Below, one piece after another: positions 1 through 64,000 of a DNA stretch of 64,000 nucleotides; position 1 is the stretch's first letter, and each line of letters starts with the position of its first letter. Location of the stretch: positions 1 through 64,000 of the forward strand of contig JAPLRP010000039.1 in the NCBI GenBank assembly GCA_026399095.1, written 5' to 3'. A program made the position numbers and the translations under genes. The DNA comes from Methylococcales bacterium. Lineage in GTDB: Bacteria > Pseudomonadota > Gammaproteobacteria > Methylococcales > Methylomonadaceae. Under the pieces are notes generated by a model. That model saw only the letters and a list, made by a program, of their open reading frames with translations, ran no database searches and was not told where the DNA came from.

Positions 1-38
1 CAAGGGGAGTCGATGCGAAAAAAAATGAATTCCTTGAC

Positions 39-350
39 TCAAGTTGAACACTTAGAGTAAAAATTCACTTCCATCGATGCGTTAGCTTTTAGGTGTTCAA
101 GTCCATCAGAATTGGTGTTCAAATTAATCAGAATACGCACCAGCGACCCAGAAGCAAGGACAGCCTGACAACATAAAGCCAATGGAGCTTTAACGGTTTC
201 CTGTAGCGCCTGTGCTGCCTTGCCTAATATGTCGCCTAGTGCTTCGACCGGATAAGTTTCCGCTGCTGGCAATGGAGCGCGTAGTGGTTCGGGTTCATAA
301 GTAGCAGGATTGCCATTAAAAAACTGATCTCTTTTATCATCCAAACTCAT
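39..350 (-). pseudogene. Truncated DUF3987-type protein (N-terminal fragment)
   Basis: The first ~69 residues read like the N-terminus of DUF3987 proteins, which are common on phages and integrative elements; the stretch with PEPLRAPLPAAE, EALGDILGKAAQAL and KAPLALCCQAVLA is the recognisable part. Homology then stops abruptly at about base 140 and the frame runs through unrelated sequence to a stop at 39. A full-length family member has several hundred residues, so the helicase/primase-like body is missing. The break coincides with two tandem 22-bp repeats at 92-135. The start codon overlaps the stop of the upstream zinc-finger gene (ATGA), so the two were co-translated. The fragment is probably non-functional. 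The family name rests on remembered family sequence, not on a search. Confidence 0.6.
92..135. repeat. Two tandem 22-bp repeats, possible transposon end
   Basis: Two adjacent 22-bp units (92-113 and 114-135) share the pattern GGTGTTCAA-N4-ATCAGAAT and agree at 18 of 22 positions. They lie exactly where the DUF3987-like reading frame loses its homology, and are followed by CGCA. Arrays of similar-length transposase-binding sites are known at the ends of Tn7-like and TniA-type transposons. The interpretation as a mobile-element terminus extending beyond the left edge is inference. Confidence 0.45.
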
Positions 351-763
351 TGCCTCACCTCGCGGACAATTTCATTAATAGTATTTTCAGCGAGAATTAC
401 TCTGGATAAATCATCATGCGATAAATCCTCTTTTGCCAATAGCTGCCTAATACCCATACTTAAAATGACGACCTCAAACGCTAACCGATCAAACAACTCG
501 TATTTATTAAATCTCGGTGGTTTAGTGCCTTTTTGATAGCTTGGGTTTTCCGGCATTAAATCGCTTAACTCAAGGCCAACCGCTGCAACGATATCTGATA
601 CCTGGCATCCACTAAAACAGTGTATTAATATTTTCCCGTCGTCGGTTTGCTTAATAGCTAGGCTCGGTGACTTATCAGGATGAGCAGGACAACATGCCAG
701 CCATTTCCCTTGACCGTTAGACTTAACCTTGTCCAATTTAGAAAGAAGATTATCTATTACCAT
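347..763 (-). CDS. CHC2-type zinc-finger protein (primase-like)
   Basis: A 138-residue protein. Near residues 23-53 it has a zinc-ribbon pattern CCPAHPDKSPS followed by IHCFSGC, the CHC2 finger of DnaG-type primases and of phage/plasmid primase-helicases. No TOPRIM or helicase domain follows, so this is either a stand-alone zinc-finger subunit or the split N-terminus of an element-encoded primase whose body is the adjacent DUF3987-type gene. Its stop overlaps the start of that gene, which implies translational coupling. It belongs to the integrative element and probably helps its replication or maintenance. The finger is clear; the function is inferred. Confidence 0.65.
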   Translation of the reverse strand: MVIDNLLSKLDKVKSNGQGKWLACCPAHPDKSPSLAIKQTDDGKILIHCFSGCQVSDIVAAVGLELSDLMPENPSYQKGTKPPRFNKYELFDRLAFEVVILSMGIRQLLAKEDLSHDDLSRVILAENTINEIVREVRQ

Positions 764-881
764 AACAACCTACCCGCCAATGATAGGTATTGAAGCAATT
801 TAACCAGTTTGGCTTTAAGTCTGGATAGGGTAAAATGATCTTGCTGTTTTCTGATTACGCCACGGTTCGCAGCCGTGGTTT

Positions 882-1151
882 TCATGCCGCACCGCCTCTT
901 AATGCCTCAAGTTCAATAACCAATAACTTAATATCAGCTTCCGACATACCAGCAATACGCGCTTGATTGATTGCCTGAATCTCATTAGCAGGCCATGCCA
1001 CTCGATCACCGCCAATGCTAACGGGCTTGGTCAATACGCCTTTTTTAATGTCACGATAAAGAGTTGATCTCGTTTTGCCCATAGCGGCTTCGACTATGGG
1101 ACGACGATATAAATGATTAATTTGGGGGGTAATAATGCTTGTTAATGCCAT
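882..1151 (-). CDS. AlpA-family helix-turn-helix regulator
   Basis: An 89-residue protein with the AlpA/excisionase-like winged-helix pattern: RRPIVEAAMGKTRSTLYRDI forms the helix-turn-helix (residues ~16-36), followed by KGVLTKPVSIGGDRVAW, the wing typical of this family. AlpA of phage/P4-like islands activates integrase or acts as an excision factor. Its place between the integrase and the replication genes of the element supports that role. A good ribosome site (AAGGAATACAA) precedes the ATG. The C-terminus is longer than in minimal AlpA proteins, with a helical tail of unknown role. Confidence 0.75.
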   Translation of the reverse strand: MALTSIITPQINHLYRRPIVEAAMGKTRSTLYRDIKKGVLTKPVSIGGDRVAWPANEIQAINQARIAGMSEADIKLLVIELEALRGGAA

Positions 1152-1296
1152 TTGTATTCCTTGTTAAGGTATACGCCCTTGTGGGATTACTAGGGCATGG
1201 CGTGCAGTTTGTGCGATTTAGAAAGTAAAAAAAATGTCCTTTTGTTCCGCATCATGATGGTTTGCAATAAATCATGATATTTTGCAATAGTTCATT

Positions 1297-2010
1297 TTAT
1301 TTATCAGGCGGGGTGGGCATCATCTTTGCCAGACGCCTGTCAGTTACAACTATTCCAGCTCTTTTTGCCGCTGCGGCTCTCGCTGCGGTTAGGGTTTTAT
1401 AGTTTGGTATTTCTTCAATAAAATACTTATTAGCAATAACCCATTTTTTATTACTTTCTGTCGATCTATTTTTTGCACCTCTTTGGTATTTATTTAATTT
1501 TTCTTGCATTATTTTATTAAGAAAAACGTCCTCTTCTTTGGAATCTTTCCGACCCCGATACATACCAAGTAGTTCACTTGATAGCGCCATTGATTCTATG
1601 GAGCTTACTGTATCACCGTTTTTAAAATCTAACAGACTGGAGACACATGACATAAGAGTAAAAGATAGTAGTTGCTCATTAAATGTTGGCTCTTTATTTT
1701 CATGAAGAGAGAGAACAAGCTCTTTTTTACTCTCGTCTTCTATTAATTCGCTTAAAAATCTCTTTTCATTAGCTATATACAAAGCTGACCTAATACGCGC
1801 AATTTCGTCTTTGTTATCGCCTGCAAGCTCACTTATTTCATCCTTTATAGATATAAGCTGCCTTTTATTAGATATTAGAAAGGCCTTAGTAATTTCATAT
1901 TTTGTAATTTCTGTGATTTCAGCAACTAAAGCGCTTATTTCTTGCTCACTAACAGCGTACTTTTCTTGCTGAGTTCTAAAATATTCGGCTTCTTCTTGTA
2001 AGGTATTCAA
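1297..2010 (-). CDS. Hypothetical protein of the integrative element
   Basis: A 237-residue, mostly helical and charged protein with a coiled-coil-like N-terminal half and a basic C-terminus (near the end: AARAAAAKRAGIVVTDRRLA). No signal peptide or membrane segment is visible. It begins at TTG, supported by GGAG six bases upstream. The base composition is distinctly A+T-rich. It lies between the AlpA-like regulator and the integrase, in the same direction, so it is accessory cargo or a DNA-binding helper of the element. I do not recognise the family. Confidence 0.5.
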   Translation of the reverse strand: MNTLQEEAEYFRTQQEKYAVSEQEISALVAEITEITKYEITKAFLISNKRQLISIKDEISELAGDNKDEIARIRSALYIANEKRFLSELIEDESKKELVLSLHENKEPTFNEQLLSFTLMSCVSSLLDFKNGDTVSSIESMALSSELLGMYRGRKDSKEEDVFLNKIMQEKLNKYQRGAKNRSTESNKKWVIANKYFIEEIPNYKTLTAARAAAAKRAGIVVTDRRLAKMMPTPPDK

Positions 2011-2108
2011 TCAACACTCCATTAAGGTGTAATCATTACGAGGGGGATAACCGGAAACAAGGTAATGAATCTTGCTTATCACGCTGCAGGCGCTATCCGG
2101 TTAATTGA

Positions 2109-3398
2109 TTATATCGCTTTTCTAAAGGTAGTTTGTATTGATGCTTTTATGGGCGTTACATTCCAATCCTTGCCAGCCTCGCAGGTGGTTAAAAAATCAT
2201 CCCATAACTGTAGAGCTTCTTTTCTATCCTCAAGGTAATCACCGCGATCATAAACGCCATCCATATCCGGTATTTTATGATTCAAACACCGCTCGCTAAC
2301 AAACCGATCTACACCAATATATTTTGCGCATAAGTGCGTTTTCATAGTGGCTCTAAAATCATGGATAGTGAAGTTTTCAACGTCCATCAAAGGGAATAGC
2401 CAGTCTTTAATCGGCTTGTTTAAGTAGCTTTCGCAGGCATGGCCGTTTTTTGTTTTTCTTCTGCTCATACTAGGTATTAAGTACAAACTATCATCAATAT
2501 GATTCTGCATAAGCTCTACAACAATGTTATAGGCAGATGATGATAGTGGTATATCTATCTTCAACTCTTTCTTAGTTTGTAATTTTGAGATGTGCCAGAC
2601 TCGATTTATTAAATCAAAGTCATCACGCTTGGCTTTTAATAATTCGGTTTTTCTATTGCCCAATAACAATAATAACTTTGTGCATAGGTAATGACGTCGT
2701 GTGAATTTCTCACAATCCCTCATAGCTTTAAACAATAGGGTTAATTCTGCGTGTGTTAAATACCGATCTCGACTTGTTTCTTTTCCGCCAGCATCCGAAG
2801 TATCAAAGGCAAAGGCTGGATTGTTTTTTATTATTTGTCGCTTGATTGCATAATTAAAAATTTGCTTCGTCATCGCCAAAACGTCACTTGCTGTCGTTGG
2901 TGCGGTCTTTTTAATAATGTTTAGCATGGTAGAGATGTGCATAGGCTCGACCGCATCAATGCGTAGTTTGCCAATAGCCGGTATCAGATACTTATTAAGG
3001 CTTAAGCGTTTTGCATGTGCTGACTTTAATTTACCGGCAACATTACACTCAAACCATTCATCAACCAACTGGTAAACAGTTTGCGCGGATTTATCAGCAA
3101 TAGCTTTTTTTATCGTTTCCTGCTTAAGCTCGCGTTTTTGTGTTGCTGGATTATTGCCTTTTTTTATTTCGACTCTATGCGACATTGCGGATAATCTCGC
3201 AGAGCTTAACGAGGTATCAGGATAAGCACCTAAAAATACTTTTTGCTCTATTTTCGCGATCTTGAAGCGTAAAAACCAAACAGGGTTTTTATCAGTGGCA
3301 CGGTATCTTAAATATAAATTATCGCCATCTGCTTTGGCATCAAAACGAATGTTATTTTTAATCCAGTAGCGAATTTCTTTGTCTTGTATCTTAGCCAT
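2109..3398 (-). CDS. P4-type tyrosine recombinase (integrase)
   Basis: A 429-residue site-specific recombinase. The N-terminal ~100 residues resemble the DUF4102 arm-binding domain of P4-like integrases (LYLRYRATDKNPVWFLRFK, VFLGAYPDTSLSSAR), followed by a SAM-like core-binding domain at ~105-205. The catalytic domain shows the expected residues: Arg in GNRKTEL, the HxxR box in IHDFRAT, His in CLNHKI and the nucleophile Tyr in VYDRGDY. It should integrate and excise the element whose other genes lie downstream at 39-2010. It is the last element gene before chromosomal housekeeping genes, so the attachment site probably lies in 3399-3655. No tRNA is visible there. Confidence 0.88.
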   Translation of the reverse strand: MAKIQDKEIRYWIKNNIRFDAKADGDNLYLRYRATDKNPVWFLRFKIAKIEQKVFLGAYPDTSLSSARLSAMSHRVEIKKGNNPATQKRELKQETIKKAIADKSAQTVYQLVDEWFECNVAGKLKSAHAKRLSLNKYLIPAIGKLRIDAVEPMHISTMLNIIKKTAPTTASDVLAMTKQIFNYAIKRQIIKNNPAFAFDTSDAGGKETSRDRYLTHAELTLLFKAMRDCEKFTRRHYLCTKLLLLLGNRKTELLKAKRDDFDLINRVWHISKLQTKKELKIDIPLSSSAYNIVVELMQNHIDDSLYLIPSMSRRKTKNGHACESYLNKPIKDWLFPLMDVENFTIHDFRATMKTHLCAKYIGVDRFVSERCLNHKIPDMDGVYDRGDYLEDRKEALQLWDDFLTTCEAGKDWNVTPIKASIQTTFRKAI

Positions 3399-3655
3399 AC
3401 TTATAAGCCATGTTCAGTTAAAAAAAGGGTACGCGCTAGGGTACACTTAAAACACGGGCTTGTAAAATACAGCTTGAAACAGTGTGGGAATGTAAATGCT
3501 TTAAATTAGAGGGTTGCAGGCTATTTTGTGGGATGCTCTGGGATTGCTAAAAACAGTCATCCTTATTATTTTGCAGAGCATGGGTTGATGTCTTAGCCTT
3601 CTATTAAATACTTTTTAAACTACTCTCTGATTAAAAATCAAAAATTACCTTAAAA
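3399..3655. other. Intergenic junction; probable att-site region
   Basis: The 257-bp gap between the integrase start and the universal stress gene contains no tRNA-like cloverleaf and no convincing ORF. The junction of element and chromosome should be here, because P4-type integrases usually sit next to their attachment site. I cannot name the core repeat, since the other end of the element lies outside the window. Confidence 0.3.
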
Positions 3656-4099
3656 TTAATCATCTCGTAATCGAACTGCAAGTACATCACAATCGGCATG
3701 ATGCAGAACCCCATTAGCGGTTGATCCGAGTATCAAAGCCAATCCATGTCGACCATGAGAACCGAGGACAATTAAATCAACCTTATTTTCTTTAGCAACT
3801 CTTACTATTTCTGTCTTGGGACTTCCCATTTCCAGCCATAAGTTGTCTTCTGTAACATCTAACTTTTGAGCTAATTTACCTAACCTTTTTTTTGCCTCAG
3901 CCATCAACTCAGTTGTTAAATCCATATTAAATGGAATATCAGCACCATAACCAGCATCTATAATCGGCACACTATCCACAACATGAATAATGCTGAAATT
4001 TGCCTGATATGTAGTCGCTAAATCCCTAGCTCTATTAGTAACAGCCTCACAGTGCTCGAAAAAATCAACCGCAAGTAATATATGTTCATAGTTTTTCAT
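3656..4099 (-). CDS. Universal stress protein, UspA family
   Basis: A 147-residue single-domain Usp protein. It starts with the usual beta strand YEHILLAVDF, and the C-terminal nucleotide-binding segment reads LGSHGRHGLALILGSTANGV, the glycine-rich loop of the family with one residue fewer between the second and third glycines than the classical ATP-binding motif. Usp proteins are cytoplasmic, dimeric and induced by stress or growth arrest. The gene is followed by a small membrane-protein gene on the same strand, ending about 520 bases upstream of this start. Which Usp paralogue this is cannot be told from the sequence alone. Confidence 0.85.
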   Translation of the reverse strand: MKNYEHILLAVDFFEHCEAVTNRARDLATTYQANFSIIHVVDSVPIIDAGYGADIPFNMDLTTELMAEAKKRLGKLAQKLDVTEDNLWLEMGSPKTEIVRVAKENKVDLIVLGSHGRHGLALILGSTANGVLHHADCDVLAVRLRDD

Positions 4100-4108
4100 A
4101 CTTCACTC

Positions 4109-4621
4109 CTATTTAACACCAGCAACCTCAGGGAATAACAAAGCCATAACTTGATAAGATCCTAAAAGATATAAAAAAGCCAAGCCCAAACTAAAACTTA
4201 AAGTTTTTTCCAAAACCTTACTGATAATATAGCCTGTAACTGCCCAATTCCAACCCATTAAAGCCAACATAACCAAAAGTACTAATAACCCTCCACGTCC
4301 TATTTCCATTGAGGCCATGCCTGGCAGGGCAAAAAAACTGATCATTGCATCTGTTCCCAATACAGCTGAAAGTCCTTGATAAAGTCGCCCTAACTTTCCA
4401 GTCATGTACAACATGATCCAGACAAATCCTGCGACCATAAAAATATCAACCATTATCTGCAACAAGACACTAAAAGTATCGTAATGTATACTTAACATAA
4501 ATACACGAATGACAACATAGACAATAAACAATAATCTCAACAGCCATAAAGAATAAGGTAAATCCTGAGGTCCCTTTTTGAACCGGCAAATATCAAATAA
4601 TAGTATTATAATTTCATACAT
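4109..4621 (-). CDS. Hypothetical inner-membrane protein
   Basis: About 170 residues with four or five hydrophobic segments: LWLLRLLFIVYVVIRVFML, a following stretch with VDIFMVAGFVWIMLYM, one with GGLLVLLVMLALMGW, and SLGLAFLYLLGSYQVMALLF. I place the start at the ATG at 4621, because GAGGTG lies six bases upstream of it; an in-frame ATG ten codons earlier has no ribosome site. It ends just before the universal stress gene on the same strand, so the two may be one transcript. No family is recognised. A membrane-stress partner of the Usp protein is only a guess. Confidence 0.6.
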   Translation of the reverse strand: MYEIIILLFDICRFKKGPQDLPYSLWLLRLLFIVYVVIRVFMLSIHYDTFSVLLQIMVDIFMVAGFVWIMLYMTGKLGRLYQGLSAVLGTDAMISFFALPGMASMEIGRGGLLVLLVMLALMGWNWAVTGYIISKVLEKTLSFSLGLAFLYLLGSYQVMALLFPEVAGVK

Positions 4622-4750
4622 TAACTTCACCTCATTATATAAATAATACAAGGTTAAAACCGTTTCAGGTTATTAATACTTTAAATTGATACTCTATGGC
4701 AATATTCCGTTGAGAATTGGCGGTCATCAGATTATTTCAATCTTATATCG

Positions 4751-6634
4751 TCACTCAGCACTTTCAATCTTTTCTTCAGCTTCCATCCACGCCGTTTCTG
4801 CTTCGTCTAAAGCTTTATCAACTTGTACTTTTTTTTCCAATAATTGCTTTAAGCGAACTTTTTCTGATTCTGCATAAATATCAGGATCAGCCAATTGATG
4901 TTCCAATTGACGCTGTTCATTATGATATTTTTCAACAGCAATTTCAGCTTTTTTTAAAGCATCAAACAATGGTTTATGTTTTTGTCTGCGGTCAGCATCC
5001 AACTTTCGTTGATCTTTACGGGACACCACAGGTGCAGTCTCAGTTGCCGTTTTATCGTCCACTCTTTTCTGTTCAGTCAACCACAGTCGATAATCATCAA
5101 GATCACCATCAAAAGGCTGCACTTTACCGCCAGCAACCAATAGTAACTGATCTGTAACCGAGCGCAATAAATGCCTATCATGCGACACTACCACAATAGC
5201 ACCTTGATAATCTTGTAAGGCCACGCTCAAAGCATGACGCATTTCCAAATCCAGATGATTGGTGGGCTCATCCAAAAGCAACAGATTTGGATTTTGATAA
5301 ACCAGTAACGCCAATACCAAGCGGGCTTTTTCACCTCCAGAAAAAGGTTTTACCGCATCTAAAACCTTATCACCCTGAAAATCAAAACCACCTAAAAAAC
5401 TGCGTAAATCTTTTTCAGTCGCTTGTTTATCCAGCTTTTGTAAATGCCATAATGGACTCTCATCAAGTTGCAACTGCTCCAATTGATGCTGGGCAAAATA
5501 ACCTATTTTTAAAGCATCTGCTTCCTGTCTTTTGCCCGACAAAGGCAGCATATCACCAGCCAACACCTTAATTAAACTGGACTTTCCTGCACCATTCGGA
5601 CCCAACAAACCAATACGATCACCCGGCGAAATCGATATCCCTGCTCGCTTGATAACACAGCTTGATCCATAACCAATATCCACCTTATCTAGCGAAAGTA
5701 AAGGATTAGGCATCTTTTCAGGCTTTGCAAAACTAAAATCAAACGGCGAATCAACATGCGCCATTGCAATTAGTTCCATACGCTCAAGCGCCTTGATACG
5801 GCTTTGTGCTTGCCGTGCTTTAGTCGCTTGAGCTTTAAATCGATCGACAAAACTCTGAATATGGGCAATTTCGCGTTGTTGTTTTTGATAGGCTGATTGT
5901 TGCTGGGCTAACTTCTCGGCACGCATTTTTTCAAAGGCAGAATAATTACCAGTATATATTTCGGCTTTATTTTGTTCGATATGGACAATGTGATCGGTGA
6001 TAGTATCGAGAAAATCCCTATCATGAGAAATCAACATCAATGTACCGGGGTATATACACAACCAATCCTGCAACCAGATAACTGCATCTAAATCCAAATG
6101 GTTAGTTGGTTCATCTAGTAACAACACATCTGATCGACACATCAGAGCTTGCGCCAAATTAAGACGCATCCGCCAACCACCGGAAAATGAACTGACCGCA
6201 TTATGCTCTTGATCAGCAGAAAAACCCAAACCATTCATTAAGCGCGATGCCCTTGCTTGCGCAGTATAACCACCAATAATATCAATAGCGGCATGAAGCT
6301 CAGCCTGTTTTAAACCGTTGTCTGCAGCCTCTGCTAACTTTAACTGCTCTTGTAACCGCCTTAACTCCTGATCACCATCAATAACATAATCAATGGCCGA
6401 ACTCGCTACCGCTGGAGTTTCTTGGGCAACATGCGCTATCTCCAGATTGGGCGGCATTGAAAAATTGCCCTCATCCAAATGCAGCTCATTTTTAACAAGC
6501 GCAAATAAACTGGATTTACCCGCACCATTGGCACCAGTAAAGCCGACATTTTGACCTTTATGAATAGTGAAAGTAGAATTAGCAAACAGCACCCGCACAC
6601 CGCGGCGCAGAGCTATATTTTTAAAGTTTAGCAT
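4751..6634 (-). CDS. yheS: ABC-F ATPase YheS
   Basis: A 627-residue soluble ABC-F protein with two nucleotide-binding domains. Domain 1 has Walker A GANGAGKSS (~35), signature SFSGGWRMRL (~150) and Walker B LLLDEPTNHLDLDAVIW. A linker rich in Lys/Gln follows. Domain 2 has GPNGAGKSS (~345), FSGGEKARLVLALL and LLLDEPTNHLDLEMR. A charged C-terminal coiled coil ends the protein. ABC-F proteins act on the ribosome, clearing stalled or badly translating complexes; they have no membrane domain. Length and sequence closely follow E. coli YheS (637 residues), for example SHDRHLLRS and AHVDSPFDFSF. Orthology to YheS rather than Uup or EttA is well supported by these segments. Confidence 0.92.
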   Translation of the reverse strand: MLNFKNIALRRGVRVLFANSTFTIHKGQNVGFTGANGAGKSSLFALVKNELHLDEGNFSMPPNLEIAHVAQETPAVASSAIDYVIDGDQELRRLQEQLKLAEAADNGLKQAELHAAIDIIGGYTAQARASRLMNGLGFSADQEHNAVSSFSGGWRMRLNLAQALMCRSDVLLLDEPTNHLDLDAVIWLQDWLCIYPGTLMLISHDRDFLDTITDHIVHIEQNKAEIYTGNYSAFEKMRAEKLAQQQSAYQKQQREIAHIQSFVDRFKAQATKARQAQSRIKALERMELIAMAHVDSPFDFSFAKPEKMPNPLLSLDKVDIGYGSSCVIKRAGISISPGDRIGLLGPNGAGKSSLIKVLAGDMLPLSGKRQEADALKIGYFAQHQLEQLQLDESPLWHLQKLDKQATEKDLRSFLGGFDFQGDKVLDAVKPFSGGEKARLVLALLVYQNPNLLLLDEPTNHLDLEMRHALSVALQDYQGAIVVVSHDRHLLRSVTDQLLLVAGGKVQPFDGDLDDYRLWLTEQKRVDDKTATETAPVVSRKDQRKLDADRRQKHKPLFDALKKAEIAVEKYHNEQRQLEHQLADPDIYAESEKVRLKQLLEKKVQVDKALDEAETAWMEAEEKIESAE

Positions 6635-6718
6635 TAAAGTTCAAGATAAAATATTCAAAACATATGGATTTAAGTCCTAGCTTTGCGTGACAGCAATCAA
6701 ACAAGCTAAAAATCACCT

Positions 6719-6808
6719 TCGAAAAACACGAAAGACTAAATAGAAAAGGTTACTAGTACGTAGCTTAACTAATTTTTTTACATATTTCGTGCCTTTCGCG
6801 GGCAAATA
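6719..6808. repeat. Palindromic interspersed repeat, degenerate copy
   Basis: The left arm (cgaaaaacacgaaag) and the right arm (tttcgtgcctttcgcggg) form an imperfect inverted repeat around a unique centre. The arms resemble the ends of the two ~130-bp repeats at 53660 and 54989. It lies in the gap between yheS and the HdeD-like gene, and is probably a REP- or MITE-like non-coding repeat. Confidence 0.4.
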
Positions 6809-6830
6809 GCTTTTATAAGTATTAAGGTAA

Positions 6831-7409
6831 TTAAACAGCTTTATGGCGCAAACTTATATTGACCAAAGACCAGCCACCAAAAAACATATTAATACCAAAA
6901 AACAAACCTAATAACCAATCTGCGGTACCTGGCCAACCCGCCCAAACTACTAATGCCAAAATCAAAGCCGTTATCCCGCTAAAAAGAACAAAACCCCAGT
7001 GCGCCAGTGGCCGCATCAGGAATGCAAAAGAAATTTTAGCGATACCTTCCAAAGCAAAAAACAACGCCATTAGCATTGTTAAGGTTAGCATTCCATCCAA
7101 CGGTTGCGTCAAAAAAAGATAGCCAATAATTGCTTGTAAAAGCCCCATAAAAAGCCACAAACCAAAACCAGGCATACGGAAAAAAAACAAAGCCCGAACG
7201 ATAAGAAATATACCACCAAATAAGAGAATCCAACCCAATGCAACAACTATGGCTACAGTAAAAAACTGAGGTACAATTATTGCAATAATCCCCAATATAA
7301 TAAGTAAAATACCTTCGGCCAAAAATAACTTCCAATGCGTTTGGAAATACTCCTGCATTTGCTGTTGGATATGTTTAATTTCAAGTGTAGTACTTTCTAA
7401 GTTGTTCAT
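6831..7409 (-). CDS. HdeD-like membrane protein (DUF308)
   Basis: A 192-residue inner-membrane protein with six hydrophobic segments arranged as three pairs, the DUF308 pattern of HdeD. The first segment (WKLFLAEGILLIILGIIAII) and later GWILLFGGIFLIVRALFFF and FSGITALILALVVWAGWPG are characteristic. In E. coli HdeD helps acid resistance at high cell density; the molecular activity is unknown. The gene stands alone on the minus strand, with about 300 bases upstream lacking another gene. The family call is firm; a role in acid stress here is inferred. Confidence 0.82.
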   Translation of the reverse strand: MNNLESTTLEIKHIQQQMQEYFQTHWKLFLAEGILLIILGIIAIIVPQFFTVAIVVALGWILLFGGIFLIVRALFFFRMPGFGLWLFMGLLQAIIGYLFLTQPLDGMLTLTMLMALFFALEGIAKISFAFLMRPLAHWGFVLFSGITALILALVVWAGWPGTADWLLGLFFGINMFFGGWSLVNISLRHKAV

Positions 7410-7710
7410 CGTTTCTACTCATAAATGTTGGGTAATTGACCTGTAGCAAAATTTCAGGCGTTCTTTATAATTTACAACTGCATTGAACCTTTTAGAGATA
7501 TTTCTTCTGTTCTCTGGGACTTATTGTATACCAACTTGTCATTATAATAGCTTGATAATAAAGTATGACTTATTAGTCTATTAATTTTTTGACAGCCGTC
7601 AAAATGCATGAAACCAAACAATCAATCGTAAAAGTTGTGTAGCATTAACAGGCATAAAAAAACCGCACAGAATAAATCCAGTGCGGTTGGCAAACTTTAC
7701 TTAATTACTA
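7410..7710. other. Intergenic region
   Basis: About 300 bp, A+T-rich. Apart from the hairpin terminator near its right end (7653-7688) and presumed promoter sequence for the HdeD-like gene, no coding or structured element is visible. Confidence 0.4.
7653..7688 (-). terminator. Rho-independent terminator
   Basis: On the minus strand a perfect 8-bp stem (AACCGCAC at 7688-7681 with GTGCGGTT at 7668-7661) is followed by a run of T. It lies 22 bases past the stop of the exported protein gene at 7711 and ends that transcript. Confidence 0.85.
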
Positions 7711-8283
7711 TTAAGTATCGCTACCTTCTTCTTCATAGGGGTCTTCATCGATAGTAGCTGGACAAGTAAACAACATGCCGGGGGTTGCACTGGCGCTGTT
7801 TGCACTCTCGTTTATAAACAAGCTACCACCAGGCAGTGTATCACTCTCAACTTTAACCACTAAAGTGTGAATACCAGGAACCGCTTTGTTAAAATTAAAT
7901 TCAAAGCCCCCATCACCAACATTGTTAGTCGTAAAAGAAGCAGTATTAGCCGCACCCGGCGCAACATCATTCAACACAGTAGTTACTTTAAACTTTTGGT
8001 TTATTTGATTTGAGTGTTCAAGATTACCTTTAACGCTGACTATCCCATTAGAAAAGCAATCCACGATAACAAAACTACGCGTTGAATCAAGCTTTTGTCC
8101 TTTATCATTTCCTACCCAAGCTTCCAAGCGTTCAATTTCGACTCCACTATCTTTAATGGCTTTAACTGTTGGCTTAGTAACCGGTTCAAAATCAGCCTTA
8201 ACCAAAGGTACCACTGATGCCAACAATAAGCCAATAAATCCGGCTATTGTTACAACATTTTTCTTGCTAAATCTTTTTTTCAT
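7711..8283 (-). CDS. Hypothetical exported protein
   Basis: About 190 residues with an N-terminal signal sequence (MKKRFSKKN, then VTIAGFIGLLLASVVPLVKA; cleavage near ADFEP). The mature part is beta-rich and acidic at the C-terminus (EDPYEEEGSDT), with two cysteines (VIVDCFSNG and FTCPATID) that may form a disulfide in the periplasm. I prefer the ATG at 8283, which has GAGAAG five bases upstream, over one seven codons earlier with no ribosome site. It is monocistronic, with its own terminator. The family is not recognised; the fold could be immunoglobulin-like, given the alternating strands, but that is inference. Confidence 0.6.
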   Translation of the reverse strand: MKKRFSKKNVVTIAGFIGLLLASVVPLVKADFEPVTKPTVKAIKDSGVEIERLEAWVGNDKGQKLDSTRSFVIVDCFSNGIVSVKGNLEHSNQINQKFKVTTVLNDVAPGAANTASFTTNNVGDGGFEFNFNKAVPGIHTLVVKVESDTLPGGSLFINESANSASATPGMLFTCPATIDEDPYEEEGSDT

Positions 8284-8449
8284 GAGGTCTTCTCGCTTAT
8301 TCATGTTTTATTTTTTTGGGACACTTTACAAAGCATCGCTATTTTGACTTCTTTAAATTGCCTGACCGTACAATCTGCATTTGCTAAATAGCTGTTAGGG
8401 TAACTTACTTTAAAGCGACCCAAACAAACTAGCAATAGTTATAAGTATC

Positions 8450-10174
8450 TTACCAGTCAACTTGCATGCGTGTTTCAAACATATCAAGCTGGGCACCATT
8501 AAATGCTTGGCCTTGTGTAGTACCAGGCTTTGAACCACCCTGTGCATAAGTCATCTGTGTCGCAGTATTAATGTCTAATGCATGGATATAGTTAGCCGAT
8601 ACCCGCAAATGTGAATGAGGAAACCAATTAATGCCGCCCTTAACCGTTGATGCCGAACCACCCAACGCACCACCAGAGTTTAAATTCATGTGATCATAAC
8701 CAGCCGCCAACTCCCAAGCGCCCCAACCACCGTTCATATCAAAGTTACGAGTGGGCTTAATACGATCCCAAGCACCGGTTTTAGCTTTATAATTACGCGA
8801 ATCATTGGTTAAAAAGTATGTCACATAGCCATAATAACCATCCAAAGCTGCATTGTTATAGCCTTTACCCGTCACATTCGTTTGTATATATTCGCCTTGC
8901 GCTGAAAACTTATTATAAACTAACGCTGACTCAGCTCCAAAACGCGTCAAATTATCAGCGACACGAGCATTTGGATTGCCTTGCGCACCTGAAGACGTTA
9001 AATTACCGGTATTTAAAATCGAACTACGATCTACGTTACCTCCTAGGCCATTTGCAAAAATAACACCACCATTACTGTAATTACCAGCAGTTGAGTAATT
9101 ATTATTAATGTTAATGAAAGACCCCGAAGCACCGACATGTAAGAATTTATTTTTGCTTTGAAACCAAGGCGTACCCGTTAAACGAGTATTAACTTCCCAA
9201 CCGGTATCACCGCCACCACCATTACGATTGACACCACCATTAGTATTAATGGCACTTCCCGTACTAGCCGTTAATGAGTTATTACCGTAAGCGTTATAAC
9301 CACCCACACCTTCAGTTTGCAAAGATGAGCCTATTTGCCAGCGATCAGTTGCATAGTTAGCACCAATACCCACTTTATAAGTGTTGAGGTTATCAACAAA
9401 GGTATTAACCGCCATGTTACGCTCAATAAATGTCGTATAACGGTTACTGGTTGCTTCTTCCAAGCTGAAGGGCTCTTTAAAAGCACCGACTTTAACTGAA
9501 AACGGGTTGGAAAAATTATATCGAATAAAGGCATCGGTAATACCACCCGCATTTAAACCATTGCCGCGTGTAAAATCGTATTCAAATTTATAATCAGTCT
9601 TTTTAAAGAACGTACCTTCAATACCTAAACGGGCACGGCGTAACGCTACACCATCATCTAAACCAGCTGGTAAAAAAACAGCTGGAGAGCCGTTAACAAC
9701 AGGGTCACAAGTTGGGCAAGATGGAACTTGAGGTATACTTTGAAACGATCCACCGTTTGGAGTTGTTAAGTTCTGATCATTAATCTGTGAATCAACCTGC
9801 ATACGTCCGTTTATACCTGCCGAGAAATTACCATCCTTGGTAGCAAAATGAATACCATCTTTAAGACTAATATGCGCTGACTCTGGACTGTTAGCTTCTG
9901 CGGCATACTCTGAAAGTGCTTTAATTTCGTTGGTTTTTAAGGCTAAATCTTCCTTAATGGCAGCTACTTCCGCTTGTGTTGCTGCGGGGACAGCCGCTTT
10001 AGCAGGTACATCATCGACTTTTTGGAATGAACCCATGAGCTCCCGACCACGACCGGGCTCTGCATAAATCTGCTTGGTTTTAGTGTCCACATAAAGTTCC
10101 ATCGCAAAGGCGCTGAATGATGCACTTGCACCTAATGTGGCGGCAATTGCCAGAGTTAATCTAGAGAATTTCAT
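8450..10174 (-). CDS. Phosphate-selective porin, OprO/OprP type
   Basis: A 574-residue outer-membrane porin. A signal peptide (MKFSRLTLAIAATLGASAS...FA) is followed by a short helical/coiled segment (QAEVAAIKEDLALKTNEIKA), a common trimerisation feature of OprO/P proteins, then a beta barrel beginning at GNFSAGINGRMQVDSQI and ending in MFETRMQVDW with the terminal aromatic residue expected for Bam recognition. Inside are the usual ALRRARLGIEGTFFKKTDYKFEYDF and family strands, and glycine/asparagine-rich loops. OprP-type porins take up phosphate or polyphosphate. Four PhoB-type repeats upstream (10223-10266) fit induction by phosphate starvation. Substrate selectivity cannot be proved from sequence. 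Confidence 0.85.
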   Translation of the reverse strand: MKFSRLTLAIAATLGASASFSAFAMELYVDTKTKQIYAEPGRGRELMGSFQKVDDVPAKAAVPAATQAEVAAIKEDLALKTNEIKALSEYAAEANSPESAHISLKDGIHFATKDGNFSAGINGRMQVDSQINDQNLTTPNGGSFQSIPQVPSCPTCDPVVNGSPAVFLPAGLDDGVALRRARLGIEGTFFKKTDYKFEYDFTRGNGLNAGGITDAFIRYNFSNPFSVKVGAFKEPFSLEEATSNRYTTFIERNMAVNTFVDNLNTYKVGIGANYATDRWQIGSSLQTEGVGGYNAYGNNSLTASTGSAINTNGGVNRNGGGGDTGWEVNTRLTGTPWFQSKNKFLHVGASGSFININNNYSTAGNYSNGGVIFANGLGGNVDRSSILNTGNLTSSGAQGNPNARVADNLTRFGAESALVYNKFSAQGEYIQTNVTGKGYNNAALDGYYGYVTYFLTNDSRNYKAKTGAWDRIKPTRNFDMNGGWGAWELAAGYDHMNLNSGGALGGSASTVKGGINWFPHSHLRVSANYIHALDINTATQMTYAQGGSKPGTTQGQAFNGAQLDMFETRMQVDW

Positions 10175-10222
10175 TTTCTGCTCTCAGTTGTTATCAAAAA
10201 ATACTGAGGCAAGGATAATAGA

Positions 10223-10266
10223 AAATAATTACAGTTATGTGACAGAAATATTACAGATATGTGACA
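10223..10266 (-). promoter_or_regulatory. Tandem Pho boxes (PhoB binding sites)
   Basis: Four contiguous 11-bp units occur on the minus strand (10266 down to 10223): TGTCACATATC, TGTAATATTTC, TGTCACATAAC, TGTAATTATTT. The 7-bp TGTMAYA-type core repeated every 11 bp is the known PhoB binding pattern, so this is two consecutive Pho boxes. They end about 50 bases upstream of the porin start, with a -10-like TATTAT (10220-10215) just downstream, as expected where PhoB replaces a -35 element. Confidence 0.75.
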
Positions 10267-10520
10267 ACAGGCAATTTAGTTGCTTCGTTACAAAAACAAA
10301 AAAACAGACCCTTTCTTACTTATTGATTTTAAAGAAAAAATAATTTCTTAATCCATTCTCTTTTTAACAACATTTATTCCAAATAACTGGCGTTTAAGCT
10401 ATTGATACTCATAAACACGGTACCCTTAAACCAAACAATAACTTTGGGCAATAAAAATAACGGCTAAAAACTAATTAGTTAAAACCATGATTGGCTTCTA
10501 TTTGATACTAAACTATTATA

Positions 10521-10543
10521 GCGCCCAATTAAAAATCGGGCGC
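10521..10543 (-). terminator. Possible terminator hairpin
   Basis: GCGCCC and GGGCGC form a 6-bp G+C stem around an A/T loop, just beyond the stop of the small lipoprotein gene at 10558. The sequence after the stem on the minus strand (TATAATAGTTT) is A+T-rich but not a clean U-tract, so the terminator is weak or factor-assisted. Confidence 0.45.
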
Positions 10544-10557
10544 CGGTCTAGCTGTTG

Positions 10558-10749
10558 TTATTTGCTTGCTGGCTCTGCAGCTGGAGCAGCAACAGGTGCT
10601 TCAACAGCTACTGGTGCCGCTACTTCTGCAGGAGCTGCTGTTGCGCTTGGCGCTGCTTCTGGAGCTTTGGCTTCTTCTGCAGGTTTTTCACAGCCAGCCA
10701 ATAATGCCAAAGTAAATAAACCTGTCGCTACAATTATTTTATTTTTCAT
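10558..10749 (-). CDS. Small Ala/Pro-rich lipoprotein
   Basis: A 63-residue precursor with a lipoprotein signal: MKNKIIVATGLFTLALLAGC, lipobox LLAGC with Cys20 as the lipidation site. The ~43-residue mature part is almost wholly Ala, Pro, Glu and Val (for example PVAVEAPVAAPAAEPASK), so it is an extended, low-complexity tether with no enzymatic domain. It is preceded by a good ribosome site (GGAAACAACT). Such proteins anchor in a membrane and reach into the periplasm; a spacer or cell-wall role is inferred. A longer plus-strand frame over the same bases is explained by the biased composition. Confidence 0.7.
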   Translation of the reverse strand: MKNKIIVATGLFTLALLAGCEKPAEEAKAPEAAPSATAAPAEVAAPVAVEAPVAAPAAEPASK

Positions 10750-11060
10750 AGTTGTTTCCTTTTATTTTATTTTAAATTTTGGTTATGCGCTCTTTACCCC
10801 GAGCATCTCAGGGTAGTAGTAATGCTACCACATTAATGATGTGTTCTTTTAATAAAACAGTTTCTATTACTGCCTCTGTTAGCTTTCTATATTCAACAAA
10901 ATATAATCAGATTTTTAGTTTTATTATTTTATATTAGAAAAGAATGCTGAAGCTATTACAATATTTATTGGTTTAATGCCGGCTGAATTAGTTACCAGTG
11001 AATTGCTTGCCGCTGTTAAATGCTATATTATAAATTCTGCTCTGTTTATCTAACTTTTCA
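10750..11060. other. Intergenic region between divergent lipoprotein and zur genes
   Basis: About 310 bp, A+T-rich, with no ORF of note. The right end carries the zur promoter and candidate Zur site (11003-11035). The left end carries the ribosome site of the lipoprotein gene. Confidence 0.4.
11003..11035 (+). promoter_or_regulatory. zur promoter with overlapping Zur-like operator
   Basis: TTGCTT (11003-11008), 17 bp, then TATTAT (11026-11031) makes a sigma-70-like promoter. The palindrome AAATGCTATATTATAA (11018-11033) overlaps the -10 and closely resembles the core of the proteobacterial Zur consensus, AAATGTTATA-N-TATAAC. This suggests that Zur represses its own gene when zinc is sufficient. 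The match is by eye. Confidence 0.5.
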
Positions 11061-11579
11061 ATGACTATCAATACGATACCCTTACAACATGCACTAAAGC
11101 ATAATCATAACGAATGTGTCAGCGAAGCTATGGCAACCGCAGAACATTTATGCATGGAGCGTGGCGTGCAATTAACGCCTATTCGCCACAAAGTACTGGA
11201 ATTGATTTGGGAAAGTCACAAGGCGGTCAAAGCTTATGAGCTTTTGGATCGACTAAAACCTCTGCAAAAAGCTGCAAAACCGGCAACTATCTATCGTGCT
11301 TTAGATTTTTTGATTGATCAGGGTTTAATTCATCGCGTTGAAAGTCTTAATGCTTTCGTTGGTTGTCGTTGCTCGAGTTATCAGCATGAACAATTATTGT
11401 TAATCTGCAAACACTGCGAAGAAGTCGAAGAGCGCTCTGCCAAGGAAGTCATGTCAGCTTTGTCGGAAGATACTCAAAAAGCGGGCTTTACCATTCATAG
11501 TAAAGCCATTGAAATTCATGGTATTTGTAAGAATTGTCAAAACTTGACTATCGATCAAAATCAATCAGTTATTTTATAA
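11061..11579 (+). CDS. zur: Zinc uptake regulator Zur (Fur family)
   Basis: A 172-residue Fur-superfamily repressor. The N-terminal winged helix contains GVQLTPIRHKVLELIWES and KPATIYRALDFLIDQGLIHR (the recognition helix). The C-terminal dimerisation domain carries the structural-zinc cysteine pairs CKHCEE and CKNC, and a regulatory His/Cys set (GCRCSSYQHE, EIHGIC). The GCRC and EIHGIC segments resemble Zur more than Fur, which has HHDH and a longer His-rich region. Zn-bound Zur represses zinc uptake genes. A Zur-like palindrome overlaps its own promoter, but no zinc transporter gene is adjacent. PerR or Fur are less likely alternatives. Confidence 0.78.
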   Translation: MTINTIPLQHALKHNHNECVSEAMATAEHLCMERGVQLTPIRHKVLELIWESHKAVKAYELLDRLKPLQKAAKPATIYRALDFLIDQGLIHRVESLNAFVGCRCSSYQHEQLLLICKHCEEVEERSAKEVMSALSEDTQKAGFTIHSKAIEIHGICKNCQNLTIDQNQSVIL

Positions 11580-11588
11580 ACAGTAATT

Positions 11589-12809
11589 TTACAGATCTAA
11601 TGCTGCAACTTTACTATCATCAGGTAACGATTGCTTAAAATAATTACGCACACCTTTGAATATAGCATTAGCTACTTTTGACTGGTACTGTTTACTCAGT
11701 AAATTTTGCTCTTCTGATGCATTAGAAATAAAAGCGGTTTCCACCAAAATAGAAGGAATATCAGGTGACTTCAACACCATAAAACCAGCTTTTTGCACGG
11801 TATCTTTGTGCAATTGTGAAATGCTGATAAAACTTCTTAATACGTGATTGGCAACATTAACACTCGCTTCTCGGGTGCCTTTTTGAGTTAGGTCAAACAA
11901 GGTTGATGCTAAATCATCTTCTTTATCATGGAGACTAACTCCAACCATATCTGAGGCATTTGCACTATCTGCCAACCAGCGAGCGGCTTCACTTGAGGCA
12001 CCCGTGGTGGATAAGGTATAAACCGATGCGCCTTTGATTTCAGTATCTTGGAAAGCATCAGCATGTATTGAAATAAATAAGTCTGCTTTAGCTGCACGAG
12101 CTATTTGCATGCGCTCTCTAAGACCAACGTAATAATCCCCTCTACGAACCATTATTGCCTTCATGCCTGACTGAGCATTGATTAATGCCTCAAGCTTTTT
12201 AGCGATGGCAAAAGTAATTACTTTCTCTTCTGTTCCCTGAAGTCCATGAGCACCTGGATCATTGCCACCATGCCCCGGATCTATAGCAATAATGCTCCTC
12301 GCAGCATGCGCTAAGCCAGTCGTTTTTTGGGTTATAGTTTTAATTTCAACTTCTGATGAATTATCATTTTCAGTTTTTTCTTGTTGTTTGTTGCTAACAA
12401 CGTCAGATACAACGATTGAATCCAAATCAACGACCAATCGATTTACATCATTATTATTTGAATTTAATGAGAATTTCTTTGCAGAAATGGGGGTTTTTAA
12501 ATCAACAACAATTCTTAAATCCGTTTTATTTCTTACTCCCGCACGTACCCGATTGAACAAAGGATGACCTTCGGAAGGTTGAGCTAAAGAACGCTCCAAG
12601 TGTGCATTGCTAATGTCTATGACCAAACGCGAAGGATTTTCCATAACGAATACACGATGTTGAGGTGATGCCGTCACATCAAAAATCAACCGGTTTTGCT
12701 TTGATGTGGTATCAAACTGCAACGATTTTACATTTATTGGTTGCGCATAAGTCGACGAAGATAATAACTGTAATCCAATGAAAAAAAAGATTTTTTCGTA
12801 ATTTCTCAT
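11589..12809 (-). CDS. amiC: N-acetylmuramoyl-L-alanine amidase, AmiC type
   Basis: A 406-residue periplasmic cell-wall hydrolase. It has a signal peptide (FFFIGLQLLSSSTYA), an AMIN domain at ~25-135 (VFVMENPSRLVIDISNAHL, TDLRIVVDLKTP) that targets the septum, a linker, and an Amidase_3 catalytic domain from ~180 with IAIDPGHGGNDPGA (first zinc His), the conserved Glu in GTEEK, ISIHADAF (second His) and VETAFISN. It cleaves the peptide stem from muramic acid during daughter-cell separation and normally needs an EnvC/NlpD-type activator. The ATG at 12809 is preferred over a TTG four codons earlier. It is downstream of tsaE, a common amiB-tsaE neighbourhood; AmiB is an alternative name. Confidence 0.87.
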   Translation of the reverse strand: MRNYEKIFFFIGLQLLSSSTYAQPINVKSLQFDTTSKQNRLIFDVTASPQHRVFVMENPSRLVIDISNAHLERSLAQPSEGHPLFNRVRAGVRNKTDLRIVVDLKTPISAKKFSLNSNNNDVNRLVVDLDSIVVSDVVSNKQQEKTENDNSSEVEIKTITQKTTGLAHAARSIIAIDPGHGGNDPGAHGLQGTEEKVITFAIAKKLEALINAQSGMKAIMVRRGDYYVGLRERMQIARAAKADLFISIHADAFQDTEIKGASVYTLSTTGASSEAARWLADSANASDMVGVSLHDKEDDLASTLFDLTQKGTREASVNVANHVLRSFISISQLHKDTVQKAGFMVLKSPDIPSILVETAFISNASEEQNLLSKQYQSKVANAIFKGVRNYFKQSLPDDSKVAALDL

Positions 12810-12887
12810 AATGACACCCAAAACAACAACATGATTAAGATTATAACAGCATGTTATTGTTTTAATACATACTTTGTAAGTTTTTTA

Positions 12888-13301
12888 CTAGCTATAGTTC
12901 ACAGTTATTGATCTGCCAATTCCTTGAACTTTTAAAATAATCACCCTATCAGGCTTTGGCAAAAAACCGTTACCGTTATCTGGCCATTCAATAAAGCAGA
13001 TGCTATCCTGATCAAAATAATCCCTTATACCCATCCATTCCAATTCTTCCGGATCAACTACTCGATATAAATCAAAATGAAATATTTTACGACCATTTAC
13101 GAGGTACTCTTCTACCAAGGTATAGGTTGGGCTTTTAACCACTCCGCTATAGCCAGCAGCACGAAGAAAACCTCTAACCATTGTTGTTTTCCCTGCGCCC
13201 AAATCTCCCTGCAAAAAAACTAGACTTTTAGGCGCCAAAGACAAAAATAATTCTTCACCGAATTGTTCTGTTGCTTCTGTACTATCCAAATATTTTTGCA
13301 T
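12888..13301 (-). CDS. tsaE: tRNA t6A biosynthesis ATPase TsaE
   Basis: A 137-residue P-loop ATPase that supports TsaBCD in making N6-threonylcarbamoyladenosine at position 37 of ANN-decoding tRNAs. Visible are Walker A GDLGAGKTT, the segment VKSPTYTLVEEY, the FHFDLYRVVDPEELEWMG motif and FIEWPDN, all matching TsaE/YjeE. The start is set at the ATG at 13301, which overlaps the stop of the upstream epimerase/dehydratase gene as TAATG, implying translational coupling; an in-frame GTG four codons upstream is less likely. The nnrDE-tsaE-amidase order is conserved in many Gammaproteobacteria. Confidence 0.93.
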   Translation of the reverse strand: MQKYLDSTEATEQFGEELFLSLAPKSLVFLQGDLGAGKTTMVRGFLRAAGYSGVVKSPTYTLVEEYLVNGRKIFHFDLYRVVDPEELEWMGIRDYFDQDSICFIEWPDNGNGFLPKPDRVIILKVQGIGRSITVNYS

Positions 13302-14770
13302 TACAAATTCCACTGCCTGAGATAAGGCATTAAATCACTAGCTAGCAAGCCCCTTCCTCCATCCTTATTAGCCGCTAAATCTGCCGCATATCCATGAGCA
13401 AATACCCCTTGTTGTGCGGCATCCTTTAAAGATAATCCTTGCGCCAACAAACCGGAAATCACCCCTGACAGCACATCACCCATACCTCCAGAAGCCATAC
13501 CTGGATTTCCTGTATTAGAAACGGCACACTGATAATTAGAGGAAATTAAAGTGCCGGAACCTTTAAGAACAACAACACCCTCATATTTAGCTTGAATAGC
13601 CAAGACAGCAGCAAACCGATCTTTTTGTATACTAGCCGTAGAGCAATTTAACAAACGAGCTGCTTCGCCAGGATGGGGTGTTAAAATCCAGCCAGGATTT
13701 GCTATAGGCGACTGAGCTAATAGATTTAACCCATCAGCATCAATAAGCAATGGTTTTTGAGCCTTTAAAGTAGCCATAAACAACTCCTTTGCCCAGTCAC
13801 TTTGCCCTAATCCGGGACCTATTAGAATGACAGTCGCTTTTTCTAACAACGCAGCCAACTGATTCGCAGAGTCAACTCCATGACACATTAATTCCGGCCT
13901 ACCCAAGTTCATAACCCCTGCATGAGCTGATCGAGTTGCTATACTAACCAATCCAGCCCCAACTCGCAAAGCCGCTTCGCCAGCCAATCTTGCTGCACCA
14001 GAATAACCAAAATCACCACCTACGACCAACACATGCCCATAATCACCCTTATGGGAACAATGAGCCCTCCTTGGTAATAATGACTTAACAACACGAACCA
14101 CTGAAGGGCGAAAGGCATGGAAAAGAGCCTCCGGCACTGCTAACGAGGCATAAAAAATTTCACCACAATAATCGGCCGCTTGCCCCGTAAATAAACCTTG
14201 TTTTAAAGCAATAAAAGTAACAGTGTAATCGGCTTTTACAGCAGACCCCATGATATTCCCGGTATCCATATTTAAACCAGAAGGATTATCAACTGCTATA
14301 ACAAGTGCTAGCGAATTATTAATAGACTGAATCGCTAACGCGTAAAGTCCCGACACTGGGCGATCAAGTCCGGTACCCAACAAGGCATCGACAATAACAT
14401 CCGCATCAATAAACGCTACTTGATTAAATGGAATAATCGTTCCATTTGCCTCAACATAGCATTGGTAAGCTGTAAGTGCATCGCCTTTTATATTTTCAGG
14501 ATTTACAAGGCTGTAAACACAGACATTCAAACCTGCTTCCAAAGCTAATCTGGCAATAATATAACCATCACCTGCATTATTGCCAGCGCCACAAAAAACA
14601 GCGACTGACAAGGCATTAGGGCATTTATTCCTAAGCAGTTGGAAAACCTCATAACCTGCTCTACTCATTAATTCAATACCTGCAATACCAAATTCTTGTA
14701 TTGCAATTCGATCAAGCTCTCTGACTTGATCTGTACGATATAATTTTGCTGGTAGGTTTTGCATAGCCAT
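13301..14770 (-). CDS. nnr: Bifunctional NAD(P)H-hydrate epimerase / ADP-dependent dehydratase
   Basis: A 489-residue repair enzyme. The N-terminal YjeF_N epimerase domain (~1-215) has VAVFCGAGNNAGDGYIIAR and DALLGTGLDRPVSGLYA. The C-terminal carbohydrate-kinase-like dehydratase domain (~225-485) has VLVVGGDFGYSGAARLAGEA, LIDADGLNLLA, WILTPHPGEAARLL, VVLKGSGT and NTGNPGMASGGMGDVLSG. Together they convert R- and S-NAD(P)HX, damaged hydrated cofactors, back to NAD(P)H. The fusion and length match E. coli Nnr (YjeF). Its stop overlaps the tsaE start. Motifs in both domains are complete, so both activities are expected. Confidence 0.93.
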   Translation of the reverse strand: MAMQNLPAKLYRTDQVRELDRIAIQEFGIAGIELMSRAGYEVFQLLRNKCPNALSVAVFCGAGNNAGDGYIIARLALEAGLNVCVYSLVNPENIKGDALTAYQCYVEANGTIIPFNQVAFIDADVIVDALLGTGLDRPVSGLYALAIQSINNSLALVIAVDNPSGLNMDTGNIMGSAVKADYTVTFIALKQGLFTGQAADYCGEIFYASLAVPEALFHAFRPSVVRVVKSLLPRRAHCSHKGDYGHVLVVGGDFGYSGAARLAGEAALRVGAGLVSIATRSAHAGVMNLGRPELMCHGVDSANQLAALLEKATVILIGPGLGQSDWAKELFMATLKAQKPLLIDADGLNLLAQSPIANPGWILTPHPGEAARLLNCSTASIQKDRFAAVLAIQAKYEGVVVLKGSGTLISSNYQCAVSNTGNPGMASGGMGDVLSGVISGLLAQGLSLKDAAQQGVFAHGYAADLAANKDGGRGLLASDLMPYLRQWNL

Positions 14771-14857
14771 TATTAAGATTTTCAGTGAGACTATATTAAT
14801 ATCTTGATCTAACCGATACCGCCCATTAATCTAATCTTGGCTAGAGCGCTAAATGTG

Positions 14858-15904
14858 CTAAAGCGTGTAGTTAACTTCTGGCTTACCCTCAGATTCAACC
14901 AATTCACCAATAACAAAAGCCGATTCTCCTGAAGCTTGTAATGCATCAAGAGTAGTTTTCTCATCTTCTTTAGCAACACAAACTATCATACCAATACCAC
15001 AATTAAAGGTAGTTAGCATGTCTGCTTGAGATACGTTGCCCTGCTCCTGTAGCCATAAAAAAATATCAGGAAACTTCCAGGAAGAAAGGTCAACATTGGC
15101 ATTAAGGCCTATCGGAAGTACGCGTGGCAAATTTTCAGTTAAACCGCCGCCCGTAATATGGGCAAATGCATGAACAGGCACTTTTTCCAATAAGGTTAAT
15201 AACGATTTAACATAAATCTTAGTCGGCTCCAATAAAGCTTCGCCTAATGTTTTATCATCAAACGAATCGGTAAGCGCTGAATTGCTGTGGGCAATAATTT
15301 TTCTAATTAAAGAGTAGCCATTAGAATGCGGTCCAGATGAAGCAATGCCAATCAGCTTATCACCGACTTTAACTTTACTGCCGTCCAGTACTTTGCTTTT
15401 TTCCACGATACCCACGCAAAAACCTGCCAAATCATACTCACCATCAGCATACATTCCAGGCATTTCAGCTGTTTCACCGCCAACCAGAGCCGCACCGGCT
15501 AATTCACAACCCTGCCCTATGCCCGATATAACAGATGCTGCAGTATCTACATCCAACTTACCCGTTGCGAAATAATCGAGAAAAAACAAGGGCTCTGCTC
15601 CTTGTACGATTATATCGTTGACACACATAGCAACTAAGTCAATACCAACTGTATTATGGATGCCTAAATCTATAGCCAACTTTAATTTAGTGCCCACACC
15701 ATCTGTCCCTGAAACCAAGATTGGATTCTGATAACGATCCAACGGTAGTTCAAACATTGAACCGAATCCACCTAATCCGGCCATAACACCTGCTGTACGA
15801 GTTCTGGCTGCGATGGGTTTGATACGCTCTACTAATTCATTGCCTGCGGCAATATCAACGCCGGCACTTTTATAATTCAAGCTTTCTGGATTTTTTGCGC
15901 TCAA
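14858..15904 (-). CDS. purM: Phosphoribosylformylglycinamidine cyclo-ligase PurM
   Basis: A 348-residue AIR synthetase of de novo purine synthesis: it closes FGAM to aminoimidazole ribotide using ATP. The N-terminus [20 protein letters not shown] and the core segments [44 protein letters not shown] and [14 protein letters not shown] match PurM along its whole length. The homologous N-terminus begins right at a TTG codon (15904); no ATG is available nearby, so TTG is the likely initiator, with a weak AAGAGAC ribosome site. In many Gammaproteobacteria purM is followed by purN, but here the next gene downstream is the NAD(P)HX repair gene. Confidence 0.95.
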
Positions 15905-16118
15905 TATGATTGTCTCTTAAAAAATTTAAACTTGGGATATTGTACAAGACATCGTTGATTTTTGTGAATGATATGAAAAAAGCTTACTCGTGTTTGCACC
16001 TTGATTGATGGTTATTACAGAAATAGTTGAATTTAATTAAAAAAATAATTAAAGTGACAAAGCGTATAGGTTGGTTAATTTATGCAAAAAATACCCATTC
16101 ATTAATTGAGGAGTTAAT

Positions 16119-16523
16119 ATGAAAATCAAAAAAATGCTTAAATCCGCAATGCTTATTACAGCAGTTCTTTTCTGTGGCACGACAAGCGCCTATAGCCCTG
16201 AGGAATTAGCTAAAGATTGCAAAAAACCCAAATTCACTGACTTTAATCTTACTGAGTATAAAGCCCCTGATAATATTGAAATAGCGCCTGAATCAGAGTT
16301 TATTATAAAAATATCGTCATGGGCTGATCCAAGTACAATAAATTTAATGGCTAAGAAACAACCTCTGGATTTTAGAGTAGAAAGCAATAGCAGCTTTCAC
16401 AAAATATCAGCAAAATTACCGGCATCTTTAAACGGCAACTTTGTCAGAATTGACGTGAGTGCGAAATCTATAATGGGTTGTGATGATAAAGATGGCTGGC
16501 TTGTTAAAATAGCCGAAAAATAG
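16119..16523 (+). CDS. Hypothetical periplasmic protein
   Basis: A 134-residue secreted protein with a clear signal peptide (KIKKMLKSAMLITAVLFCG, cleavage near TSAYS). The mature ~110 residues are beta-rich with two cysteines (LAKDCKKP and IMGCDDKD), which could form one disulfide. A good ribosome site (GGAGTTAAT) precedes the ATG. It stands alone between divergent purM and a small membrane-protein gene. No family is recognised; the segment KISAKLPASLNGNFVRIDVS suggests an Ig-like or sandwich fold, but that is a guess. Confidence 0.6.
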   Translation: MKIKKMLKSAMLITAVLFCGTTSAYSPEELAKDCKKPKFTDFNLTEYKAPDNIEIAPESEFIIKISSWADPSTINLMAKKQPLDFRVESNSSFHKISAKLPASLNGNFVRIDVSAKSIMGCDDKDGWLVKIAEK

Positions 16524-16630
16524 ATATGTAAAGGAGTGTAATATCTATTATTTAAGAATCATTAATGAGATTTAATAAATGTTTTAATACAAAATAATTT
16601 TGACTTCATTGATTATGACAATCAAAGAAT

Positions 16631-16662
16631 CCCTCCCACGCTAAAACAAAAGCATGGGAGGG
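16631..16662. terminator. Hairpin past the small membrane-protein gene
   Basis: CCCTCCCACGCT and AGCATGGGAGGG form a 12-bp stem (one G-T pair) with an 8-base A-rich loop, nine bases beyond the stop at 16671. Neither side has a strong U-tract, but it probably terminates or protects the 3' end of the minus-strand transcript. Confidence 0.55.
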
Positions 16663-16670
16663 TAATAACT

Positions 16671-16880
16671 TTATTTGCCTGAGATTTGTTCTGCAGAACT
16701 GTTATTAGATGTGTGTCTCTTCTCAATTTTAGAGAATGTTTCTTTTTGAAGTTCAGCAACAGCACCACTTTGCAAGTGCTTAGTTTCGTCTTTCTTTAAC
16801 ATCACAACCAAAAGAACGATTGCAGCGATACAAACACCAACGATTACCCAAGTGTTGTCTTTTTCAATTTCTTCAGCCAT
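16671..16880 (-). CDS. Small single-pass membrane protein
   Basis: A 69-residue protein: a short acidic N-terminus (MAEEIEKDN), one transmembrane helix (WVIVGVCIAAIVLLVVMLKK) and a hydrophilic, helical tail. There is no lipobox or cleavage site, so it is an N-out or N-in anchor. The ribosome site GAGGA lies seven bases upstream. The upstream region contains short palindromes (16914-16970) that could fold into a structured leader. The function is unknown; size and design fit a small regulator or assembly factor of a membrane complex, which is speculative. Confidence 0.6.
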   Translation of the reverse strand: MAEEIEKDNTWVIVGVCIAAIVLLVVMLKKDETKHLQSGAVAELQKETFSKIEKRHTSNNSSAEQISGK

Positions 16881-17318
16881 TTTAAAATCCTCTATAGTTA
16901 TTAATAATTATTATTCTCTCTCCTCTAGAGAGCAATTCAAAAAATTTTTTTTATGAATTGATTGCCAAATAAACATCCGACAACGTGCAATTTTTATCAT
17001 GAGATAGTGCCTTATGTCAAAACTATAAATAAAAAAACATCGAGATAGTATTAAAATGATTCATTAACAAATCTTTTTTTATCACAAAAATCCCACTAAT
17101 AAAAAAATAACATAATGATATATATAGATATTATTTTAAGTTTCCGGTAAAAATCAGCCTATGATGTAGCAACAATTTATGACTATGAGCCACGCATCAA
17201 TTAAGACAAGACTGACTTTAAAAAATTTTCAAAATTAATAATACAGTAATGCTTTTTAGATCTTGAGATAAACATCAGCTAATTTGTATTTTTTCACTTA
17301 AAAACATATAGTTACATT
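16881..17318. other. Long A+T-rich intergenic region
   Basis: About 440 bp between divergent genes. Next to the small membrane-protein gene are an inverted repeat CTCTC...GAGAG near 16917 and CAATTC...GAATTG around a run of A/T (about 16935-16962), which may form leader hairpins. The rest is very A+T-rich with no ORF, tRNA or clear repeat. Confidence 0.4.
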
Positions 17319-18053
17319 ATGAAATTTTCCATTATCATCCCAACCTTAAATGAAGAACAAAATATTAAATCCTGTTTATTAGCCTTACAACATTTAAGGA
17401 GCGAATGTGAAATAATTATTGTTGACGGCGACAGCGGGGATAACACACAAAAGATTGCCAAGCCATTAGCCGATAAAGTAATAATATCGCCAAAAGGTCG
17501 AGCCAAACAAATGAATCACGGGGCTAAACAAGCGAAAGGAGAGATATTTATATTTCTGCACGCAGACACCTACTTGCCTAAAAATGCTTTACAGCTTATT
17601 CAGCAAAAAATTAGCAATGACCGGCAATGGGGGCGTTTTGATATTCAGTTAATCGGCAACCATCCAATGTACAAAGTTATCGCTCAAATGATGAACTGGC
17701 GCTCCCGATTAACAGGAATTGCTACGGGTGATCAAGTTATTTTTGTTACGCGCCAGATATTTGAACTCGCTGGTCAATATACAGAGATCAACTTAATGGA
17801 AGACATTGTTCTTTGTAAAGCGTTAAGAAAAATTAATACACCTATTTACCTAAAAGACAAAGTCATCAGCTCTGGTCGACGCTGGGAGCATAATGGCCTA
17901 TACAAAACAATTCTGCTAATGTGCACTATTCGCTTGCGTTATGCTCTGGGAGCAGACCCAAAAGTTCTGGCACATCTTTATAACAACAATATGCTCACTC
18001 AGTTTAAATTTAGTGACTGGTGGAAACAAATTTATCCGTCCATAACTGACTAA
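17319..18053 (+). CDS. Family 2 glycosyltransferase, TIGR04283 type
   Basis: A 244-residue GT-A fold transferase. The N-terminus FSIIIPTLNEEQNIKSCL, then IIIVDGDSGDNT, then FIFLHADTYLPKNAL (the DxD-like metal site) are GT2 hallmarks. The pattern SPKGRAKQMNHGA and GDQVIFVTRQIF are typical of the TIGR04283 subgroup, often paired with TIGR04282/DUF2064 proteins as here. The acceptor is unknown; members are linked to radical-SAM/selenodomain clusters, none of which is visible here. It is the first of three same-strand genes with a fatty-acid-hydroxylase-type enzyme and a DUF2064 protein, probably one operon. Confidence 0.8.
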   Translation: MKFSIIIPTLNEEQNIKSCLLALQHLRSECEIIIVDGDSGDNTQKIAKPLADKVIISPKGRAKQMNHGAKQAKGEIFIFLHADTYLPKNALQLIQQKISNDRQWGRFDIQLIGNHPMYKVIAQMMNWRSRLTGIATGDQVIFVTRQIFELAGQYTEINLMEDIVLCKALRKINTPIYLKDKVISSGRRWEHNGLYKTILLMCTIRLRYALGADPKVLAHLYNNNMLTQFKFSDWWKQIYPSITD

Positions 18054-18098
18054 AATAACTGTAGAAACTGATCTTAAATCTCATAAGAGGCAATATGT

Positions 18099-18884
18099 AT
18101 GGAAATCATAATTCGTCTAGCAGCCTCGCTGGGCATTTTTTTTATCATGATCTGCTGGGAATTTTTAAGCCCCAGAAGATCTCAGCGTATTAACCGCAAC
18201 CAAAGGTGGCCTATTAATATAATGCTCGGCATCTTCAACATGGTTATTATGCGTTTAACAGTTGGCAGTTTTGCTTACCTAAGTGCCGTTACCTCAGCAG
18301 ATAATACCTGGGGGCTTTTAAACTGGCTAGAAGCGCCTGAATGGCTATCAATTGTTGTCACATTATTATTTCTTGATTTTGCGATTTACGGCCAACATAT
18401 TATTTCGCATAAATGGTTACCGCTTTGGCGTTTACATCAGGTGCATCATACCGACTTGGAGTTTGATGCTACCACAGCAGTACGTTTTCACCCTTTGGAA
18501 ATTATGACTTCAATGATATACAAAGTACTTTGTATATTTTTTATAGGCGCTAATCCTTTCGGTGTTATTGCTTTTGAGATTATTCTTAACGGCGCTGCAA
18601 CGTTTAATCATAGTAATGTCAACATTAGTTCCGTTATTGATCATAAATTACGTTGGCTAATCGTTACTCCGGACATGCACCGAATTCATCATTCAAGCAT
18701 GCCTGCAGAAACTGACAGTAATTACGGATTTTCCCTATCCTGTTGGGACAAGTTTTTTAAAACCTATACCGCTGAACCAAAATTATCTCAAACGACGCTC
18801 TCTATTGGTTTGGAGCCTTTTCGCCAGCAAAGCGACTTAGGATTTATGTCATTATTGTTACTGCCTTTTAAAAAACTTCGATAG
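18099..18884 (+). CDS. Sterol desaturase / fatty acid hydroxylase family protein
   Basis: A 261-residue membrane protein of the di-iron hydroxylase superfamily. Hydrophobic segments near the N-terminus and at ~40-65 and ~85-110 flank the histidine boxes HIISH, HQVHH and the downstream HRIHH. These histidines bind two irons and use O2 to hydroxylate or desaturate a lipid. Homologues act on sterols, fatty acids, carotenoids or hopanoids; the substrate here cannot be read from sequence. Its position between two sugar-nucleotide-type transferases suggests that a glycosylated lipid is being built, which is inference. It is tightly packed with the downstream gene (five-base gap). Confidence 0.8.
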   Translation: MEIIIRLAASLGIFFIMICWEFLSPRRSQRINRNQRWPINIMLGIFNMVIMRLTVGSFAYLSAVTSADNTWGLLNWLEAPEWLSIVVTLLFLDFAIYGQHIISHKWLPLWRLHQVHHTDLEFDATTAVRFHPLEIMTSMIYKVLCIFFIGANPFGVIAFEIILNGAATFNHSNVNISSVIDHKLRWLIVTPDMHRIHHSSMPAETDSNYGFSLSCWDKFFKTYTAEPKLSQTTLSIGLEPFRQQSDLGFMSLLLLPFKKLR

Positions 18885-18889
18885 TCAAG

Positions 18890-19522
18890 ATGCCATATAA
18901 GCACCCTGACAGTGTTTTGATGATCTTTTGTAAAGCTCCTATTGCAGGGAAGGTTAAGACCCGCTTAACAACCAAGTTAACTGCGGAACAAGCAATGCAG
19001 TTACATATTGAACTTACTCACAAAACTATAAAACTGGCGACGCTTAATAATTTATGCACTGTTCAAGTCTGGTATACGCCCTCAATTGATTCCTCTTTTT
19101 TTACCGAATTGGCACAAGCCTATCCTATCGCTCTTTATCAACAAAAAGGAGAGGATTTAGGTGCTCGAATGAATAACGCTTTTTGTCTGGCTCTTAAAAG
19201 TCATAAACGCGCAATGTTGATTGGTTGTGATTGTCCATCATTGACTGGACAGGATTTGGAAGAAGCGTTAAACGCCTTAAGTCAAAAAGGGTGTTGTGTT
19301 TTAGGACCCGCAGAAGATGGTGGTTATGTGCTGATTGGTCTTAATCAACCGCATCCAGAGCTCTTTGATAATATGCCATGGGGAACAGAGCGAGTACTTG
19401 AGATTACTTGCAACCGTATCAAGCAAAATAATCTCTATTATCACGCACTCAGTCAACAGTGGGATATAGACACCCCTAGGGATTTATCAAGATATTTGGC
19501 ACTCAATATGAAAGAATTATAA
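18890..19522 (+). CDS. DUF2064 / TIGR04282 nucleotidyltransferase-like protein
   Basis: A 210-residue protein with a GT-A/nucleotidyltransferase-like fold. The opening SVLMIFCKAPIAGKVKTRL is the family signature (xxKxPxxGxVKTRL), followed by GEDLGARMNNAF, LIGCDCPSLTGQDLEEAL and LGPAEDGGYVLIGL, all typical of DUF2064 (TIGR04282). Members occur with TIGR04283 glycosyltransferases and have been tied to modified-sugar biosynthesis in some organisms. It is the last gene of the three-gene operon and converges on glgA with an 8-base gap. The exact reaction is unknown. Confidence 0.82.
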   Translation: MPYKHPDSVLMIFCKAPIAGKVKTRLTTKLTAEQAMQLHIELTHKTIKLATLNNLCTVQVWYTPSIDSSFFTELAQAYPIALYQQKGEDLGARMNNAFCLALKSHKRAMLIGCDCPSLTGQDLEEALNALSQKGCCVLGPAEDGGYVLIGLNQPHPELFDNMPWGTERVLEITCNRIKQNNLYYHALSQQWDIDTPRDLSRYLALNMKEL

Positions 19523-19530
19523 GGTACCAT

Positions 19531-20967
19531 CTAGAGTTGTTCATACAATTCAATATACTCCTTTGCACTGTTATTCCAGGAACAGTCTTTTTGCATACCG
19601 TTAACCTGTAATTGAGTCCATTTTTCAGAATTACTATAAACGATGAGAGAGCGTTTAATGGCCTCTATAAACGCTCCTGAAGTTGCTTTATTAAAAATAA
19701 ATCCTGTTGCAGTCTTATTCCTAATTGTTTCTGGTGCTACATCAACAATTGTATCTGCTAGGCCACCGGTTTTTCTAGCAACAGGAATTGTCCCATAACG
19801 CTGACTGTATAGCTGGTTTAAGCCGCAAGGTTCAAAGAGTGATGGCATTAGCAAGATATCGGCGCCTGCTTCTATCTGATGAGCTAGCACTTCATCATAA
19901 CCAAGAATAATTACTATCTGTTTGGGATATGTTTTGCCAAAATGAGACAACTGCTGTTCAAAATACTTATTACCCCTCCCGTGTAAAATAAATTGTAAAG
20001 GCAGGCTTAGCAACTCGGGAAGACATTCCAATATTAGGTCTATACCTTTTTGTTCTACTAAACGGCTAATAACTGCCAATATGGGGATTTTATTATCAAC
20101 GGTTAATGAGTATTTTTGTTGCAGAGCTGTTTTATTAAGACGTTTTTTATCTAGCGTTAAAGCGCTATAAGGTTCAGTAATATTAGTATCTATTTCTGGA
20201 TTCCAATTTTCAAAGTCTATCCCGTTAATAATTCCGAACAAGTCATCTTTTCGATAACTTAACAAACCCTCAAGTCCACAGCCAAAATCTGGCGTCTGAA
20301 TTTCTGCTGCATAAGTTGGACTTACTGTGACAATTCGATCAGCATATGCCAAACCACCTTTAATAAACGAGAGCAATCCGTCAAACTCAATACCACTGGG
20401 ACTCCAAAGCTGCCTAGGCAACTTCAATAATACTCGGGTCTCTTTTGGGAACAGGCCTTGATAAGCCATGTTATGTATTGTAAAAACAGTAGCGGGCCGA
20501 CCTGACTCCAGGGACAGTAAAGCTGGTACCAATCCACTTTGCCAGTCATTACAATGAACTATGTCAGGTGTCCAGTCTAAATAGGCTCTATTCATTGCCA
20601 CTTCAACAGTAGCTCGACAAAACAGCGCAAAACGCTCAGCATTATTTATCCATGCATTTCCTTGCTCATCCGCATAAGGATTACCCGGATAATCAAAAAA
20701 CTTCGGGTAATCAACTAACAATACCGGAACTTGAGTGCCGGGCAATCGAGTTTCCAGAATGTTTACATTAACATTGCCTACCTGCACAGTGCTTTTGTAG
20801 AAAATTTCCTCAGTAGTTTTTATGTCCTGATAGTTAGGTATAATCAGGCGCACATCTAAACCATGCTCCAGCAATGCTTTTGGCAAACTACCAGAAACAT
20901 CGGCTAGCCCGCCTGTTTTAATTAAGGGATGTGCTTCACTGGTTACAAACAGTATTTTTTTCATCAT
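19531..20967 (-). CDS. glgA: Glycogen synthase GlgA (ADP-glucose type)
   Basis: A 478-residue GT5 enzyme that adds glucose from ADP-glucose to glycogen. The N-terminus LFVTSEAHPLIKTGGLADVS contains the KTGGL loop that binds ADP-glucose; VFTIHNMAYQGLFP and the C-terminal PSLFEPCGLNQLYSQRYGTI with the catalytic Glu, then RKTGGLADT, complete the family pattern. Length matches E. coli GlgA (477). Two consecutive ATGs (20967 and 20964) are possible starts. No glgB, glgC or glgP is next to it. Glycogen storage from RuMP-derived hexose is well known in type I methanotrophs. Confidence 0.95.
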   Translation of the reverse strand: MMKKILFVTSEAHPLIKTGGLADVSGSLPKALLEHGLDVRLIIPNYQDIKTTEEIFYKSTVQVGNVNVNILETRLPGTQVPVLLVDYPKFFDYPGNPYADEQGNAWINNAERFALFCRATVEVAMNRAYLDWTPDIVHCNDWQSGLVPALLSLESGRPATVFTIHNMAYQGLFPKETRVLLKLPRQLWSPSGIEFDGLLSFIKGGLAYADRIVTVSPTYAAEIQTPDFGCGLEGLLSYRKDDLFGIINGIDFENWNPEIDTNITEPYSALTLDKKRLNKTALQQKYSLTVDNKIPILAVISRLVEQKGIDLILECLPELLSLPLQFILHGRGNKYFEQQLSHFGKTYPKQIVIILGYDEVLAHQIEAGADILLMPSLFEPCGLNQLYSQRYGTIPVARKTGGLADTIVDVAPETIRNKTATGFIFNKATSGAFIEAIKRSLIVYSNSEKWTQLQVNGMQKDCSWNNSAKEYIELYEQL

Positions 20968-21018
20968 CCGTTTCCAACCAGTTGTACAATTAAATTAACT
21001 TAAATTAATATAAAGGTA

Positions 21019-21828
21019 TTATTGTAGGACAAACTTAAGTCCGATCAGCAACAAAATAGACGCCAAAACAGGGCGTAAGAATCGTTCAGGAATTTTCGCA
21101 CTTAGATGACTGCCCACCCAAATACCCGGTAAAGAGCCTATTAACAAGCTTCCCAATAAAACCAGATCAACATTGCCTAGGCTTAAGTGACCAAGCCCGG
21201 CAACAGCTGTTAATGGAATAGCATGAGCCAAATCAGTACCAACAATTTTAAGTGTAGTCATCTTCGGATATAGAAATAACAGTGCAACAGTACCCAAAGC
21301 ACCTGCACCTACCGATGAAAGAGTAACCAGAACACCTAAAACAGCACCGATAAGAACTGTTGCAGGTATTTGAAAATGCTTAAAACGTGCTGCATTTTCG
21401 ACATTACTATGCTCATCGTCTATCGGCTTAAGTTTCAAAGCTCTATTTAGTAAAAAACTACGTACAAACAACGCGCAAGCCGTTAATATTAGTGCCACAC
21501 CTAACGTAAACGTAATAACCCCTGTAGTTTCTTTTCCTACGACCATAAAATGCTTGAGTACAAACAAGGTCATTACTGCAAAAGGTATACTTCCGAGAGC
21601 CATCCAACCTACAATTTTCCAATCAACCGAACCATGCTTTCCATGATGTACCCAAACACCACTGGTTTTGGTGATAGCTGCAAATAAAAGATCAGTTCCG
21701 ACTGCAACCGCTGGATTAAATCCAAACAGAAAAACCAACAGGGGTGTCATCAAAGAACCACCGCCGACCCCAGTAACACCAACTAACAACCCTACTGCAA
21801 AGCCAGAAAATGTATATCCGAAATTCAT
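21019..21828 (-). CDS. TauE/SafE family anion permease
   Basis: A 269-residue inner-membrane protein with about eight hydrophobic segments in two repeats. The family motif GLLVGVTGVGGGSLMTPLLV near the N-terminus is repeated as GVLVTLSSVGAGALGTVALL in the second half, as expected for TauE/SafE (DUF81) permeases. These export or import sulfite, sulfoacetate and similar anions. It starts at the ATG at 21828, preceded by AAGGTTAG; the neighbouring TTG is less likely. It stands between glgA and an RlpA-like gene with no sulfur genes, so the substrate is open. Confidence 0.85.
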   Translation of the reverse strand: MNFGYTFSGFAVGLLVGVTGVGGGSLMTPLLVFLFGFNPAVAVGTDLLFAAITKTSGVWVHHGKHGSVDWKIVGWMALGSIPFAVMTLFVLKHFMVVGKETTGVITFTLGVALILTACALFVRSFLLNRALKLKPIDDEHSNVENAARFKHFQIPATVLIGAVLGVLVTLSSVGAGALGTVALLFLYPKMTTLKIVGTDLAHAIPLTAVAGLGHLSLGNVDLVLLGSLLIGSLPGIWVGSHLSAKIPERFLRPVLASILLLIGLKFVLQ

Positions 21829-22189
21829 CAAAGCTAACCTTATGTTTTATCTGATTAAAAATCTGGACACTATAACAGCTAATCAACACGACTTTGAAAA
21901 ATTGTTAACTATTTAATCAATTTTATAGTGAAGAAATGATATACAAGTCAACACCATGTTAAAGCTAGAGACTTATTACATCAATGTTTCTTGAAAACTA
22001 TAGCTTTTAAACTACAGAAATTTATTAGGGAAATATCTTTAGAGGAAACTAAGTATGTTTAGCTAGTTAACTTAAACAATTGATGGGAAAAGGTTTTACT
22101 TAAAAGAAATTCAACAAATTGAAAATTGGCCGTATATTTATTGCTTGTTTAAAAGCCGTACTTATTAGCCTTAAAATACCTTATGTCGC
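21829..22189. other. Intergenic region
   Basis: About 360 bp, A+T-rich, between two minus-strand genes (TauE-type permease and RlpA-like). No ORF, tRNA, terminator or repeat is evident. The part nearest 21830 should hold the permease promoter. Confidence 0.35.
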
Positions 22190-22621
22190 CTACGATTGAT
22201 CGCTTGTTACTGGTTTGATTTGAACTGAACCAGTCCCTTTAATACCTAACTCTTTAGCTGCAGCGTAAGATAAATCCATTGCTCTTCTGGAATGAAAAGG
22301 TCCTCGATCGTTTATTCGAACAATAACACTACGATTATTTTTTAGGTTAGTCACTTCAACGTATGACGAAAGCGGTAAGGTTCTATGAGCTGCCGTCATG
22401 GCATACATGTTAAATTTTTCGCCGTTAGCCGTTCTTTTGCCATGAAATTGAACACCGTACCAAGAAACGGTAGTTTGATGACTCGCTGTTGAATGATGCT
22501 TGACTGCATGTGTTTTTGAGACACGAGCCGAATGACGAGTTGATGCTTCCGCCGTAGCTATTGGACTGGAAAAATAACTGCATGCAACAACAAAAAAAAC
22601 TGCTGTTATTAGTTTGCTCAT
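22190..22621 (-). CDS. RlpA-like double-psi beta-barrel protein
   Basis: A 143-residue exported protein. A signal peptide (SKLITAVFFVVACSYFSSP) is followed by a basic His/Ser/Thr-rich linker, then an RlpA domain with TVSWYGVQFHGKRTANGEKF, AAHRTLPLSSYVEVTNL and VIVRINDRGPFHSRRAMDLS, the motifs of the double-psi barrel including the Asp of NDRGP. RlpA proteins of Pseudomonas type are lytic transglycosylases for denuded glycan at the septum. No SPOR domain follows, so septal targeting is not assured. The ATG at 22621 is preferred to a TTG six codons earlier. Confidence 0.85.
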   Translation of the reverse strand: MSKLITAVFFVVACSYFSSPIATAEASTRHSARVSKTHAVKHHSTASHQTTVSWYGVQFHGKRTANGEKFNMYAMTAAHRTLPLSSYVEVTNLKNNRSVIVRINDRGPFHSRRAMDLSYAAAKELGIKGTGSVQIKPVTSDQS

Positions 22622-22818
22622 AAATAAAAGCCTTTTCAAATTAAAATCTATGGCTAGTTCAATATTTAGCCATTAATAATTGGTTCAAAGATACTGGATT
22701 ATGCCAAACCCTATGAATTTCCTTACATTTCCATGCTAATGGAATTATTTTGCTATAGAATTTTCAACGTGTATTTTTTAAGTTGTTAGATTTTAACTTG
22801 AGAAGTCTTAAGAGCGCC

Positions 22819-23601
22819 TTAAGGGGGTGCAAAGCCAGAAAACCAGCCCAAACTATCTGTTGTTGCTCCAACCGGCTTATATTCAGCGCCTATCCAACCC
22901 GAATAATCTGATTTTTCAATGCTTGAGAAGATAGATTCGAAATTAATCCGCCCAGTACCAGGCTGACCTCGCCCGGGACAATCAGCAAATTGAATATGAC
23001 CAATTTTATGGGCGTGCTGAGTAATAAATTCATCCAAATTATCACCCATCATCTGCATGTGATAAATATCATATTGCATAAACAAATTTGGCAAACTGAG
23101 TTGCTCGTATATATTCAGCATTTGTTGTCCGTTATGAACAATAAACTCAGGCATATCATTATTATTGATTGCTTCAAAAACTGTTTTAATACCTATTGGC
23201 GTAAACGCCTCAACTGCAAAACACAGATTTTCTTTAAACGTTTTTAGATATTCCTGTTTTCGTTTTAAATTAAAACAGCATCCTGGCAAGACATTGATAA
23301 ATTCAGGCTTTAGTATTTTGGCATATTCAAGAGCTTGACCGACTGCATTGTGAAATTGGTCCTGTTTTTCAGGCACAGAGGCAAGCCCTTCACCTCCCAA
23401 CAAAAGATCATCGGCAGCAATATTAAACAGTACTAATTTTAACTGTTGTTCGTTTAGGGTTTCTCTCAGCACTTCTGCGGGCAGTGCATAAGGAAACTGG
23501 ATCTCAACCGCCTCGAACCCCTCTTTTTTCGCGGCTTTAAAGCGGTTAATCAGCTCTAACTCCGTGAATAAAAAACTTAAATTAGCTGAAAATTTAAGCA
23601 T
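22819..23601 (-). CDS. hyi: Hydroxypyruvate isomerase
   Basis: A 260-residue TIM-barrel isomerase (AP-endonuclease-2 superfamily). KFSANLSFLFTELELINRF, EGFEAVEIQFPY and the metal-site segments FEAINNNDMPEF, QYDIYHMQMMGD, GHIQFADCPGRGQPGTGRI and WIGAEYKP match Hyi closely. It interconverts hydroxypyruvate and tartronate semialdehyde. It overlaps the downstream end of the reductase gene by eight bases, so the two form an operon that turns hydroxypyruvate into D-glycerate through tartronate semialdehyde. Glyoxylate carboligase, the usual third partner, is not in this window. Confidence 0.9.
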   Translation of the reverse strand: MLKFSANLSFLFTELELINRFKAAKKEGFEAVEIQFPYALPAEVLRETLNEQQLKLVLFNIAADDLLLGGEGLASVPEKQDQFHNAVGQALEYAKILKPEFINVLPGCCFNLKRKQEYLKTFKENLCFAVEAFTPIGIKTVFEAINNNDMPEFIVHNGQQMLNIYEQLSLPNLFMQYDIYHMQMMGDNLDEFITQHAHKIGHIQFADCPGRGQPGTGRINFESIFSSIEKSDYSGWIGAEYKPVGATTDSLGWFSGFAPP

Positions 23602-24478
23602 TATTTTTATTAAAAAATTTAATTAAAGTAGCCGGATCTTCTTCTAAATAACCATGACTAGCGTGCAATTGTAAAAGCTGAGCAGCCAAACCCGACATGG
23701 GTATGGCACTGCCCTGTTTGATAGATAGATCAACAGCCATACTCAGATCTTTTAATAAGGTTTTTACACGCCATTTTACGGGCTCAAAGGTCGCGGTGGC
23801 CATTGCCGGACCAATAATTTGCAAAGGCTTGGAGTCAGCGAAGCCACCAGAGAGTGCTTCCGGTATTTTTTCAGCATTTACGCCTGTTTTTTTTGCTAGT
23901 GCAATCATTTCAGCAATAACCAATACATTGCAACTAACGATCATTTGATTGCATATTTTGGTGACTTGACCGCTACCAACATCACCCATATGAGTGAGTT
24001 GTTTATAAATTGGAGCAAGTACGGTACGTGCAATATTGATATTACTTATACTACCGCCAGCCATAATAGCCAAACTACCCTGCTCAGCTCCTGAGACACC
24101 TCCCGAAACAGGCGCATCAACCCAAGACATACCGCATTTGTCATATAAAAGTGCCGCCAACTGACGAGTGTTTTCAGGGTGGATACTGGACAAGTCGATT
24201 AGCAATTGGTTAGCAGAGCCATTTATCATGATATCAGTGCATATTACCGACTCTACAGCCGTCGTATCGGTTAAGCACAGTAAAATAATATCTGATGCCT
24301 TGACTAAATCGGCAATGGATGGAAATGCTTTAGCTCCCGCATCCATTACTTTTGCAAGCTTTTCAGGACTGCGATTCCATACATTAACTTTATAGCCGGC
24401 TCTTAGTAAGCGCAAAGTCATTGGTTCGCCCATTAAACCGATGCCGATGAAGCCAAGAATGTACATTTTATCTTTCAT
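23594..24478 (-). CDS. glxR: 2-hydroxy-3-oxopropionate (tartronate semialdehyde) reductase
   Basis: A 294-residue beta-hydroxyacid dehydrogenase. The Rossmann motif GFIGIGLMGEPM binds NAD(P)H, followed by VNVWNRSPEKLAKV, the substrate segment DAPVSGGVSGAEQGSLAIM, the catalytic-Lys segment GQVTKICNQMIVSCNVLVIA and the C-terminal KDLSMAVDL. These are shared with GlxR/GarR and 3-hydroxyisobutyrate dehydrogenases. The overlap with hydroxypyruvate isomerase makes tartronate semialdehyde the likely substrate. Product D-glycerate enters central metabolism after phosphorylation. A second in-frame ATG four codons later is an alternative start. Confidence 0.87.
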   Translation of the reverse strand: MKDKMYILGFIGIGLMGEPMTLRLLRAGYKVNVWNRSPEKLAKVMDAGAKAFPSIADLVKASDIILLCLTDTTAVESVICTDIMINGSANQLLIDLSSIHPENTRQLAALLYDKCGMSWVDAPVSGGVSGAEQGSLAIMAGGSISNINIARTVLAPIYKQLTHMGDVGSGQVTKICNQMIVSCNVLVIAEMIALAKKTGVNAEKIPEALSGGFADSKPLQIIGPAMATATFEPVKWRVKTLLKDLSMAVDLSIKQGSAIPMSGLAAQLLQLHASHGYLEEDPATLIKFFNKNNA

Positions 24479-24713
24479 ACTATTTCATCAATCGGGTTAT
24501 TAAAACAGTCAACATTTTAAATCATTACCAATAAATACAAAGTTGAACCTGATAATACTTTAATTATAAGCTCACATCAGGCCTATAATAGCGATGAACT
24601 TATTATGTCCAAGGAATAAGTAAAATACTTCGAAGTTGCTGGTTCTACTATTACTACCAAGGATCACCAATAAGAAAATCTTGTACTATCTTACACATAA
24701 ATCTATTTAGAGT

Positions 24714-24742
24714 TTGACGCGTTTATTTTTTATCTATATTAT
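24714..24742 (+). promoter_or_regulatory. Sigma-70 promoter before yceD-rpmF
   Basis: TTGACG (24714-24719), a 17-bp spacer and TATTAT (24737-24742) form a near-consensus promoter. Transcription would begin about 24749, only a few bases before the ATG at 24752, so the yceD message may be leaderless or nearly so. This agrees with the absence of a Shine-Dalgarno sequence. Confidence 0.65.
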
Positions 24743-24751
24743 TTGTCAGTT

Positions 24752-25279
24752 ATGTTAGATAGATTACCCGAATACATAGAACCGTTGCACCTTGCTGATA
24801 AGCGAGGCGCATTAAAAGGTAAAATACCATTAAGAAGCTTGGATCGTTTAGCAAAAATATTAGCTAACGACTCCGGAACAATTTCTATCGATCTTTTTTT
24901 TGGTCGTGAAGGAAGACTGGCAAAGGTTGAGGGGCATATAGAAACTGTTTTGGAACTGGAGTGCCAAAATTGCTTGGAAGCCGTTAAATGGCCCATTGAT
25001 TGTAATATCAAACTAGGTATTGTCACCACAATTGATCAAGCTAATAGATTGCCAGAAGAATTTGAACCTTTAATGGTTCAGGAAGAAAAAATCCTTCTTA
25101 AAAATATTATTGAAGACGAAATATTGCTTAATTTGCCGGCATTTCCAAAGCACCAGCATACTTGTTACGTCTCGAAGACTGAAAATAACAACTTAAATAC
25201 ATTTGTGAGCGACGAACTGTCATCCACTAAAAACCCTTTTTCCATATTAGCCAAACTTAAAAACACTGGAGATTTATAA
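24752..25279 (+). CDS. yceD: DUF177 family protein YceD
   Basis: A 175-residue protein of the YceD/DUF177 family, encoded immediately upstream of rpmF in most bacteria. The core shows [17 protein letters not shown] and [11 protein letters not shown], then [16 protein letters not shown], as in E. coli YceD (LECQRCGKPF, VEDEIILALPVVP). In plants and bacteria the family is tied to 23S rRNA accumulation. The ATG at 24752 is chosen over a TTG three codons upstream that overlaps the promoter. Its stop overlaps the rpmF start (TAATG), implying coupled translation. Confidence 0.88.
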
Positions 25280-25461
25280 TGGCCGTACAAAAAAGTAAAG
25301 TATCGCGTTCAAGACGCGGCCAGCGTCGTTCTCACGATGCTTTAACTGCTAAAGCATTGTCTCAAGATCCTATAACAGGTGAAATGCATTTACGTCATCA
25401 TGTAACGCCAGGCGGTTATTTTAAAGGTCGCCAAATTGTAACCACAAGCGACGAAGATTAA
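25279..25461 (+). CDS. rpmF: Ribosomal protein L32
   Basis: A 60-residue basic protein of the large ribosomal subunit. [20 protein letters not shown] and GYFKGRQIV are diagnostic of L32. The zinc-binding cysteines seen in some bacterial L32 proteins are absent, as in E. coli. It is coupled to yceD through a TAATG overlap and followed by a hairpin terminator-like sequence before plsX. Confidence 0.97.
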
Positions 25462-25490
25462 TAATTCTTCCGCATCCGGAATGATGCTGT

Positions 25491-25518
25491 GCCGAACCAT
25501 AAATGGTTCGGCTTCTTT
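25491..25518 (+). terminator. Terminator/attenuator between rpmF and plsX
   Basis: GCCGAACCAT and ATGGTTCGGC form a perfect inverted repeat with a 2-base centre, followed by TTCTTTC. It lies 29 bases past the rpmF stop and before the plsX start. It can reduce read-through from the strong ribosomal promoter into the fatty-acid genes. Confidence 0.6.
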
Positions 25519-25544
25519 CAATAACTGCGGAGTTGCTCTTCAGC

Positions 25545-26573
25545 GTGAGTTTAACAATTTCAATTGATGCAATGGGCGGGGATTTTGGTCCCGAAGTCAC
25601 CATTCCGGCATCATTGGATTGCTTAAAAAACAATCCAGACTTAAAGCTAATTTTAGTAGGTGATCAATCTGTTATTAAACAATTGTTGCCAAACCAATTG
25701 GATTATTATCAAAATAGACTCGCAATCCATCACGCATCACAATGCGTTGAAATGGATGAGTCCCCCTCTAAAGCACTAAAAAACAAAAAAGACTCATCCA
25801 TGCGCGTTGCCATCAACTTGGTTCGTGATGGACATGCAGATGCATGTGTTAGCGCCGGGAATACCGGGGCATTAATGGCAACTGCTCGCTTTGTTTTGAA
25901 AATGATGCCGGGGATTGATCGACCCGCCATTATCTCAACTCTCCCGTCAATACACGGACATACACATGTGCTCGATTTGGGAGCTAATGTCGACTGTACT
26001 GCTGAACACCTATTTCAATTTGCCATAATGGGCAATGAATTAGTTAAAGCGGTTGAAGCGATTGATAACCCAAAAGTTGGCTTATTAAATATTGGCGAAG
26101 AGGACACAAAAGGCAACGAACAGGTTAAAGCTGCCGCAAAATTATTAGAAAACTCATCATTAAATTACATTGGCTACGTAGAAGGTAATTCTTTAAATGC
26201 TGGACATATTAAAGTTGATTTGATTGTTACCGATGGATTTGTCGGCAATGTTGCACTTAAGTCCATTGAAGGAGCAGCCAAAATGATTGGCACAGCTTTA
26301 AAAGAAGCTTTTGAGAAAAACATCTTTACCAAGATAGCAGGCTTGATTGCCTACCCGGCTCTTAAATTGGTCAAACAACGCATTGACCCGCGCCTATATA
26401 ATGGAGCAAGTTTTTTAGGTCTTCGTGGACTCGTTATTAAAAGTCATGGTGGGGCGGACGTTTTAGCCTTTAAAACAGCGATTCAGCTTGCCGTTTGCGA
26501 AGTCGAACAAGATATTATCAGAAAGATAAGCGAACAAGTTGAGAAAATCTTGGCTCTTAGAGAAACCGCATGA
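25545..26573 (+). CDS. plsX: Phosphate acyltransferase PlsX
   Basis: A 342-residue cytosolic enzyme that makes acyl-phosphate from acyl-ACP for phospholipid synthesis. [20 protein letters not shown] is the standard N-terminus, followed by [20 protein letters not shown] with [40 protein letters not shown] and [16 protein letters not shown] set the start at the GTG at 25545, where homology begins; an earlier in-frame start would lie inside the hairpin after rpmF. It ends in an ATGA overlap with fabH, giving a coupled plsX-fabH pair. Confidence 0.95.
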
Positions 26574-27538
26574 TTCGTTATTCAAGAGTTATAGGCACTG
26601 GCGGTTATTTACCGGAAGAAATTAGAACCAATGAAGAAATTTCAAAGACCGTTGATACTTCAGATAGCTGGATTTATGAGCGCACCGGCATTAAAAGTCG
26701 TCGAATTGCTGGGCCTAATGAATCTGCAGCCAGCATGGCAGAAATTGCTGCGAGACAAGCAATAGAGGCTGCGGATTGTGATCCGGAAACCATTGACTTA
26801 ATTATTGTTGCAACAGGAACGCCAGATCATGTTTATCCAAGTACAGGATGCTTATTACAGCAAAGACTAGGCATTAAAAATGCTGCAGCGTTTGATGTTC
26901 AAGCCGCTTGTTCCGGCTCAATATTTGCCTTAAATATTGCCGATCAATACATCAAATCAGGCGCGGCAAAAAAAGTACTTATAGTTGGCACTGAAGTTTG
27001 CTCACGCATTGTCGACTGGACCGATCGTGGCACCTGCATTTTATTCGGCGATGGAGCTGGAGCAATATTATTGGGCGCATCTGAGCAAGCCGGGGTTTTA
27101 TCTACGCACATACATTCAGACGGCGAATTTAAAGACCTACTATATTGTCCAAACCCCCAAGCGGCTACCGATACTAATAAAAGTGAGCTCGGTTTCATCA
27201 GCATGCGTGGTAACGAGGTCTTTAAGGTGGCCGTCAATACTCTGGGTCGAATTGTCGATGAAACCTTAGAAGCCAATAAAATGAACAAATCTGATATTGA
27301 CTGGCTGGTTCCTCATCAGGCCAACATAAGAATCATTATGGCGACCGCTAAAAAATTAAAAATGTCCATGAATCAGGTTGTCGTGACCCTTGAAAATCAA
27401 GGCAATACTTCATCTGCTTCTGTTCTTCTTGCCTTTAACGAGGCAATTCGCGATGGCCGCATTAAACGCGGACAAGTAGTCCTGCTTGAAGCCTTTGGAG
27501 CCGGATTCACTTGGGGATCGGCATTAATTAAATATTAA
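26570..27538 (+). CDS. fabH: 3-oxoacyl-ACP synthase III (FabH)
   Basis: A 322-residue condensing enzyme that starts fatty-acid synthesis by joining acetyl-CoA to malonyl-ACP. The catalytic triad is visible: Cys in [10 protein letters not shown], His in [11 protein letters not shown] and Asn in [12 protein letters not shown]-terminal [12 protein letters not shown] and [17 protein letters not shown] are typical. It overlaps plsX by four bases and is followed 16 bases later by fabD, so the fab genes form one operon. Confidence 0.97.
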
Positions 27539-27554
27539 AAAAGCTGTTATTGAA

Positions 27555-28505
27555 ATGAGCAAACAAATATACAACTTAGCCTTTGTGTTTCCGGGGCAGG
27601 GCTCCCAATCGTTGGGGATGCTTTCAGACCTTGCAACCAACCATAATGAAGTCAAACAAACCTTTGAGCGTGCATCTGATGTACTGGACAAAGATTTGTG
27701 GTCCATTGTTACACAAGGCCCTGAAGAAGATCTCAATCAAACACAAAACACACAACCGGCCATGTTGGCTGCTGGCGTAGCGGTTTGGGAAGTTTGGCGT
27801 AAGCAGAGTGTTATTAGGCCAGCTTGGATGGCAGGCCATAGCCTTGGCGAATATACAGCACTGGTCTGTTCTGGCGCCTTATCTTTTGAGGATGGTATAA
27901 AACTGGTTGCCATCAGAGGCCAATTGATGCAAGAAGCAGTTCCAACGGGCGTTGGTGCTATGGCGGCTATTTTAGGGCTTGAAGATCACCAAGTAGTTAA
28001 TATTTGTTCACAAGTAGCCGAGAATGAAATAGTTTCAGCCGTTAATTTTAATGCCCCTGGACAAGTAGTTATAGCGGGTAATATTGCGGCCGTTGAAAGG
28101 GCAATGTTAGCTGCAAAAGATGCAGGGGCGAAGCGAGCCATATTATTACCGGTTAGCGTACCTTCACATTGCGCCCTGATGCAATCAGCAGCCGAAAAAT
28201 TGGACCCCTATTTACTGAATACAGCTATTGATACACCAAAAATGAATCTGATCCATAACGTAGATGTAACCTCACATAATGCACCAGATGTAATTCGTAA
28301 TACTTTAAAAGAACAGCTCTATAAGCCTGTTCGTTGGGTCGACACTATTAAGTTTATGAGTGATCAGGGAGTTACCCGCTTTATCGAGTGCGGACCCGGC
28401 AAGGTTTTAATTGGCTTAAACAAACGAATTGCAAAAGAGGCCGAGCATTTTTCAATCTATAATTCTGAAACATTAAACGCAGCATTGGATGGAGCAATTG
28501 AATGA
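27555..28505 (+). CDS. fabD: Malonyl-CoA:ACP transacylase (FabD)
   Basis: A 316-residue transacylase that loads malonate on ACP. It has FVFPGQGSQSLGML at the N-terminus, the nucleophile serine in MAGHSLGEYTALV, the arginine-bearing segment VAIRGQLMQEAVP and His in VSVPSHCALM, then FIECGPGKVLIGLNKRI. Length and order match E. coli FabD. The stop overlaps the fabG start (ATGA). Confidence 0.97.
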   Translation: MSKQIYNLAFVFPGQGSQSLGMLSDLATNHNEVKQTFERASDVLDKDLWSIVTQGPEEDLNQTQNTQPAMLAAGVAVWEVWRKQSVIRPAWMAGHSLGEYTALVCSGALSFEDGIKLVAIRGQLMQEAVPTGVGAMAAILGLEDHQVVNICSQVAENEIVSAVNFNAPGQVVIAGNIAAVERAMLAAKDAGAKRAILLPVSVPSHCALMQSAAEKLDPYLLNTAIDTPKMNLIHNVDVTSHNAPDVIRNTLKEQLYKPVRWVDTIKFMSDQGVTRFIECGPGKVLIGLNKRIAKEAEHFSIYNSETLNAALDGAIE

Positions 28506-29230
28506 CTAAGCAAATAGCTTTAGTAACAGGTGCAAGCCGCGGCATTGGCAGGGCAATTGCCGAAAAACTGACCCAAGATGGCTTTTTTGTTATTGGGACT
28601 GCGACTTCTGATTCTGGTGCTGAATCAATTTCGACTTATTTAGGGGGAAATGGCAAAGGCCTGAAACTTGATGTATCTAATGCCGAGTCCATTGCAGAAA
28701 CGATTAAAGTAGTTACCGATGACTACGGCACACCCACTGTATTGGTCAATAACGCCGGCATTACCAGAGATAACTTGTTAATGCGGATGAAAGATGATGA
28801 ATGGGATGACATCATCAACACAAATCTAACGTCTGTTTTCAGAATGAGTAAAGCAGTTCTACGCGGGATGATGAAAGTTAAAACAGGTCGCATTATTAAT
28901 ATTTCGTCTGTGGTTGGCTTTACCGGCAATGCTGGGCAAGCAAATTACGCAGCCGCAAAAGCAGGTATGATTGGTTTTGCCAAATCAATGGCTAAAGAAG
29001 TAGGTTCACGCAACATTACTATTAATACCGTTGCACCTGGGTTTATTGATACTGATATGACCAGGGAATTAAATGATGATATTAAAAATGCCTTATTATC
29101 GTCGATTCCCTTGAATCGTCTTGGCGAGGCAGAAGAAATTGCCCATGCCGTTGCATTTCTTGCTTCAGCTGGTGCTAGTTATATTACAGGCGAAACACTT
29201 CATGTCAATGGTGGGATGTTTATGCCTTAA
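28502..29230 (+). CDS. fabG: 3-oxoacyl-ACP reductase (FabG)
   Basis: A 242-residue short-chain dehydrogenase that reduces beta-ketoacyl-ACP with NADPH. TGASRGIGRAIAEKL binds the cofactor; NNAG, the serine in NISSVVGFTGNAGQ and the YxxxK in NYAAAKAGMIGF form the active site. The C-terminal segment TGETLHVNGGMFMP is characteristic of FabG. It is coupled to fabD by a four-base overlap. Confidence 0.97.
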   Translation: MTKQIALVTGASRGIGRAIAEKLTQDGFFVIGTATSDSGAESISTYLGGNGKGLKLDVSNAESIAETIKVVTDDYGTPTVLVNNAGITRDNLLMRMKDDEWDDIINTNLTSVFRMSKAVLRGMMKVKTGRIINISSVVGFTGNAGQANYAAAKAGMIGFAKSMAKEVGSRNITINTVAPGFIDTDMTRELNDDIKNALLSSIPLNRLGEAEEIAHAVAFLASAGASYITGETLHVNGGMFMP

Positions 29231-29234
29231 TATG

Positions 29235-29262
29235 GTGACATTGTTGTAATATTAAGTATAAT
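29235..29262 (+). promoter_or_regulatory. Sigma-70 promoter before acpP
   Basis: GTGACA (29235-29240), a 16-bp spacer and a perfect TATAAT (29257-29262) lie just after the fabG stop. An internal promoter here fits the need for far more acyl carrier protein than fatty-acid enzymes. Confidence 0.65.
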
Positions 29263-29370
29263 TGCCACGCCGTCTGGATTTGCCAGAGACGAGGTTTCAG
29301 TAAAACTAATAACAATACCAATTTAAGTTTCAAAAAATTGAAGAGCTTACATTGTTTGAGGAATAAAATT

Positions 29371-29601
29371 ATGAGTAACATTGAAGAACGAGTAAAAAAA
29401 ATTGTTGCAGAGCAATTGGGTGTTAAAGAAGATATAGCTAACGACGCTTCATTCGTAGATGACCTTGGCGCTGATTCTTTGGACACAGTAGAACTCGTTA
29501 TGGCTCTTGAAGAAGAATTCGAATGCGAAATTCCGGATGATGAAGCTGAAAAAATCACAACAGTTCAACAAGCTATCGATTACGTGAGTAAAAACGCGTA
29601 A
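29371..29601 (+). CDS. acpP: Acyl carrier protein
   Basis: A 76-residue acidic four-helix protein that carries growing acyl chains. The phosphopantetheine serine is in [13 protein letters not shown], and the N-terminus [18 protein letters not shown] is standard. The ATG at 29371 is chosen because GAGGAA lies eight bases upstream and homology starts there; an in-frame ATG eleven codons earlier is not used. It has its own promoter and is followed by a stable hairpin (29612-29638). Confidence 0.97.
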
Positions 29602-29611
29602 AACTGATTTA

Positions 29612-29638
29612 AGTGGATGAACTTATAGTTCATCCACT
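29612..29638 (+). terminator. Stable hairpin after acpP
   Basis: AGTGGATGAAC and GTTCATCCACT form a perfect 11-bp stem with a 5-base loop. No U-tract follows, so it may act as a 3' stabiliser or partial terminator that keeps acpP mRNA abundant relative to fabF. Confidence 0.55.
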
Positions 29639-29790
29639 AAGCGGCTGCTTATAAAATAGCTGTACACCGTACAACATTTATCAAATGAATTATCGGGTAA
29701 ACTTATACGTCTATACAACATATTTATGAAGCCACTAGATCTCACCTCGTTGACCTCCTCTTCACCTTTCTTAAGGTACGGTAAATCACA

Positions 29791-31035
29791 TTGAGCAAAC
29801 GTCGAGTTGTAATAACTGGATTGGGTGCGGTTACTTGCTTAGCCAACACCGTCGCAGAAACATGGAACGGCATTCTTAATGCTAAAAGCGGCATAAGTCC
29901 AATCGATTCTTTTGATATTTCTCCATTTGCCAGCACGTTTGGCGGAGTAATAAGAAATTTTGATATCTCCCAATACATATCTGATAAAGATGCAAAACGG
30001 ATGGATGGTTTTGTTCATTACGGTATCGCGGCAGGTTGTCAAGCTATTGAAGATTCTGGAATTGAAGTTACCGAAGCCAATGCTGAACGCATTGGTGTAG
30101 CAATAGGCGCGGGAATTGGTGGCATTACAGGCATCGAAGAGTGCTATGCAACCTACGAAAAAGGCGGGCCACGTAGAATTTCGCCATTTTTTGTGCCTGG
30201 CAATATCATAAATATGATATCAGGAAATCTTTCGATCAAATATGGCCTTAAAGGCCCCAACTTTGCTATTGTCACTGCCTGTGCAACAGGCACCCATAAT
30301 ATTGGCGATGCTGCTCGTATAATTGCTTATGGTGATGCCGACGTTATGGTTGCCGGAGGGGCAGAGCGATGCACATCCTCACCCACAGCAATGGGTGGTT
30401 TTGCATCTGCCAAAGCGTTGTCACGCCGTAATGAAGATCCACAGAGAGCAAGTCGTCCTTGGGATAAAGACCGTGATGGTTTTGTATTAAGTGATGGTGC
30501 CGGTGTTGTTGTTCTGGAAGAATTGGAACATGCTAAAGCACGTGGCGCAAAAATTTATGCTGAACTAATCGGCTATGGCATGAGCGGTGACGCTTATCAT
30601 ATAACAACTCCTTCAGCAGGAGGCGAAGGCGCTGCTCGTTGCATGAAAAATGCTCTACGTGACGCAGGTTTAAATGTAGATGATGTTGATTACATCAATG
30701 CCCATGGAACTTCTACACCTGCTGGCGATGTAGGTGAAACTCAAGCGATGAAAGCTGCATTGGGAGGCCACGCATTTAAGGTTGCAATAAGCTCAACTAA
30801 ATCAATGCTTGGACACATGCTAGGAGCTGCTGGTGGTATTGAGGCAGTTATTACTGCTTTAAGTATCAAAGACCAAATTGCACCTCCAACCATTAACCTA
30901 GAAAATCAAGACCCGGAATGTGACCTTGATTTTGTGCCAAATACCGCAAGAAACATGAAGATAGAAGTAGCCATGTCCAACTCATTTGGTTTTGGCGGCA
31001 CTAATGGTACTTTGATTTTTAAACGATACGAGTAA
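29791..31035 (+). CDS. fabF: 3-oxoacyl-ACP synthase II (FabF)
   Basis: A 414-residue elongating condensing enzyme. Active-site Cys lies in [16 protein letters not shown], and the two histidines in [13 protein letters not shown] and [28 protein letters not shown] closes the fold. The N-terminus [14 protein letters not shown] begins exactly at a TTG codon (29791), the likely initiator, since no ATG lies nearby and the family starts here. It is separated from acpP by 189 bases that include a hairpin. Confidence 0.96.
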
Positions 31036-31219
31036 TACCGAATAATTAGCACTATTTTAAACTTAAATATAGTGTCATTATAAATTGAAAACTCGACCAG
31101 CTTTTTATCTAAGTCCTCCGTACCAACAGGCACGCATCGTAAGTTACGTACCTGTTGATAGCTATTGAACCAAATAAAAAATTAATTTAAATATCCACCT
31201 TAATTTATTACCATTCCTT

Positions 31220-32053
31220 ATGATTCTGATTAATGGTGAATTCAAGACGCATATTGAAGTATCTGATCGAGGATTTCAATATGGCGATGGATTATTTGAA
31301 ACAATAGCAATAACCAACGGCCAACCAGCTTTTCTTGATCGGCATTTAAATCGATTACAAGCAGGCTGCAATAGACTTCACATTCCTTTCCCCAATACAA
31401 AACTTCTTACCTTTGAAGCAAAAAATATTTGCCAAAAAGCAGATAAAGGGGTTCTCAAAATCATAGTCACTCGCGGATCAGGTGGCAGAGGTTATCGTCA
31501 ACCCGATAACATTAAGACCAATCGCGTATTAAGCATACATCCCTTTCCAGATTATCCAAACGCCTATAAAGATCAAGGCATAGTTGCGCGTTTTTGCGAT
31601 ACTCGCTTAGGTTTAAACCCTGGACTAGCCGGCCTTAAGCACCTAAATCGACTTGAGCAAGTTATAGCAAGAGCAGAATGGAACACTACTGATATTCAGG
31701 AAGGGATTATGCTGGATATAAATGGACATGTTATTGAAGGAACAATGAGCAATATTTTTTATGTTAAAAATGATATTCTTTATACATCTTCGCTATCATT
31801 TTCCGGTGTTGCGGGCATTATGCGCGGACTTATAATAGCAATATCATCCAAACTGGGCTTTTCTACGACAGAGCATACTTTTACCCAAGATGATCTATTA
31901 TTGGCCGATGAAATATTTGTATGTAATTCAATAATTGGAATCTGGCCCATCAAACAAATAGAAAAAACTCATTTGTCTATTGGTGAAAGAACACAACAAT
32001 TACAAAACACGTTAATTAATTTCCAAAACGAGGCATACAAGGGTGATCTTTAA
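31220..32053 (+). CDS. pabC: Aminodeoxychorismate lyase PabC
   Basis: A 277-residue class IV PLP enzyme that releases pyruvate from aminodeoxychorismate to give p-aminobenzoate for folate. SDRGFQYGDGLFETIAI and FLDRHLNRLQAGCNRL open the fold; the PLP lysine is in LAGLKHLNRLEQVIAR, and EGTMSNIFYV with ADEIFVCNSIIGIWPI are family marks. It sits between fabF and mltG, the standard gammaproteobacterial order, and overlaps mltG. Class IV relatives (branched-chain aminotransferase) are excluded mainly by context. Confidence 0.92.
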   Translation: MILINGEFKTHIEVSDRGFQYGDGLFETIAITNGQPAFLDRHLNRLQAGCNRLHIPFPNTKLLTFEAKNICQKADKGVLKIIVTRGSGGRGYRQPDNIKTNRVLSIHPFPDYPNAYKDQGIVARFCDTRLGLNPGLAGLKHLNRLEQVIARAEWNTTDIQEGIMLDINGHVIEGTMSNIFYVKNDILYTSSLSFSGVAGIMRGLIIAISSKLGFSTTEHTFTQDDLLLADEIFVCNSIIGIWPIKQIEKTHLSIGERTQQLQNTLINFQNEAYKGDL

Positions 32054-33065
32054 AATCATCACACTTGCCTTAATTCTTTTAATTACAGCAAGCAACTGGG
32101 CTTGGCGAGATTATCAAAACACTCTCAAAATACCTGCAGTGACAGGCAAGTCGGTAATAATTGAAATAGATAAAGGAGACTCCTTTAATCAAATTACCGA
32201 TAAGCTAATTAAGCAAAACGTTAACGTTAAACCTTTCTGGTTTAAATTTATTGCCGTTCGAACAAAGGCTTTTAAAAAAATCAAAACAGGTGAATACGAG
32301 CTATCGCCAAGCTTAACCATGCCAGAAATATTAGCACTGTTTGTACAAGGAAAAACCAAGCAGCATGCCATTACTTTTCCGGAAGGATGGAATTTTAAAG
32401 AAATCCTTAAGGAAATTGTAAATAATCCAAATCTTGATCATGATATCAACAACATTAGCTTTGAAAAGCTGATGAATCAGCTTGGATCCGACACAACACA
32501 AACTCCAACAACATCACCGGAAGGCATCTTTTTTCCTGATACTTATTATTTTGAAAAACATACCTCTGATATTGCGTTATTAAAAAGGGCTTACGATAAA
32601 ATGCAGCTTGTTGTAAAAGAGGAATGGCAGCATAAAATCGAAAAGCTGCCCTTCAAAACGCCTTACGAAGCATTGATTCTTGCTTCTATTATAGAAAAAG
32701 AAACCGCACAAATTTCAGAGAGGTCCCAAATAGCCGGTGTATTCATAAGAAGACTCCAAGCCGGCATTTTGCTTCAAACCGACCCTACCGTTATTTATGG
32801 CATGGGTGAAACCTATCAGGGAAATATCAGTTATAAAGATTTAAAAACAGCGACCGCCTATAATACCTATGTAATTAAAGGCTTACCGCCTACACCAATT
32901 GCGATGCCAGGACGTGACGCTATTAATGCTGCTCTTCATCCAGATACTAGCAATAATATATATTTTGTAGCTCGTGGGGACGGCACCCATCAATTCTCTG
33001 CTACTTTAAAAGATCATAATTTGGCCGTCGATAACTTCCAAAGGAATAAAAATGACCCGAGGTAA
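32043..33065 (+). CDS. mltG: Endolytic murein transglycosylase MltG
   Basis: A 340-residue inner-membrane lytic transglycosylase with a single N-terminal membrane helix (IITLALILLITASNWAW), a LysM-like segment and the YceG catalytic domain. The catalytic Glu lies in LILASIIEKETAQISER; QTDPTVIYGMG and NTYVIKGLPPTPIAMPG are conserved. It cuts nascent glycan strands and is thought to set their length. It starts at GTG (32043), overlapping the pabC stop, with AAGG upstream. It overlaps tmk by 14 bases. Confidence 0.94.
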   Translation: MIFKIITLALILLITASNWAWRDYQNTLKIPAVTGKSVIIEIDKGDSFNQITDKLIKQNVNVKPFWFKFIAVRTKAFKKIKTGEYELSPSLTMPEILALFVQGKTKQHAITFPEGWNFKEILKEIVNNPNLDHDINNISFEKLMNQLGSDTTQTPTTSPEGIFFPDTYYFEKHTSDIALLKRAYDKMQLVVKEEWQHKIEKLPFKTPYEALILASIIEKETAQISERSQIAGVFIRRLQAGILLQTDPTVIYGMGETYQGNISYKDLKTATAYNTYVIKGLPPTPIAMPGRDAINAALHPDTSNNIYFVARGDGTHQFSATLKDHNLAVDNFQRNKNDPR

Positions 33066-33675
33066 ATTTATTACGCTGGAAGGTGGAGAAGGCGTTGGCA
33101 AATCCACTAATATGGCTTTTATAAAGAACTACTTATTTCAGCACAAGATTTCTGTTGTTGTGACCCGCGAACCTGGTGGTACTGTACTGGCTGAAAAACT
33201 TCGACAATTATTGTTAGATAAAAACAGTGAAGTCATTTCAGATCAGGCAGAATTATTGATGGTTTTTGCTGCCCGTGCCCAACATATCAAACATGTCATT
33301 GAGCCTGCCTTGGCAAAGGGCGAATGGGTGCTATGTGATCGGTTTACAGATTCCACATACGCTTACCAAGGCGGCGGAAGAAATATGCGCATCAGCGCAA
33401 TAGAGTGGCTTGAAAACATGGTACAAGGCGCTCTAAGGCCAGACCTGACCCTGTTACTTGATGCGCCTGTAGAAATTGGTATAGAACGCGCCCGGTCAAG
33501 AGCCGAGTTCGATCGCTTTGAATCAGAAAAAATTTGCTTTTTTGAGCAGGTTAGACGAGCTTATTTATTGCAAGCCGAGCTACATCCTGATCGTATTAAG
33601 CTGATTAAAGCCAACCAACCATTAATTGACGTACAAAGAGCACTAATTGAAATTATTGGTACCTTTTTACGATGA
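33052..33675 (+). CDS. tmk: Thymidylate kinase
   Basis: A 207-residue P-loop kinase that makes dTDP from dTMP. Walker A is in ITLEGGEGVGKSTN, the DR(Y/F) motif in CDRFTDSTYAYQGGGR, and the lid region carries RSRAEFDRFE. The start ATG has AAAGGAA upstream. The gene overlaps both mltG and holB, in the conserved pabC-mltG-tmk-holB order. Confidence 0.96.
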   Translation: MTRGKFITLEGGEGVGKSTNMAFIKNYLFQHKISVVVTREPGGTVLAEKLRQLLLDKNSEVISDQAELLMVFAARAQHIKHVIEPALAKGEWVLCDRFTDSTYAYQGGGRNMRISAIEWLENMVQGALRPDLTLLLDAPVEIGIERARSRAEFDRFESEKICFFEQVRRAYLLQAELHPDRIKLIKANQPLIDVQRALIEIIGTFLR

Positions 33676-34664
33676 GCCTTTTGCCTTGGCAACTGAAAAA
33701 CTGGTCGCATCTATGTGACTACAAGAACCAAAACAGGGTTCCTCAAGCTCTACTTATATACGGAAACCAGGGCATCGGGAAGGCACACTTAGCAAATCAA
33801 TTTGCAAACTCACTACTTTGCGCTAAACCTCAAATTAACGGTTTAAGTTGCGGTCATTGTAACCATTGCATATTACTTAAGGCCGAAACACATCCTGATT
33901 TAATTAAGTTATGCCCTGATGAACCAGGAAAGTCTATTACCATTGGACAAGTTCGCAATCTGATAACCCGTTTAACCCTAAAGCCTCAATTTGACTCCTA
34001 CCGCATAGTCATTATTTATCCTGCGGACCTGATGAATAACTCAGCAGCCAATGCATTTCTAAAATGCCTAGAAGAGCCAACAGAGCGCACAGTCCTCCTT
34101 TTAATTACCGACAAGCCCTCGCAATTAACAGCGACAATTACAAGCCGCTGTCAAAAACTAGCTGTTACACATCCAGACAAAGAAATATTACTTGCCTGGG
34201 TAATGCAACAAAACACAGCATTATTAGAAAACGACACTGACGCCTTATACAATTTAACCCAAGGCTCACCTTTTCTAGCCCTTGATTATGTCAATAATTG
34301 TACATTGACACTGCGCAATGATTGTTTCAAAGCCTTTCTAAATATAGCAAAAAAACAACAGCACCCCATCATTGTTGCCGAAGAATGGCAAAAACTACCT
34401 GAAGCGCTTATGCTATTTTGGATAACATCCTGGATTATCGACATAATTAAATGTTTTTACCAAATAAAACCTGACTGGTTATATAATCCGGACTTAACAG
34501 ATTCACTACAATTTCTATCGACTAAAATGGACTTAAGCAATCTATATCAATTGTATGATTTAGTCCTAATAAGTCGGAAACGACTTAATACCCAAATAAA
34601 CAAACACAACATGTTCGAAGATATTTTAATAAAGTGGTCAGAACTAAATTCGAGTAATATCTGA
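33672..34664 (+). CDS. holB: DNA polymerase III subunit delta-prime
   Basis: A 330-residue AAA+ clamp-loader subunit. Its P-loop region reads LLIYGNQGIGKAHLANQFAN, a zinc finger CGHCNHC lies at ~55-62, and the sensor segments NAFLKCLEEPTERTVLLLIT and TITSRCQKL (the SRC motif) are present. With the gamma/tau and delta subunits it opens the beta clamp for loading. The ATGA overlap with tmk indicates coupled translation. Confidence 0.93.
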   Translation: MSLLPWQLKNWSHLCDYKNQNRVPQALLIYGNQGIGKAHLANQFANSLLCAKPQINGLSCGHCNHCILLKAETHPDLIKLCPDEPGKSITIGQVRNLITRLTLKPQFDSYRIVIIYPADLMNNSAANAFLKCLEEPTERTVLLLITDKPSQLTATITSRCQKLAVTHPDKEILLAWVMQQNTALLENDTDALYNLTQGSPFLALDYVNNCTLTLRNDCFKAFLNIAKKQQHPIIVAEEWQKLPEALMLFWITSWIIDIIKCFYQIKPDWLYNPDLTDSLQFLSTKMDLSNLYQLYDLVLISRKRLNTQINKHNMFEDILIKWSELNSSNI

Positions 34665-35014
34665 TGGCGGAATCAGCCCCCAGACAAGGTATATTAACCA
34701 TTTCAATTAAAGACAAAAGCGCCTTGTATGCTGCTTATATGCCTTTTGTTATCAATGGTGGATTATTTATTCCTACCAACCGCGACTATGAAATGGGACA
34801 GGAAATTTTTTTATTGCTGAATTTAATGGATGAGGCAGAACGACTGCCTATTGTCGGAAAAATTATATGGAAAACCCCACCTCGTTCAGGCAGCTACAAG
34901 TCGAGCGGCATTGGTGTTCAATTTACTGACCAAGACGGCATCATTGCTCGAAATAAAATAGAAACCTATTTAGCGGGCGGCTTATCGTCTGACCGATCAA
35001 CTTACACTATGTAA
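34664..35014 (+). CDS. pilZ: PilZ-domain protein (type IV pilus type)
   Basis: A 116-residue protein with a single PilZ domain. It lies between holB and tatD, the classic position of Pseudomonas and Xanthomonas PilZ. The family segments ILTISIKDKSALYAAYMPFV, GGLFIPTNRDYEMGQEIFLL and GIGVQFTDQDG are clear. Like P. aeruginosa PilZ it lacks the RxxxR c-di-GMP binding motif at its N-terminus, so it probably acts through protein contacts (PilB/FimX in Xanthomonas) in pilus assembly rather than binding the nucleotide itself. Confidence 0.88.
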   Translation: MAESAPRQGILTISIKDKSALYAAYMPFVINGGLFIPTNRDYEMGQEIFLLLNLMDEAERLPIVGKIIWKTPPRSGSYKSSGIGVQFTDQDGIIARNKIETYLAGGLSSDRSTYTM

Positions 35015-35023
35015 ACTTCTTCC

Positions 35024-35794
35024 ATGCTGATTGACTCACATTGCCATCTTGATCGTATTGATCTAAAACCCTATGAAAATGATTTTTCCTGCTTTATGGA
35101 TGAAGCAAATAACAATCAAATTGAACACCTTTTGTGTATAGCTATAGATTTAGAATCCTATCCTGCAATGCTCGAGTTGGTAACCGGATTCAAACAAATA
35201 TCAGTAACTGTTGGCGTGCATCCCAATGTACAAGATTGCAAAGACCCAAGCATTGATGAACTCATTATTTTAGGACAGCCTGATAATGTTATTGGCATAG
35301 GCGAAACAGGCCTGGATTATTTTCGTAGCGAAGGTGATTTGGCTTGGCAGCATCAGCGCTTTAGAAACCATATCAGTGCTGCAAAAAAATTAAAAAAACC
35401 TTTGATTATTCATACGCGTGAAGCAAAAGAAGACACGCTTCGAATCCTTAAAGAAGAAAATGCAGATGAAATAGGTGGTGTTATACATTGCTTCACTGAG
35501 GACTGGGAGTTCGCTAAAAAAGCAATGGACCTGAATTTTTATATTTCTTTTTCCGGCATTATCACTTTCAATAATGCTGTTGCAATTAAAGAAGTTGCAA
35601 AAAAGATTCCTTCCGATAAGTTTCTTATTGAAACAGATTCACCCTATTTAGCACCTACACCCTTTCGTGGCAGACCAAATTATCCGACTTATGTGCGCTA
35701 TGTTGCAGACCAGATAGCAGAATTACGAGGCACATCAACAACCAAGATAGCCGATCTTTCAGCTAGTAACTTTTATCAATTGTTTAGTCTATAA
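35024..35794 (+). CDS. TatD-family metal-dependent hydrolase
   Basis: A 256-residue TIM-barrel hydrolase. The metal-binding HxH is in LIDSHCHLD, followed by IGIGETGLDYFR, the His in LIIHTREAKEDTL, HCFTEDWEFAKKA and the Asp in LIETDSPYLAPTPFRGRPN. TatD/YcfH-type proteins are nucleases acting on DNA or peptides in repair and turnover. The gene completes the conserved holB-pilZ-tatD run and most resembles E. coli YcfH by context. Confidence 0.92.
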   Translation: MLIDSHCHLDRIDLKPYENDFSCFMDEANNNQIEHLLCIAIDLESYPAMLELVTGFKQISVTVGVHPNVQDCKDPSIDELIILGQPDNVIGIGETGLDYFRSEGDLAWQHQRFRNHISAAKKLKKPLIIHTREAKEDTLRILKEENADEIGGVIHCFTEDWEFAKKAMDLNFYISFSGIITFNNAVAIKEVAKKIPSDKFLIETDSPYLAPTPFRGRPNYPTYVRYVADQIAELRGTSTTKIADLSASNFYQLFSL

Positions 35795-35992
35795 TAGCAA
35801 GTGGCATAAATGAAAAATAATACAATAATGTTAATTTATTGGGCCTGTAACTCTAAGTGCTATAAAAAGAGGCATTAAGATAGTCAGCTAGAAATAGAAC
35901 TAAACAACAAACAACGTCTTGTTTTTATATGACCTAAAGACCATCTTCTCGCTATTAAAAATAGCCGGATATTGTTCTTTAATGATTTAGCA

Positions 35993-36022
35993 TTGACATG
36001 CTTGCCCTTTCTAATTTACAGT
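35993..36022 (+). promoter_or_regulatory. Probable sigma-70 promoter for hxlA-hxlB
   Basis: A perfect TTGACA (35993-35998), an 18-bp spacer and TACAGT (36017-36022, 4 of 6 matches) lie about 65 bases upstream of the hexulose-phosphate synthase start, in a 290-bp gap that otherwise contains no gene. The downstream ribosome site is CGGAG. Confidence 0.5.
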
Positions 36023-36086
36023 TATGTCCGCAAAACAAGTATGTAACCAACTATAACTATTAATATAACCCTTCGGAGCACATATC

Positions 36087-36728
36087 ATGGCAAAACCATT
36101 AATACAAATGGCATTAGATTCACTGGATTTCGACGCAACAGTAGGTCTTGCTACTTTAGTAGCACCTTATGTTGACATTTTTGAAATTGGAACTCCATGC
36201 ATCAAACACAATGGTATCAACTTAGTAAAAGAACTGAGAGCAAGATTCCCAGAAAAATTGTTATTAGTTGATCTTAAAACAATGGATGCTGGCGAGTATG
36301 AAGCAACTCCTTTCTACGCAGCAGGCGCTGACATTGTTACTGTTCTTGGTGTATCTGGTTTAGCAACTTGCCAAGGCGTAATCAAAGCAGCAAACGCTCA
36401 TGGCGCAGAAGCTCAAATTGATTTAATCAATGTTGACGATAAAGCAGCTTGCGCAAGAGCAACTTGTGAAGCCGGCGCACAAGTCATGGGTATTCATACA
36501 GGTCTTGATGCACAAGCAGCTGGTCACACACCATTTGCTGATTTAAACCTTATTGCTGGTTTAGGCTTGCCCGTTAGAATTTCAGTTGCTGGCGGCATCA
36601 AAGCATCAACAGTTCAAGACGTAGTCAAAGCCGGTGCAAACATTATCGTAGTTGGCGCTGCAATTTACGGAGCAGCTTCTCCTGCTGACGCAGCTCGTGA
36701 AATTCGCGAATTGGTTGACGCGGTTTAA
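36087..36728 (+). CDS. hxlA: 3-hexulose-6-phosphate synthase
   Basis: A 213-residue TIM-barrel enzyme of the orotidine-5-phosphate decarboxylase superfamily that condenses formaldehyde with ribulose 5-phosphate, the entry step of the RuMP pathway. Substrate- and Mg-binding segments are MALDSLDFDATVGLA, IFEIGTPCIKHNG, LLVDLKTMDAGEYEA, VTVLGVSGLATC, MGIHTGLDAQAAG and VAGGIKASTV. Two bases separate it from hexuloisomerase. A strong promoter candidate and ribosome site precede it, fitting the very high expression expected for carbon fixation in a methanotroph. Confidence 0.96.
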   Translation: MAKPLIQMALDSLDFDATVGLATLVAPYVDIFEIGTPCIKHNGINLVKELRARFPEKLLLVDLKTMDAGEYEATPFYAAGADIVTVLGVSGLATCQGVIKAANAHGAEAQIDLINVDDKAACARATCEAGAQVMGIHTGLDAQAAGHTPFADLNLIAGLGLPVRISVAGGIKASTVQDVVKAGANIIVVGAAIYGAASPADAAREIRELVDAV

Positions 36729-36730
36729 TT

Positions 36731-37264
36731 ATGCATCAGCAACTTATCATAGAAAAGATTTCAGGTGTTCTTGAAGCTACAGATGATACGTATGATGCAA
36801 AGCTGACCCAGCTGCTTGATAACGCCAAGCGTATTTTTATTGCAGGCGCTGGGCGTTCAAAGTTGGTTGGCAATTTCTTCGCAATGAGACTTGTCCACGG
36901 TGGTTACGATGTAAGTGTCGTTGGTGAAATTGTAACGCCAAGCATTAAAAACGGTGACTTATTGATCATAATTTCCGGATCTGGAGAGACTGAACAATTA
37001 ATAGCATTCACTAAAAATGCAAAAAAAGTAGGTGCAAAAATAGTATTGATTTCTGCAAAAGCGGAATCAACAATTGGTGATTTAGCTGATGGCGTATTTC
37101 AAGTTGGCAAGCAAGAGCAATATGGTAAAGTTCTTGGTATGCCCATGGGTACTGTATTTGAACTATCTACTTTGATATTTTTGGAAGCAACTGTTTCTCA
37201 TATTATTCATGAAAAAGGAATTCCTGAAGAAATAATGAGAGAAAGGCACGCTAATTTAGAATAG
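36731..37264 (+). CDS. hxlB: 6-phospho-3-hexuloisomerase
   Basis: A 177-residue SIS-domain isomerase that turns hexulose 6-phosphate into fructose 6-phosphate. The sugar-phosphate loop is in RIFIAGAGRSKLVGNFFAM, and IIISGSGETEQLIAFTKNA is the conserved SIS serine region. The C-terminus IPEEIMRERHANLE contains the expected basic/His tail. It directly follows hxlA in an operon, and the pair detoxifies and assimilates formaldehyde. A hairpin lies shortly after its stop. Confidence 0.95.
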   Translation: MHQQLIIEKISGVLEATDDTYDAKLTQLLDNAKRIFIAGAGRSKLVGNFFAMRLVHGGYDVSVVGEIVTPSIKNGDLLIIISGSGETEQLIAFTKNAKKVGAKIVLISAKAESTIGDLADGVFQVGKQEQYGKVLGMPMGTVFELSTLIFLEATVSHIIHEKGIPEEIMRERHANLE

Positions 37265-37273
37265 CGGCAGAGG

Positions 37274-37297
37274 AACGAGTGGCTATTCTCACTCGTT
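37274..37297 (+). terminator. Hairpin after hxlB
   Basis: AACGAGTG and CACTCGTT form a perfect 8-bp stem with an 8-base loop, followed by CTAACTTTGTCTT. The U-tract is broken, so this is a partial terminator or a stability element between hxlAB and transketolase. Confidence 0.5.
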
Positions 37298-37403
37298 CTA
37301 ACTTTGTCTTATGACTTAAATTAAAAGAATTTATCGTGACCAGATCGCATCACTGATAGAAGTCACTACACATAATTTATAAAAATAATAAAAGGAGAAT
37401 AAT

Positions 37404-39398
37404 ATGACTTCGCGCCGAGAATTAGCGAACGCCATACGCGCTTTGAGCATGGATGCCGTTCAAAAAGCAAATTCTGGACATCCAGGAGCACCAATGGGAA
37501 TGGCGGATATCGCCGAAGTTTTGTGGAATGATTTCATGACCCACAATCCGACTAATCCACAATGGTCAAATCGCGATCGCTTCGTGTTATCGAATGGTCA
37601 TGGCTCGATGTTGATTTATTCCCTGTTACACCTGACTGGTTACGATCTACCCATTGAAGAATTGATGAATTTTCGTCAGCTTCATTCTAAAACCCCAGGT
37701 CACCCAGAATACGGTTATGCCCCAGGCGTTGAGACAACAACCGGCCCCTTAGGCCAAGGCATCACCAATGCTGTTGGTATGGCAATAGCTGAAAAAGCGC
37801 TTGCTGCTCAATTCAACAGAGACGGACATAAAATTGTTGACCATCACACCTATACCTTCTTAGGTGATGGCTGTCTGATGGAAGGTATTTCTCACGAAGC
37901 GTGCTCGTTGGCTGGAACATTGGGATTAGGTAATTTAATCGCCTTCTGGGACGACAATGGCATTTCGATTGACGGACATGTTGATGGCTGGTTTACCGAC
38001 AATACACCAATGCGTTTTGAAGCTTATGGTTGGCATGTAATCGCTGATGTTGATGGACACGACCATGTTGCCTTAACTAAAGCAATCCAAATGGCTAAAG
38101 CCATGACAGATAAGCCAACCATGATTTGCTGCAAGACAACTATTGGCTTTGGTTCACCTAACAAAGCAGGCAGTCATGCTTGTCATGGCGCAGCACTCGG
38201 TCAAGACGAAATTAATCTGACTAAAGCAGCTTTGGGTTGGGATCATGAAGCATTTGTCATTCCTGCTGATGTTTATGCTGGATGGGATGCTAAAGCCAAA
38301 GGCTCTAAAGCTGAAAAAGAATGGAATGATAAATTTGCACATTACCAAGCAGCTCATCCTGAATTAGCGGCTGAATATCAACGTCGTATGGCGGGTGATT
38401 TGCCTAATAACTGGAAAACTGATGCGGAAGCATTTGTAAGTGCGGTTAATGCTGAAGCCAAGACAACAGCAACTCGTCTATCTTCATTGGCTGCCATCGA
38501 AGGTTTTGCAAAGATTTTACCTGAAATATTTGGTGGTTCAGCTGATTTAGGCTGTTCAAATATGACCGAATGGACCGGTTATAAACCTATGCGCGCTGAC
38601 AAACCTGATGCTAATTACATCAATTACGGCGTACGTGAATTTGGCATGTCTGCAATCATGAATGGTATTGCTTTGCATGGCGGCTTAATTCCATTTGGTG
38701 CAACATTCCTAATGTTCTCGGAATATGCTCGCAATGCCTTGCGCATGGCGTCTTTGATGAAAATTCGTTCAATCTTCGTTTACACTCATGACTCTATTGG
38801 TCTAGGTGAAGATGGTCCGACCCATCAACCCGTTGAACAAATTGCAACACTACGATTGATTCCAAGCATTCAAGTTTGGCGTCCTTGTGATGCTGTTGAA
38901 ACAACCGTTTCATGGAAAGCGGCTTTTGAAAGACAAGACGGCCCTTCCATTCTGGTTTTTTCTCGTCAGAATTTACCTCATGTTCCCCGCACTCAAGCAC
39001 AAATTGAGGCCATTTCACGTGGTGGATATGTTTTAAGTGACAGCGATGGCCAACCAGAAGCCATCATCATTGCTACTGGCTCTGAAGTTGAACTTGCAAT
39101 AAAAGCAGCTGAAGTTCTTAAAGCCGCTGGTAAAAAAATTCGCGTTGTGTCTATGCCGTCAACTAACATTTTTGATGCGCAAGATGCCGCATATCGTGAA
39201 TCAGTATTACCTTCTGCCGTAACCAAACGTGTTGCAGTTGAAGCAGGCGTGACTGACGGTTGGTGGAAATATGTAGGTACAAACGGTAAAATTGTAGGTC
39301 TCGACCGATTTGGCGAGTCTGCTCCAGCAGGTCAGCTTTTCAAAGAGTTTGGCTTCACCGTTGATAACGTAGTCAAGAACGTAGAAGCAGTACTTTAA
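37404..39398 (+). CDS. tkt: Transketolase
   Basis: A 664-residue thiamine diphosphate enzyme that moves two-carbon ketol units and regenerates ribulose 5-phosphate for formaldehyde fixation. [20 protein letters not shown] opens the TPP domain; [18 protein letters not shown] and DDNGISIDG form the GDG...N diphosphate/Mg motif, [17 protein letters not shown] lies in the central domain, and DGWWKYVG with [16 protein letters not shown] lie near the end. The ribosome site AAAGGAGAATAAT is excellent. It follows hxlAB and precedes two repeat proteins and transaldolase. Confidence 0.97.
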
Positions 39399-39436
39399 TT
39401 TTAAAGAAAAATTATAGAGTAGTAATACACATTAAA

Positions 39437-39510
39437 TTTGGAGAGAGAGCCCGTCAGTTTTATGCTACCAGAAATCTGGCATGTCGGTCTCTCAAACCAC
39501 TTCTTCCGAC
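39437..39510 (+). ncRNA. Structured leader before the GVAKYL-repeat genes (putative)
   Basis: The sequence can fold into one long imperfect hairpin: GAGAGAG pairs with CTCTC, CCG with CGG, ATG with CAT, and CCAG-AAAT-CTGG forms the tip, with asymmetric internal loops between. It ends a few bases before the AGGTGA ribosome site of the first repeat protein. It fits no riboswitch family I know. It may control translation, end the tkt message or be a processing site; this is inference from hand folding. Confidence 0.4.
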
Positions 39511-39525
39511 TTTTAGGTGAACAAC

Positions 39526-40203
39526 GTGAAAAAGAACAATTTAACCAGAGCAGCGTTTGCAGTACTACTATTATCAAGTGCTGTTGCAGGCGCAGATCAA
39601 CAGTATCCAGCTGCAGACTTCCAACCAGAAGTGCTATACCAAAACAGTGACTATATCGCCAAGAGTAGCCCACAAACAACTACGACTAAAGCAGCCTCTA
39701 GCGAATCAGCTACAACTGCTCATGATGAAAAATATCCTGCTGCTGACTTCAAGCCAGAAGTTTTGTACCATGATCCCAATTACAAACATATCGAATCTGT
39801 TAAAGCTAATGCATCAAAAACAGCTGCCTCAAGTACAACAGAAGATCAAAGTGTAAGCACTACAGAAGCAACTGAAGAAACATCTTCTATGTCCATTTAC
39901 TTGGTTGGCTTGTTACTTCTTGCTGGAGCTGGGTTTTATTTTTTCAAAATTACAGCTCGTACTTCTGTACAAAAAAATGCTCCTGCACCAACCAGAAAAT
40001 CTTATGCCGTTAATACTGGTGTTGCGAAGTATTTGAACAAAATATCAGGCACAGGTGTTTCCAGATATTTAGATTCACATGTGAAGTCGGTATCTGCAGC
40101 AACTGGTGTAGCAAAATACATGGCAAAACAATCAGTATCTTCAAAAGAAACTGCAGGTAAAGCTGCGACTGGTGTTGACAAATACATGCGTGACCGAGGC
40201 TAA
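39526..40203 (+). CDS. Membrane-anchored protein with PAADF and GVAKYL repeats
   Basis: About 225 residues starting at GTG (39526), chosen because AGGTGA lies five bases upstream; a GTG three codons earlier lacks a ribosome site. In order: a signal sequence (RAAFAVLLLSSAVAGA), two copies of YPAADF(Q/K)PEVLY in a Thr/Ser/Ala-rich segment, a transmembrane helix (IYLVGLLLLAGAGFYFF), then four C-terminal copies of a short motif (TGVAKYLNK, TGVSRYLDS, TGVAKYMAK, TGVDKYMRD). The order implies PAADF repeats in the periplasm and GVAKYL repeats in the cytoplasm. Two bases separate its stop from the next repeat protein. I recognise no family. Its position between transketolase and transaldolase suggests a link to the RuMP enzymes. 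Confidence 0.7.
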   Translation: MKKNNLTRAAFAVLLLSSAVAGADQQYPAADFQPEVLYQNSDYIAKSSPQTTTTKAASSESATTAHDEKYPAADFKPEVLYHDPNYKHIESVKANASKTAASSTTEDQSVSTTEATEETSSMSIYLVGLLLLAGAGFYFFKITARTSVQKNAPAPTRKSYAVNTGVAKYLNKISGTGVSRYLDSHVKSVSAATGVAKYMAKQSVSSKETAGKAATGVDKYMRDRG

Positions 40204-40205
40204 TA

Positions 40206-40991
40206 ATGAACAAGAAAAACTCGAATGGCTTTTTACCTGCAGTTGCGGGTTTGTTCTTTTTCATGAATAAGCCTAATCCTGAAAACATTTACAGAGATGA
40301 GCCCGTATATCCAGTCTATATCAAAGATGAGTCGGGCTTTACAGGCGTATCAAAGTATCTGAAACATCAGGAAGCACTATTGGAAAATAGCTTAGCAATT
40401 GAGCCCGCTCAATTGCTAAGTGGTGTTGCCAAATACTTGGACGGTCTCGATCAGTATCCAGCCAGTGGCGTTTCCAAATATGTTTTAAGACAGTCTATAG
40501 CAGAAAAGCAAAAAAGACAGTTAAGTGGCGAACCCGAAGTAACTGGCGTTGCCAAATACCTGAAAAATAAAAAACCTGCACCAGAATTGACTGGCGTTGC
40601 AAAATATATGAAGCATCAGGCCACCTTGCCCCAACCCAGTAATGTTGCCAAGTATCTGTCAAAACAAGCTGCTTTAAATGCCTTGCAAGTTAAGCACTCA
40701 AAAGTTGAAGTTTCTGGCGTTGCCAAATATTTGCAAAATCAGGAAAATCTTCCACAACCTAGCAGAGTTGCAAAATACATGGCAAAACAAGCCGCTATTG
40801 ATGCTTTAACTGCCAAAAAAATAAAGCAACCTTCACCATTAACAGGTGTAGCCAAGTACCTTGATGATCAGGCAAGCCTGCCACAGATCAGCAGAGTTGC
40901 TAAATACATGGTTAGGCAAGCTTTAGTTGAAAAACAAAAAACCACAGCGATTGAAACTGGCGTTGAAAAATACATGCGTCACCAGGCTTAA
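40206..40991 (+). CDS. GVAKYL-repeat protein (11 copies)
   Basis: A 261-residue protein almost entirely made of a repeated motif of the form (T/S)-x-V-x-K-Y-(L/M)-x-x-Q, spaced 10 to 35 residues apart: for example TGVSKYLKHQ, SGVAKYLDGL, TGVAKYMKHQ, SNVAKYLSKQ, SRVAKYMAKQ, TGVAKYLDDQ and TGVEKYMRHQ. Linkers are rich in Pro, Gln, Lys and Ala (LPQPS recurs). The N-terminus has a short hydrophobic stretch (FLPAVAGLFFFM) but no clear signal. It is basic and probably elongated. The gene follows a membrane-anchored protein with the same motif and is ended by a strong terminator. I recognise no family; a scaffold or multivalent binder is inferred from the repeated short motif. Confidence 0.72.
   Translation: MNKKNSNGFLPAVAGLFFFMNKPNPENIYRDEPVYPVYIKDESGFTGVSKYLKHQEALLENSLAIEPAQLLSGVAKYLDGLDQYPASGVSKYVLRQSIAEKQKRQLSGEPEVTGVAKYLKNKKPAPELTGVAKYMKHQATLPQPSNVAKYLSKQAALNALQVKHSKVEVSGVAKYLQNQENLPQPSRVAKYMAKQAAIDALTAKKIKQPSPLTGVAKYLDDQASLPQISRVAKYMVRQALVEKQKTTAIETGVEKYMRHQA
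40342..40985 (+). repeat. Coding repeats: eleven GV(A/S)KY(L/M) motifs
   Basis: Eleven copies of a ~10-residue motif are encoded at irregular spacing. The underlying DNA is only partly conserved between copies (variants of ggcgttgcCAAATAt), so selection appears to act at protein level and recent slippage is unlikely. Four more copies lie at 40015-40200 in the preceding gene. Confidence 0.75.
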
Positions 40992-41004
40992 CCAATCCCT
41001 GTGT

Positions 41005-41058
41005 AACAAACCACAGTTTAATTGTTAATCAATAAAAACTTAAACTGTGGTTTGTTTC
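41005..41058 (+). terminator. Terminator between repeat genes and transaldolase
   Basis: AACAAACCACAGTTTA and TAAACTGTGGTTTGTT form a perfect 16-bp stem around a 20-base A+T-rich loop, with a T-rich 3' arm running into TTTCTCCC. It ends the tkt/repeat-protein transcript and separates it from tal. Confidence 0.65.
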
Positions 41059-41185
41059 TCCCGATTTTCAGTAGACTTAAATAAAATTAATCGTTTTATT
41101 TAACTTCCTTACTAAACTTAAACTCAGAAAATCGCTTAAGACGATTAAACCAATTTCTCAATTACAAAATATATAGGCACCTCTC

Positions 41186-42172
41186 ATGGCAAAAAACTTA
41201 TTGGAACAACTAAAAGAAGTCACTGTTGTTGTGGCCGATACTGGCGACATTCAAGCAATTGAAACTTTTAAACCACGTGACGCGACGACTAACCCTTCTT
41301 TAATTACAGCCGCTGCACAAATGCCACAATACCAAGGCATTGTTGATGATACATTAAAAGCAGCTCGCGCCAGTTTAGGTCAAGCGGCTTCTGCTGCAGA
41401 GGTAGTTTCACTGGCATTTGATCGTCTTGCCGTATCTTTTGGCCTTAAAATTCTAGAAATCATACCTGGCCGTGTATCAACTGAAGTTGATGCTCGTCTA
41501 TCTTTCGATACTGATGCAACAATAGCAAAAGGTCGTGACTTAATCGCACAATACAGAGCGGCAGGCGTTGACAGCGACCGTATCTTAATCAAAATTGCTG
41601 CTACTTGGGAAGGTATCCAAGCTGCTGCAGTTCTTGAAAAAGAAGGCATTCATTGTAACCTGACACTATTGTTTGGCATTCACCAAGCAATAGCTTGTGC
41701 TGAAAATGGTATCACTCTGATTTCCCCATTTGTTGGTCGTATCCTTGATTGGTACAAAAAAGATACCGGTCGTGATTCTTATGCTCCTGCTGAAGATCCA
41801 GGTGTAGTTTCTGTTACAGAAATTTATAACTACTACAAAAAGTTTGGTTACAAAACAGAAGTTATGGGCGCCAGCTTCCGTAACGTAGGTGAAATTACTG
41901 AATTGGCTGGTAGTGATTTATTAACGATTGCTCCTTCTTTATTGGCTGAATTACAAGCAACAGAAGTTGAACTACCACGTAAACTTGACCCAGAAAATGC
42001 ATCTAAACTGTCAATTGAAAAAATCTCAATCGATAAAGCTACTTTTGAAGCCATGCATGCTGAAAACCGTATGGCTACAGACAAACTGGCTGAAGGCATT
42101 AGCGGCTTCGCAACTGCGTTGGAAGCACTGGAACAATTACTTGCTGCTCGCTTGGCCAGCCTTGAAGGTTAA
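41186..42172 (+). CDS. tal: Transaldolase
   Basis: A 328-residue class I transaldolase (TalB type) that moves three-carbon units in the sugar rearrangement phase. [20 protein letters not shown] contains the catalytic Asp, TNPSLI follows, and the Schiff-base lysine is in [35 protein letters not shown] and [13 protein letters not shown] are standard. It has its own upstream space of ~190 bases with a terminator, so it may have a separate promoter, and it runs on to fba. Confidence 0.97.
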
Positions 42173-42190
42173 TTAAAGCGCACTCCATTT

Positions 42191-42218
42191 GATGGTGGTT
42201 GATTTTATAACCACCATC
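42191..42218 (+). terminator. Hairpin between tal and fba
   Basis: GATGGTGGTT and AACCACCATC form a perfect 10-bp stem with an 8-base loop. It is not followed by a U-tract, so it is more likely an mRNA processing or stabilising hairpin than a full terminator. Confidence 0.45.
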
Positions 42219-42271
42219 AGTAAGTTATGACTTTAATCTTCAACGAAACAGACTGATATAGGACCCTTTAA

Positions 42272-43351
42272 ATGTCACAAAAAATTTTAGATGTAATTAA
42301 GCCCGGTGTAGTAACCGGTGAAGATGTACAAAAAATCTTTGCTATTTGCAAAGAAAACAAATTTGCAATGCCTGCTGTTAACGTAATCAATACAGATTCA
42401 ATCAATGCAGCATTAGAAGCCGCAGCTAAAGTTAAATCACCTGTCGTTATCCAATTTTCTAACGGTGGCGCTCAATTTGTTGCCGGCAAGGGCCTTAAGT
42501 TACAAGGACAAGAAACAGCTGTTTTAGGTGCTATTTCAGGCGCACAACATGTACACTTAATGGCAGAAGCTTACGGCGTTCCTGTTATTCTTCATACAGA
42601 CCATGCCGCCAAGAAATTACTGCCTTGGATTGATGGCTTGTTGGACGCTGGCGAAAAACATTTTGCAGCAACTGGCAAACCTTTATTCAGCTCACACATG
42701 CTGGATTTATCAGAAGAAAGCCTGAAAGAAAACATCGAAATTTGTGGTCAATATTTAGCGCGTATGTCAAAAATGGGCATGACACTTGAAATTGAGCTAG
42801 GTGTTACCGGTGGTGAAGAAGACGGCGTTGACAACAGTAACCTGGATCATTCATTACTGTATACACAACCAGAAGACGTTGCTTACGCTTATGAAGAATT
42901 AAGCAAAATCAGCCATCGTTTCACTATAGCTGCTTCATTTGGCAATGTACATGGTGTTTACAAGCCAGGTAACGTTAAACTAACTCCGAGCATTTTAGAC
43001 AACTCACAAAAATATGTGTCTGAAAAATATGGCGTAACAGCAAACACTTTAAACTTTGTTTTCCACGGTGGTTCTGGTTCATCTGCTGCAGAAATCAAAG
43101 AATCAATTAGCTACGGCGTTGTAAAAATGAACATTGATACTGATACCCAATGGGCAACTTGGGAAGGTATTATGAATTTTTACAAGAAAAATGAAGCTTA
43201 TCTACAAGGCCAAATCGGTAACCCGGATGGTGACGACAAACCTAACAAAAAATACTACGATCCACGCGTTTGGCAACGCGCAGGTGAAGAAGGTATGGTT
43301 ACTCGTTTAGAACAAGCCTTTCAAGAATTGAACGCTGTTAATACTTTATAA
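42272..43351 (+). CDS. fba: Class II fructose-bisphosphate aldolase
   Basis: A 359-residue zinc-dependent aldolase that splits or forms fructose 1,6-bisphosphate. Zinc ligands are seen in VILHTDHAAKKL, in the Glu-rich stretch LEIELGVTGGEEDGVD and at NVHGVYKPGNVKL; FVFHGGSGSSAAEI binds phosphate. Length matches the E. coli FbaA subtype. It ends the RuMP block and is followed by a strong terminator shared with the convergent fhc operon. It works with hexulose-phosphate products either in cleavage or in sedoheptulose formation. Confidence 0.97.
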   Translation: MSQKILDVIKPGVVTGEDVQKIFAICKENKFAMPAVNVINTDSINAALEAAAKVKSPVVIQFSNGGAQFVAGKGLKLQGQETAVLGAISGAQHVHLMAEAYGVPVILHTDHAAKKLLPWIDGLLDAGEKHFAATGKPLFSSHMLDLSEESLKENIEICGQYLARMSKMGMTLEIELGVTGGEEDGVDNSNLDHSLLYTQPEDVAYAYEELSKISHRFTIAASFGNVHGVYKPGNVKLTPSILDNSQKYVSEKYGVTANTLNFVFHGGSGSSAAEIKESISYGVVKMNIDTDTQWATWEGIMNFYKKNEAYLQGQIGNPDGDDKPNKKYYDPRVWQRAGEEGMVTRLEQAFQELNAVNTL

Positions 43352-43370
43352 GTAAAGCGCACTCTTCAAC

Positions 43371-43403
43371 AAAAAAAGCCGATGTTTTGCATCGGCTTTT
43401 TTG
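43371..43403. terminator. Bidirectional terminator between fba and fhcC
   Basis: AAAAAAGCCGATG and CATCGGCTTTTTT form a stem with a 5-base loop and a run of T on either strand. It can end both the plus-strand fba message and the minus-strand fhcBADC message. Confidence 0.9.
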
Positions 43404-43441
43404 TTTCTAACTAGCAGCATTTATGACCAAGTAGTCAGGCT

Positions 43442-44254
43442 TTAAAGCTTGACCAACACTTCACCACGCCCCATTTCAGACATATCACCTGCATAACGCT
43501 GCACACGATTAAAAGCGATAGAGGCATCAGCAAAGCGCGAATTTAATAACTTAAATGAGGCAAACAGAATGGGTAAAAAGGCCAAGGTATGGGCACCACA
43601 ATCATTAAAACTGGCTGACAACGACGGTTGATTCCATAATAACAACGTCCCACGACGCATCGCATAGCCTAAATGGCGACCTGTTTGACCCATGACTGCA
43701 ATTGTTCCTGCTGTCATTCTGGAGCCGCAATAATCACCTGCATTACCTTCAATCAAGATATTACCACGACGCATGTGGTCACCGACACGCTCACCCACAT
43801 TACCTTTAATAAGAATTGTACCGCCTTTCATGCCCATTTTATTGCCTGGCAGTGCCGCACCTAAAAAATCACCGGCATTACCCGACACTTCCAAGTAACC
43901 TTTTTTCATTTCACAAGCGGCATAAAGACCGACATTACCAGACACCTTAATTTCACCGGCATTCATGCCAAAAGCCAAATAAGCGCCTGCATCACCAACA
44001 ACTGAAATACTGCCACCTTCAAGGTCTTTGCCTATAAAGTCGAGGTTATCAAGACTATTTTTAATAACGATATTTTGCGTATCAGCCCCTTCAAGGGCAA
44101 ATAACTCATCAACCCGCAACTTGCATTTGCCACTTTGCAAAGTAATAGCGCTTATATCCGCTAAGGCCATGCCAGTTAACAGATTACAAACCAAAGGCGA
44201 CATATCAACACGTTGTGCAGGTTTGTGTTTTAACGTAAAGGTTAAAGCGCTCAT
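43442..44254 (-). CDS. fhcC: Formyltransferase/hydrolase complex subunit C
   Basis: A 270-residue protein homologous to formylmethanofuran dehydrogenase subunit C. It has the family's right-handed parallel beta-helix repeats, visible as recurring GNAGD/GNVG units (LEVSGNAGDFLGAALPG, ILIKGNVGERVGD, ILIEGNAGDYCGS, IAVMGQTGRHLGYAMRRG). In the Fhc complex it is a structural subunit of the enzyme that turns formyl-H4MPT into formate. It is the last of four overlapping genes and converges on fba across a shared terminator. Confidence 0.95.
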   Translation of the reverse strand: MSALTFTLKHKPAQRVDMSPLVCNLLTGMALADISAITLQSGKCKLRVDELFALEGADTQNIVIKNSLDNLDFIGKDLEGGSISVVGDAGAYLAFGMNAGEIKVSGNVGLYAACEMKKGYLEVSGNAGDFLGAALPGNKMGMKGGTILIKGNVGERVGDHMRRGNILIEGNAGDYCGSRMTAGTIAVMGQTGRHLGYAMRRGTLLLWNQPSLSASFNDCGAHTLAFLPILFASFKLLNSRFADASIAFNRVQRYAGDMSEMGRGEVLVKL

Positions 44255-45147
44255 GCCATAATCTCCTGTAAATGAAAATGGAATGGCCCTAACTTACCAC
44301 CATAATTACCCGCACTAATGCGCTTAATCCCGTTCTTTGCGCCTAAATCACAAACAGCTTGCATACCGACTCGCATAGCCTTATCGATATCTTCTTTCGT
44401 CAAACCATCAATCACAATTTCCATCACCGATTCAATCTCGGATGACAACGCCGTTTTAGTCATTCCTTTTAAAGTAGGACAGAATGCATCGTTGGTTGAT
44501 GCACCCAAGGTTTTGTATTTTGAACCTACTTTAGAACCAGAACGAACCACACCACCCGGAAAAGGCATAATCACATTGGGAATTTTACGCATCTCCTCAA
44601 TCGCTGCTTCACAAGCAGTCAGCGCTTGCGGTTGTGATTCAGCCAACACTAAAAAGTTACCACCACCAATCGCATCGACTTGACCCGTAGTCGCTTCAGC
44701 CAAAAATTCGCCATCCATCACCGGAATACGCCAGTAGCGTTTACCACTAATTTGCTTAGATACCTGAAAGCCATCACCGAAATAACGCAGATTTTTGCCT
44801 AATGGAATTCTGATTCCACCATCAATGCCGGCAAATAATGCTGCCGTTGGCGACGTTAATACGCATTGCCCTGCCCTGGTTTCCAGTTGCTTGGCTAAGC
44901 CTTTACCGCCCATGGCAAATATCATAACTGAAACACCGGGGCGACCATCAGGGGTTTCTGACGGATCTAAAATTCGCTCAATACTGCCTTCGCAACCACA
45001 AGCAATAACCGAAGTAGCAAAGCCCGTCATCGCCTGTGCTGAAATCAATGCCCACTTTTCATTTTGCGCCGTGATAATAGCGCGGGTGGCTTTCATTGGA
45101 AACGCTTCAGCAAACGTTGCATCTATGCTTACGCCGTTAATAATCAT
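44251..45147 (-). CDS. fhcD: Formyltransferase/hydrolase complex subunit D (formyltransferase)
   Basis: A 298-residue homologue of formylmethanofuran:tetrahydromethanopterin formyltransferase (Ftr). INGVSIDATFAEAFPMKATR is the conserved N-terminus; VIACGCEGSIER, TPDGRPGVSVMIFAM and SGKRYWRIPVMDGEFLAE are family segments. It transfers the formyl group from H4MPT to the complex's cofactor. It overlaps fhcA upstream and fhcC downstream by four bases each, so subunit synthesis is translationally coupled. Confidence 0.96.
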   Translation of the reverse strand: MIINGVSIDATFAEAFPMKATRAIITAQNEKWALISAQAMTGFATSVIACGCEGSIERILDPSETPDGRPGVSVMIFAMGGKGLAKQLETRAGQCVLTSPTAALFAGIDGGIRIPLGKNLRYFGDGFQVSKQISGKRYWRIPVMDGEFLAEATTGQVDAIGGGNFLVLAESQPQALTACEAAIEEMRKIPNVIMPFPGGVVRSGSKVGSKYKTLGASTNDAFCPTLKGMTKTALSSEIESVMEIVIDGLTKEDIDKAMRVGMQAVCDLGAKNGIKRISAGNYGGKLGPFHFHLQEIMA

Positions 45148-46808
45148 GCTACGTCTCCTTTAAGCGGATGCACAGAAATACTGCCACGCCCATCTTCGGT
45201 AATCTCATCATTACTGATTTTAAAGTTACCCAACTTCATGGTCATATAGCGATCAAAATAATCTTTTAAGCCTTTTTCAACCGAAGGATCGAAGTCTGGC
45301 TGCACCACATGAGTCGTACCCCATTTGGTAGAAACCACCTTGCCATCAACCACGACCAATTGGCCGTCTTTAAACACATAATCGGGCTTCTCAAACATTT
45401 TTTGTCTATCGTTATTATCCGTATAAACCGTAATATCTGCCCAATTGCCCGCGCTTAAACCGCCCCGGTCTTTTAAACCAATCAATTTAGCTGCACCCGC
45501 ACGCGTCATAATGGCAATTTCTTGTAGCGTATATTCACGCTCAATAGAGGCCAACGTCGTCATTTTTTGCGCTTCAGGATGAATCGTTGACAACACCTCA
45601 TTACGGAAACTTCTGTCCATTAACAACCGTATCAAATGCGGATAACTGGTAAACGGTGCGCCATTAGGATGATCTGTCGTCAAGAAAATACGCCACGGAT
45701 CATCAACCAGCAAAAAGGTTTCCAATCCAATCGCCCACTGCAGCGCATTAACAAAGTTTTTATCTTTATATTTAAAAGGCACAACACCACAACCTGCGTC
45801 ACACTCAATATCCATGGTGACCCATTTATTGGGGCTGGCAAACTTATGATTGGCATGTTGCCGCATATTATCGCCCGATGCGGTCACTGTTTGACCAAAC
45901 AGAATTTGACCCACATCAATGGTAATATTTTTATTTTTGTTGATCGCTTCAGCAATCTGCGCAGCGCCTGATGAAAATTTAAAATCACCTTCAGTACCGT
46001 AACTATGGAACTGAATATGCGTTAAATGCATCGGCAAACCACCAATACCCTGAATGGTATCCAAGGTCGTTTGCACATTACCAGGCACACCCAAATTACA
46101 ACCATGCACATGCAAAGGATGCGTGACACCAATTTCTTTAACTGCTGTTGCCAGAACTTGCAAAATATCACGCGGTGTTACACCGTAATAACAATTCTGT
46201 TCATCCAGATCCAGCTTGCGCTGATTAAACTTAAACGCATTAATACCACCCGGATTAACCACTTTAACCCCGATAGCTTTAGCCGAATGCATCGTCCACG
46301 CGACATAATCATTAATGGCTTTTTGATCTTTTTTGGCGGTTAACATACGCAGCAAATAATCATCACTGCCCAACATCACATAACCGCCTTTATCCAGAAT
46401 CGGAATATCAGCCATTTCCATGTGAGCCTGACGGGCATTAACCGGCAACATAGCCGGTTCAAATCCGGCGGTATAGCCCATTTCGGCATAACGATAGCCC
46501 GTTACAAATGTACTGGGCATGGCATGTCCACAACCGGAACGGGTAATATCACTACGATGAACAGGATCATTCCTATGCTCTTCCGGCAACAACGTTCTGG
46601 CAATATTCCCTTTACCGCCACCAATATGCGTGTGCATATCAATCGCGCCAGACATCACTACCTTGCCTTTTAAATCGTATTCTTTATCAACGACTGCTTC
46701 AGTCGGCTTTGCAACGATACGTCCGTCCTGAATATAAATATCTTGCAGCTTGCCATCAACCCCGCTGGCAGGATCATAGACAGTACCACCTGTTAACTTT
46801 ATCAACAT
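45144..46808 (-). CDS. fhcA: Formyltransferase/hydrolase complex subunit A (hydrolase)
   Basis: A 554-residue amidohydrolase-family subunit, homologous to FwdA. Metal-binding HxH is in GAIDMHTHIGG, with further His in HPLHVHGCNLG and LTHIQFHSYG, and the Asp in FLTTDHPNGAP. It hydrolyses the formyl-cofactor to formate. The ends overlap fhcB (single base) and fhcD (four bases). Length and motifs match FhcA of Methylobacterium and methanotrophs. Confidence 0.96.
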   Translation of the reverse strand: MLIKLTGGTVYDPASGVDGKLQDIYIQDGRIVAKPTEAVVDKEYDLKGKVVMSGAIDMHTHIGGGKGNIARTLLPEEHRNDPVHRSDITRSGCGHAMPSTFVTGYRYAEMGYTAGFEPAMLPVNARQAHMEMADIPILDKGGYVMLGSDDYLLRMLTAKKDQKAINDYVAWTMHSAKAIGVKVVNPGGINAFKFNQRKLDLDEQNCYYGVTPRDILQVLATAVKEIGVTHPLHVHGCNLGVPGNVQTTLDTIQGIGGLPMHLTHIQFHSYGTEGDFKFSSGAAQIAEAINKNKNITIDVGQILFGQTVTASGDNMRQHANHKFASPNKWVTMDIECDAGCGVVPFKYKDKNFVNALQWAIGLETFLLVDDPWRIFLTTDHPNGAPFTSYPHLIRLLMDRSFRNEVLSTIHPEAQKMTTLASIEREYTLQEIAIMTRAGAAKLIGLKDRGGLSAGNWADITVYTDNNDRQKMFEKPDYVFKDGQLVVVDGKVVSTKWGTTHVVQPDFDPSVEKGLKDYFDRYMTMKLGNFKISNDEITEDGRGSISVHPLKGDVA

Positions 46809-48076
46809 TATTTTACCTGCAAAGCTTGTTCAATGGCGTTCAGTACCTCAGCAGTACTGGGCAAACCGGAATCGCGTAATTTTTTTAATCGAATGGCAAC
46901 CACGTTATCCATACGATAGGCATGGCCGGCATGATCAATACCCGGTGTACCGACGGGAATAAACACAGCCGGTTCTTTTGCAAACGTCATGCCCGAACGA
47001 CCCACCACAATAGTCGGTAAAGTCGTTTCCGGTGGTACCGCGTTCACATTAAACGCCTGAACCCAAACTAAGGCATCGGCTTCTCCACTCGCCAGCAAAA
47101 CACTCGTCTCGTTTAAAAAAGGATCATACTCTGGATAGCCTCTTGAAAAACGGGTACGCGCCGGATAACCGGTCGTCCAGCCACACACCTGATTAGCGGT
47201 TTGATCACCTTCTTTACCCGCCAACGGCAAGCCGGAACAACGCGTATTGAGATCATTAATATCTTTGATCATTTCAGAAAGTTTCTGCACGGTCAACTCG
47301 GCATGGGCAAAAGCCAAAGCACCCGCTGCCCAAGTCACTACCCCGTATTTGGCCGCTTTAAATTGATCAGCAAGCACTTGTAAATCGGCTACTGCAAGAC
47401 CGCAAACCGAAGTAGCGCGTATTTGCTGATCTTTAACTAAGGCCCGCAATACCGCAAGCACTTCCGGTAAATCATCCGTCGCGCATTCCATCACTTGTGC
47501 TTTTTGACCATTGGGAGACTTTGACGCCTCACCGCTAGGCGCTTTACCCAAATAAATAACGCTACGTTGACGGGTATCTTCCACAAACATGGCTTCTTTA
47601 TTCCACACGTAACGCTCAAAAAAGCGCGGTGCGAAGCTTTCCAAATCAGTACCGACAACCAATAACAAATCACAGCGATTTTTTACTTCCGCCAGCGTGG
47701 TATTCATCCACCCAGAATCTTGCAGTGCCAAAAAGTTATTACGGGCACCCGTAAAATTCATATTATCGACCACCGCACCGCAACGATCAGCCAAAGCCAA
47801 CAAGCCCCGCATCCCGTTAACATCGGTTGCACAGCCACCAATCAAGGGCAACTTGGTATCTATTAACAGTTCTGCCGCTTTGGCAACAGCCACTTCAAGA
47901 CTCACGTCCTTGCCATCCACCCGAGCACTGGTATCAGTAATTGGCTGTTCAAAGGCCGGCGTATTAACCGCACAACCATTTTCAATTACTTTCAGCAATA
48001 TACCATCAACCCTGATGGTCAGATCATCCGTGCCAATACCGCAAAAAGGACTCGGTACTTCAGTTATCTCAATCAT
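46808..48076 (-). CDS. fhcB: Formyltransferase/hydrolase complex subunit B
   Basis: A 422-residue homologue of the molybdopterin/tungstopterin subunit FwdB. The N-terminal iron-sulfur motif of archaeal FwdB (CPFCGxxC) is degenerate here: SPFCGIGTDD keeps one Cys. This is the known state of bacterial FhcB, where the redox centre is lost and the complex is a hydrolase, not a dehydrogenase. It is the first gene of the fhcBADC operon, with a good ribosome site (AAAGGACAG) and a palindrome (48161-48175) upstream that could be a regulatory site. Confidence 0.95.
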   Translation of the reverse strand: MIEITEVPSPFCGIGTDDLTIRVDGILLKVIENGCAVNTPAFEQPITDTSARVDGKDVSLEVAVAKAAELLIDTKLPLIGGCATDVNGMRGLLALADRCGAVVDNMNFTGARNNFLALQDSGWMNTTLAEVKNRCDLLLVVGTDLESFAPRFFERYVWNKEAMFVEDTRQRSVIYLGKAPSGEASKSPNGQKAQVMECATDDLPEVLAVLRALVKDQQIRATSVCGLAVADLQVLADQFKAAKYGVVTWAAGALAFAHAELTVQKLSEMIKDINDLNTRCSGLPLAGKEGDQTANQVCGWTTGYPARTRFSRGYPEYDPFLNETSVLLASGEADALVWVQAFNVNAVPPETTLPTIVVGRSGMTFAKEPAVFIPVGTPGIDHAGHAYRMDNVVAIRLKKLRDSGLPSTAEVLNAIEQALQVK

Positions 48077-48160
48077 TCAGCTGTCCTTTAATATAATTAA
48101 CTCATTCAACAGGCCGTTGTCTGTATGCCAGATGCCCTTGATGTTGTTGCGGTATTCTAA

Positions 48161-48175
48161 CCTTAATTGTTAAGG
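48161..48175. promoter_or_regulatory. Palindrome upstream of fhcB
   Basis: CCTTAA-TTG-TTAAGG is a perfect short inverted repeat about 85 bases upstream of the fhcB start. It could be an operator or part of a leader hairpin. No regulator is known to me for this site. Confidence 0.3.
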
Positions 48176-48267
48176 CTGTCTCGATAATCCAAGCCTCTAT
48201 TCCTTATAATTGGCTTTGTAAATTTCTTGCAAAGATCAGCACTTTTTACAATAGCGCGCAGGCTTGG

Positions 48268-48723
48268 CTAAAGAAAATCTCTCAGTCTTTTTTTACTGAG
48301 TTCATAAGAAATAATGGCGGGGATATAAAACGTAATATCTGCGGTTACTTTTGCCAAAAAAGTGCCCCAAGGTAAGCTATTCAATAAAATTGGCAAGTAA
48401 TACATCAGAAAAGGCCGTATTAACAAAGTATCAAAAACCTCGGCAATACCAAACTCCACACCTAACGCTCTTATGTTTTTAAAGAATACATGAAACGTAT
48501 AGGTTTGCTGATTTAGTAAACAGTGTTTTCTGGTCGCTAACATATCCGTTAACAAGATACAGCCAAAGTAAGCCGTATTACCGATTACTGTCGCAACAAG
48601 CGCCGTCGTTAGTTTATTTTCAGTGTAGCCAAAAGCTAGCTCAGCAGAAACCACCGTTAAAATCATCGAGATTATTTCAGCCGGTAGATAGCGCTTAAGC
48701 CACTCATTAATTTTATGTTTCAT
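48268..48723 (-). CDS. Hypothetical membrane protein
   Basis: A 151-residue protein with three or four hydrophobic helices: EIISMILTVVSAELAFGY, ALVATVIGNTAYFGCILLTD and two near the C-terminus (PFLMYYLPILLNSLPWG, ADITFYIPAIISYEL). It has no signal sequence, lipobox or enzymatic motif. It is monocistronic on the minus strand, upstream of fhcB by about 190 bases. The family is not recognised; the design resembles small conserved inner-membrane proteins of unknown role. Confidence 0.6.
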   Translation of the reverse strand: MKHKINEWLKRYLPAEIISMILTVVSAELAFGYTENKLTTALVATVIGNTAYFGCILLTDMLATRKHCLLNQQTYTFHVFFKNIRALGVEFGIAEVFDTLLIRPFLMYYLPILLNSLPWGTFLAKVTADITFYIPAIISYELSKKRLRDFL

Positions 48724-49137
48724 TGGCGCTTAGGCATCAAACTTGATTGATCAGAACTGCTTATTATACGCGCCACTTACGCTAGCTTGGTGTTAGTACC
48801 AAGACCTCTTTTGTAAACATTTCCATAAACTTGGGATTTAATCGATCAGATAAATAAGTATAGAAAGAGCATGCAAACTGCAAACTGCAAACTGCAAACT
48901 GCAAACTGCAAACTGCAAACTGCAAACTGCAAACAAACTGCAAAATTATATTTAAAATTAAAGAATAGGATGGTATTTTAATATCGTATTAATGTTGAAG
49001 AAATATGAATACATATTCTTGAAATCTCATTGTCTGGATAGATATCCACTCATACAGACACAAGTTACTGAACTGATTCCCAGTAACTTTAGTCATTTGG
49101 CTTTGGCTGATTGAATCGATAACAAAATTAAAATTAT
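48724..49137. other. Intergenic region with 7-bp tandem array
   Basis: About 410 bp between divergent genes. It holds the nine-copy TGCAAAC array (48872-48934) and a remaining A+T-rich region to the sensor kinase start, where no strong promoter match is obvious. Confidence 0.5.
48872..48934. repeat. Nine perfect tandem copies of a 7-bp unit (TGCAAAC)
   Basis: Exactly 63 bp consist of nine uninterrupted TGCAAAC units, followed by a degenerate tail (AAACTGCAAAA). The array lies about 200 bp upstream of the hybrid histidine kinase. A 7-bp unit is not a multiple of three and the array is non-coding. Perfect short tandem repeats are prone to slippage, so copy number may vary between strains and alter promoter spacing. 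Confidence 0.9.
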
Positions 49138-51906
49138 ATGCAAGCGCTCATTGATTTATTTAGCTATAAAGACCTCATTCCTCATGGCTATTGCCTGGCG
49201 TGGAGTCCACTGCTTCTTTGGCTAACTGTCATCTCGGATCTATTAATCACACTGGCCTATTATTCCATCCCCTTCACTATTCTCTATTTCTTATATCAGC
49301 GTAAAGAATCGCACTATAATTGGATTGGCGTTTTATTTGCGACCTTTATACTCGCCTGCGGTACCACACATTTACTCTCTACCATTACCATTTGGATACC
49401 TTTATATTGGCTGGATGGTTTCCTTAAGGCTTTTACCGCTTTAATTTCAGTGGCTACCGCCTTATCGATGCTTTGGGTTGTTCCCCGCGTACTGTCTTTA
49501 CCTACTCAATCTCAATTAGAAGGAGAGATACAACAAAGACAATATGCCGAAAATAACCTACTCAATTCTAGCAATACATTCAATAAAATTGCCAGTCGAG
49601 TACCAGGAATGGTCTACCAATTTTATTTAAGCTCGGATGGTAAAGCCGCATTTCCTTTTGTGAGCGAAGGTATTTATGAGTTATTTAGAGTTAAACCGGA
49701 GGAAGTCCGCGAAGATGCTTCACAAATATTTGCCCTTATTCATCCGGAAGATTTTGATGGCTTTGTTGCATCTATCGAGATGGCCGTCAATAACTTGGCG
49801 CCTTGGTTTTATGAATTCCGAGTCAAACATAATGACGGCACTATAAACTGGCTATCAGGAAACTCACTGCCAGATCAAGACGATTTTGGAGTCTGGTACT
49901 GGTATGGCTTTATGTCAGACATTACTGTACGAAAACAGTTAGGCGAGAACTTACGTATTAGCGAAAACATAAAGCATGCGATACTGGAATCCAGTCCGGA
50001 CGCCATATTTTCGGTAGATAATGATGGTTTGATTAAAAATTATAATCCCTCAACCTTATCAATCTTTGGCTATACACATCAAGACATACACGAGAAAAAC
50101 TGGATTGATCTATTTATAGCTGAACCCTTCCGTGATAATGATCTGATTAATCATTCAAAATATACCGAAAGCTCGCAAGACAGTGTGGTAAATTCACGAA
50201 TTGAGTTAATGGGCTGTCGTGATGACGAAGAGTTTCCAATAGAAATAAGTATTACGCCAATCAGAATAGGATCGCTAAACTTTTTTTCTGTTTTTATACG
50301 AGATATCAGCGAACGCAAAAACTCAGAAGCAGTTTTGCGCGAGGGACAACAACAGGCAGAACAGGCCAATCTCGTTAAATCGCAATTTCTGGCGATGATG
50401 AGTCATGAAATACGCACCCCGCTTAATGCGGTTTTAGGGATGCAGGAGTTATTAACCAACACACCGCTTAATCATATCCAAACTGATTACATGCAAATAG
50501 CAAGCCAAGCCGGTAAAAACATGCTGGCTATTGTTAACGATATCTTGGACTTTACCAAAGTAGAGGCTGGCAAGCTCGAATTGGAGCAAATTCCCTTTGA
50601 TGTGATTGAGATAACGCAGAACTGTGTCGAATTAATGACGCTTACCGCCAAAGCAAAGGATTTGTCATTGATTACCGTTATTGTCCCGGAACTTAATGTC
50701 TGGATTAGCGGCGACCCTTTGCGCTATCACCAAGTACTCATTAATTTGCTAAGTAATGCCATCAAGTTTACCAACACCGGTAGTGTAACCATTAAACTGT
50801 CAGCCCAGCCAAACCTGGAAGATAGCTGTGTGTTATTGGTGGAAGTGATCGATACTGGTATTGGTATTCCTTTAACTTCTCAAGCCGGCTTGTTCGAAAT
50901 CTTTGTTCAGGTCGATCCTTCGGATAGCCGTAAATACGGCGGCAGTGGTTTGGGACTGGCCATTTCCAAACGATTAGTGATGTTATGGGAGGGCCATATT
51001 GGCGTAGAAAGTACGCCGAATATCGGCAGTCGCTTTTGGTTTACGGTAGGATCAAAGGCAACTGCGCTTGCTCAGGAAATAACGCCTACTTTTCTACCGG
51101 CTGATGAAAGTACGTCAAGTCCTATTGTTGCCAACATCTTAGTCGTTGATGATAGCGCGATTAACCAAGCGGTACTGACCTACATGTTGCGCGACGCCGG
51201 CCATCACGTTGATCTTGCAAATTCCGGGAACCTAGGCATAGCCGCAGTAAAGAAAAAGAACTATGACATTATTTTAATGGATGTATCCATGCCGGATATG
51301 AGTGGCATGGAGGCCACGACAATCATTCGTCAATTGGGCGGTGCGGCAGCATTGGTCCCCATCATTGCGATAACTGCTCATGCCTTGGCCGGCTATCAGG
51401 CGTTATGTTTGGCGGCTGGCATGAACGGCTATGCGACCAAACCGATTAGTCAGAAAGACTTGCTGGCTGTCGTGGCGACTTGGTGTGACAAAACAATAAC
51501 TCGTGATGCTCCCGCCTTAAGCGCTTTAATTGAGGACAGTTCTGTTCAGTCAGTTTACGAACCAGTCAAGCAAGCGGTAATATTGGATCAAGCCGCGCTT
51601 GATGCGCTCACTAGCCTACTTGGTCAGGAGGCGTTTAATGATTTATTGCAAATCTATCTCACAGAACTCAATACGCGCTGTGATGCCATCAAGCAAGCGA
51701 TTATTCAGCAGGATTTAGTCATCATCTGCCGAGAAGCTCATGCCATCAAAGGCAGTTCAGCAAGTTTTGGCGCGACAGCATTAAATGCAATCGCTAAAGA
51801 CTTAGAAGTCTGTGGTTATAACGATGATTTACCTCAAGCCTTGATTTTGGCAGAGCAATTATTGCCCTGTGCAGCAGCCACCTTGGCGGCTATGTCCAGT
51901 ATCTAA
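49138..51906 (+). CDS. Hybrid histidine kinase with ethylene-receptor-like membrane domain
   Basis: A 922-residue sensor. The first ~115 residues form a three-helix membrane domain like the ethylene-binding domain of plant ETR1: Asp34, Tyr41, Pro45, Ile71, Cys74 and His78 all match ETR1 residues with the same offset (ISDLLITLAYYSIP; FILACGTTHL). Cys and His bind copper in ETR1. Then come two PAS domains (~150-265, ~275-395), a HisKA domain with His423 (MMSHEIRTPLNAVLG), HATPase (DTGIGIPL, GGSGLGLAISKR), a receiver with Asp715 (IILMDVSMPDMSG) and a C-terminal HPt with His868 (REAHAIKGSSASFG). It could pass phosphate to an unlinked regulator. Ethylene as ligand is inferred from the copper-site residues only. 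Confidence 0.9.
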   Translation: MQALIDLFSYKDLIPHGYCLAWSPLLLWLTVISDLLITLAYYSIPFTILYFLYQRKESHYNWIGVLFATFILACGTTHLLSTITIWIPLYWLDGFLKAFTALISVATALSMLWVVPRVLSLPTQSQLEGEIQQRQYAENNLLNSSNTFNKIASRVPGMVYQFYLSSDGKAAFPFVSEGIYELFRVKPEEVREDASQIFALIHPEDFDGFVASIEMAVNNLAPWFYEFRVKHNDGTINWLSGNSLPDQDDFGVWYWYGFMSDITVRKQLGENLRISENIKHAILESSPDAIFSVDNDGLIKNYNPSTLSIFGYTHQDIHEKNWIDLFIAEPFRDNDLINHSKYTESSQDSVVNSRIELMGCRDDEEFPIEISITPIRIGSLNFFSVFIRDISERKNSEAVLREGQQQAEQANLVKSQFLAMMSHEIRTPLNAVLGMQELLTNTPLNHIQTDYMQIASQAGKNMLAIVNDILDFTKVEAGKLELEQIPFDVIEITQNCVELMTLTAKAKDLSLITVIVPELNVWISGDPLRYHQVLINLLSNAIKFTNTGSVTIKLSAQPNLEDSCVLLVEVIDTGIGIPLTSQAGLFEIFVQVDPSDSRKYGGSGLGLAISKRLVMLWEGHIGVESTPNIGSRFWFTVGSKATALAQEITPTFLPADESTSSPIVANILVVDDSAINQAVLTYMLRDAGHHVDLANSGNLGIAAVKKKNYDIILMDVSMPDMSGMEATTIIRQLGGAAALVPIIAITAHALAGYQALCLAAGMNGYATKPISQKDLLAVVATWCDKTITRDAPALSALIEDSSVQSVYEPVKQAVILDQAALDALTSLLGQEAFNDLLQIYLTELNTRCDAIKQAIIQQDLVIICREAHAIKGSSASFGATALNAIAKDLEVCGYNDDLPQALILAEQLLPCAAATLAAMSSI

Positions 51907-51910
51907 ACAT

Positions 51911-52276
51911 CTATAACCCAAACTCGTATAGTAGCTTGATTGAAACATAAATAACCAAGCCCATTGCAAAGATATACGTGCAATAAAGTACCGGCTGGGC
52001 AATAAATGCTTTTAAGAAAGTCTGCTGCAAGCCCTCTTGTTTTAATTGCTTATACGTCTCACGCGAACTGATAGCTCGCTGTTGTTGATAAGCATTTATC
52101 AACGCTCTGGCCTTTTCAACATCATCAGCCTGTCTAAGCCATATCCCGGGCATAGACATCCCCCAATTACCGGCCGTCGTTTCATAAAAATCAATCACTT
52201 GTTCAGTCAGTAGCTCGCGTACCTCATCGGCTTCATCTTCTGGCACACCGCGTAAAGGAAATAATAATAAACTCAT
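51911..52276 (-). CDS. DUF6164-like small membrane protein
   Basis: A 121-residue protein. The N-terminal half is a soluble ferredoxin-like fold (LLLFPLRGVPEDEADEVREL, DFYETTAGNWGMSMPGIWL), and the C-terminus has one membrane helix (PVLYCTYIFAMGLVIYVSIK). The first segment is typical of a family I know as DUF6164, found beside varied genes in Proteobacteria, role unknown. It converges on the hybrid kinase gene with a four-base gap and no terminator between. Function is open. Confidence 0.65.
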   Translation of the reverse strand: MSLLLFPLRGVPEDEADEVRELLTEQVIDFYETTAGNWGMSMPGIWLRQADDVEKARALINAYQQQRAISSRETYKQLKQEGLQQTFLKAFIAQPVLYCTYIFAMGLVIYVSIKLLYEFGL

Positions 52277-53074
52277 ATTTGTTAATTCATTAAATGAAAC
52301 AGTTAAGCACTATATTACTATTAAATGTTGGATGGATACCATTTTTGTACCCACGTATAATAGCTTGGCAGCTTAAATGCTTTAGGCGTTGTATTCCTAT
52401 AGTCTTCGTGGGCACAAGAACGGTGCCCACCCCTAACCGCTGCAGCAGGATAAATCACTACCACCACAAATCATAGAGCCGTCTTCCCAGCAGGGAGAGC
52501 GAAGCGAGGGTTTGCCGAGATAAAGTCTACAGGGATGTAATCATCAATAGTACAGAATATTTTTCACTCAACTCCTTGTATTTCTCACTATAGCGAACAC
52601 AACTTTAAGTTGTGCCATGGGTTTAAACATCGTGTTGCATCATTTTAACTGCGGCTTAACGTCCACAGTACATCGTATGCCAGTATTTATCCTCGGCTTA
52701 AGACTTTTTAGCCGCGGTTAAAAATCTGTTTGCCGCAGGCTAAACATGACAAGCAACTTACTATCAATGGCAAGCAACGGCTAATAACTCGCGGTGGTTT
52801 TCCGCAAACTGGCAACCGACTGATAACGAATGGCTATACAACTTGACTATCTTGGCAGGAGACTCCAATTACTATGAGCACTTCGCATTTCTTTCCCACG
52901 ACTGAGCCGGCGCAAATTATACCGAAGTGGTCGGCAAAGACGGCATTATCGTGATGTATTTGGTTGATGTAGGTTGAGCAAAAGCGCAACATTGCCCAAC
53001 CAATCGCTAAATGTAATATCAGGCAAACTCTTTTAGTTTGCTCGATTAATAAGCTATGATGACCGCTTATCACC
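52277..53074. other. Long region without an intact gene; REP-like palindromes and a decayed reading frame
   Basis: Almost 800 bp. It includes a hairpin GTGGGCAC...GTGCCCAC (52408-52430), a bent repeat GGTTGAGC...GCCCAACC near 52975-53002, and a plus-strand frame (about 52790-52977) with internal stops that reads as a protein-like string such as LAGDSNYYEHFAFLS and YTEVVGKDGIIVMYLVDVG. It looks like a decayed gene with repeats; no source family is recognised. Confidence 0.4.
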
Positions 53075-53650
53075 ATGCATCGGCACATGAAAAATACAAT
53101 GGCGACTAACGACCAACAATTGATAGCATCAACCCAAGCCTGGCTAAAATCTTTCGTTATTGAGTACAGTATTTGTCCGTTTGCAAAGCGTGAAGTAGAG
53201 CGCGGCAGTATTCATTTTGTCGCCAGCCATGATACGGATCTGGAAGAATGTCTTGCCAATTTACTGCTGGAATGTGATCGTTTAAATAGCGATGCAGGCA
53301 TTGAAACTACGCTGATTATTTATGATAAGGCTTTTATCTGCTTTGATGATTATCTGGATTTTATTGATCTTGCCGAGGAGTTATTGCGGGTAGAAGACTA
53401 CGAGGGTATTTATCAGTTGGCCAGCTTTCATCCGGATTATTATTTTGAAGGCACCAAACTGGATGATCCGGCTAATTACACCAACCGTTCGCCCTACCCG
53501 ATGTTGCATTTATTACGAGAAGCCAGTCTTGAAAAAGCCATTGATGCTTACCCGGATCCTGAGGCTATTCCGGAAAGAAATATTACCTTATTACGTGAAC
53601 TGGGACTTGCCAAAGTAAAGGCCTTATTGGCTGCGTGCTATCCTTCTTGA
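53075..53650 (+). CDS. DUF1415 family protein
   Basis: A 191-residue soluble protein. The segments TQAWLKSFVIEYSICPFAKR, YQLASFHPDYYFEGTKLDDP and NRSPYPMLHLLREASLEKAI are conserved in DUF1415, a family common in Gammaproteobacteria and without a known reaction. The PFAK cysteine motif (ICPFAK) and the FHPDYYFEG segment are likely functional residues. The start is uncertain: ATGs at 53075, 53087 and 53099 are in frame. It is monocistronic, flanked upstream by a decayed region and downstream by a palindromic repeat. Confidence 0.85.
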   Translation: MHRHMKNTMATNDQQLIASTQAWLKSFVIEYSICPFAKREVERGSIHFVASHDTDLEECLANLLLECDRLNSDAGIETTLIIYDKAFICFDDYLDFIDLAEELLRVEDYEGIYQLASFHPDYYFEGTKLDDPANYTNRSPYPMLHLLREASLEKAIDAYPDPEAIPERNITLLRELGLAKVKALLAACYPS

Positions 53651-53659
53651 AATAAAAAA

Positions 53660-53793
53660 ATATTTGATCCACGAAAAATACAAAAAAACATGAAAAGTTT
53701 TAATAAGAAACATAAGTAGCCGCCCACCTAAATGGTGAGAGGCTGTGAGCTATTATAGACTGAATACTTTCGTATTTTTTGTGGACTAACTGC
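53660..53793 (-). repeat. Palindromic interspersed repeat, copy 1
   Basis: A ~134-bp element that begins with TTGATCCACGAAAAATAC and ends with GTATTTTTTGTGGACTAACTGC; the ends form an imperfect inverted repeat (TCCACGAAAA with its complement). Read in reverse complement it matches the element at 54989-55116 at both ends, so the two copies are in opposite orientation. The centre is less conserved. It is non-coding, REP- or MITE-like. Confidence 0.65.
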
Positions 53794-53811
53794 GGATTTT
53801 AGGTTGAATGG

Positions 53812-54573
53812 TTATTTAGCTTCTTCTTCGGTAGCTGCTGCTTCGACTGCAACCTCTTCGGCAGCTTCAGGCTCCGGCTCATCATCTTCAACGTCCACTT
53901 TTCTTTCAACAACTCGCCATTTAGAGGCAGTAGGATCAATCTTTTTTTCTTCTACTTCTGGTTCAGGTTTTTTGCTTAATACTTCAATAAACGCTAAAAA
54001 CCACTCCTGTTCTTTAACGCCAGCCATGTCCGGATCGCTTAAAATATCGGCAACATCAGGCAAAGTTGCACGGCTTCTGGAGCTTTCCAATGCTTTAAGG
54101 CAGGCTTCTTTATCACCACGTAATCCATAAATACACGCCAGATTATAAGAGGCTGTTGCTGCTTGAATGGCATTGGCTCTTTCAAATTGTTGTTTAGCCA
54201 ATTCGTATAAGCGGTCATGCGGCATTGCTTTCTTTAAGCGGGCATAATCCATATAAGCTACGCCGCTATTGATTGCCGCTCCCAGATAATCAGGATTAAT
54301 CAGCTGGCAAAAGGCAAATCTGTCAATGGCGTCTTGAAAGAGCTTGGCCGCTTCGTCTCCAGTTTTGGTTTGTGCCTGGTGTAATAAGGCAAAACCCCAG
54401 TTATATAAAGTTTCTGCGCGGAGGGGGTCGTCGAGTAAAATATCCGCATAGCCTTGATAAGCGGCTTTAAACAGGCCATCCGCTGTACTACCTTCACTTT
54501 TACGTGCTTGTGCAGTTTGCTTGATGGTTGCATTGAGTTTGGATTTTTTTGTGAACGATGATAACAAGGACAT
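53812..54573 (-). CDS. TPR-like repeat protein with acidic C-terminus
   Basis: A 253-residue protein. Residues ~30-190 are helical-repeat sequence of tetratricopeptide type (AAYQGYADILLDDPLRAETL, ALLHQAQTKTGDEAAKLFQD, GAAINSGVAYMDYARL, ATASYNLACIYGLRGDKEAC), and the last ~50 residues are Glu/Ala-rich (DEPEPEAAEEVAVEAAATEE). There is no signal peptide or membrane helix, so it is cytosolic. TPR proteins bind partners; no enzyme domain is present. It lies between two inverted copies of a palindromic repeat with DUF2288 on the other strand. Confidence 0.7.
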   Translation of the reverse strand: MSLLSSFTKKSKLNATIKQTAQARKSEGSTADGLFKAAYQGYADILLDDPLRAETLYNWGFALLHQAQTKTGDEAAKLFQDAIDRFAFCQLINPDYLGAAINSGVAYMDYARLKKAMPHDRLYELAKQQFERANAIQAATASYNLACIYGLRGDKEACLKALESSRSRATLPDVADILSDPDMAGVKEQEWFLAFIEVLSKKPEPEVEEKKIDPTASKWRVVERKVDVEDDEPEPEAAEEVAVEAAATEEEAK

Positions 54574-54661
54574 TAACTTTAGCTCCTGACTAAATTATTA
54601 TTATTTTGCTTATTATAAAACACCCGCTCTATTTCTAACGACACTATTCAATATTTAACTC

Positions 54662-54961
54662 ATGAATAAATCATATGACGACGCTATTACCCGAGAAAAG
54701 GTCAATCTGGAAACCTCAAGAATTGCCTGGCAAGAATTACAGCGTTTTTTTGCCAGTGGCTGTGCGGTGTTTGTTACCTCCACACTAGATTTGGTTGATG
54801 TTGCCTACCAGTTTTCCATTGACAATAAAGATCAGGTTGCGCAGTGGCTGCAAGATAAGGAGCTTGCCCTTGTCTCTGATCAGCAGGCAATGGAATGGTT
54901 GGAAACAGATGCAGAAGTGTGGGCGGTTGTGGTTAAGCCTTGGATATTGGTGCAGTTGTAA
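54662..54961 (+). CDS. DUF2288 family protein
   Basis: A 99-residue soluble protein with segments typical of DUF2288: LETSRIAWQELQRFFASGCA, LDLVDVAYQFSIDNKDQVAQ and WLETDAEVWAVVVKPWILVQL. No role is known for the family. The start codon is ATG, only 88 bases from the divergent TPR-like gene. A copy of the palindromic repeat begins 28 bases past the stop. Confidence 0.8.
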   Translation: MNKSYDDAITREKVNLETSRIAWQELQRFFASGCAVFVTSTLDLVDVAYQFSIDNKDQVAQWLQDKELALVSDQQAMEWLETDAEVWAVVVKPWILVQL

Positions 54962-54988
54962 ATCCGCGTGTTCTTGATCCTAAAAACA

Positions 54989-55116
54989 GCAGTTAGTCCA
55001 CGAAAAGCAAGAAGGACACGAAAAGTTTTTAGCTTGTTATAGTCTAACAACCTTTCATTCTTTAAATGAAGAGCGACTTACTTGTCTATTTTCGTGTTTT
55101 TCGTGGATCAAATATT
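54989..55116 (+). repeat. Palindromic interspersed repeat, copy 2
   Basis: A ~128-bp element starting GCAGTTAGTCCACGAAAAG and ending TTTTTCGTGGATCAAATATT. It is the inverted partner of the element at 53660-53793, with the same outer sequences and a different centre. It lies between DUF2288 and the convergent rhlE gene. Confidence 0.65.
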
Positions 55117-55145
55117 TTTCTAATTCGAATAAGCCTGGAACGGAT

Positions 55146-56465
55146 TTACGCTTTACCTCTTGAGCCTGAGCGTCCTTGGCCTCTGGATTCGATACGCTTA
55201 CTATCAGACCGTTTACTGTCGGCGGGTTTTGCGCCTCGAGCGGCTGGTTTTTTAGAGTGCCTTAAATCTTTTTTACCGGTAGTCTTATTGGGTGCGTTCT
55301 TTTTAGGCGCATCAATCACTTTTAATGAGACGGGCTCGTAGCCGGTATCCGCAACACGCGGAATTTGCCGTTTAAGTAGTTTCTCGATTTCAACCAAACT
55401 CCACGCTTCTTCAGGACAAACCAACGACAAAGCCTCTCCGCTAGAGCCAGCGCGTCCTGTACGACCAATACGGTGAATATAATCTTCGGGAACTTGCGGC
55501 AAATCATAATTAATAACATGCGGTAAATTGTCAATATCCAAGCCGCGCGCGGCAATATCGGTTGCTACTAAGACGGTGACTTTGCCGGTTTTAAAGTATT
55601 CCAAGGCTTTGTTACGAGCGCCCTGCGTTTTATCGCCATGCAACGCAGCGGTGCGGATACCGTCTTCAATCAGTTGCTTTTCCAGTCGGTCAGCACCATG
55701 TTTGGTGCGAACAAATACCAGCACTTGCTTCCAGTTATTGCTACCAATCAAATAGGATAGTAAGGCGCGTTTGTACTCGCGATCAATACCATAAACACGC
55801 TCAGCGACGTTTTCAGCCGTGGCGTTTTGTTTGGCAACTTCTACTTCAACAGGATTGTTTAATAACTGTGCGGCCAGTGATTTGATGGCATTAGGTACAG
55901 TAGCTGAAAACAACAAGCTCTGCCGTTTTTTTGGAATCAGCGCCATGATTTCCTTAATATCCGGCATAAAGCCCATATCCAACATGCGATCAGCTTCATC
56001 CAATACCAATATTTCTATATTAGCCAGATTAATATTACGTTGCTTAACATGATCGATCAAACGCCCCGGCGTTGCAACTACGATGTCACACCCCCGTTTG
56101 AGTTGACGGGTCTGTATACCAACGCTCGCACCACCGACAACCGCTTCCACATGTAAGGGTAAATGCTGGTTATACGTTAATACACTTTCATAAACTTGGG
56201 CGGCTAATTCGCGAGTGGGTACTAATATCAGTGCGCGAACACGTCTGGGCTTTTGATGGGGATCATGCGTTTCAAACAAGCGCTGCAATAACGGCAACGT
56301 AAAGCTGGCTGTTTTGCCTGTTCCGGTTTGCGCGCCAGCCAATACATCCTTGCCTTCAAGAATCAAGGGAATGGCTTTTTGTTGGACGGGTGTCGGTGTA
56401 ATGTAACCTTGATCGGCTACGGATTTAAGGAGTTCCTCGATTAAGCCGAGCTGAACAAAAGACAT
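55146..56465 (-). CDS. rhlE: ATP-dependent RNA helicase RhlE
   Basis: A 439-residue DEAD-box helicase. It has the Q motif with [14 protein letters not shown], Walker [17 protein letters not shown], the [12 protein letters not shown] and TPGRL motifs, [16 protein letters not shown], and the C-terminal domain with [14 protein letters not shown] and [16 protein letters not shown] basic, low-complexity tail ([30 protein letters not shown]) ends it, as in RhlE. It unwinds RNA, chiefly in ribosome assembly and mRNA turnover. The ATG at 56465, with AGAGG eight bases upstream, is the start; in-frame ATGs upstream are not family-supported. Confidence 0.92.
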
Positions 56466-56744
56466 TAAAAAAACCTCTGGTAAAAACTCACCTAAAATCA
56501 TTATAGAGCCTAATGATTTTGGAAAGCTGTTGCAAAACAACATTATACTGTAAAAATAGCCTTGACCCTGAACACTACTTGTTAATTAAGTAATTATCCT
56601 TACAAGAAATACTTCAAGACTAGCTATAAGAGGCGACAATGTTATACTTTATGCGTCTACAGCTAGCTAAATTCGCATGAATGCGATGCATAGGGTTATT
56701 TGTAAATAATAAACATAGGCAAAACCAATCATCAGGAAATAAAT

Positions 56745-58991
56745 TTGTACGCACAAAGTTTCGCTTTAATTTTTATGCTATTTATCATGCCGGGGTGTTC
56801 TGTGAATCATCAAGAAACAAACAGTGATGTAGAAAATAAAGTCAAAAACCTTCTTGCCAGCATGTCGCTGGAAGAAAAAATCGGCCAGATGACTCAGATA
56901 GATGTCGCGGTTATTGCTGCTCCGGAAGAGCTCAATGCAGCCAATCCAATTGATCAAGCCAAGCTGGAAGATGCTGTTTTAAATCATCATATCGGCTCTA
57001 TTCTGAATACACCTTACACGCCGCATAACAAAGCCCAGACTGTCGAGACATGGCGAAAAATGCTGCAATCAGTTCAAGCGGTTGCGGCAAAATCACGCTT
57101 GAAAATACCGGTACTTTACGGAATAGATGCGATACATGGCGCTACTTATATAAAAGATTCCACTTTGTTTCCACAAGCCATTAACATGGCAGCGACCTTT
57201 AACCCTGAATTAAGTGTTAAGGAAGGCGAAATTACTGCCAGAGAACTACGCACAGCCGGTCTGCAATGGAATTTTTCACCCGTTATGGATATTGGTCGCC
57301 AGCCGCTTTGGCCACGTTTATGGGAAACTTATGGAGAAGATGTTCATTTGGCTACTGTTTTAGGCACCTCTTTTATAGAGGGACAACAAGGCGATGATTT
57401 TTCTGCGCCCGATAAAGTGTTGACCTGTTTGAAACATTATGTGGGTTATAGTTATCCTCTTAATGGCAGGGATAGAACGCCTGCCTGGATTGGCGAAAGA
57501 ACACTTAGAGAGTATTTTCTGCCCACTTTTGAGGCGGGTGTAAAAGCCGGATCACCGACCATTATGGTTAACTCTGGAGAAGTTGACGGTATTCCCGGGC
57601 ACGCTAATTATCATTATCTAACCACCATTTTGCGTAATGAAATGGGCTTTAAAGGCTTTACGGTGTCTGATTGGGAGGATATTAAACGTCTTTATACGCG
57701 TGATAAATTAGCCGCCAACGAGAAAGAGGCGGTAAAAATTGCGGTGATGGCGGGTATTGATATGAGTATGGTGCCTTTGGATTTTTCTTTTTATGATTTG
57801 TTACTGGAACTGGTCAAATCCGGAGAAGTGCCGCTAGCCCGAATAGACGAAGCCGTATCCCGAATTCTTTTGGTAAAGTTTGAGGCTGGTTTATTCAATC
57901 CCAATCCGCAGGTTTTACCCACGAAAGAAAACTTTGCAACAACGGAAGCCCTTGATACCAATCTTCAGGCAGCCAGAGAATCTATTGTACTTGCAAAAAA
58001 TGCCAACCATATTTTGCCCTTAAAAAAAGAAAGCAGTATTTTGGTAACAGGCCCTACCGCAAATTTATTAAATGTCATGAATGGCGGCTGGACTATTACT
58101 TGGCAGGGTGATGATGAAAGTTTACATCCGCAGGATAAGTTAACGGTTTTGGAAGCCATACAGAAAAAAGCAACCGGCAAAGTGACTTATGTTGGCGGTG
58201 ATTCTTTTGATAAGGCCATTGATATTGAAAAAGCCGTAGCAGAGGCCAAAAATCACGACACGATAGTGTTATGTCTGGGTGAAAAACCTTATACTGAAAC
58301 TGTCGGCAATATTGACTCGCTAAATCTTGATCAAGCTCAGATTAATCTTGCCAACGCCCTCATTGCAACCGGAAAGCCGGTCATTTTGATTACCTTGGGG
58401 GGTCGTCCTCGCATCATAACCAGTATCGCTGAACAGGTTCCCGGTGTTATTTTAGGATTTTTACCCGGTATGGAAGGCGGCTTGGCCATTGCTGATATTT
58501 TATTTGGTGACTATAATCCCGATGGCAAGCTACCCATTACCTATCCAAGAACGACTAACGGCATTACGCCCTATGATTACAAGCCCATCGAATCGTATGA
58601 GCAGAATACTTACCATCCTTTGTATGCATTTGGTCATGGCTTGAGCTATACCACTTTTCAAACCAGTGAATTAAGGGTAGAAAAAGACAAAATTAATAGC
58701 AACGAAGCTATCAATATTACGGTTACCGTTAAAAATACCGGCTCCTTAAAAGGTAAGGAAACCGTGTTGCTTTATGTAAACGATGTCGCAGCTTCTGTTA
58801 CCCGCCCCAACAAACAGTTAAAAGGGTTTAAAAAAATCGAACTTAATCCTGACCAAGCCAAAAATATTAGCTTTACCTTAACACCAAACGATTTGTCTTT
58901 TATTGGCGTTGATCTTAAACGGGTTGTTGAGTCGGGCGATTTTAAGGTAATAGTCGGTAATGAAACGGTTAATTTTTCTATCGTAAAATAA
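56745..58991 (+). CDS. GH3 beta-glucosidase, lipoprotein (BglX-like)
   Basis: A 748-residue family 3 glycoside hydrolase. It begins at TTG with AGGAA upstream. The N-terminus (LIFMLFIMPGC) is a lipoprotein signal, so the enzyme is anchored in the outer membrane or periplasm. The catalytic TIM barrel has MSLEEKIGQMTQIDV, PVLYGIDAIHGATYI, CLKHYVGYSYPLNGRDR and the nucleophile Asp in FTVSDWEDI. The C-terminal alpha/beta domain (VILGFLPGMEGGLAIADIL) and a fibronectin-like end domain (ITVTVKNTGSLKGKETVLLY) complete BglX architecture. It releases glucose from beta-glucosides. It is directly followed by a sugar transporter. Confidence 0.92.
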   Translation: MYAQSFALIFMLFIMPGCSVNHQETNSDVENKVKNLLASMSLEEKIGQMTQIDVAVIAAPEELNAANPIDQAKLEDAVLNHHIGSILNTPYTPHNKAQTVETWRKMLQSVQAVAAKSRLKIPVLYGIDAIHGATYIKDSTLFPQAINMAATFNPELSVKEGEITARELRTAGLQWNFSPVMDIGRQPLWPRLWETYGEDVHLATVLGTSFIEGQQGDDFSAPDKVLTCLKHYVGYSYPLNGRDRTPAWIGERTLREYFLPTFEAGVKAGSPTIMVNSGEVDGIPGHANYHYLTTILRNEMGFKGFTVSDWEDIKRLYTRDKLAANEKEAVKIAVMAGIDMSMVPLDFSFYDLLLELVKSGEVPLARIDEAVSRILLVKFEAGLFNPNPQVLPTKENFATTEALDTNLQAARESIVLAKNANHILPLKKESSILVTGPTANLLNVMNGGWTITWQGDDESLHPQDKLTVLEAIQKKATGKVTYVGGDSFDKAIDIEKAVAEAKNHDTIVLCLGEKPYTETVGNIDSLNLDQAQINLANALIATGKPVILITLGGRPRIITSIAEQVPGVILGFLPGMEGGLAIADILFGDYNPDGKLPITYPRTTNGITPYDYKPIESYEQNTYHPLYAFGHGLSYTTFQTSELRVEKDKINSNEAINITVTVKNTGSLKGKETVLLYVNDVAASVTRPNKQLKGFKKIELNPDQAKNISFTLTPNDLSFIGVDLKRVVESGDFKVIVGNETVNFSIVK

Positions 58992-59006
58992 TCAACAAGG
59001 TTTTTA

Positions 59007-60314
59007 ATGGCTAAGCTAACTAACGCATCAACAACATCCACTTATTTACCTGATGGAGGCGATAAAAATCCCTATTTAGGTTCATTAACTATTTTAACGT
59101 CGCTGTTTTTTATCTGGGGTTTTATTACCTGTTTAAATGATATTTTGATTCCGCATTTAAAAGCGGTATTCACCTTAAATTACACGCAGGCGATGTTGGT
59201 TCAGTTTTGCTTTTTTACCGCCTATTTTATCGTTTCTGTACCTAGTGGTTATTTAGTCGAAAAAATTGGCTACAAAGGTGGAATTATTAGCGGCTTATCA
59301 ATAGCGGGCATCGGCTGCTTGTTATTTTATCCGGCTGCAAGTGAGCATTCCTATCCTTTGTTTTTAGCCGCGTTTTTTGTTTTGGCTTCTGGCATTACTT
59401 TATTGCAAGTTGCTGCCAACCCGTATGTTACCATTTTGGGAAAGCCTGAAACGGCTTCGAGTCGGTTAACGATGACGCAAGCTTTTAATTCCTTGGGTAC
59501 CACTATTGCGCCCTACTTTGGCACTTTATTTATTTTGTCTTCGGCCGTTAAAAGCGCAGAAGAAATTAACTTACTTAATATTAACGACTTATCAAACTAT
59601 CAAGCTGCCCAAGCGGCTGCCGTTCAAAATCCTTATCTGTTTCTGGCTGCACTGTTATTTTTTATTGCGGTTCTCTTTGCGCTTATCAAGTTACCCGATA
59701 TTAAAGCTATCGACCCAGAACCCGACCATACTGGAAAATTATCACTCACTCGTCAACATGACAGTGCTTGGGGATATAAGCACTTGGTCTTAGGCGCGAT
59801 TGCCATTTTTGTTTATGTCGGTGGTGAAGTCTGTATCGGCAGTTTTCTTATTAATTTTATGGGTGAACCTGGCATTGCCGGCTTGGCAGAAAAAGATGCA
59901 GGAAACTATGTCACTTTTTATTGGGGCGGGGCTATGGTGGGACGATTTATCGGTGCGGCCGTTATGCAAAAAATTCAACCGGGCAAAGTACTGGCCTTTA
60001 ACGCACTCACTGCAGCAGCTTTAGTTTTAACGACCATCATGGCCGGCGGATCTGTTGCTATGTGGGCTATTCTTGCGGTGGGCTTGTTTAATTCAATTAT
60101 GTTTCCAACCATCTTCTCACTGGCTGTAAGTGGCTTGGGGAAACACACTGGACAAGGATCTGGAATTTTATGCGCGGCAATAGTTGGAGGCGCTATTCTT
60201 CCTGTTATACAAGGTTTTTTTGCAGACCGGATCGGCATTCAAACCGCATTTTTTATTCCAGTTTTGTGCTATTTATTTGTAGCTTTTTACGGCTGGAGGG
60301 GCCATAGGTATTAA
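59007..60314 (+). CDS. FucP/GluP-type sugar:proton symporter
   Basis: A 435-residue MFS transporter with 12 membrane segments. The pattern [19 protein letters not shown] near the N-terminus and [20 protein letters not shown] follow FucP/GluP, with [16 protein letters not shown] and later [16 protein letters not shown]. Family members take up L-fucose, glucose or galactose with protons. It starts 15 bases after the beta-glucosidase stop (AAGG ribosome site) and is almost certainly co-transcribed, which points to glucose released by that enzyme as the substrate. Confidence 0.88.
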
Positions 60315-60379
60315 TATTTTATGGGGGGGAATGAGTTAAATAAGCCATACAACTTACTTAACTCAAACTTTAGAATACC

Positions 60380-60943
60380 TTATTCGGGATCAATACGACT
60401 AATCTTCGAACCTTGCAATCCAATACCTGCCATCAATCCTTTTTGATCAAAGATATAGGCATATACTCCATTTTTGCCTGTCGTTGTTGTTAACGACTTG
60501 GCTACGCCCTTGTCAACGATGACAATACTGGGGCCAACTCCGACTTCCCAGCCCTGACTACGATATAGGTAGTTCAAAGAATCATTGTCCATAAAAAACA
60601 TTGCATAACCAAATGATTGCACGCCCGCTTGCAAGCCATAAGATCCGGCTATTATGTTGTAATAACCTGCTGGATAACCATTTTTAAATAAAGTGCCACC
60701 TGTGCCGTATTGCGCGCCCACCAAAAAGCCGGCTTTAACTATACCTGGAAAGACCAATATACCTTTGGCTCGTCTGGATAATATTTTGGCTTCAGGGTTA
60801 TTAGCGTAAAGATTTTGTAAGGCAGCTCTGGATTCACGAGTAATATCAGCACCTGAACTTGCTAAATCACCCCCCATTGACTGACAACCAGTAAGCCCGA
60901 TAATACTTATCAATATAAGAATTAACCATTTATTATTAAACAT
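60380..60943 (-). CDS. SYLF/YSC84-domain lipoprotein
   Basis: A 187-residue lipoprotein: lipobox ISIIGLTGC with the lipidated Cys near residue 20. The rest is a SYLF (YSC84) domain: EAKILSRRAKGILVFPGIVK, AGFLVGAQYGTGGTLF, GYYNIIAGSYGLQAGVQSFG and GWEVGVGPSIVIVDKG. The domain binds phosphoinositides in eukaryotes; bacterial copies are periplasmic or outer-membrane proteins of unknown role, possibly in lipid binding. It converges on the sugar transporter. Confidence 0.85.
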   Translation of the reverse strand: MFNNKWLILILISIIGLTGCQSMGGDLASSGADITRESRAALQNLYANNPEAKILSRRAKGILVFPGIVKAGFLVGAQYGTGGTLFKNGYPAGYYNIIAGSYGLQAGVQSFGYAMFFMDNDSLNYLYRSQGWEVGVGPSIVIVDKGVAKSLTTTTGKNGVYAYIFDQKGLMAGIGLQGSKISRIDPE

Positions 60944-61047
60944 AAATCACTCCTCTTGTTTTAGTTATTTGGCAAGGCTGTGTACTTGTGTGATTTAACT
61001 CAGATATCGAATCGATAAAATCATATAACCACCCAACTTGCTATGCT

Positions 61048-61521
61048 CTACTTACTAGTATTTTCTAAACCAATTTCATGTATTGCACTTTTACAACGAG
61101 TGCTGACGTCATTCTGATGAGGCTCCATACAGGCCAAAATTCGTCCTTCACCGGGTTGGACATTGGCACAATATTTTGTAATATCTGCATCACACTCGGT
61201 GGCAAGGTAGGTCAGTGCGTTCACAGCATTTAAAAGCTGTTGCGCCGAATCGTATAAAGCGTTTTCGCAAAGGCTTGATAATTTGTCTTCATGGGCATAT
61301 AGGCACGCAAGCGGACGATCATTACCAGGCGTAACGTCATTACAGTAAATATTTAACTCTGCTTTACAACCCTGCACGTAGGTACCTTCAGGGCCTGAAG
61401 TTGAAGTATCCGGAATATTCGGAACGTCATCAACTAAGGGGCCACTAATGACCGGCGAAGGATTGCAGCCAGTAAGCGACAGGCAAATGCCGATAGTCAG
61501 AAAATAAGTTTTTAGTTTCAT
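61048..61521 (-). CDS. Cysteine-rich-repeat lipoprotein
   Basis: A 157-residue lipoprotein (lipobox LSLTGC). The mature part has two copies of the cysteine-rich repeat known from the Golgi protein GLG1: first CKAELNIYC...CLYAHEDKLSSLC, then CDADITKYC...CMEPHQNDVSTRC. Cysteines are spaced to form disulfides in the periplasm. Bacterial versions are widespread, but the function is unknown. It is one of three small exported proteins in a row on the minus strand. Confidence 0.78.
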   Translation of the reverse strand: MKLKTYFLTIGICLSLTGCNPSPVISGPLVDDVPNIPDTSTSGPEGTYVQGCKAELNIYCNDVTPGNDRPLACLYAHEDKLSSLCENALYDSAQQLLNAVNALTYLATECDADITKYCANVQPGEGRILACMEPHQNDVSTRCKSAIHEIGLENTSK

Positions 61522-61607
61522 AAGGTTCCAGTGGGTTGGATGTTAAATTAGGCTACGAAAATAACTTGCTTGTTTTTTTAAAATTAGATTAAATGGTAAC
61601 ACTCAAG

Positions 61608-61949
61608 CTAATTCCACTCTAATATTTTCCACATATTGACACTACTATCACCATGATCCAAATCATCACGACGCACGTCCATTTTGCCGTCGCCATCGTT
61701 ATCAATGAAATAATAGGGCGGGCCAATATCAGGCACCACTTTAATCATATAAAGCCGGCCTCCTCTACGAAACTCTTGTATGGTCTTTTTCCCTTTACGA
61801 ATAATGGTAATGTCGGGCTCTAATGTTTCACCACTTTGCACGGGTAATGGTGGTTCTGGCACTTCGGGCACCGCGTCAAGTTTGGGCGGTTGCTCATCAA
61901 TAGCAAATACCGGAAAGGCAAGAAAACTCAGTAGAATAAAACGACGCAT
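61608..61949 (-). CDS. DUF2782 family exported protein
   Basis: A 113-residue exported protein with a short signal peptide (RRFILLSFLAFPVFA). The mature part contains the DUF2782 pattern PDITIIRKGKKTIQEFRRGG and LYMIKVVPDIGPPYYFIDND, then DGKMDVRRDDLD and a final WKILEW. The family is common in Gammaproteobacteria, often near polA, which is not seen here. It probably acts in the periplasm; no reaction is known. Confidence 0.85.
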   Translation of the reverse strand: MRRFILLSFLAFPVFAIDEQPPKLDAVPEVPEPPLPVQSGETLEPDITIIRKGKKTIQEFRRGGRLYMIKVVPDIGPPYYFIDNDGDGKMDVRRDDLDHGDSSVNMWKILEWN

Positions 61950-62160
61950 GATAATGGCCCATTCATAGTAGAAACTTGTACTATCTTATTACAGTTTTTA
62001 CCCCTGCGCTTGATTAAAATAATCAGATAAGTATTGTTATACCCAAAATGCGCAGAGCATAATTTTTTTAAGCTTGCCTAAAAAAATGTAAGCCAACGCT
62101 ATAATGGTTAATGTATTTAAGGGTAGGTTATAATGTCGATTTTATAAAGGCATTCGGTAT

Positions 62161-62619
62161 ATGAAAAGACTAATTGAAACAAGGATAGTAAATCCTTTAC
62201 TCAAAAAATATGGAATCCCTGCTTACAAAACTCCGGGATCAGCCGGTGTTGATCTTGTTGCCTGCATTGAACAATCAATAGTCATTGCCGCTGGCAAAAA
62301 CATCCTGATTGGTTCGGGCTTGGCTGTCAATATACAAGATCCGGGATTGGTTGCTGTTGTTGCCAGCAGAAGCGGACTTTGTTTAAACAACCAGATTAGG
62401 GTGGGGCAAGGCTTGGGCATTATCGATTCAGATTATCATGGCGAAATTGGCGTTATTTTGCACAATGATGGACAGAGTGATTACATCGTTCAACCCGGCG
62501 AACGAATTGCCCAATTATTATTTATGCCTGTAGTCCAAGTCGCTTTTAAATTGATTGAAGATTTCACCACTATCACTGATAGAGGTGAAGGTGGTTTTGG
62601 TCATACGGGGCGTCATTAA
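62161..62619 (+). CDS. dut: dUTP diphosphatase
   Basis: A 152-residue trimeric dUTPase that keeps uracil out of DNA and supplies dUMP. All five motifs are seen: TPGSAGVDLVA (1), ASRSGLCLNNQIRVG (2), GQGLGIIDSDYHGEIGVIL (3), QPGERIAQLLFMP (4) and DRGEGGFGHTG (5). It is followed by a membrane protein and argB, the dut-algC-argB neighbourhood seen in pseudomonads and related bacteria. Confidence 0.96.
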   Translation: MKRLIETRIVNPLLKKYGIPAYKTPGSAGVDLVACIEQSIVIAAGKNILIGSGLAVNIQDPGLVAVVASRSGLCLNNQIRVGQGLGIIDSDYHGEIGVILHNDGQSDYIVQPGERIAQLLFMPVVQVAFKLIEDFTTITDRGEGGFGHTGRH

Positions 62620-62645
62620 GTTGTTTTTCCAACAAAGGAATCATA

Positions 62646-63446
62646 ATGAAACAAGTATTTTCTTTACTAACGGCATTCACTATTACAATGATTCTGCTTG
62701 TCGGCGGTGGCGTTTATTGGTGGTCTAACGCCAGAATAGACCAAGCCAAGGAATTGGCGTCAACAGCTATTGTCAATACTGTTGCTTTAACGCTATCAGA
62801 GCAGATAGCGTTACTCAGCAGAACGCTTGAAAAAATAGCAGAGGACTCGGAAGTATTGACTGCCATGAGTACTGGAGACCCTGCATCTCTTTCCCTTGTT
62901 GCAACAAAGCTTGAGAAATTTTTTCCGGATGCTTTAAAAATAAGATTATTATTGCCTGATGTTATTCAACTTGATGAAAAAAACTCACCTCGTATGGGCT
63001 TTGCTGACATTGATATGGTTCATGAAACATTAACCAACAACCAATCACCCGGAATACAGGGCTACGAGGGCGCAGACAGACACCTAGCAATAACTCGCAG
63101 AATCATGAACAACGGCCAGCTCGTCGGTGTCATTTTGGCCAGCTTAAATTATGACTTTTTTAAACGAAGTATAGAAGTCGCAGCAGTAAAAGACGGTTAT
63201 ATTGAATTACGACAAGAAAAAATGATACTAGGTGCATCTGGAAAGCGAGATGATTCGAGACTGAATGAAAGCCTACACAAAAAAGTTGAAAACACGAACT
63301 GGGAGATCTTTTATCAATACCCAATCGCAACAGATTTAGCTCAAATTACTTACCTTATCATTATTATCACCGCTCCTATATTACTATCGTTACTTGCTTT
63401 TTTTATTGGCTATAGCCGGATTGCAGATTTAACGGCAAGAAAATAA
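62646..63446 (+). CDS. Membrane sensor-like protein; N-terminal module of long AlgC without the enzyme domain
   Basis: A 266-residue protein with an N-terminal membrane helix (LLTAFTITMILLVGGGVYWW), a ~190-residue periplasmic domain with helices around residues 35-80 and beta strands of a Cache-like sensor (LAITRRIMNNGQLVGVILAS), and a second helix (ITYLIIIITAPILLSLLAFF) near the end. It lies between dut and argB, the place of algC (phosphomannomutase) in many Gammaproteobacteria, where long AlgC proteins have a similar membrane/periplasmic extension. Here the frame ends with TARK and no phosphomutase domain follows. Either the enzyme domain was lost or the module is independent. The assignment is by context and topology. 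Confidence 0.5.
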   Translation: MKQVFSLLTAFTITMILLVGGGVYWWSNARIDQAKELASTAIVNTVALTLSEQIALLSRTLEKIAEDSEVLTAMSTGDPASLSLVATKLEKFFPDALKIRLLLPDVIQLDEKNSPRMGFADIDMVHETLTNNQSPGIQGYEGADRHLAITRRIMNNGQLVGVILASLNYDFFKRSIEVAAVKDGYIELRQEKMILGASGKRDDSRLNESLHKKVENTNWEIFYQYPIATDLAQITYLIIIITAPILLSLLAFFIGYSRIADLTARK

Positions 63447-63492
63447 AACCATCATAAACGACGGTAACAACTTTTTAATATTGGAAAATTAG

Positions 63493-64000
<508 letters not shown>

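Follow-up and report, generated by a model that had tools for sequence, protein, structure and literature searches.

The window analysed here is a 64-kb stretch of DNA that begins with the first base of its contig (C89). It opens with the last codons of an istB gene, followed by a terminal region containing two tandem repeats and by part of a DUF3987 gene (Table 1). The neighbours of this gene encode a CHC2 zinc-finger protein, an AlpA-type regulator and a tyrosine recombinase, a neighbourhood that is probably typical of integrative elements. A tRNA search of the window returned no genes and hence yielded no tRNA attachment site for the integrase.

Table 1 Features at the left edge of the window (window coordinates)
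Feature	Position	Strand	Remarks
istB 3' end, IS21-family	1..60	+	last 19 codons (QGESMRKKMNSLTQVEHLE) and stop; rest of element unassembled
Right terminal region of insertion sequence (IS)	61..139	+	common to four other contig ends, flanks diverge afterwards
Inner terminal repeat, R2-like	92..113	+	
Outer terminal repeat, R1-like	114..135	+	
5-bp target site duplication, CCAGC	140..144	.	second copy flanks left end on C12
Interrupted DUF3987 gene, N-terminal part	140..350	-	remainder starts contig C12
Tyrosine recombinase of DUF3987-carrying integrative element	2109..3398	-	PF00589, PF22022, PF13356

The two 22-bp repeat units, GGTGTTCAAGTCCATCAGAATT (92-113) and GGTGTTCAAATTAATCAGAATA (114-135), abut one another and are identical at 18 of 22 positions, as the sequence-only reading had described. 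The second unit is followed directly by CGCA, the last base of which is position 139; read inward, this outer end is 5'-TGCG (...CGCA-3' on the forward strand). Because the IS interrupts the DUF3987 gene, the frame of this gene breaks between positions 139 and 140, at the outer border of the repeats; the earlier placement of the repeats at the break thus held. Adjacent 22-bp pairs this alike occur only once more in the 64-kb window (start 10222-10224) and not at all in five mononucleotide shuffles of it, which do not preserve dinucleotides. This second pair (ACAGtTATGTGACA / ACAGaTATGTGACA, window 10222-10270, at least 18/22 identity) is possibly a regulator site. Separately, adjacent 20-bp units with 85% identity (ATCATGAT..TTTGCAATA) lie at window 1251-1290, between the AlpA-type gene and a 237-residue ORF.

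Four further contigs of this genome have an end that matches positions 1-139 of the window, with 100% identity on C45, C54 and C34 and 95% on C91. All five right ends have a common sequence as far as ...GAATACGCA and diverge past that point, a pattern indicative of a multi-copy mobile element with an unassembled body. The absence of the repeated IS body from the assembly likewise explains why contig C89 starts at window base 1. Using the element from a related locus (L025) as the query, we recovered five right ends and also five left ends from the genome, the latter on C35, C66, C6 and C12 and, as a shorter piece, on C10. When the genome was searched for the element body with the same query (L025:629-3310), nothing was found beyond the ends and some short, weak matches. 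The sole strong IstB_IS21 match of the genome, on C11, belongs to another element, as it shares only 27% identity with the window element's IstB.

The identity of the element follows from the gene next to the repeats and from relatives with the same ends. The translation of window 1-60 is the C terminus of an IstB protein (P0002; 95% identity in a protein search) that matches IstB_IS21 and NF038214. An exact scan of genome contigs for the terminal 26 bases of the end identified seven loci, four labelled as Methylobacter and three as a Methylococcaceae bacterium (two of the three from one MAG). The element in L025 (629-3310) spans 2,682 bp and has open frames for both istA (514 aa) and istB (251 aa); the element in L026 spans 2,748 bp, with istB open and istA split across two frames, and L028 has an end of the window's type, an ORF for istB and a broken istA distributed over two ORFs. 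L023 and L027 contain the right end plus the adjoining 1.7 kb and 0.8 kb, respectively, and L029 contains just the final 141 bases of the element, up to the limit of the examined stretch. One further locus (L024:99-157) has the outer part only of the right end, with unrelated sequence inside and no istB match, and may be a truncated or non-autonomous end.

IstA and IstB from L025 pass the NCBIfam IS21 models NF033546 and NF038214, with IstA (P0001) scoring 299.8 bits against NF033546 at a cut-off of 160. Their Pfam matches are IstB_IS21, rve and Mu-transpos_C_2, and IstA also matches chains of the IS5376 transposase in the PDB (8b4h, 8q4d). The DDE transposase gene istA is thus present in relatives with the same ends, the body of the window's own copy being unassembled, and the AAA+ helper gene istB lies downstream of it, in full in L025 and L026 and as the C terminus in the window. 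Judging from these relatives, the copy at the window would likewise have istA and nearly all of istB within an intact body.

The sequence-only reading had also proposed that the repeats form the multi-site end of a transposon, the body of which lies left of the window, and that this transposon is nested in an integrative element. Both proposals are borne out, the former by the five right ends with their differing flanks and by the istA-istB genes between such ends in relatives. For the latter, the matching left end and 5-bp target duplication that the reading had suggested looking for were found on contig C12, where CCAGC borders the left end. Joining the C12 flank and the window with a single CCAGC yields a continuous open frame of 503 residues, which covers positions 1-363 of the 364 in the DUF3987 domain (PF13148, E=2.2e-88). 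In the same domain search, the C12 part by itself matches positions 17-363; the 71 residues encoded by the window gave no match by themselves. With the first 150 residues as the query, matches were found in 9 of 61 genomes, the own genome included. Of the eight other matching genomes, three were examined (G034, 91% identity; G031, 82%; G017, 62%), and in all three the homologue crosses the insertion site in one frame, which provides the intact DUF3987 gene anticipated by the reading. At the DNA level, G034 and G031 align over the empty site without the insertion.

Flanking 5-mers pair for three of the five left ends in the genome: C12/C89 (CCAGC), C66/C91 (AATGC) and C10/C34 (ACTGG). When five left and five right 5-mers were drawn randomly from the window, three or more matches arose by chance at a frequency of 5e-6 (200,000 trials). 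The left ends on C35 (CTTTA) and C6 (CCATC) and the right ends on C45 (AATAC) and C54 (ACTTA) have no 5-bp partner; the assembly may lack their partners, or recombination between copies may have taken place. Both ends were located in three relatives: L026 (754-3501) has CGTGC on either side of the element, L089 has no target duplication, and the contig of L025 stops at the element end, making a flank comparison impossible. Our end-pairing script found no true left/right end pair in the relatives' stretches L090, L091, L094 and L095.

According to two papers on IS21 (PMC10122671, PMC11208146), each end of these elements has two or more repeats (L1/L2 and R1/R2; two in the IS21 prototype, 'at least two' generally), IstA requires two complete repeats for integration, the elements terminate in CA, and insertions are bordered by 5-bp repeats. 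The element described here shares with the family (prototype IS21; structural model IS5376) the istA-istB order, inverted ends with a terminal CA, at least two direct repeats per end and the 5-bp target duplication. By the established IS21 mechanism, IstA would synapse both ends and, with IstB, insert the element at a 5-bp stagger. The two 22-bp units would then act as the right-end transposase-binding repeats R1 and R2, with binding of IstA to them predicted by analogy. Where the prototype, as described in those papers, has two units per end, the left ends here have four direct units at intervals of ~23 bp, together with one or more inverted units, and the right end has two units 22 bp apart. 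It is conceivable, but rather unlikely, that in this IS21 branch the left array, with its four direct repeats and one inverted repeat just upstream of istA, doubles as a transposase end and an IstA-controlled operator limiting transposition. The asymmetry of the left end is a minor matter, relevant to IS21 specialists.

Transposons of the Tn7/Tn5053 type have multiple transposase sites per end and generate 5-bp duplications. On the strength of the multi-site end, the sequence-only reading had named the Tn7-like or TniA (Tn5053-type) families as a likely source of the repeats. A terminal CA is also found in those families, a likeness described in part in PMC10122671. However, the coding sequence that touches the end is that of IstB rather than tnsB or tniA with tnsC/tniB, and relatives with matching ends have istA-istB; we therefore rejected this assignment, which we consider highly improbable.

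Without any insertion, the repeats might also be native to the DUF3987 gene or have arisen in it by local tandem duplication, as their position at the gene edge could suggest. This explanation has a negligible probability and was likewise rejected, since the 139-bp sequence occurs in four other contexts and homologues lack the insert. Finally, the structure could be composite, either an IS21 body with extra passenger genes or a C12-C89 pair produced by recombination between copies. The unassembled body and the 4 of 10 ends without a partner are compatible with such an origin, but the matching CCAGC and the continuous frame favour one simple insertion at the window site, leaving only a slim chance for a composite.

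The 22-bp tandem repeats are the right end of an insertion sequence of the IS21 family. Almost certainly, an element with istA and istB (~2.7 kb in relatives) inserted into the DUF3987 gene of the integrase-bearing element with duplication of CCAGC, and the 22-bp units are its R1/R2 repeats. The event is a routine one, a new copy of a well-known kind: an IS inside an integrative element of a Methylobacter-like bacterium. The insertion accounts for both the contig start and the broken DUF3987 gene, besides linking contig C12 with C89.

Follow-up and report, generated by a model that had tools for sequence, protein, structure and literature searches.

A standing problem of C1 metabolism is how formaldehyde production outside the cytoplasm is coupled to fixation within it. 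In type I methanotrophs, formaldehyde is made outside the cytoplasm and must be fixed fast inside before it causes damage. The locus studied here raises the question of whether two unannotated proteins encoded inside a RuMP gene block take part in this step. In the window, that is, the whole 64,000-nucleotide stretch of a Methylococcales contig (JAPLRP010000039.1) that was analyzed, gene calls and locus comparison placed the genes for 3-hexulose-6-phosphate synthase (hps, 36087–36728), 6-phospho-3-hexuloisomerase (phi, 36731–37264), transketolase (tkt, 37404–39398), transaldolase (tal, 41186–42172), and fructose-bisphosphate aldolase (fba, 42272–43351) on the forward strand. The two genes, here called KYLa and KYLb, lie between tkt and tal on the same strand. 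Genes read as fhcC, fhcD, and fhcA, for tetrahydromethanopterin-linked formaldehyde oxidation, follow just downstream on the opposite strand (43442–46808). Judging from the sequences, we assign a probability of about 0.5 to the reading that KYLa and KYLb, tethered to the membrane, act as a multivalent scaffold that gathers RuMP enzymes, with hexulose-phosphate synthase (HPS) as the most likely client.

The four and eleven copies of a short repeat counted in the initial annotation were recovered exactly, with both open reading frames and all 15 repeats: [TS]GVx[KR]Y[LM] occurs four times in KYLa (39526–40203) and eleven times in the adjacent KYLb (40206–40991), whereas in 5000 composition shuffles neither protein ever reached more than 1 copy, and the mean was about 0.001. 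KYLa, defined by ORF calls and alignment, has 225 aa when read from the GTG at 39526. The frame is also open from an upstream GTG at 39517, and the start at 39526 is preferred because AGGTGA at 39514–39519 reads as its Shine–Dalgarno sequence. From its N-terminus, KYLa carries a predicted signal peptide (39526–39594; ...AVAGA, then DQQ), two periplasmic YPAADFxPEVLY repeats located by motif scan (YPAADFQPEVLY at 39604–39639 and YPAADFKPEVLY at 39733–39768), a transmembrane (TM) helix (SIYLVGLLLLAGAGFYFF, 39892–39945) followed by K/R-rich sequence, and a tail (40012–40200) in which the motif versions TGVAKYL, TGVSRYL, TGVAKYM, and TGVDKYM start at 40015, 40051, 40102, and 40168. The signal peptide and the TM helix were read from the sequence and are kept in the alignment of relatives (A1). 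Since basic residues follow the TM helix, the positive-inside rule predicts a cytoplasmic KYL tail.

KYLb (261 aa; ORF calls, motif scan, and homologues) consists of its eleven motifs with Pro/Gln/Ala linkers between them, preceded by a hydrophobic N-terminal segment (GFLPAVAGLFFFM, 40227–40265) that homologue comparison marks as a possible membrane anchor. Of 93 KYLb-like proteins compared, most had a hydrophobic or amphipathic N-terminus, and one (L033) had a clear TM helix. This segment and the periplasmic repeats were absent from the initial annotation, whose proposal of membrane anchoring and multivalency is supported by the signal peptide and TM helix of KYLa and by the repeat arrays. 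Within its own genome, the KYL array was found at this locus only. Single pattern matches elsewhere in that genome showed no excess over a reversed-pattern control, and the idea that single motifs serve as cargo tags on enzymes was rejected, as counts outside the locus equaled this control.

The surrounding non-coding sequence also has recognizable elements. In the tkt–KYLa spacer (39413–39519, forward strand), comparison with relatives revealed a conserved block TATAGAGTAGTTATACACATTAAATTTGGAGAGA and the conserved element CTTCTTCCGACTTTTAGGTG immediately 5′ of the KYLa start. The imperfect hairpin between them is poorly conserved and was no more stable than shuffles (z −0.5). These elements are possibly a promoter or leader. 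A long hairpin 3′ of KYLb (41005–41056, forward strand; −22.5 kcal/mol, z −4.9 against shuffles) suggests that transcription ends before tal, and it is a possible end of a tkt–KYLa–KYLb transcript.

The motif is strongly conserved. The 879 KYLb and 243 KYLa motif matches gave the consensus [TS]-G-V-[ASE]-[KR]-Y-[LMVI]-x-x-Q, in which the search pattern itself dictates V and Y and the preferences at the remaining positions are measured. In pairwise comparisons with five relatives, pN/pS was 0.01–0.09 in KYLb motif codons against 0.25–0.47 in the linkers, and 0.00–0.03 against 0.33–0.43 in KYLa. The KYL motif codons are thus under strong purifying selection, and the two YPAADF repeats taken together are constrained like them (0.00–0.06, five relatives). 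The number of pattern matches per KYLb ranged from 7 to 17 among 75 homologues tallied; copy number is therefore free to vary, with the motif itself retained. Of the traits that we take to mark a multivalent enzyme scaffold, the KYL proteins show many short conserved motifs in variable linkers and a genetic association with the putative client enzyme; physical binding and clustering of a client, the third trait, are predicted.

KYLa matches were found in 47 of 61 genomes in the survey of relatives. The 80 best named loci almost all carry Methylococcales methanotroph labels (Methylobacter, Methylovulum, Methyloglobulus, Methylomicrobium, Methyloprofundus, Crenothrix, mussel symbionts, and others), and for two of them the label is no more specific than, for example, Gammaproteobacteria bacterium or bacterium. 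As far as the contig flanks reach, these 80 loci, Bathymodiolus symbionts included, keep the order hps–phi–tkt–KYLa–KYLb–tal, which bears out the RuMP gene linkage described initially; one of them (L125) had no KYLb call. In rearranged genomes (L037, L043, and L044), the KYL genes adjoin hps–phi, and tkt or tal may be elsewhere. Loci L043–L045 correspond to a RuMP region that is known to be duplicated in Methylococcus (PMC517821, PMC8527097), and the passages of these papers on that region make no mention of KYL proteins. Two further arrangements were seen. In L177 (genome G308), there are three near-identical hps–phi–tkt units; a KYLb-like gene of 458 aa follows two of them, and KYLa and tal follow the last. 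L033 has an extra 544-aa KYL protein with 17–20 motifs (positions 829–2463), encoded between hps and an additional, second tkt.

The association with hps extends beyond gene order. Of 369 genomes surveyed across the class, six had clear KYL arrays, and hps was present in exactly the same six; the chance of drawing an identical six is 1/C(369,6) = 3e-13, a value not corrected for kinship, as the genomes represent two clades and the counts are not independent by descent. Two weak matches in this survey (G271 and G077, E 4–7e-4) contained no array and were treated as chance. At the order level, 11 of 32 chosen genomes matched the second alignment model (A2), and all 11 had hps. A draw of 289 genomes across the phylum gave no match beyond the window's own genome. 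Neither survey (369 class and 289 phylum genomes) yielded an array in an hps-less genome, so that the wide occurrence in non-methylotrophs named by the initial annotation as evidence against its view was not encountered. The co-occurrence is one-directional: an array implies hps, but hps does not imply an array, as family f6, G057, and G767 have hps without arrays, and the RuMP pathway therefore works without them. Another genome, G806, had no A2 match; between phi and tal it encodes a protein of 59 aa in which a hydrophobic helix is combined with two motifs. The KYL/RuMP contigs G052:C1 and G038:C285, assigned to different families, gave matches at nearly equal E-values and spacing. One of the two is probably misbinned; this appears to be the G052 contig, and f6 was for this reason counted as KYL-negative.

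A second gammaproteobacterial family with RuMP genes (f10, likely Methylophagaceae) carries a TM-less version. The f10 protein lacks both the TM helix and the YPAADF repeats; a GFFxSICGxxKxxFS-like amphipathic segment is followed by 2–8 motifs, and the gene lies between hps and tal or between phi and tal, with tkt and fba not adjacent. The KYL model matched 47 of 49 f10 genomes, a ChpA-type kinase being the sole match in some, and hps is likewise missing from the two unmatched genomes (G805 and G830). Of the confinement to RuMP methanotrophs that the initial annotation proposed to check, the restriction to hps-bearing genomes held and the restriction to methanotrophs did not. At E<=1e-50, no PQQ methanol dehydrogenase turned up in two KYL-bearing f10 genomes (G062 and G422). 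The KYL module thus goes with hps rather than with methanol dehydrogenase or methanotrophy, and the suggested link to the membranes where formaldehyde is made is weakened.

Because the arrays were accompanied by the RuMP signature gene in all array-bearing genomes checked, the KYL proteins are probably membrane-tethered scaffolds for formaldehyde-capturing enzymes. Combining the observed repeats, motif selection, membrane-anchor sequences, hps co-occurrence, and gene linkage, we infer the following mechanism. Both proteins would be mostly disordered, tethered to the membrane, and multivalent. The motif [TS]GVx[KR]Y[LM]xxQ would form a short helix whose hydrophobic face (V..Y[LM]) docks in a groove of the client, and the 4 + 11 copies could bring together numerous copies of the client on the cytoplasmic side of the membrane. 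The formaldehyde trap would then sit where formaldehyde enters the cytoplasm, which would raise capture relative to leakage.

The most likely putative client is HPS, with PHI and transaldolase as possible ones. HPS is favored since hps–phi is the neighbor shared by even the most divergent gene orders, whereas the KYL genes of f10 and L037 have neither tkt nor fba next to them, and no tal lies near those of L037 and L043. Co-regulation could by itself account for the linkage. HPS has family relatives in the PDB. AlphaFold2 models, built as single-chain composites in which neighboring genes were read through in frame, showed the motifs as short helices at low confidence in both models. The composite with HPS gave no confident docking, with the motif blocks at only pLDDT 43–54, and the transaldolase composite did not fold and is thus uninformative; these predictions neither support nor exclude HPS as the client. 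Two HPS positions (E108 and S198) split KYL-positive from KYL-negative genomes, and they were not counted as evidence because PHI also has two such positions.

Other readings have to be weighed against the scaffold, beginning with those suggested by the distribution of the two modules. YPAADF and KYL appear, from the sequences compared, to be separable. TM proteins that combine YPAADF-like repeats with a different, KYL-free tail occur in f6, with RQRANKTKRxRRR or a near variant as the tail end, and in the hps-lacking genome G044; therefore, the cytoplasmic KYL tail appears to be an addition present only in hps-bearing genomes, a pattern that favors the scaffold reading. YPAADF repeats are also found in secreted proteins of about 100 aa in the order, some without TM helix or KYL. 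In L048, L049, L057, L058, and L060, short secreted proteins that consist of three YPAxxFxPxVI-type repeats recur near a sulfate adenylyltransferase gene (read as cysN), and L047:6815-7729 encodes a secreted SRPBCC protein (Polyketide_cyc2, MxaD-like) with three C-terminal YPAxxFxPKV repeats. The spread of YPAADF in secreted proteins and in KYL-less lineages would suit KYLa and KYLb being mainly structural proteins of the envelope or intracytoplasmic membranes, with the periplasmic repeat as the working part. This is doubtful, however, as the cytoplasmic motifs are conserved as much as the periplasmic repeats, and the f10 proteins carry KYL without YPAADF or a TM helix.

A more serious rival takes KYL as a docking motif of general use, recognized by a hub outside the RuMP pathway, such as a positioning, polar, or signaling protein. 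The RuMP-block proteins would then position or regulate some other target through it, and the linkage to hps would reflect co-regulation with C1 growth. A constant place beside RuMP genes, which the initial annotation proposed to check, did not hold for the repeat. KYLa is isolated from hps in G046 (L039), L268 is a further exception, and a third type of KYL protein, with a C-terminal zinc-finger-like Cys/His domain (QCxAxTxKGTQC...C..H), lies away from hps (L264:8300-9049, L265:7779-8555, and L266:7442-8272). Moreover, ChpA-type hybrid histidine kinases (CheA kinase) of f10 (L178 and L208–L211) have about 4–7 motifs in the linkers between Hpt domains. The motif may thus bind something more general, and these kinases and Cys/His-domain proteins are the main reason why such a hub deserves serious consideration. 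We nevertheless regard it as a tentative alternative, as no hps-less genome tested had arrays and hps–phi recurs as the neighbor across otherwise different gene orders. The same f10 genomes share the motif between ChpA and the RuMP-block protein, as would be expected if the KYL proteins sensed RuMP enzyme load or activity and relayed it to the ChpA kinase and the zinc-finger-like protein; such a regulatory device seems improbable, given that ChpA-type arrays were seen in f10 only and that the window's own genome has no other KYL array. On balance, the initial interpretation is partly supported, and the membrane-tethered scaffold is the reading we prefer.

Comparison with known systems places this putative scaffold near enzyme linkers. 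No Pfam or NCBIfam family covered KYLa or KYLb above its curated cut-off with a matched stretch; U1snRNP70_N scored 24.8 bits on KYLb (cut-off 23) with no passing stretch, the best being 20 residues, and was judged to reflect chance or composition. No relative was found among PDB sequences, and a text search of papers for the motif returned irrelevant matches only. CsoS2, the alpha-carboxysome linker, is encoded beside the enzyme that it gathers. This enzyme fixes carbon (PMC13159521), and CsoS2 resembles the KYL proteins in being disordered with multivalent short repeats, but it has a different motif and lies inside a shell, whereas the KYL proteins are membrane anchored with a putative client. 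The CsoS2 Pfam models matched neither protein, and the KYL neighbors are hps, phi, tkt, tal, and fba, with no carboxysome genes or cso/Rubisco operon at the locus. EPYC1, PYCO1, and CsLinker are disordered pyrenoid linkers, each condensing one enzyme, from independent lineages without sequence homology (PMC13159521); unlike the KYL proteins, they are eukaryotic and act on Rubisco, and for the KYL proteins no family or PDB sequence relation was found. By analogy, the KYL proteins would work most like CsoS2 or EPYC1-type linkers, although they fail the sequence and context tests for CsoS2. A literature search of open-licence papers found no natural RuMP scaffold. Engineered Mdh–Hps–Phi assemblies, as described in PMC8879981 citing Price et al. 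2016, keep hps–phi near the formaldehyde source, which is in principle the same goal, but they are synthetic and use a cytoplasmic NAD-dependent Mdh.

A natural, conserved, hps-linked membrane scaffold would make the coupling of formaldehyde production to fixation testable by gene deletion and fractionation. In an extended form, which we consider unlikely, KYLa would organize a trans-membrane formaldehyde metabolon: YPAADF would bind a periplasmic formaldehyde producer, e.g., methanol dehydrogenase or a partner, and the KYL motifs with KYLb would hold HPS, so that formaldehyde would be made and fixed across one membrane patch. Artificial enzyme assemblies already help synthetic methylotrophy (PMC8879981), and a natural scaffold would supply a part for such work. 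For the methanotrophs themselves, the scaffold may bear on an older observation (the KYL proteins would be a candidate reason for it). Work of the 1970s reportedly found hexulose-phosphate synthase to be particulate in Methylococcus, whereas in other methylotrophs it was soluble.

Follow-up and report, generated by a model that had tools for sequence, protein, structure and literature searches.

What a methane-oxidizing bacterium might sense with a membrane domain of the ethylene-receptor type is the question raised by one gene in the 64,000-nucleotide stretch of Methylococcales DNA analyzed here (the window). This gene (49138..51906, + strand; ORF and Pfam evidence) encodes a hybrid histidine kinase of 922 aa with such a domain at its N-terminus. 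The host had been described as a methane oxidizer in the original prediction, and a PF02461 (pmoA/AMO) match in the same genome (G000:C12), on a contig other than that of the receptor gene, supports this description.

Domain organization of the hybrid kinase

The coordinates of the open reading frame proved exact, with the ATG at 49138 being the sole ATG start ahead of the membrane domain and an in-frame stop lying just upstream. Pfam analysis revealed the domain order ETR1_N-PAS-PAS-HisKA-HATPase-receiver-HPt. The ETR1_N domain (aa 26-121, 49213..49500) covered the full PF25487 profile with a score of 116.4 bits, the cut-off being 27, and was followed on the same + strand by PAS domain 1 (PAS_3, 49657..49890), PAS domain 2 (PAS_9, 49996..50313), HisKA with the phosphoacceptor His423 (50377..50571), HATPase_c with the N, G1 and G2 boxes (50710..51048), the receiver domain with Asp715 (Response_reg, 51136..51474) and the HPt domain with His868 (51640..51834). 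Each of these six domains also scored above its Pfam cut-off, in agreement with the predicted fusion of a PAS-PAS-kinase-receiver-HPt protein to an ETR1-type domain, and a residue check found H423, D715, H868 and the N/G1/G2 boxes all intact. The AlphaFold model, built from 50 aligned sequences, contained three long helices (residues 24-54, 61-86 and 90-120; mean pLDDT 84), confirming the three-helix context proposed earlier, and hydropathy peaks agreed with three transmembrane helices. No relative of solved structure was found by sequence, nor by fold (best Foldseek E 0.83).

Residues of the predicted Cu(I)/ethylene site

For Arabidopsis ETR1 to bind ethylene, seven residues are required (PMC11819568, PMC6944256). 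Six of them (Asp25, Tyr32, Pro36, Ile62, Cys65 and His69) had been reported in the window protein at a constant offset of +9, and all six were found there as D34, Y41, P45, I71, C74 and H78. The seventh, ETR1 Ile35, had been overlooked; it corresponds to I44, which completes the set (7/7). The chance of seven matches at one fixed offset, given the local amino-acid composition, is about 1e-10. By residue alignment, on the + strand, Asp34 is encoded at 49237..49239, Tyr41 with Ile44-Pro45 at 49258..49272, and Ile71, Cys74 and His78, the predicted Cu(I)/ethylene site, at 49348..49371. The output residue Lys91 of ETR1, whose role is described in PMC11819568, aligned with Lys97 of the window protein and Lys98 of AzoEtr1 (49426..49428, + strand); its offset is +6, the loop ahead of helix 3 having three residues fewer. 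These residues, taken together with the similarity to AzoEtr1 described below, make it very probable that the window protein is a Cu(I)/ethylene receptor.

Ahead of helix 1, at aa 15-22 (49180-49203), lies a near-invariant PHGxCxxW motif common to the bacterial domains. It falls outside the seven known residues, and its His16 and Cys19 could aid copper loading or dimerization.

Conservation of the site was high when 49 domains of the order, including those of the window genome, were compared: the counterpart of His69 was present in 49/49, Cys65 in 47/49 and Tyr in 46/49, followed by Asp and Ile35 (45 each), Ile62 (43) and Pro (40). In a wider set including cyanobacteria and other phyla, the exact combination DYIPICH occurred in 107 of 144 rows. 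The site is not always kept, since two long relatives of the window protein carry substitutions, of the copper-ligand Cys by Phe in one (L058, genome G027) and of Asp25 by Gly in the other (L044, genome G028); judging from these replacements, both are possibly non-binding receptors. In a group of family f4 genomes Pro was replaced by Ser.

Gene neighborhood

To the left of the receptor gene lies an ORF of 151 aa with no Pfam match (48268..48723, - strand), and to the right a convergent DUF6164 gene (51911..52276, - strand; Pfam), which in congeners is found near fhcB. The neighbors scanned with Pfam comprised fhc genes (C1 oxidation), DUF6164, DUF1415, a TPR protein and a DEAD helicase. The DUF6164-fhcB interval held no receptor gene in 10/10 congeners, the two genes being near neighbors in 9/10, and in congener G026 the 151-aa ORF and DUF6164 lie side by side, uninterrupted by a receptor gene. 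Since the flanking genes lie together in congeners, the position of the receptor gene reflects a local insertion, and the neighborhood was rejected as a clue to function. The same gap in congener G031 (L231 = G031:C3:82000-98000, 8365-12426) contains a Crp-like regulator and an IS630-like transposase, both named by eye, and is perhaps an insertion hot spot.

A gene inserted in this way might be a decaying paralogue, that is, a generic kinase whose membrane domain is past ligand binding, and the relatives that have lost the copper ligand or the Asp are in line with such a fate. The window copy, however, retains 8/8 functional residues together with every phosphotransfer residue, so decay is very unlikely.

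The Pfam scan, limited to neighbors, detected no conserved operon partner, no cognate response regulator among the immediate ones and no copper or pmo gene among those covered. The latter result bears on the suggestion that the domain is a copper sensor reporting the Cu(I) supply that governs methane monooxygenase expression. Methanotrophs depend on copper, which lends the idea some appeal. The same Cys/His site does bind Cu(I) in ETR1, but in ETR1-type domains Cu(I) is a cofactor for the gas (PMC11819568, PMC10968091), tightly held in the characterized family, and the residues needed for ethylene are kept in the window domain as well. With no copper gene beside it either, copper sensing as such, one of the two ligands originally proposed, was not upheld; of the ligand ideas it has the least support and is quite unlikely.

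A perfect 9-copy TGCAAAC array (48872..48934, + strand) precedes the receptor gene by about 200 bases; variation in its copy number could affect transcription. A promoter scan of the gene region gave no more matches than shuffled sequences.

Distribution of ETR1_N in methanotrophs

ETR1_N matches above the cut-off were obtained in 125 of 234 species of the window's order (completeness >= 90%). When the class was sampled evenly, they occurred in 11/276 genomes, three of which belong to the order, leaving 8/273 elsewhere in the class; the figure for a phylum sample was 31/397, two of these again being in the order. The order-level matches listed all fell in two families, f1 and f4, and none was found among the genomes checked of the pmoA-positive families f6, f7 and f8. 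Outside the order, 28 genomes bearing ETR1_N were checked for pmoA/AMO and none had it (0/28), indicating that this background does not consist of hidden methanotrophs.

A second comparison was made in an alphaproteobacterial family, chosen as the family of a pmoA/AMO-positive genome and comprising 199 genomes, 26 of them pmoA/AMO-positive. From their family and AMO, these positives are inferred to be Methylocystis/Methylosinus-type methanotrophs. ETR1_N was present in 18/26 positive and 23/173 negative genomes (Fisher p 7e-9, in a test that, like all the frequency tests used here, treats species as independent and ignores kinship and shared ancestry). Counted by genus, it occurred in 3/3 positive and 11/38 negative genera (p = 0.03). 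Genome size was not supported as the cause of this enrichment, the positives being no larger than the negative carriers of ETR1_N (median 4.1 Mb against 5.1 Mb). Weak matches in this family amounted to a handful from one genus (g593), and one that was inspected lacked the residues (DCAAGLQ), suggesting that counts based on Pfam only overstate real receptors among the non-methanotrophs. Such sensors are thus unusually common in methane-eaters, and the proposed link to methane oxidation finds support from frequency data in two bacterial classes.

These frequencies have to be set against a different explanation, in which methanotrophs carry the ethylene receptor because of where they live, using it to find plants or wetland sediment that is anoxic and rich in ethylene, and methane monooxygenase has no particular part in this. 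Plant association and the formation of biofilms are the settings in which known bacterial receptors operate (PMC11819568), and close relatives occur in sediment proteobacteria that are not methanotrophs, e.g. Gallionella and Sulfuritalea. Yet within the alphaproteobacterial family the pmoA/AMO-positive genomes carry ETR1_N five times as often as the others, even though they are smaller than the negative carriers. Habitat is a serious rival, which we consider possible rather than probable, and it may coexist with the sensing of ethylene as a hazard.

A second ETR1_N protein of the window genome (G000:C63:30484-30771; L050:8410-11604) is a PAS-PAS-GGDEF-EAL fusion, possibly an ethylene input to cyclic-di-GMP turnover. 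In the cultured Methylobacter tundripaludum SV96 four ETR1_N domains were found (L095, L104 twice, L109), the two L104 proteins standing in tandem at 1968 and 5907.

Descent and outputs of the domain

In a tree of 121 columns, many forks of which are open, the window domain paired with that of a congener (99/90) inside a clade of 24 rows, all from gammaproteobacterial methanotrophs (96/84). It thus grouped with other ETR1_N domains when checked against the possibility of kinship with unrelated MASE-type domains. Ten domains of alphaproteobacterial methanotrophs formed a clade of their own (100/99) beside other Alphaproteobacteria. As the alphaproteobacterial domains fall mainly in separate clades, methanotrophs gained the domain more than once. 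Arabidopsis ETR1, on a long branch, took no firm position in the tree, which therefore does not bear on a plant origin.

Two alphaproteobacterial methanotrophs also encode proteins of 174-204 aa that consist of ETR1_N only, with Pro36 replaced by Ser (L189:4239-4850 and L193:3709-4230). These grouped with two family f4 domains of the window's order (L021 and L039; 100/99), which suggests, on the evidence of the tree, transfer between the methanotroph classes.

Among 49 proteins of gammaproteobacterial methanotrophs, HisKA/HATPase was found in 37, receiver in 13, GGDEF in 12, EAL in 11 and HPt in 7, and in the proteins of the alphaproteobacterial family HATPase was found in 15/15 and receiver in 11/15. 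ETR1_N is an input module coupled to several outputs.

Proposed function

The best explanation, and in our judgment a probable one, is that the window gene encodes an ETR1-type ethylene receptor which signals through a phosphorelay and whose presence has a rationale in methanotrophy. In the mechanism proposed, Cys74 and His78 of the three-helix membrane domain would serve as ligands of Cu(I), Asp34 would keep His78 in position, and ethylene, perhaps along with other small unsaturated gases, would bind the copper within the membrane. Binding would alter autophosphorylation at His423 via the two PAS domains, and phosphate would pass from His423 to Asp715, then to His868, and on to a response regulator encoded elsewhere. 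The output may tune biofilm, metabolism or an epoxide stress response.

Ethylene is co-oxidized by methane monooxygenase to epoxyethane and growth is inhibited; an epoxide detoxification cluster is present in about 9% of methanotroph genomes (PMC11507031). Because the enzyme unavoidably makes this toxic product from ethylene, we infer that sensing the gas would be of special value to a methanotroph, and a role as ethylene-hazard sensor is plausible. The word "receptor" is absent from PMC11507031, and no paper on an ethylene receptor of methanotrophs was found in a literature search whose reach mostly excluded subscription papers.

A wider proposal, put forward tentatively and with less than even confidence, is that Cu(I) ethylene receptors of the plant type were acquired repeatedly, in two or more classes of methanotrophs, to give early warning of ethylene, the gas from which their own methane monooxygenase makes toxic epoxyethane, and that ethylene directly controls the behavior of methane oxidizers in wetlands. 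At the concentrations found in soil, ethylene inhibits methane oxidation, an effect ascribed to epoxyethane poisoning (PMC11507031). If the receptor is carried by half of the methanotroph species in the Gammaproteobacteria and by most of those sampled in the Alphaproteobacteria, this inhibition could in part be a regulated response, an idea testable in culturable strains such as M. tundripaludum SV96; if true, a plant-hormone input would be added to a major methane sink. What may surprise specialists, and can be tested directly, is how often the methanotrophs of both classes carry the receptor.

Comparison with known ethylene receptors

AzoEtr1 of Azospirillum brasilense Sp7 was located through a search of plasmids as an ORF of 525 aa (L236:2989-4566) with D35, C75, H79 and K98, in agreement with the published protein and followed by the gene of a receiver protein. 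The window domain shares with it 48% identity (64/132 aligned positions) and 8/8 functional residues. AzoEtr1(1-130) made in yeast showed saturable ethylene binding (PMC11819568), and because of this close match to a yeast-tested binder the window domain is likely to bind ethylene too. Both proteins have the seven residues plus the Lys, PHGxC before helix 1, and PAS followed by a histidine kinase. In contrast to the window protein, AzoEtr1 has one PAS domain and neither receiver nor HPt, its response regulator gene lies just downstream, and its host is a plant-associated heterotroph.

Cu(I) olefin sites lack strict selectivity, and seven residues are no proof of the identity of a ligand; the site might instead sense a different small pi-ligand that methanotrophs produce or encounter, such as CO, acetylene, propylene or other alkenes. 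That ethylene is bound by AzoEtr1, which has the same residue set (PMC11819568), argues against this reading, and we regard it as rather unlikely.

SynEtr1 of Synechocystis PCC 6803 resembles the window protein in joining a bacterial domain of the ethylene-binding type to a histidine kinase. It signals onward through a response regulator and differs in being bifunctional with light sensing (PMC11819568). The sampled cyanobacterial ETR1_N domains formed their own clade (99/93), apart from the window domain. Arabidopsis ETR1 likewise combines a three-helix Cu(I)/ethylene domain bearing the seven required residues with a histidine kinase and a receiver, and the two domains are 34% identical (for a plant sequence that agrees with the published residue numbers). 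The plant protein has GAF where the window protein has PAS, lacks HPt and, being located in the ER, signals via CTR1. The window protein is confirmed, at the level of sequence, as an intact member of the known ETR1-type receptor family, its own novelty being modest.
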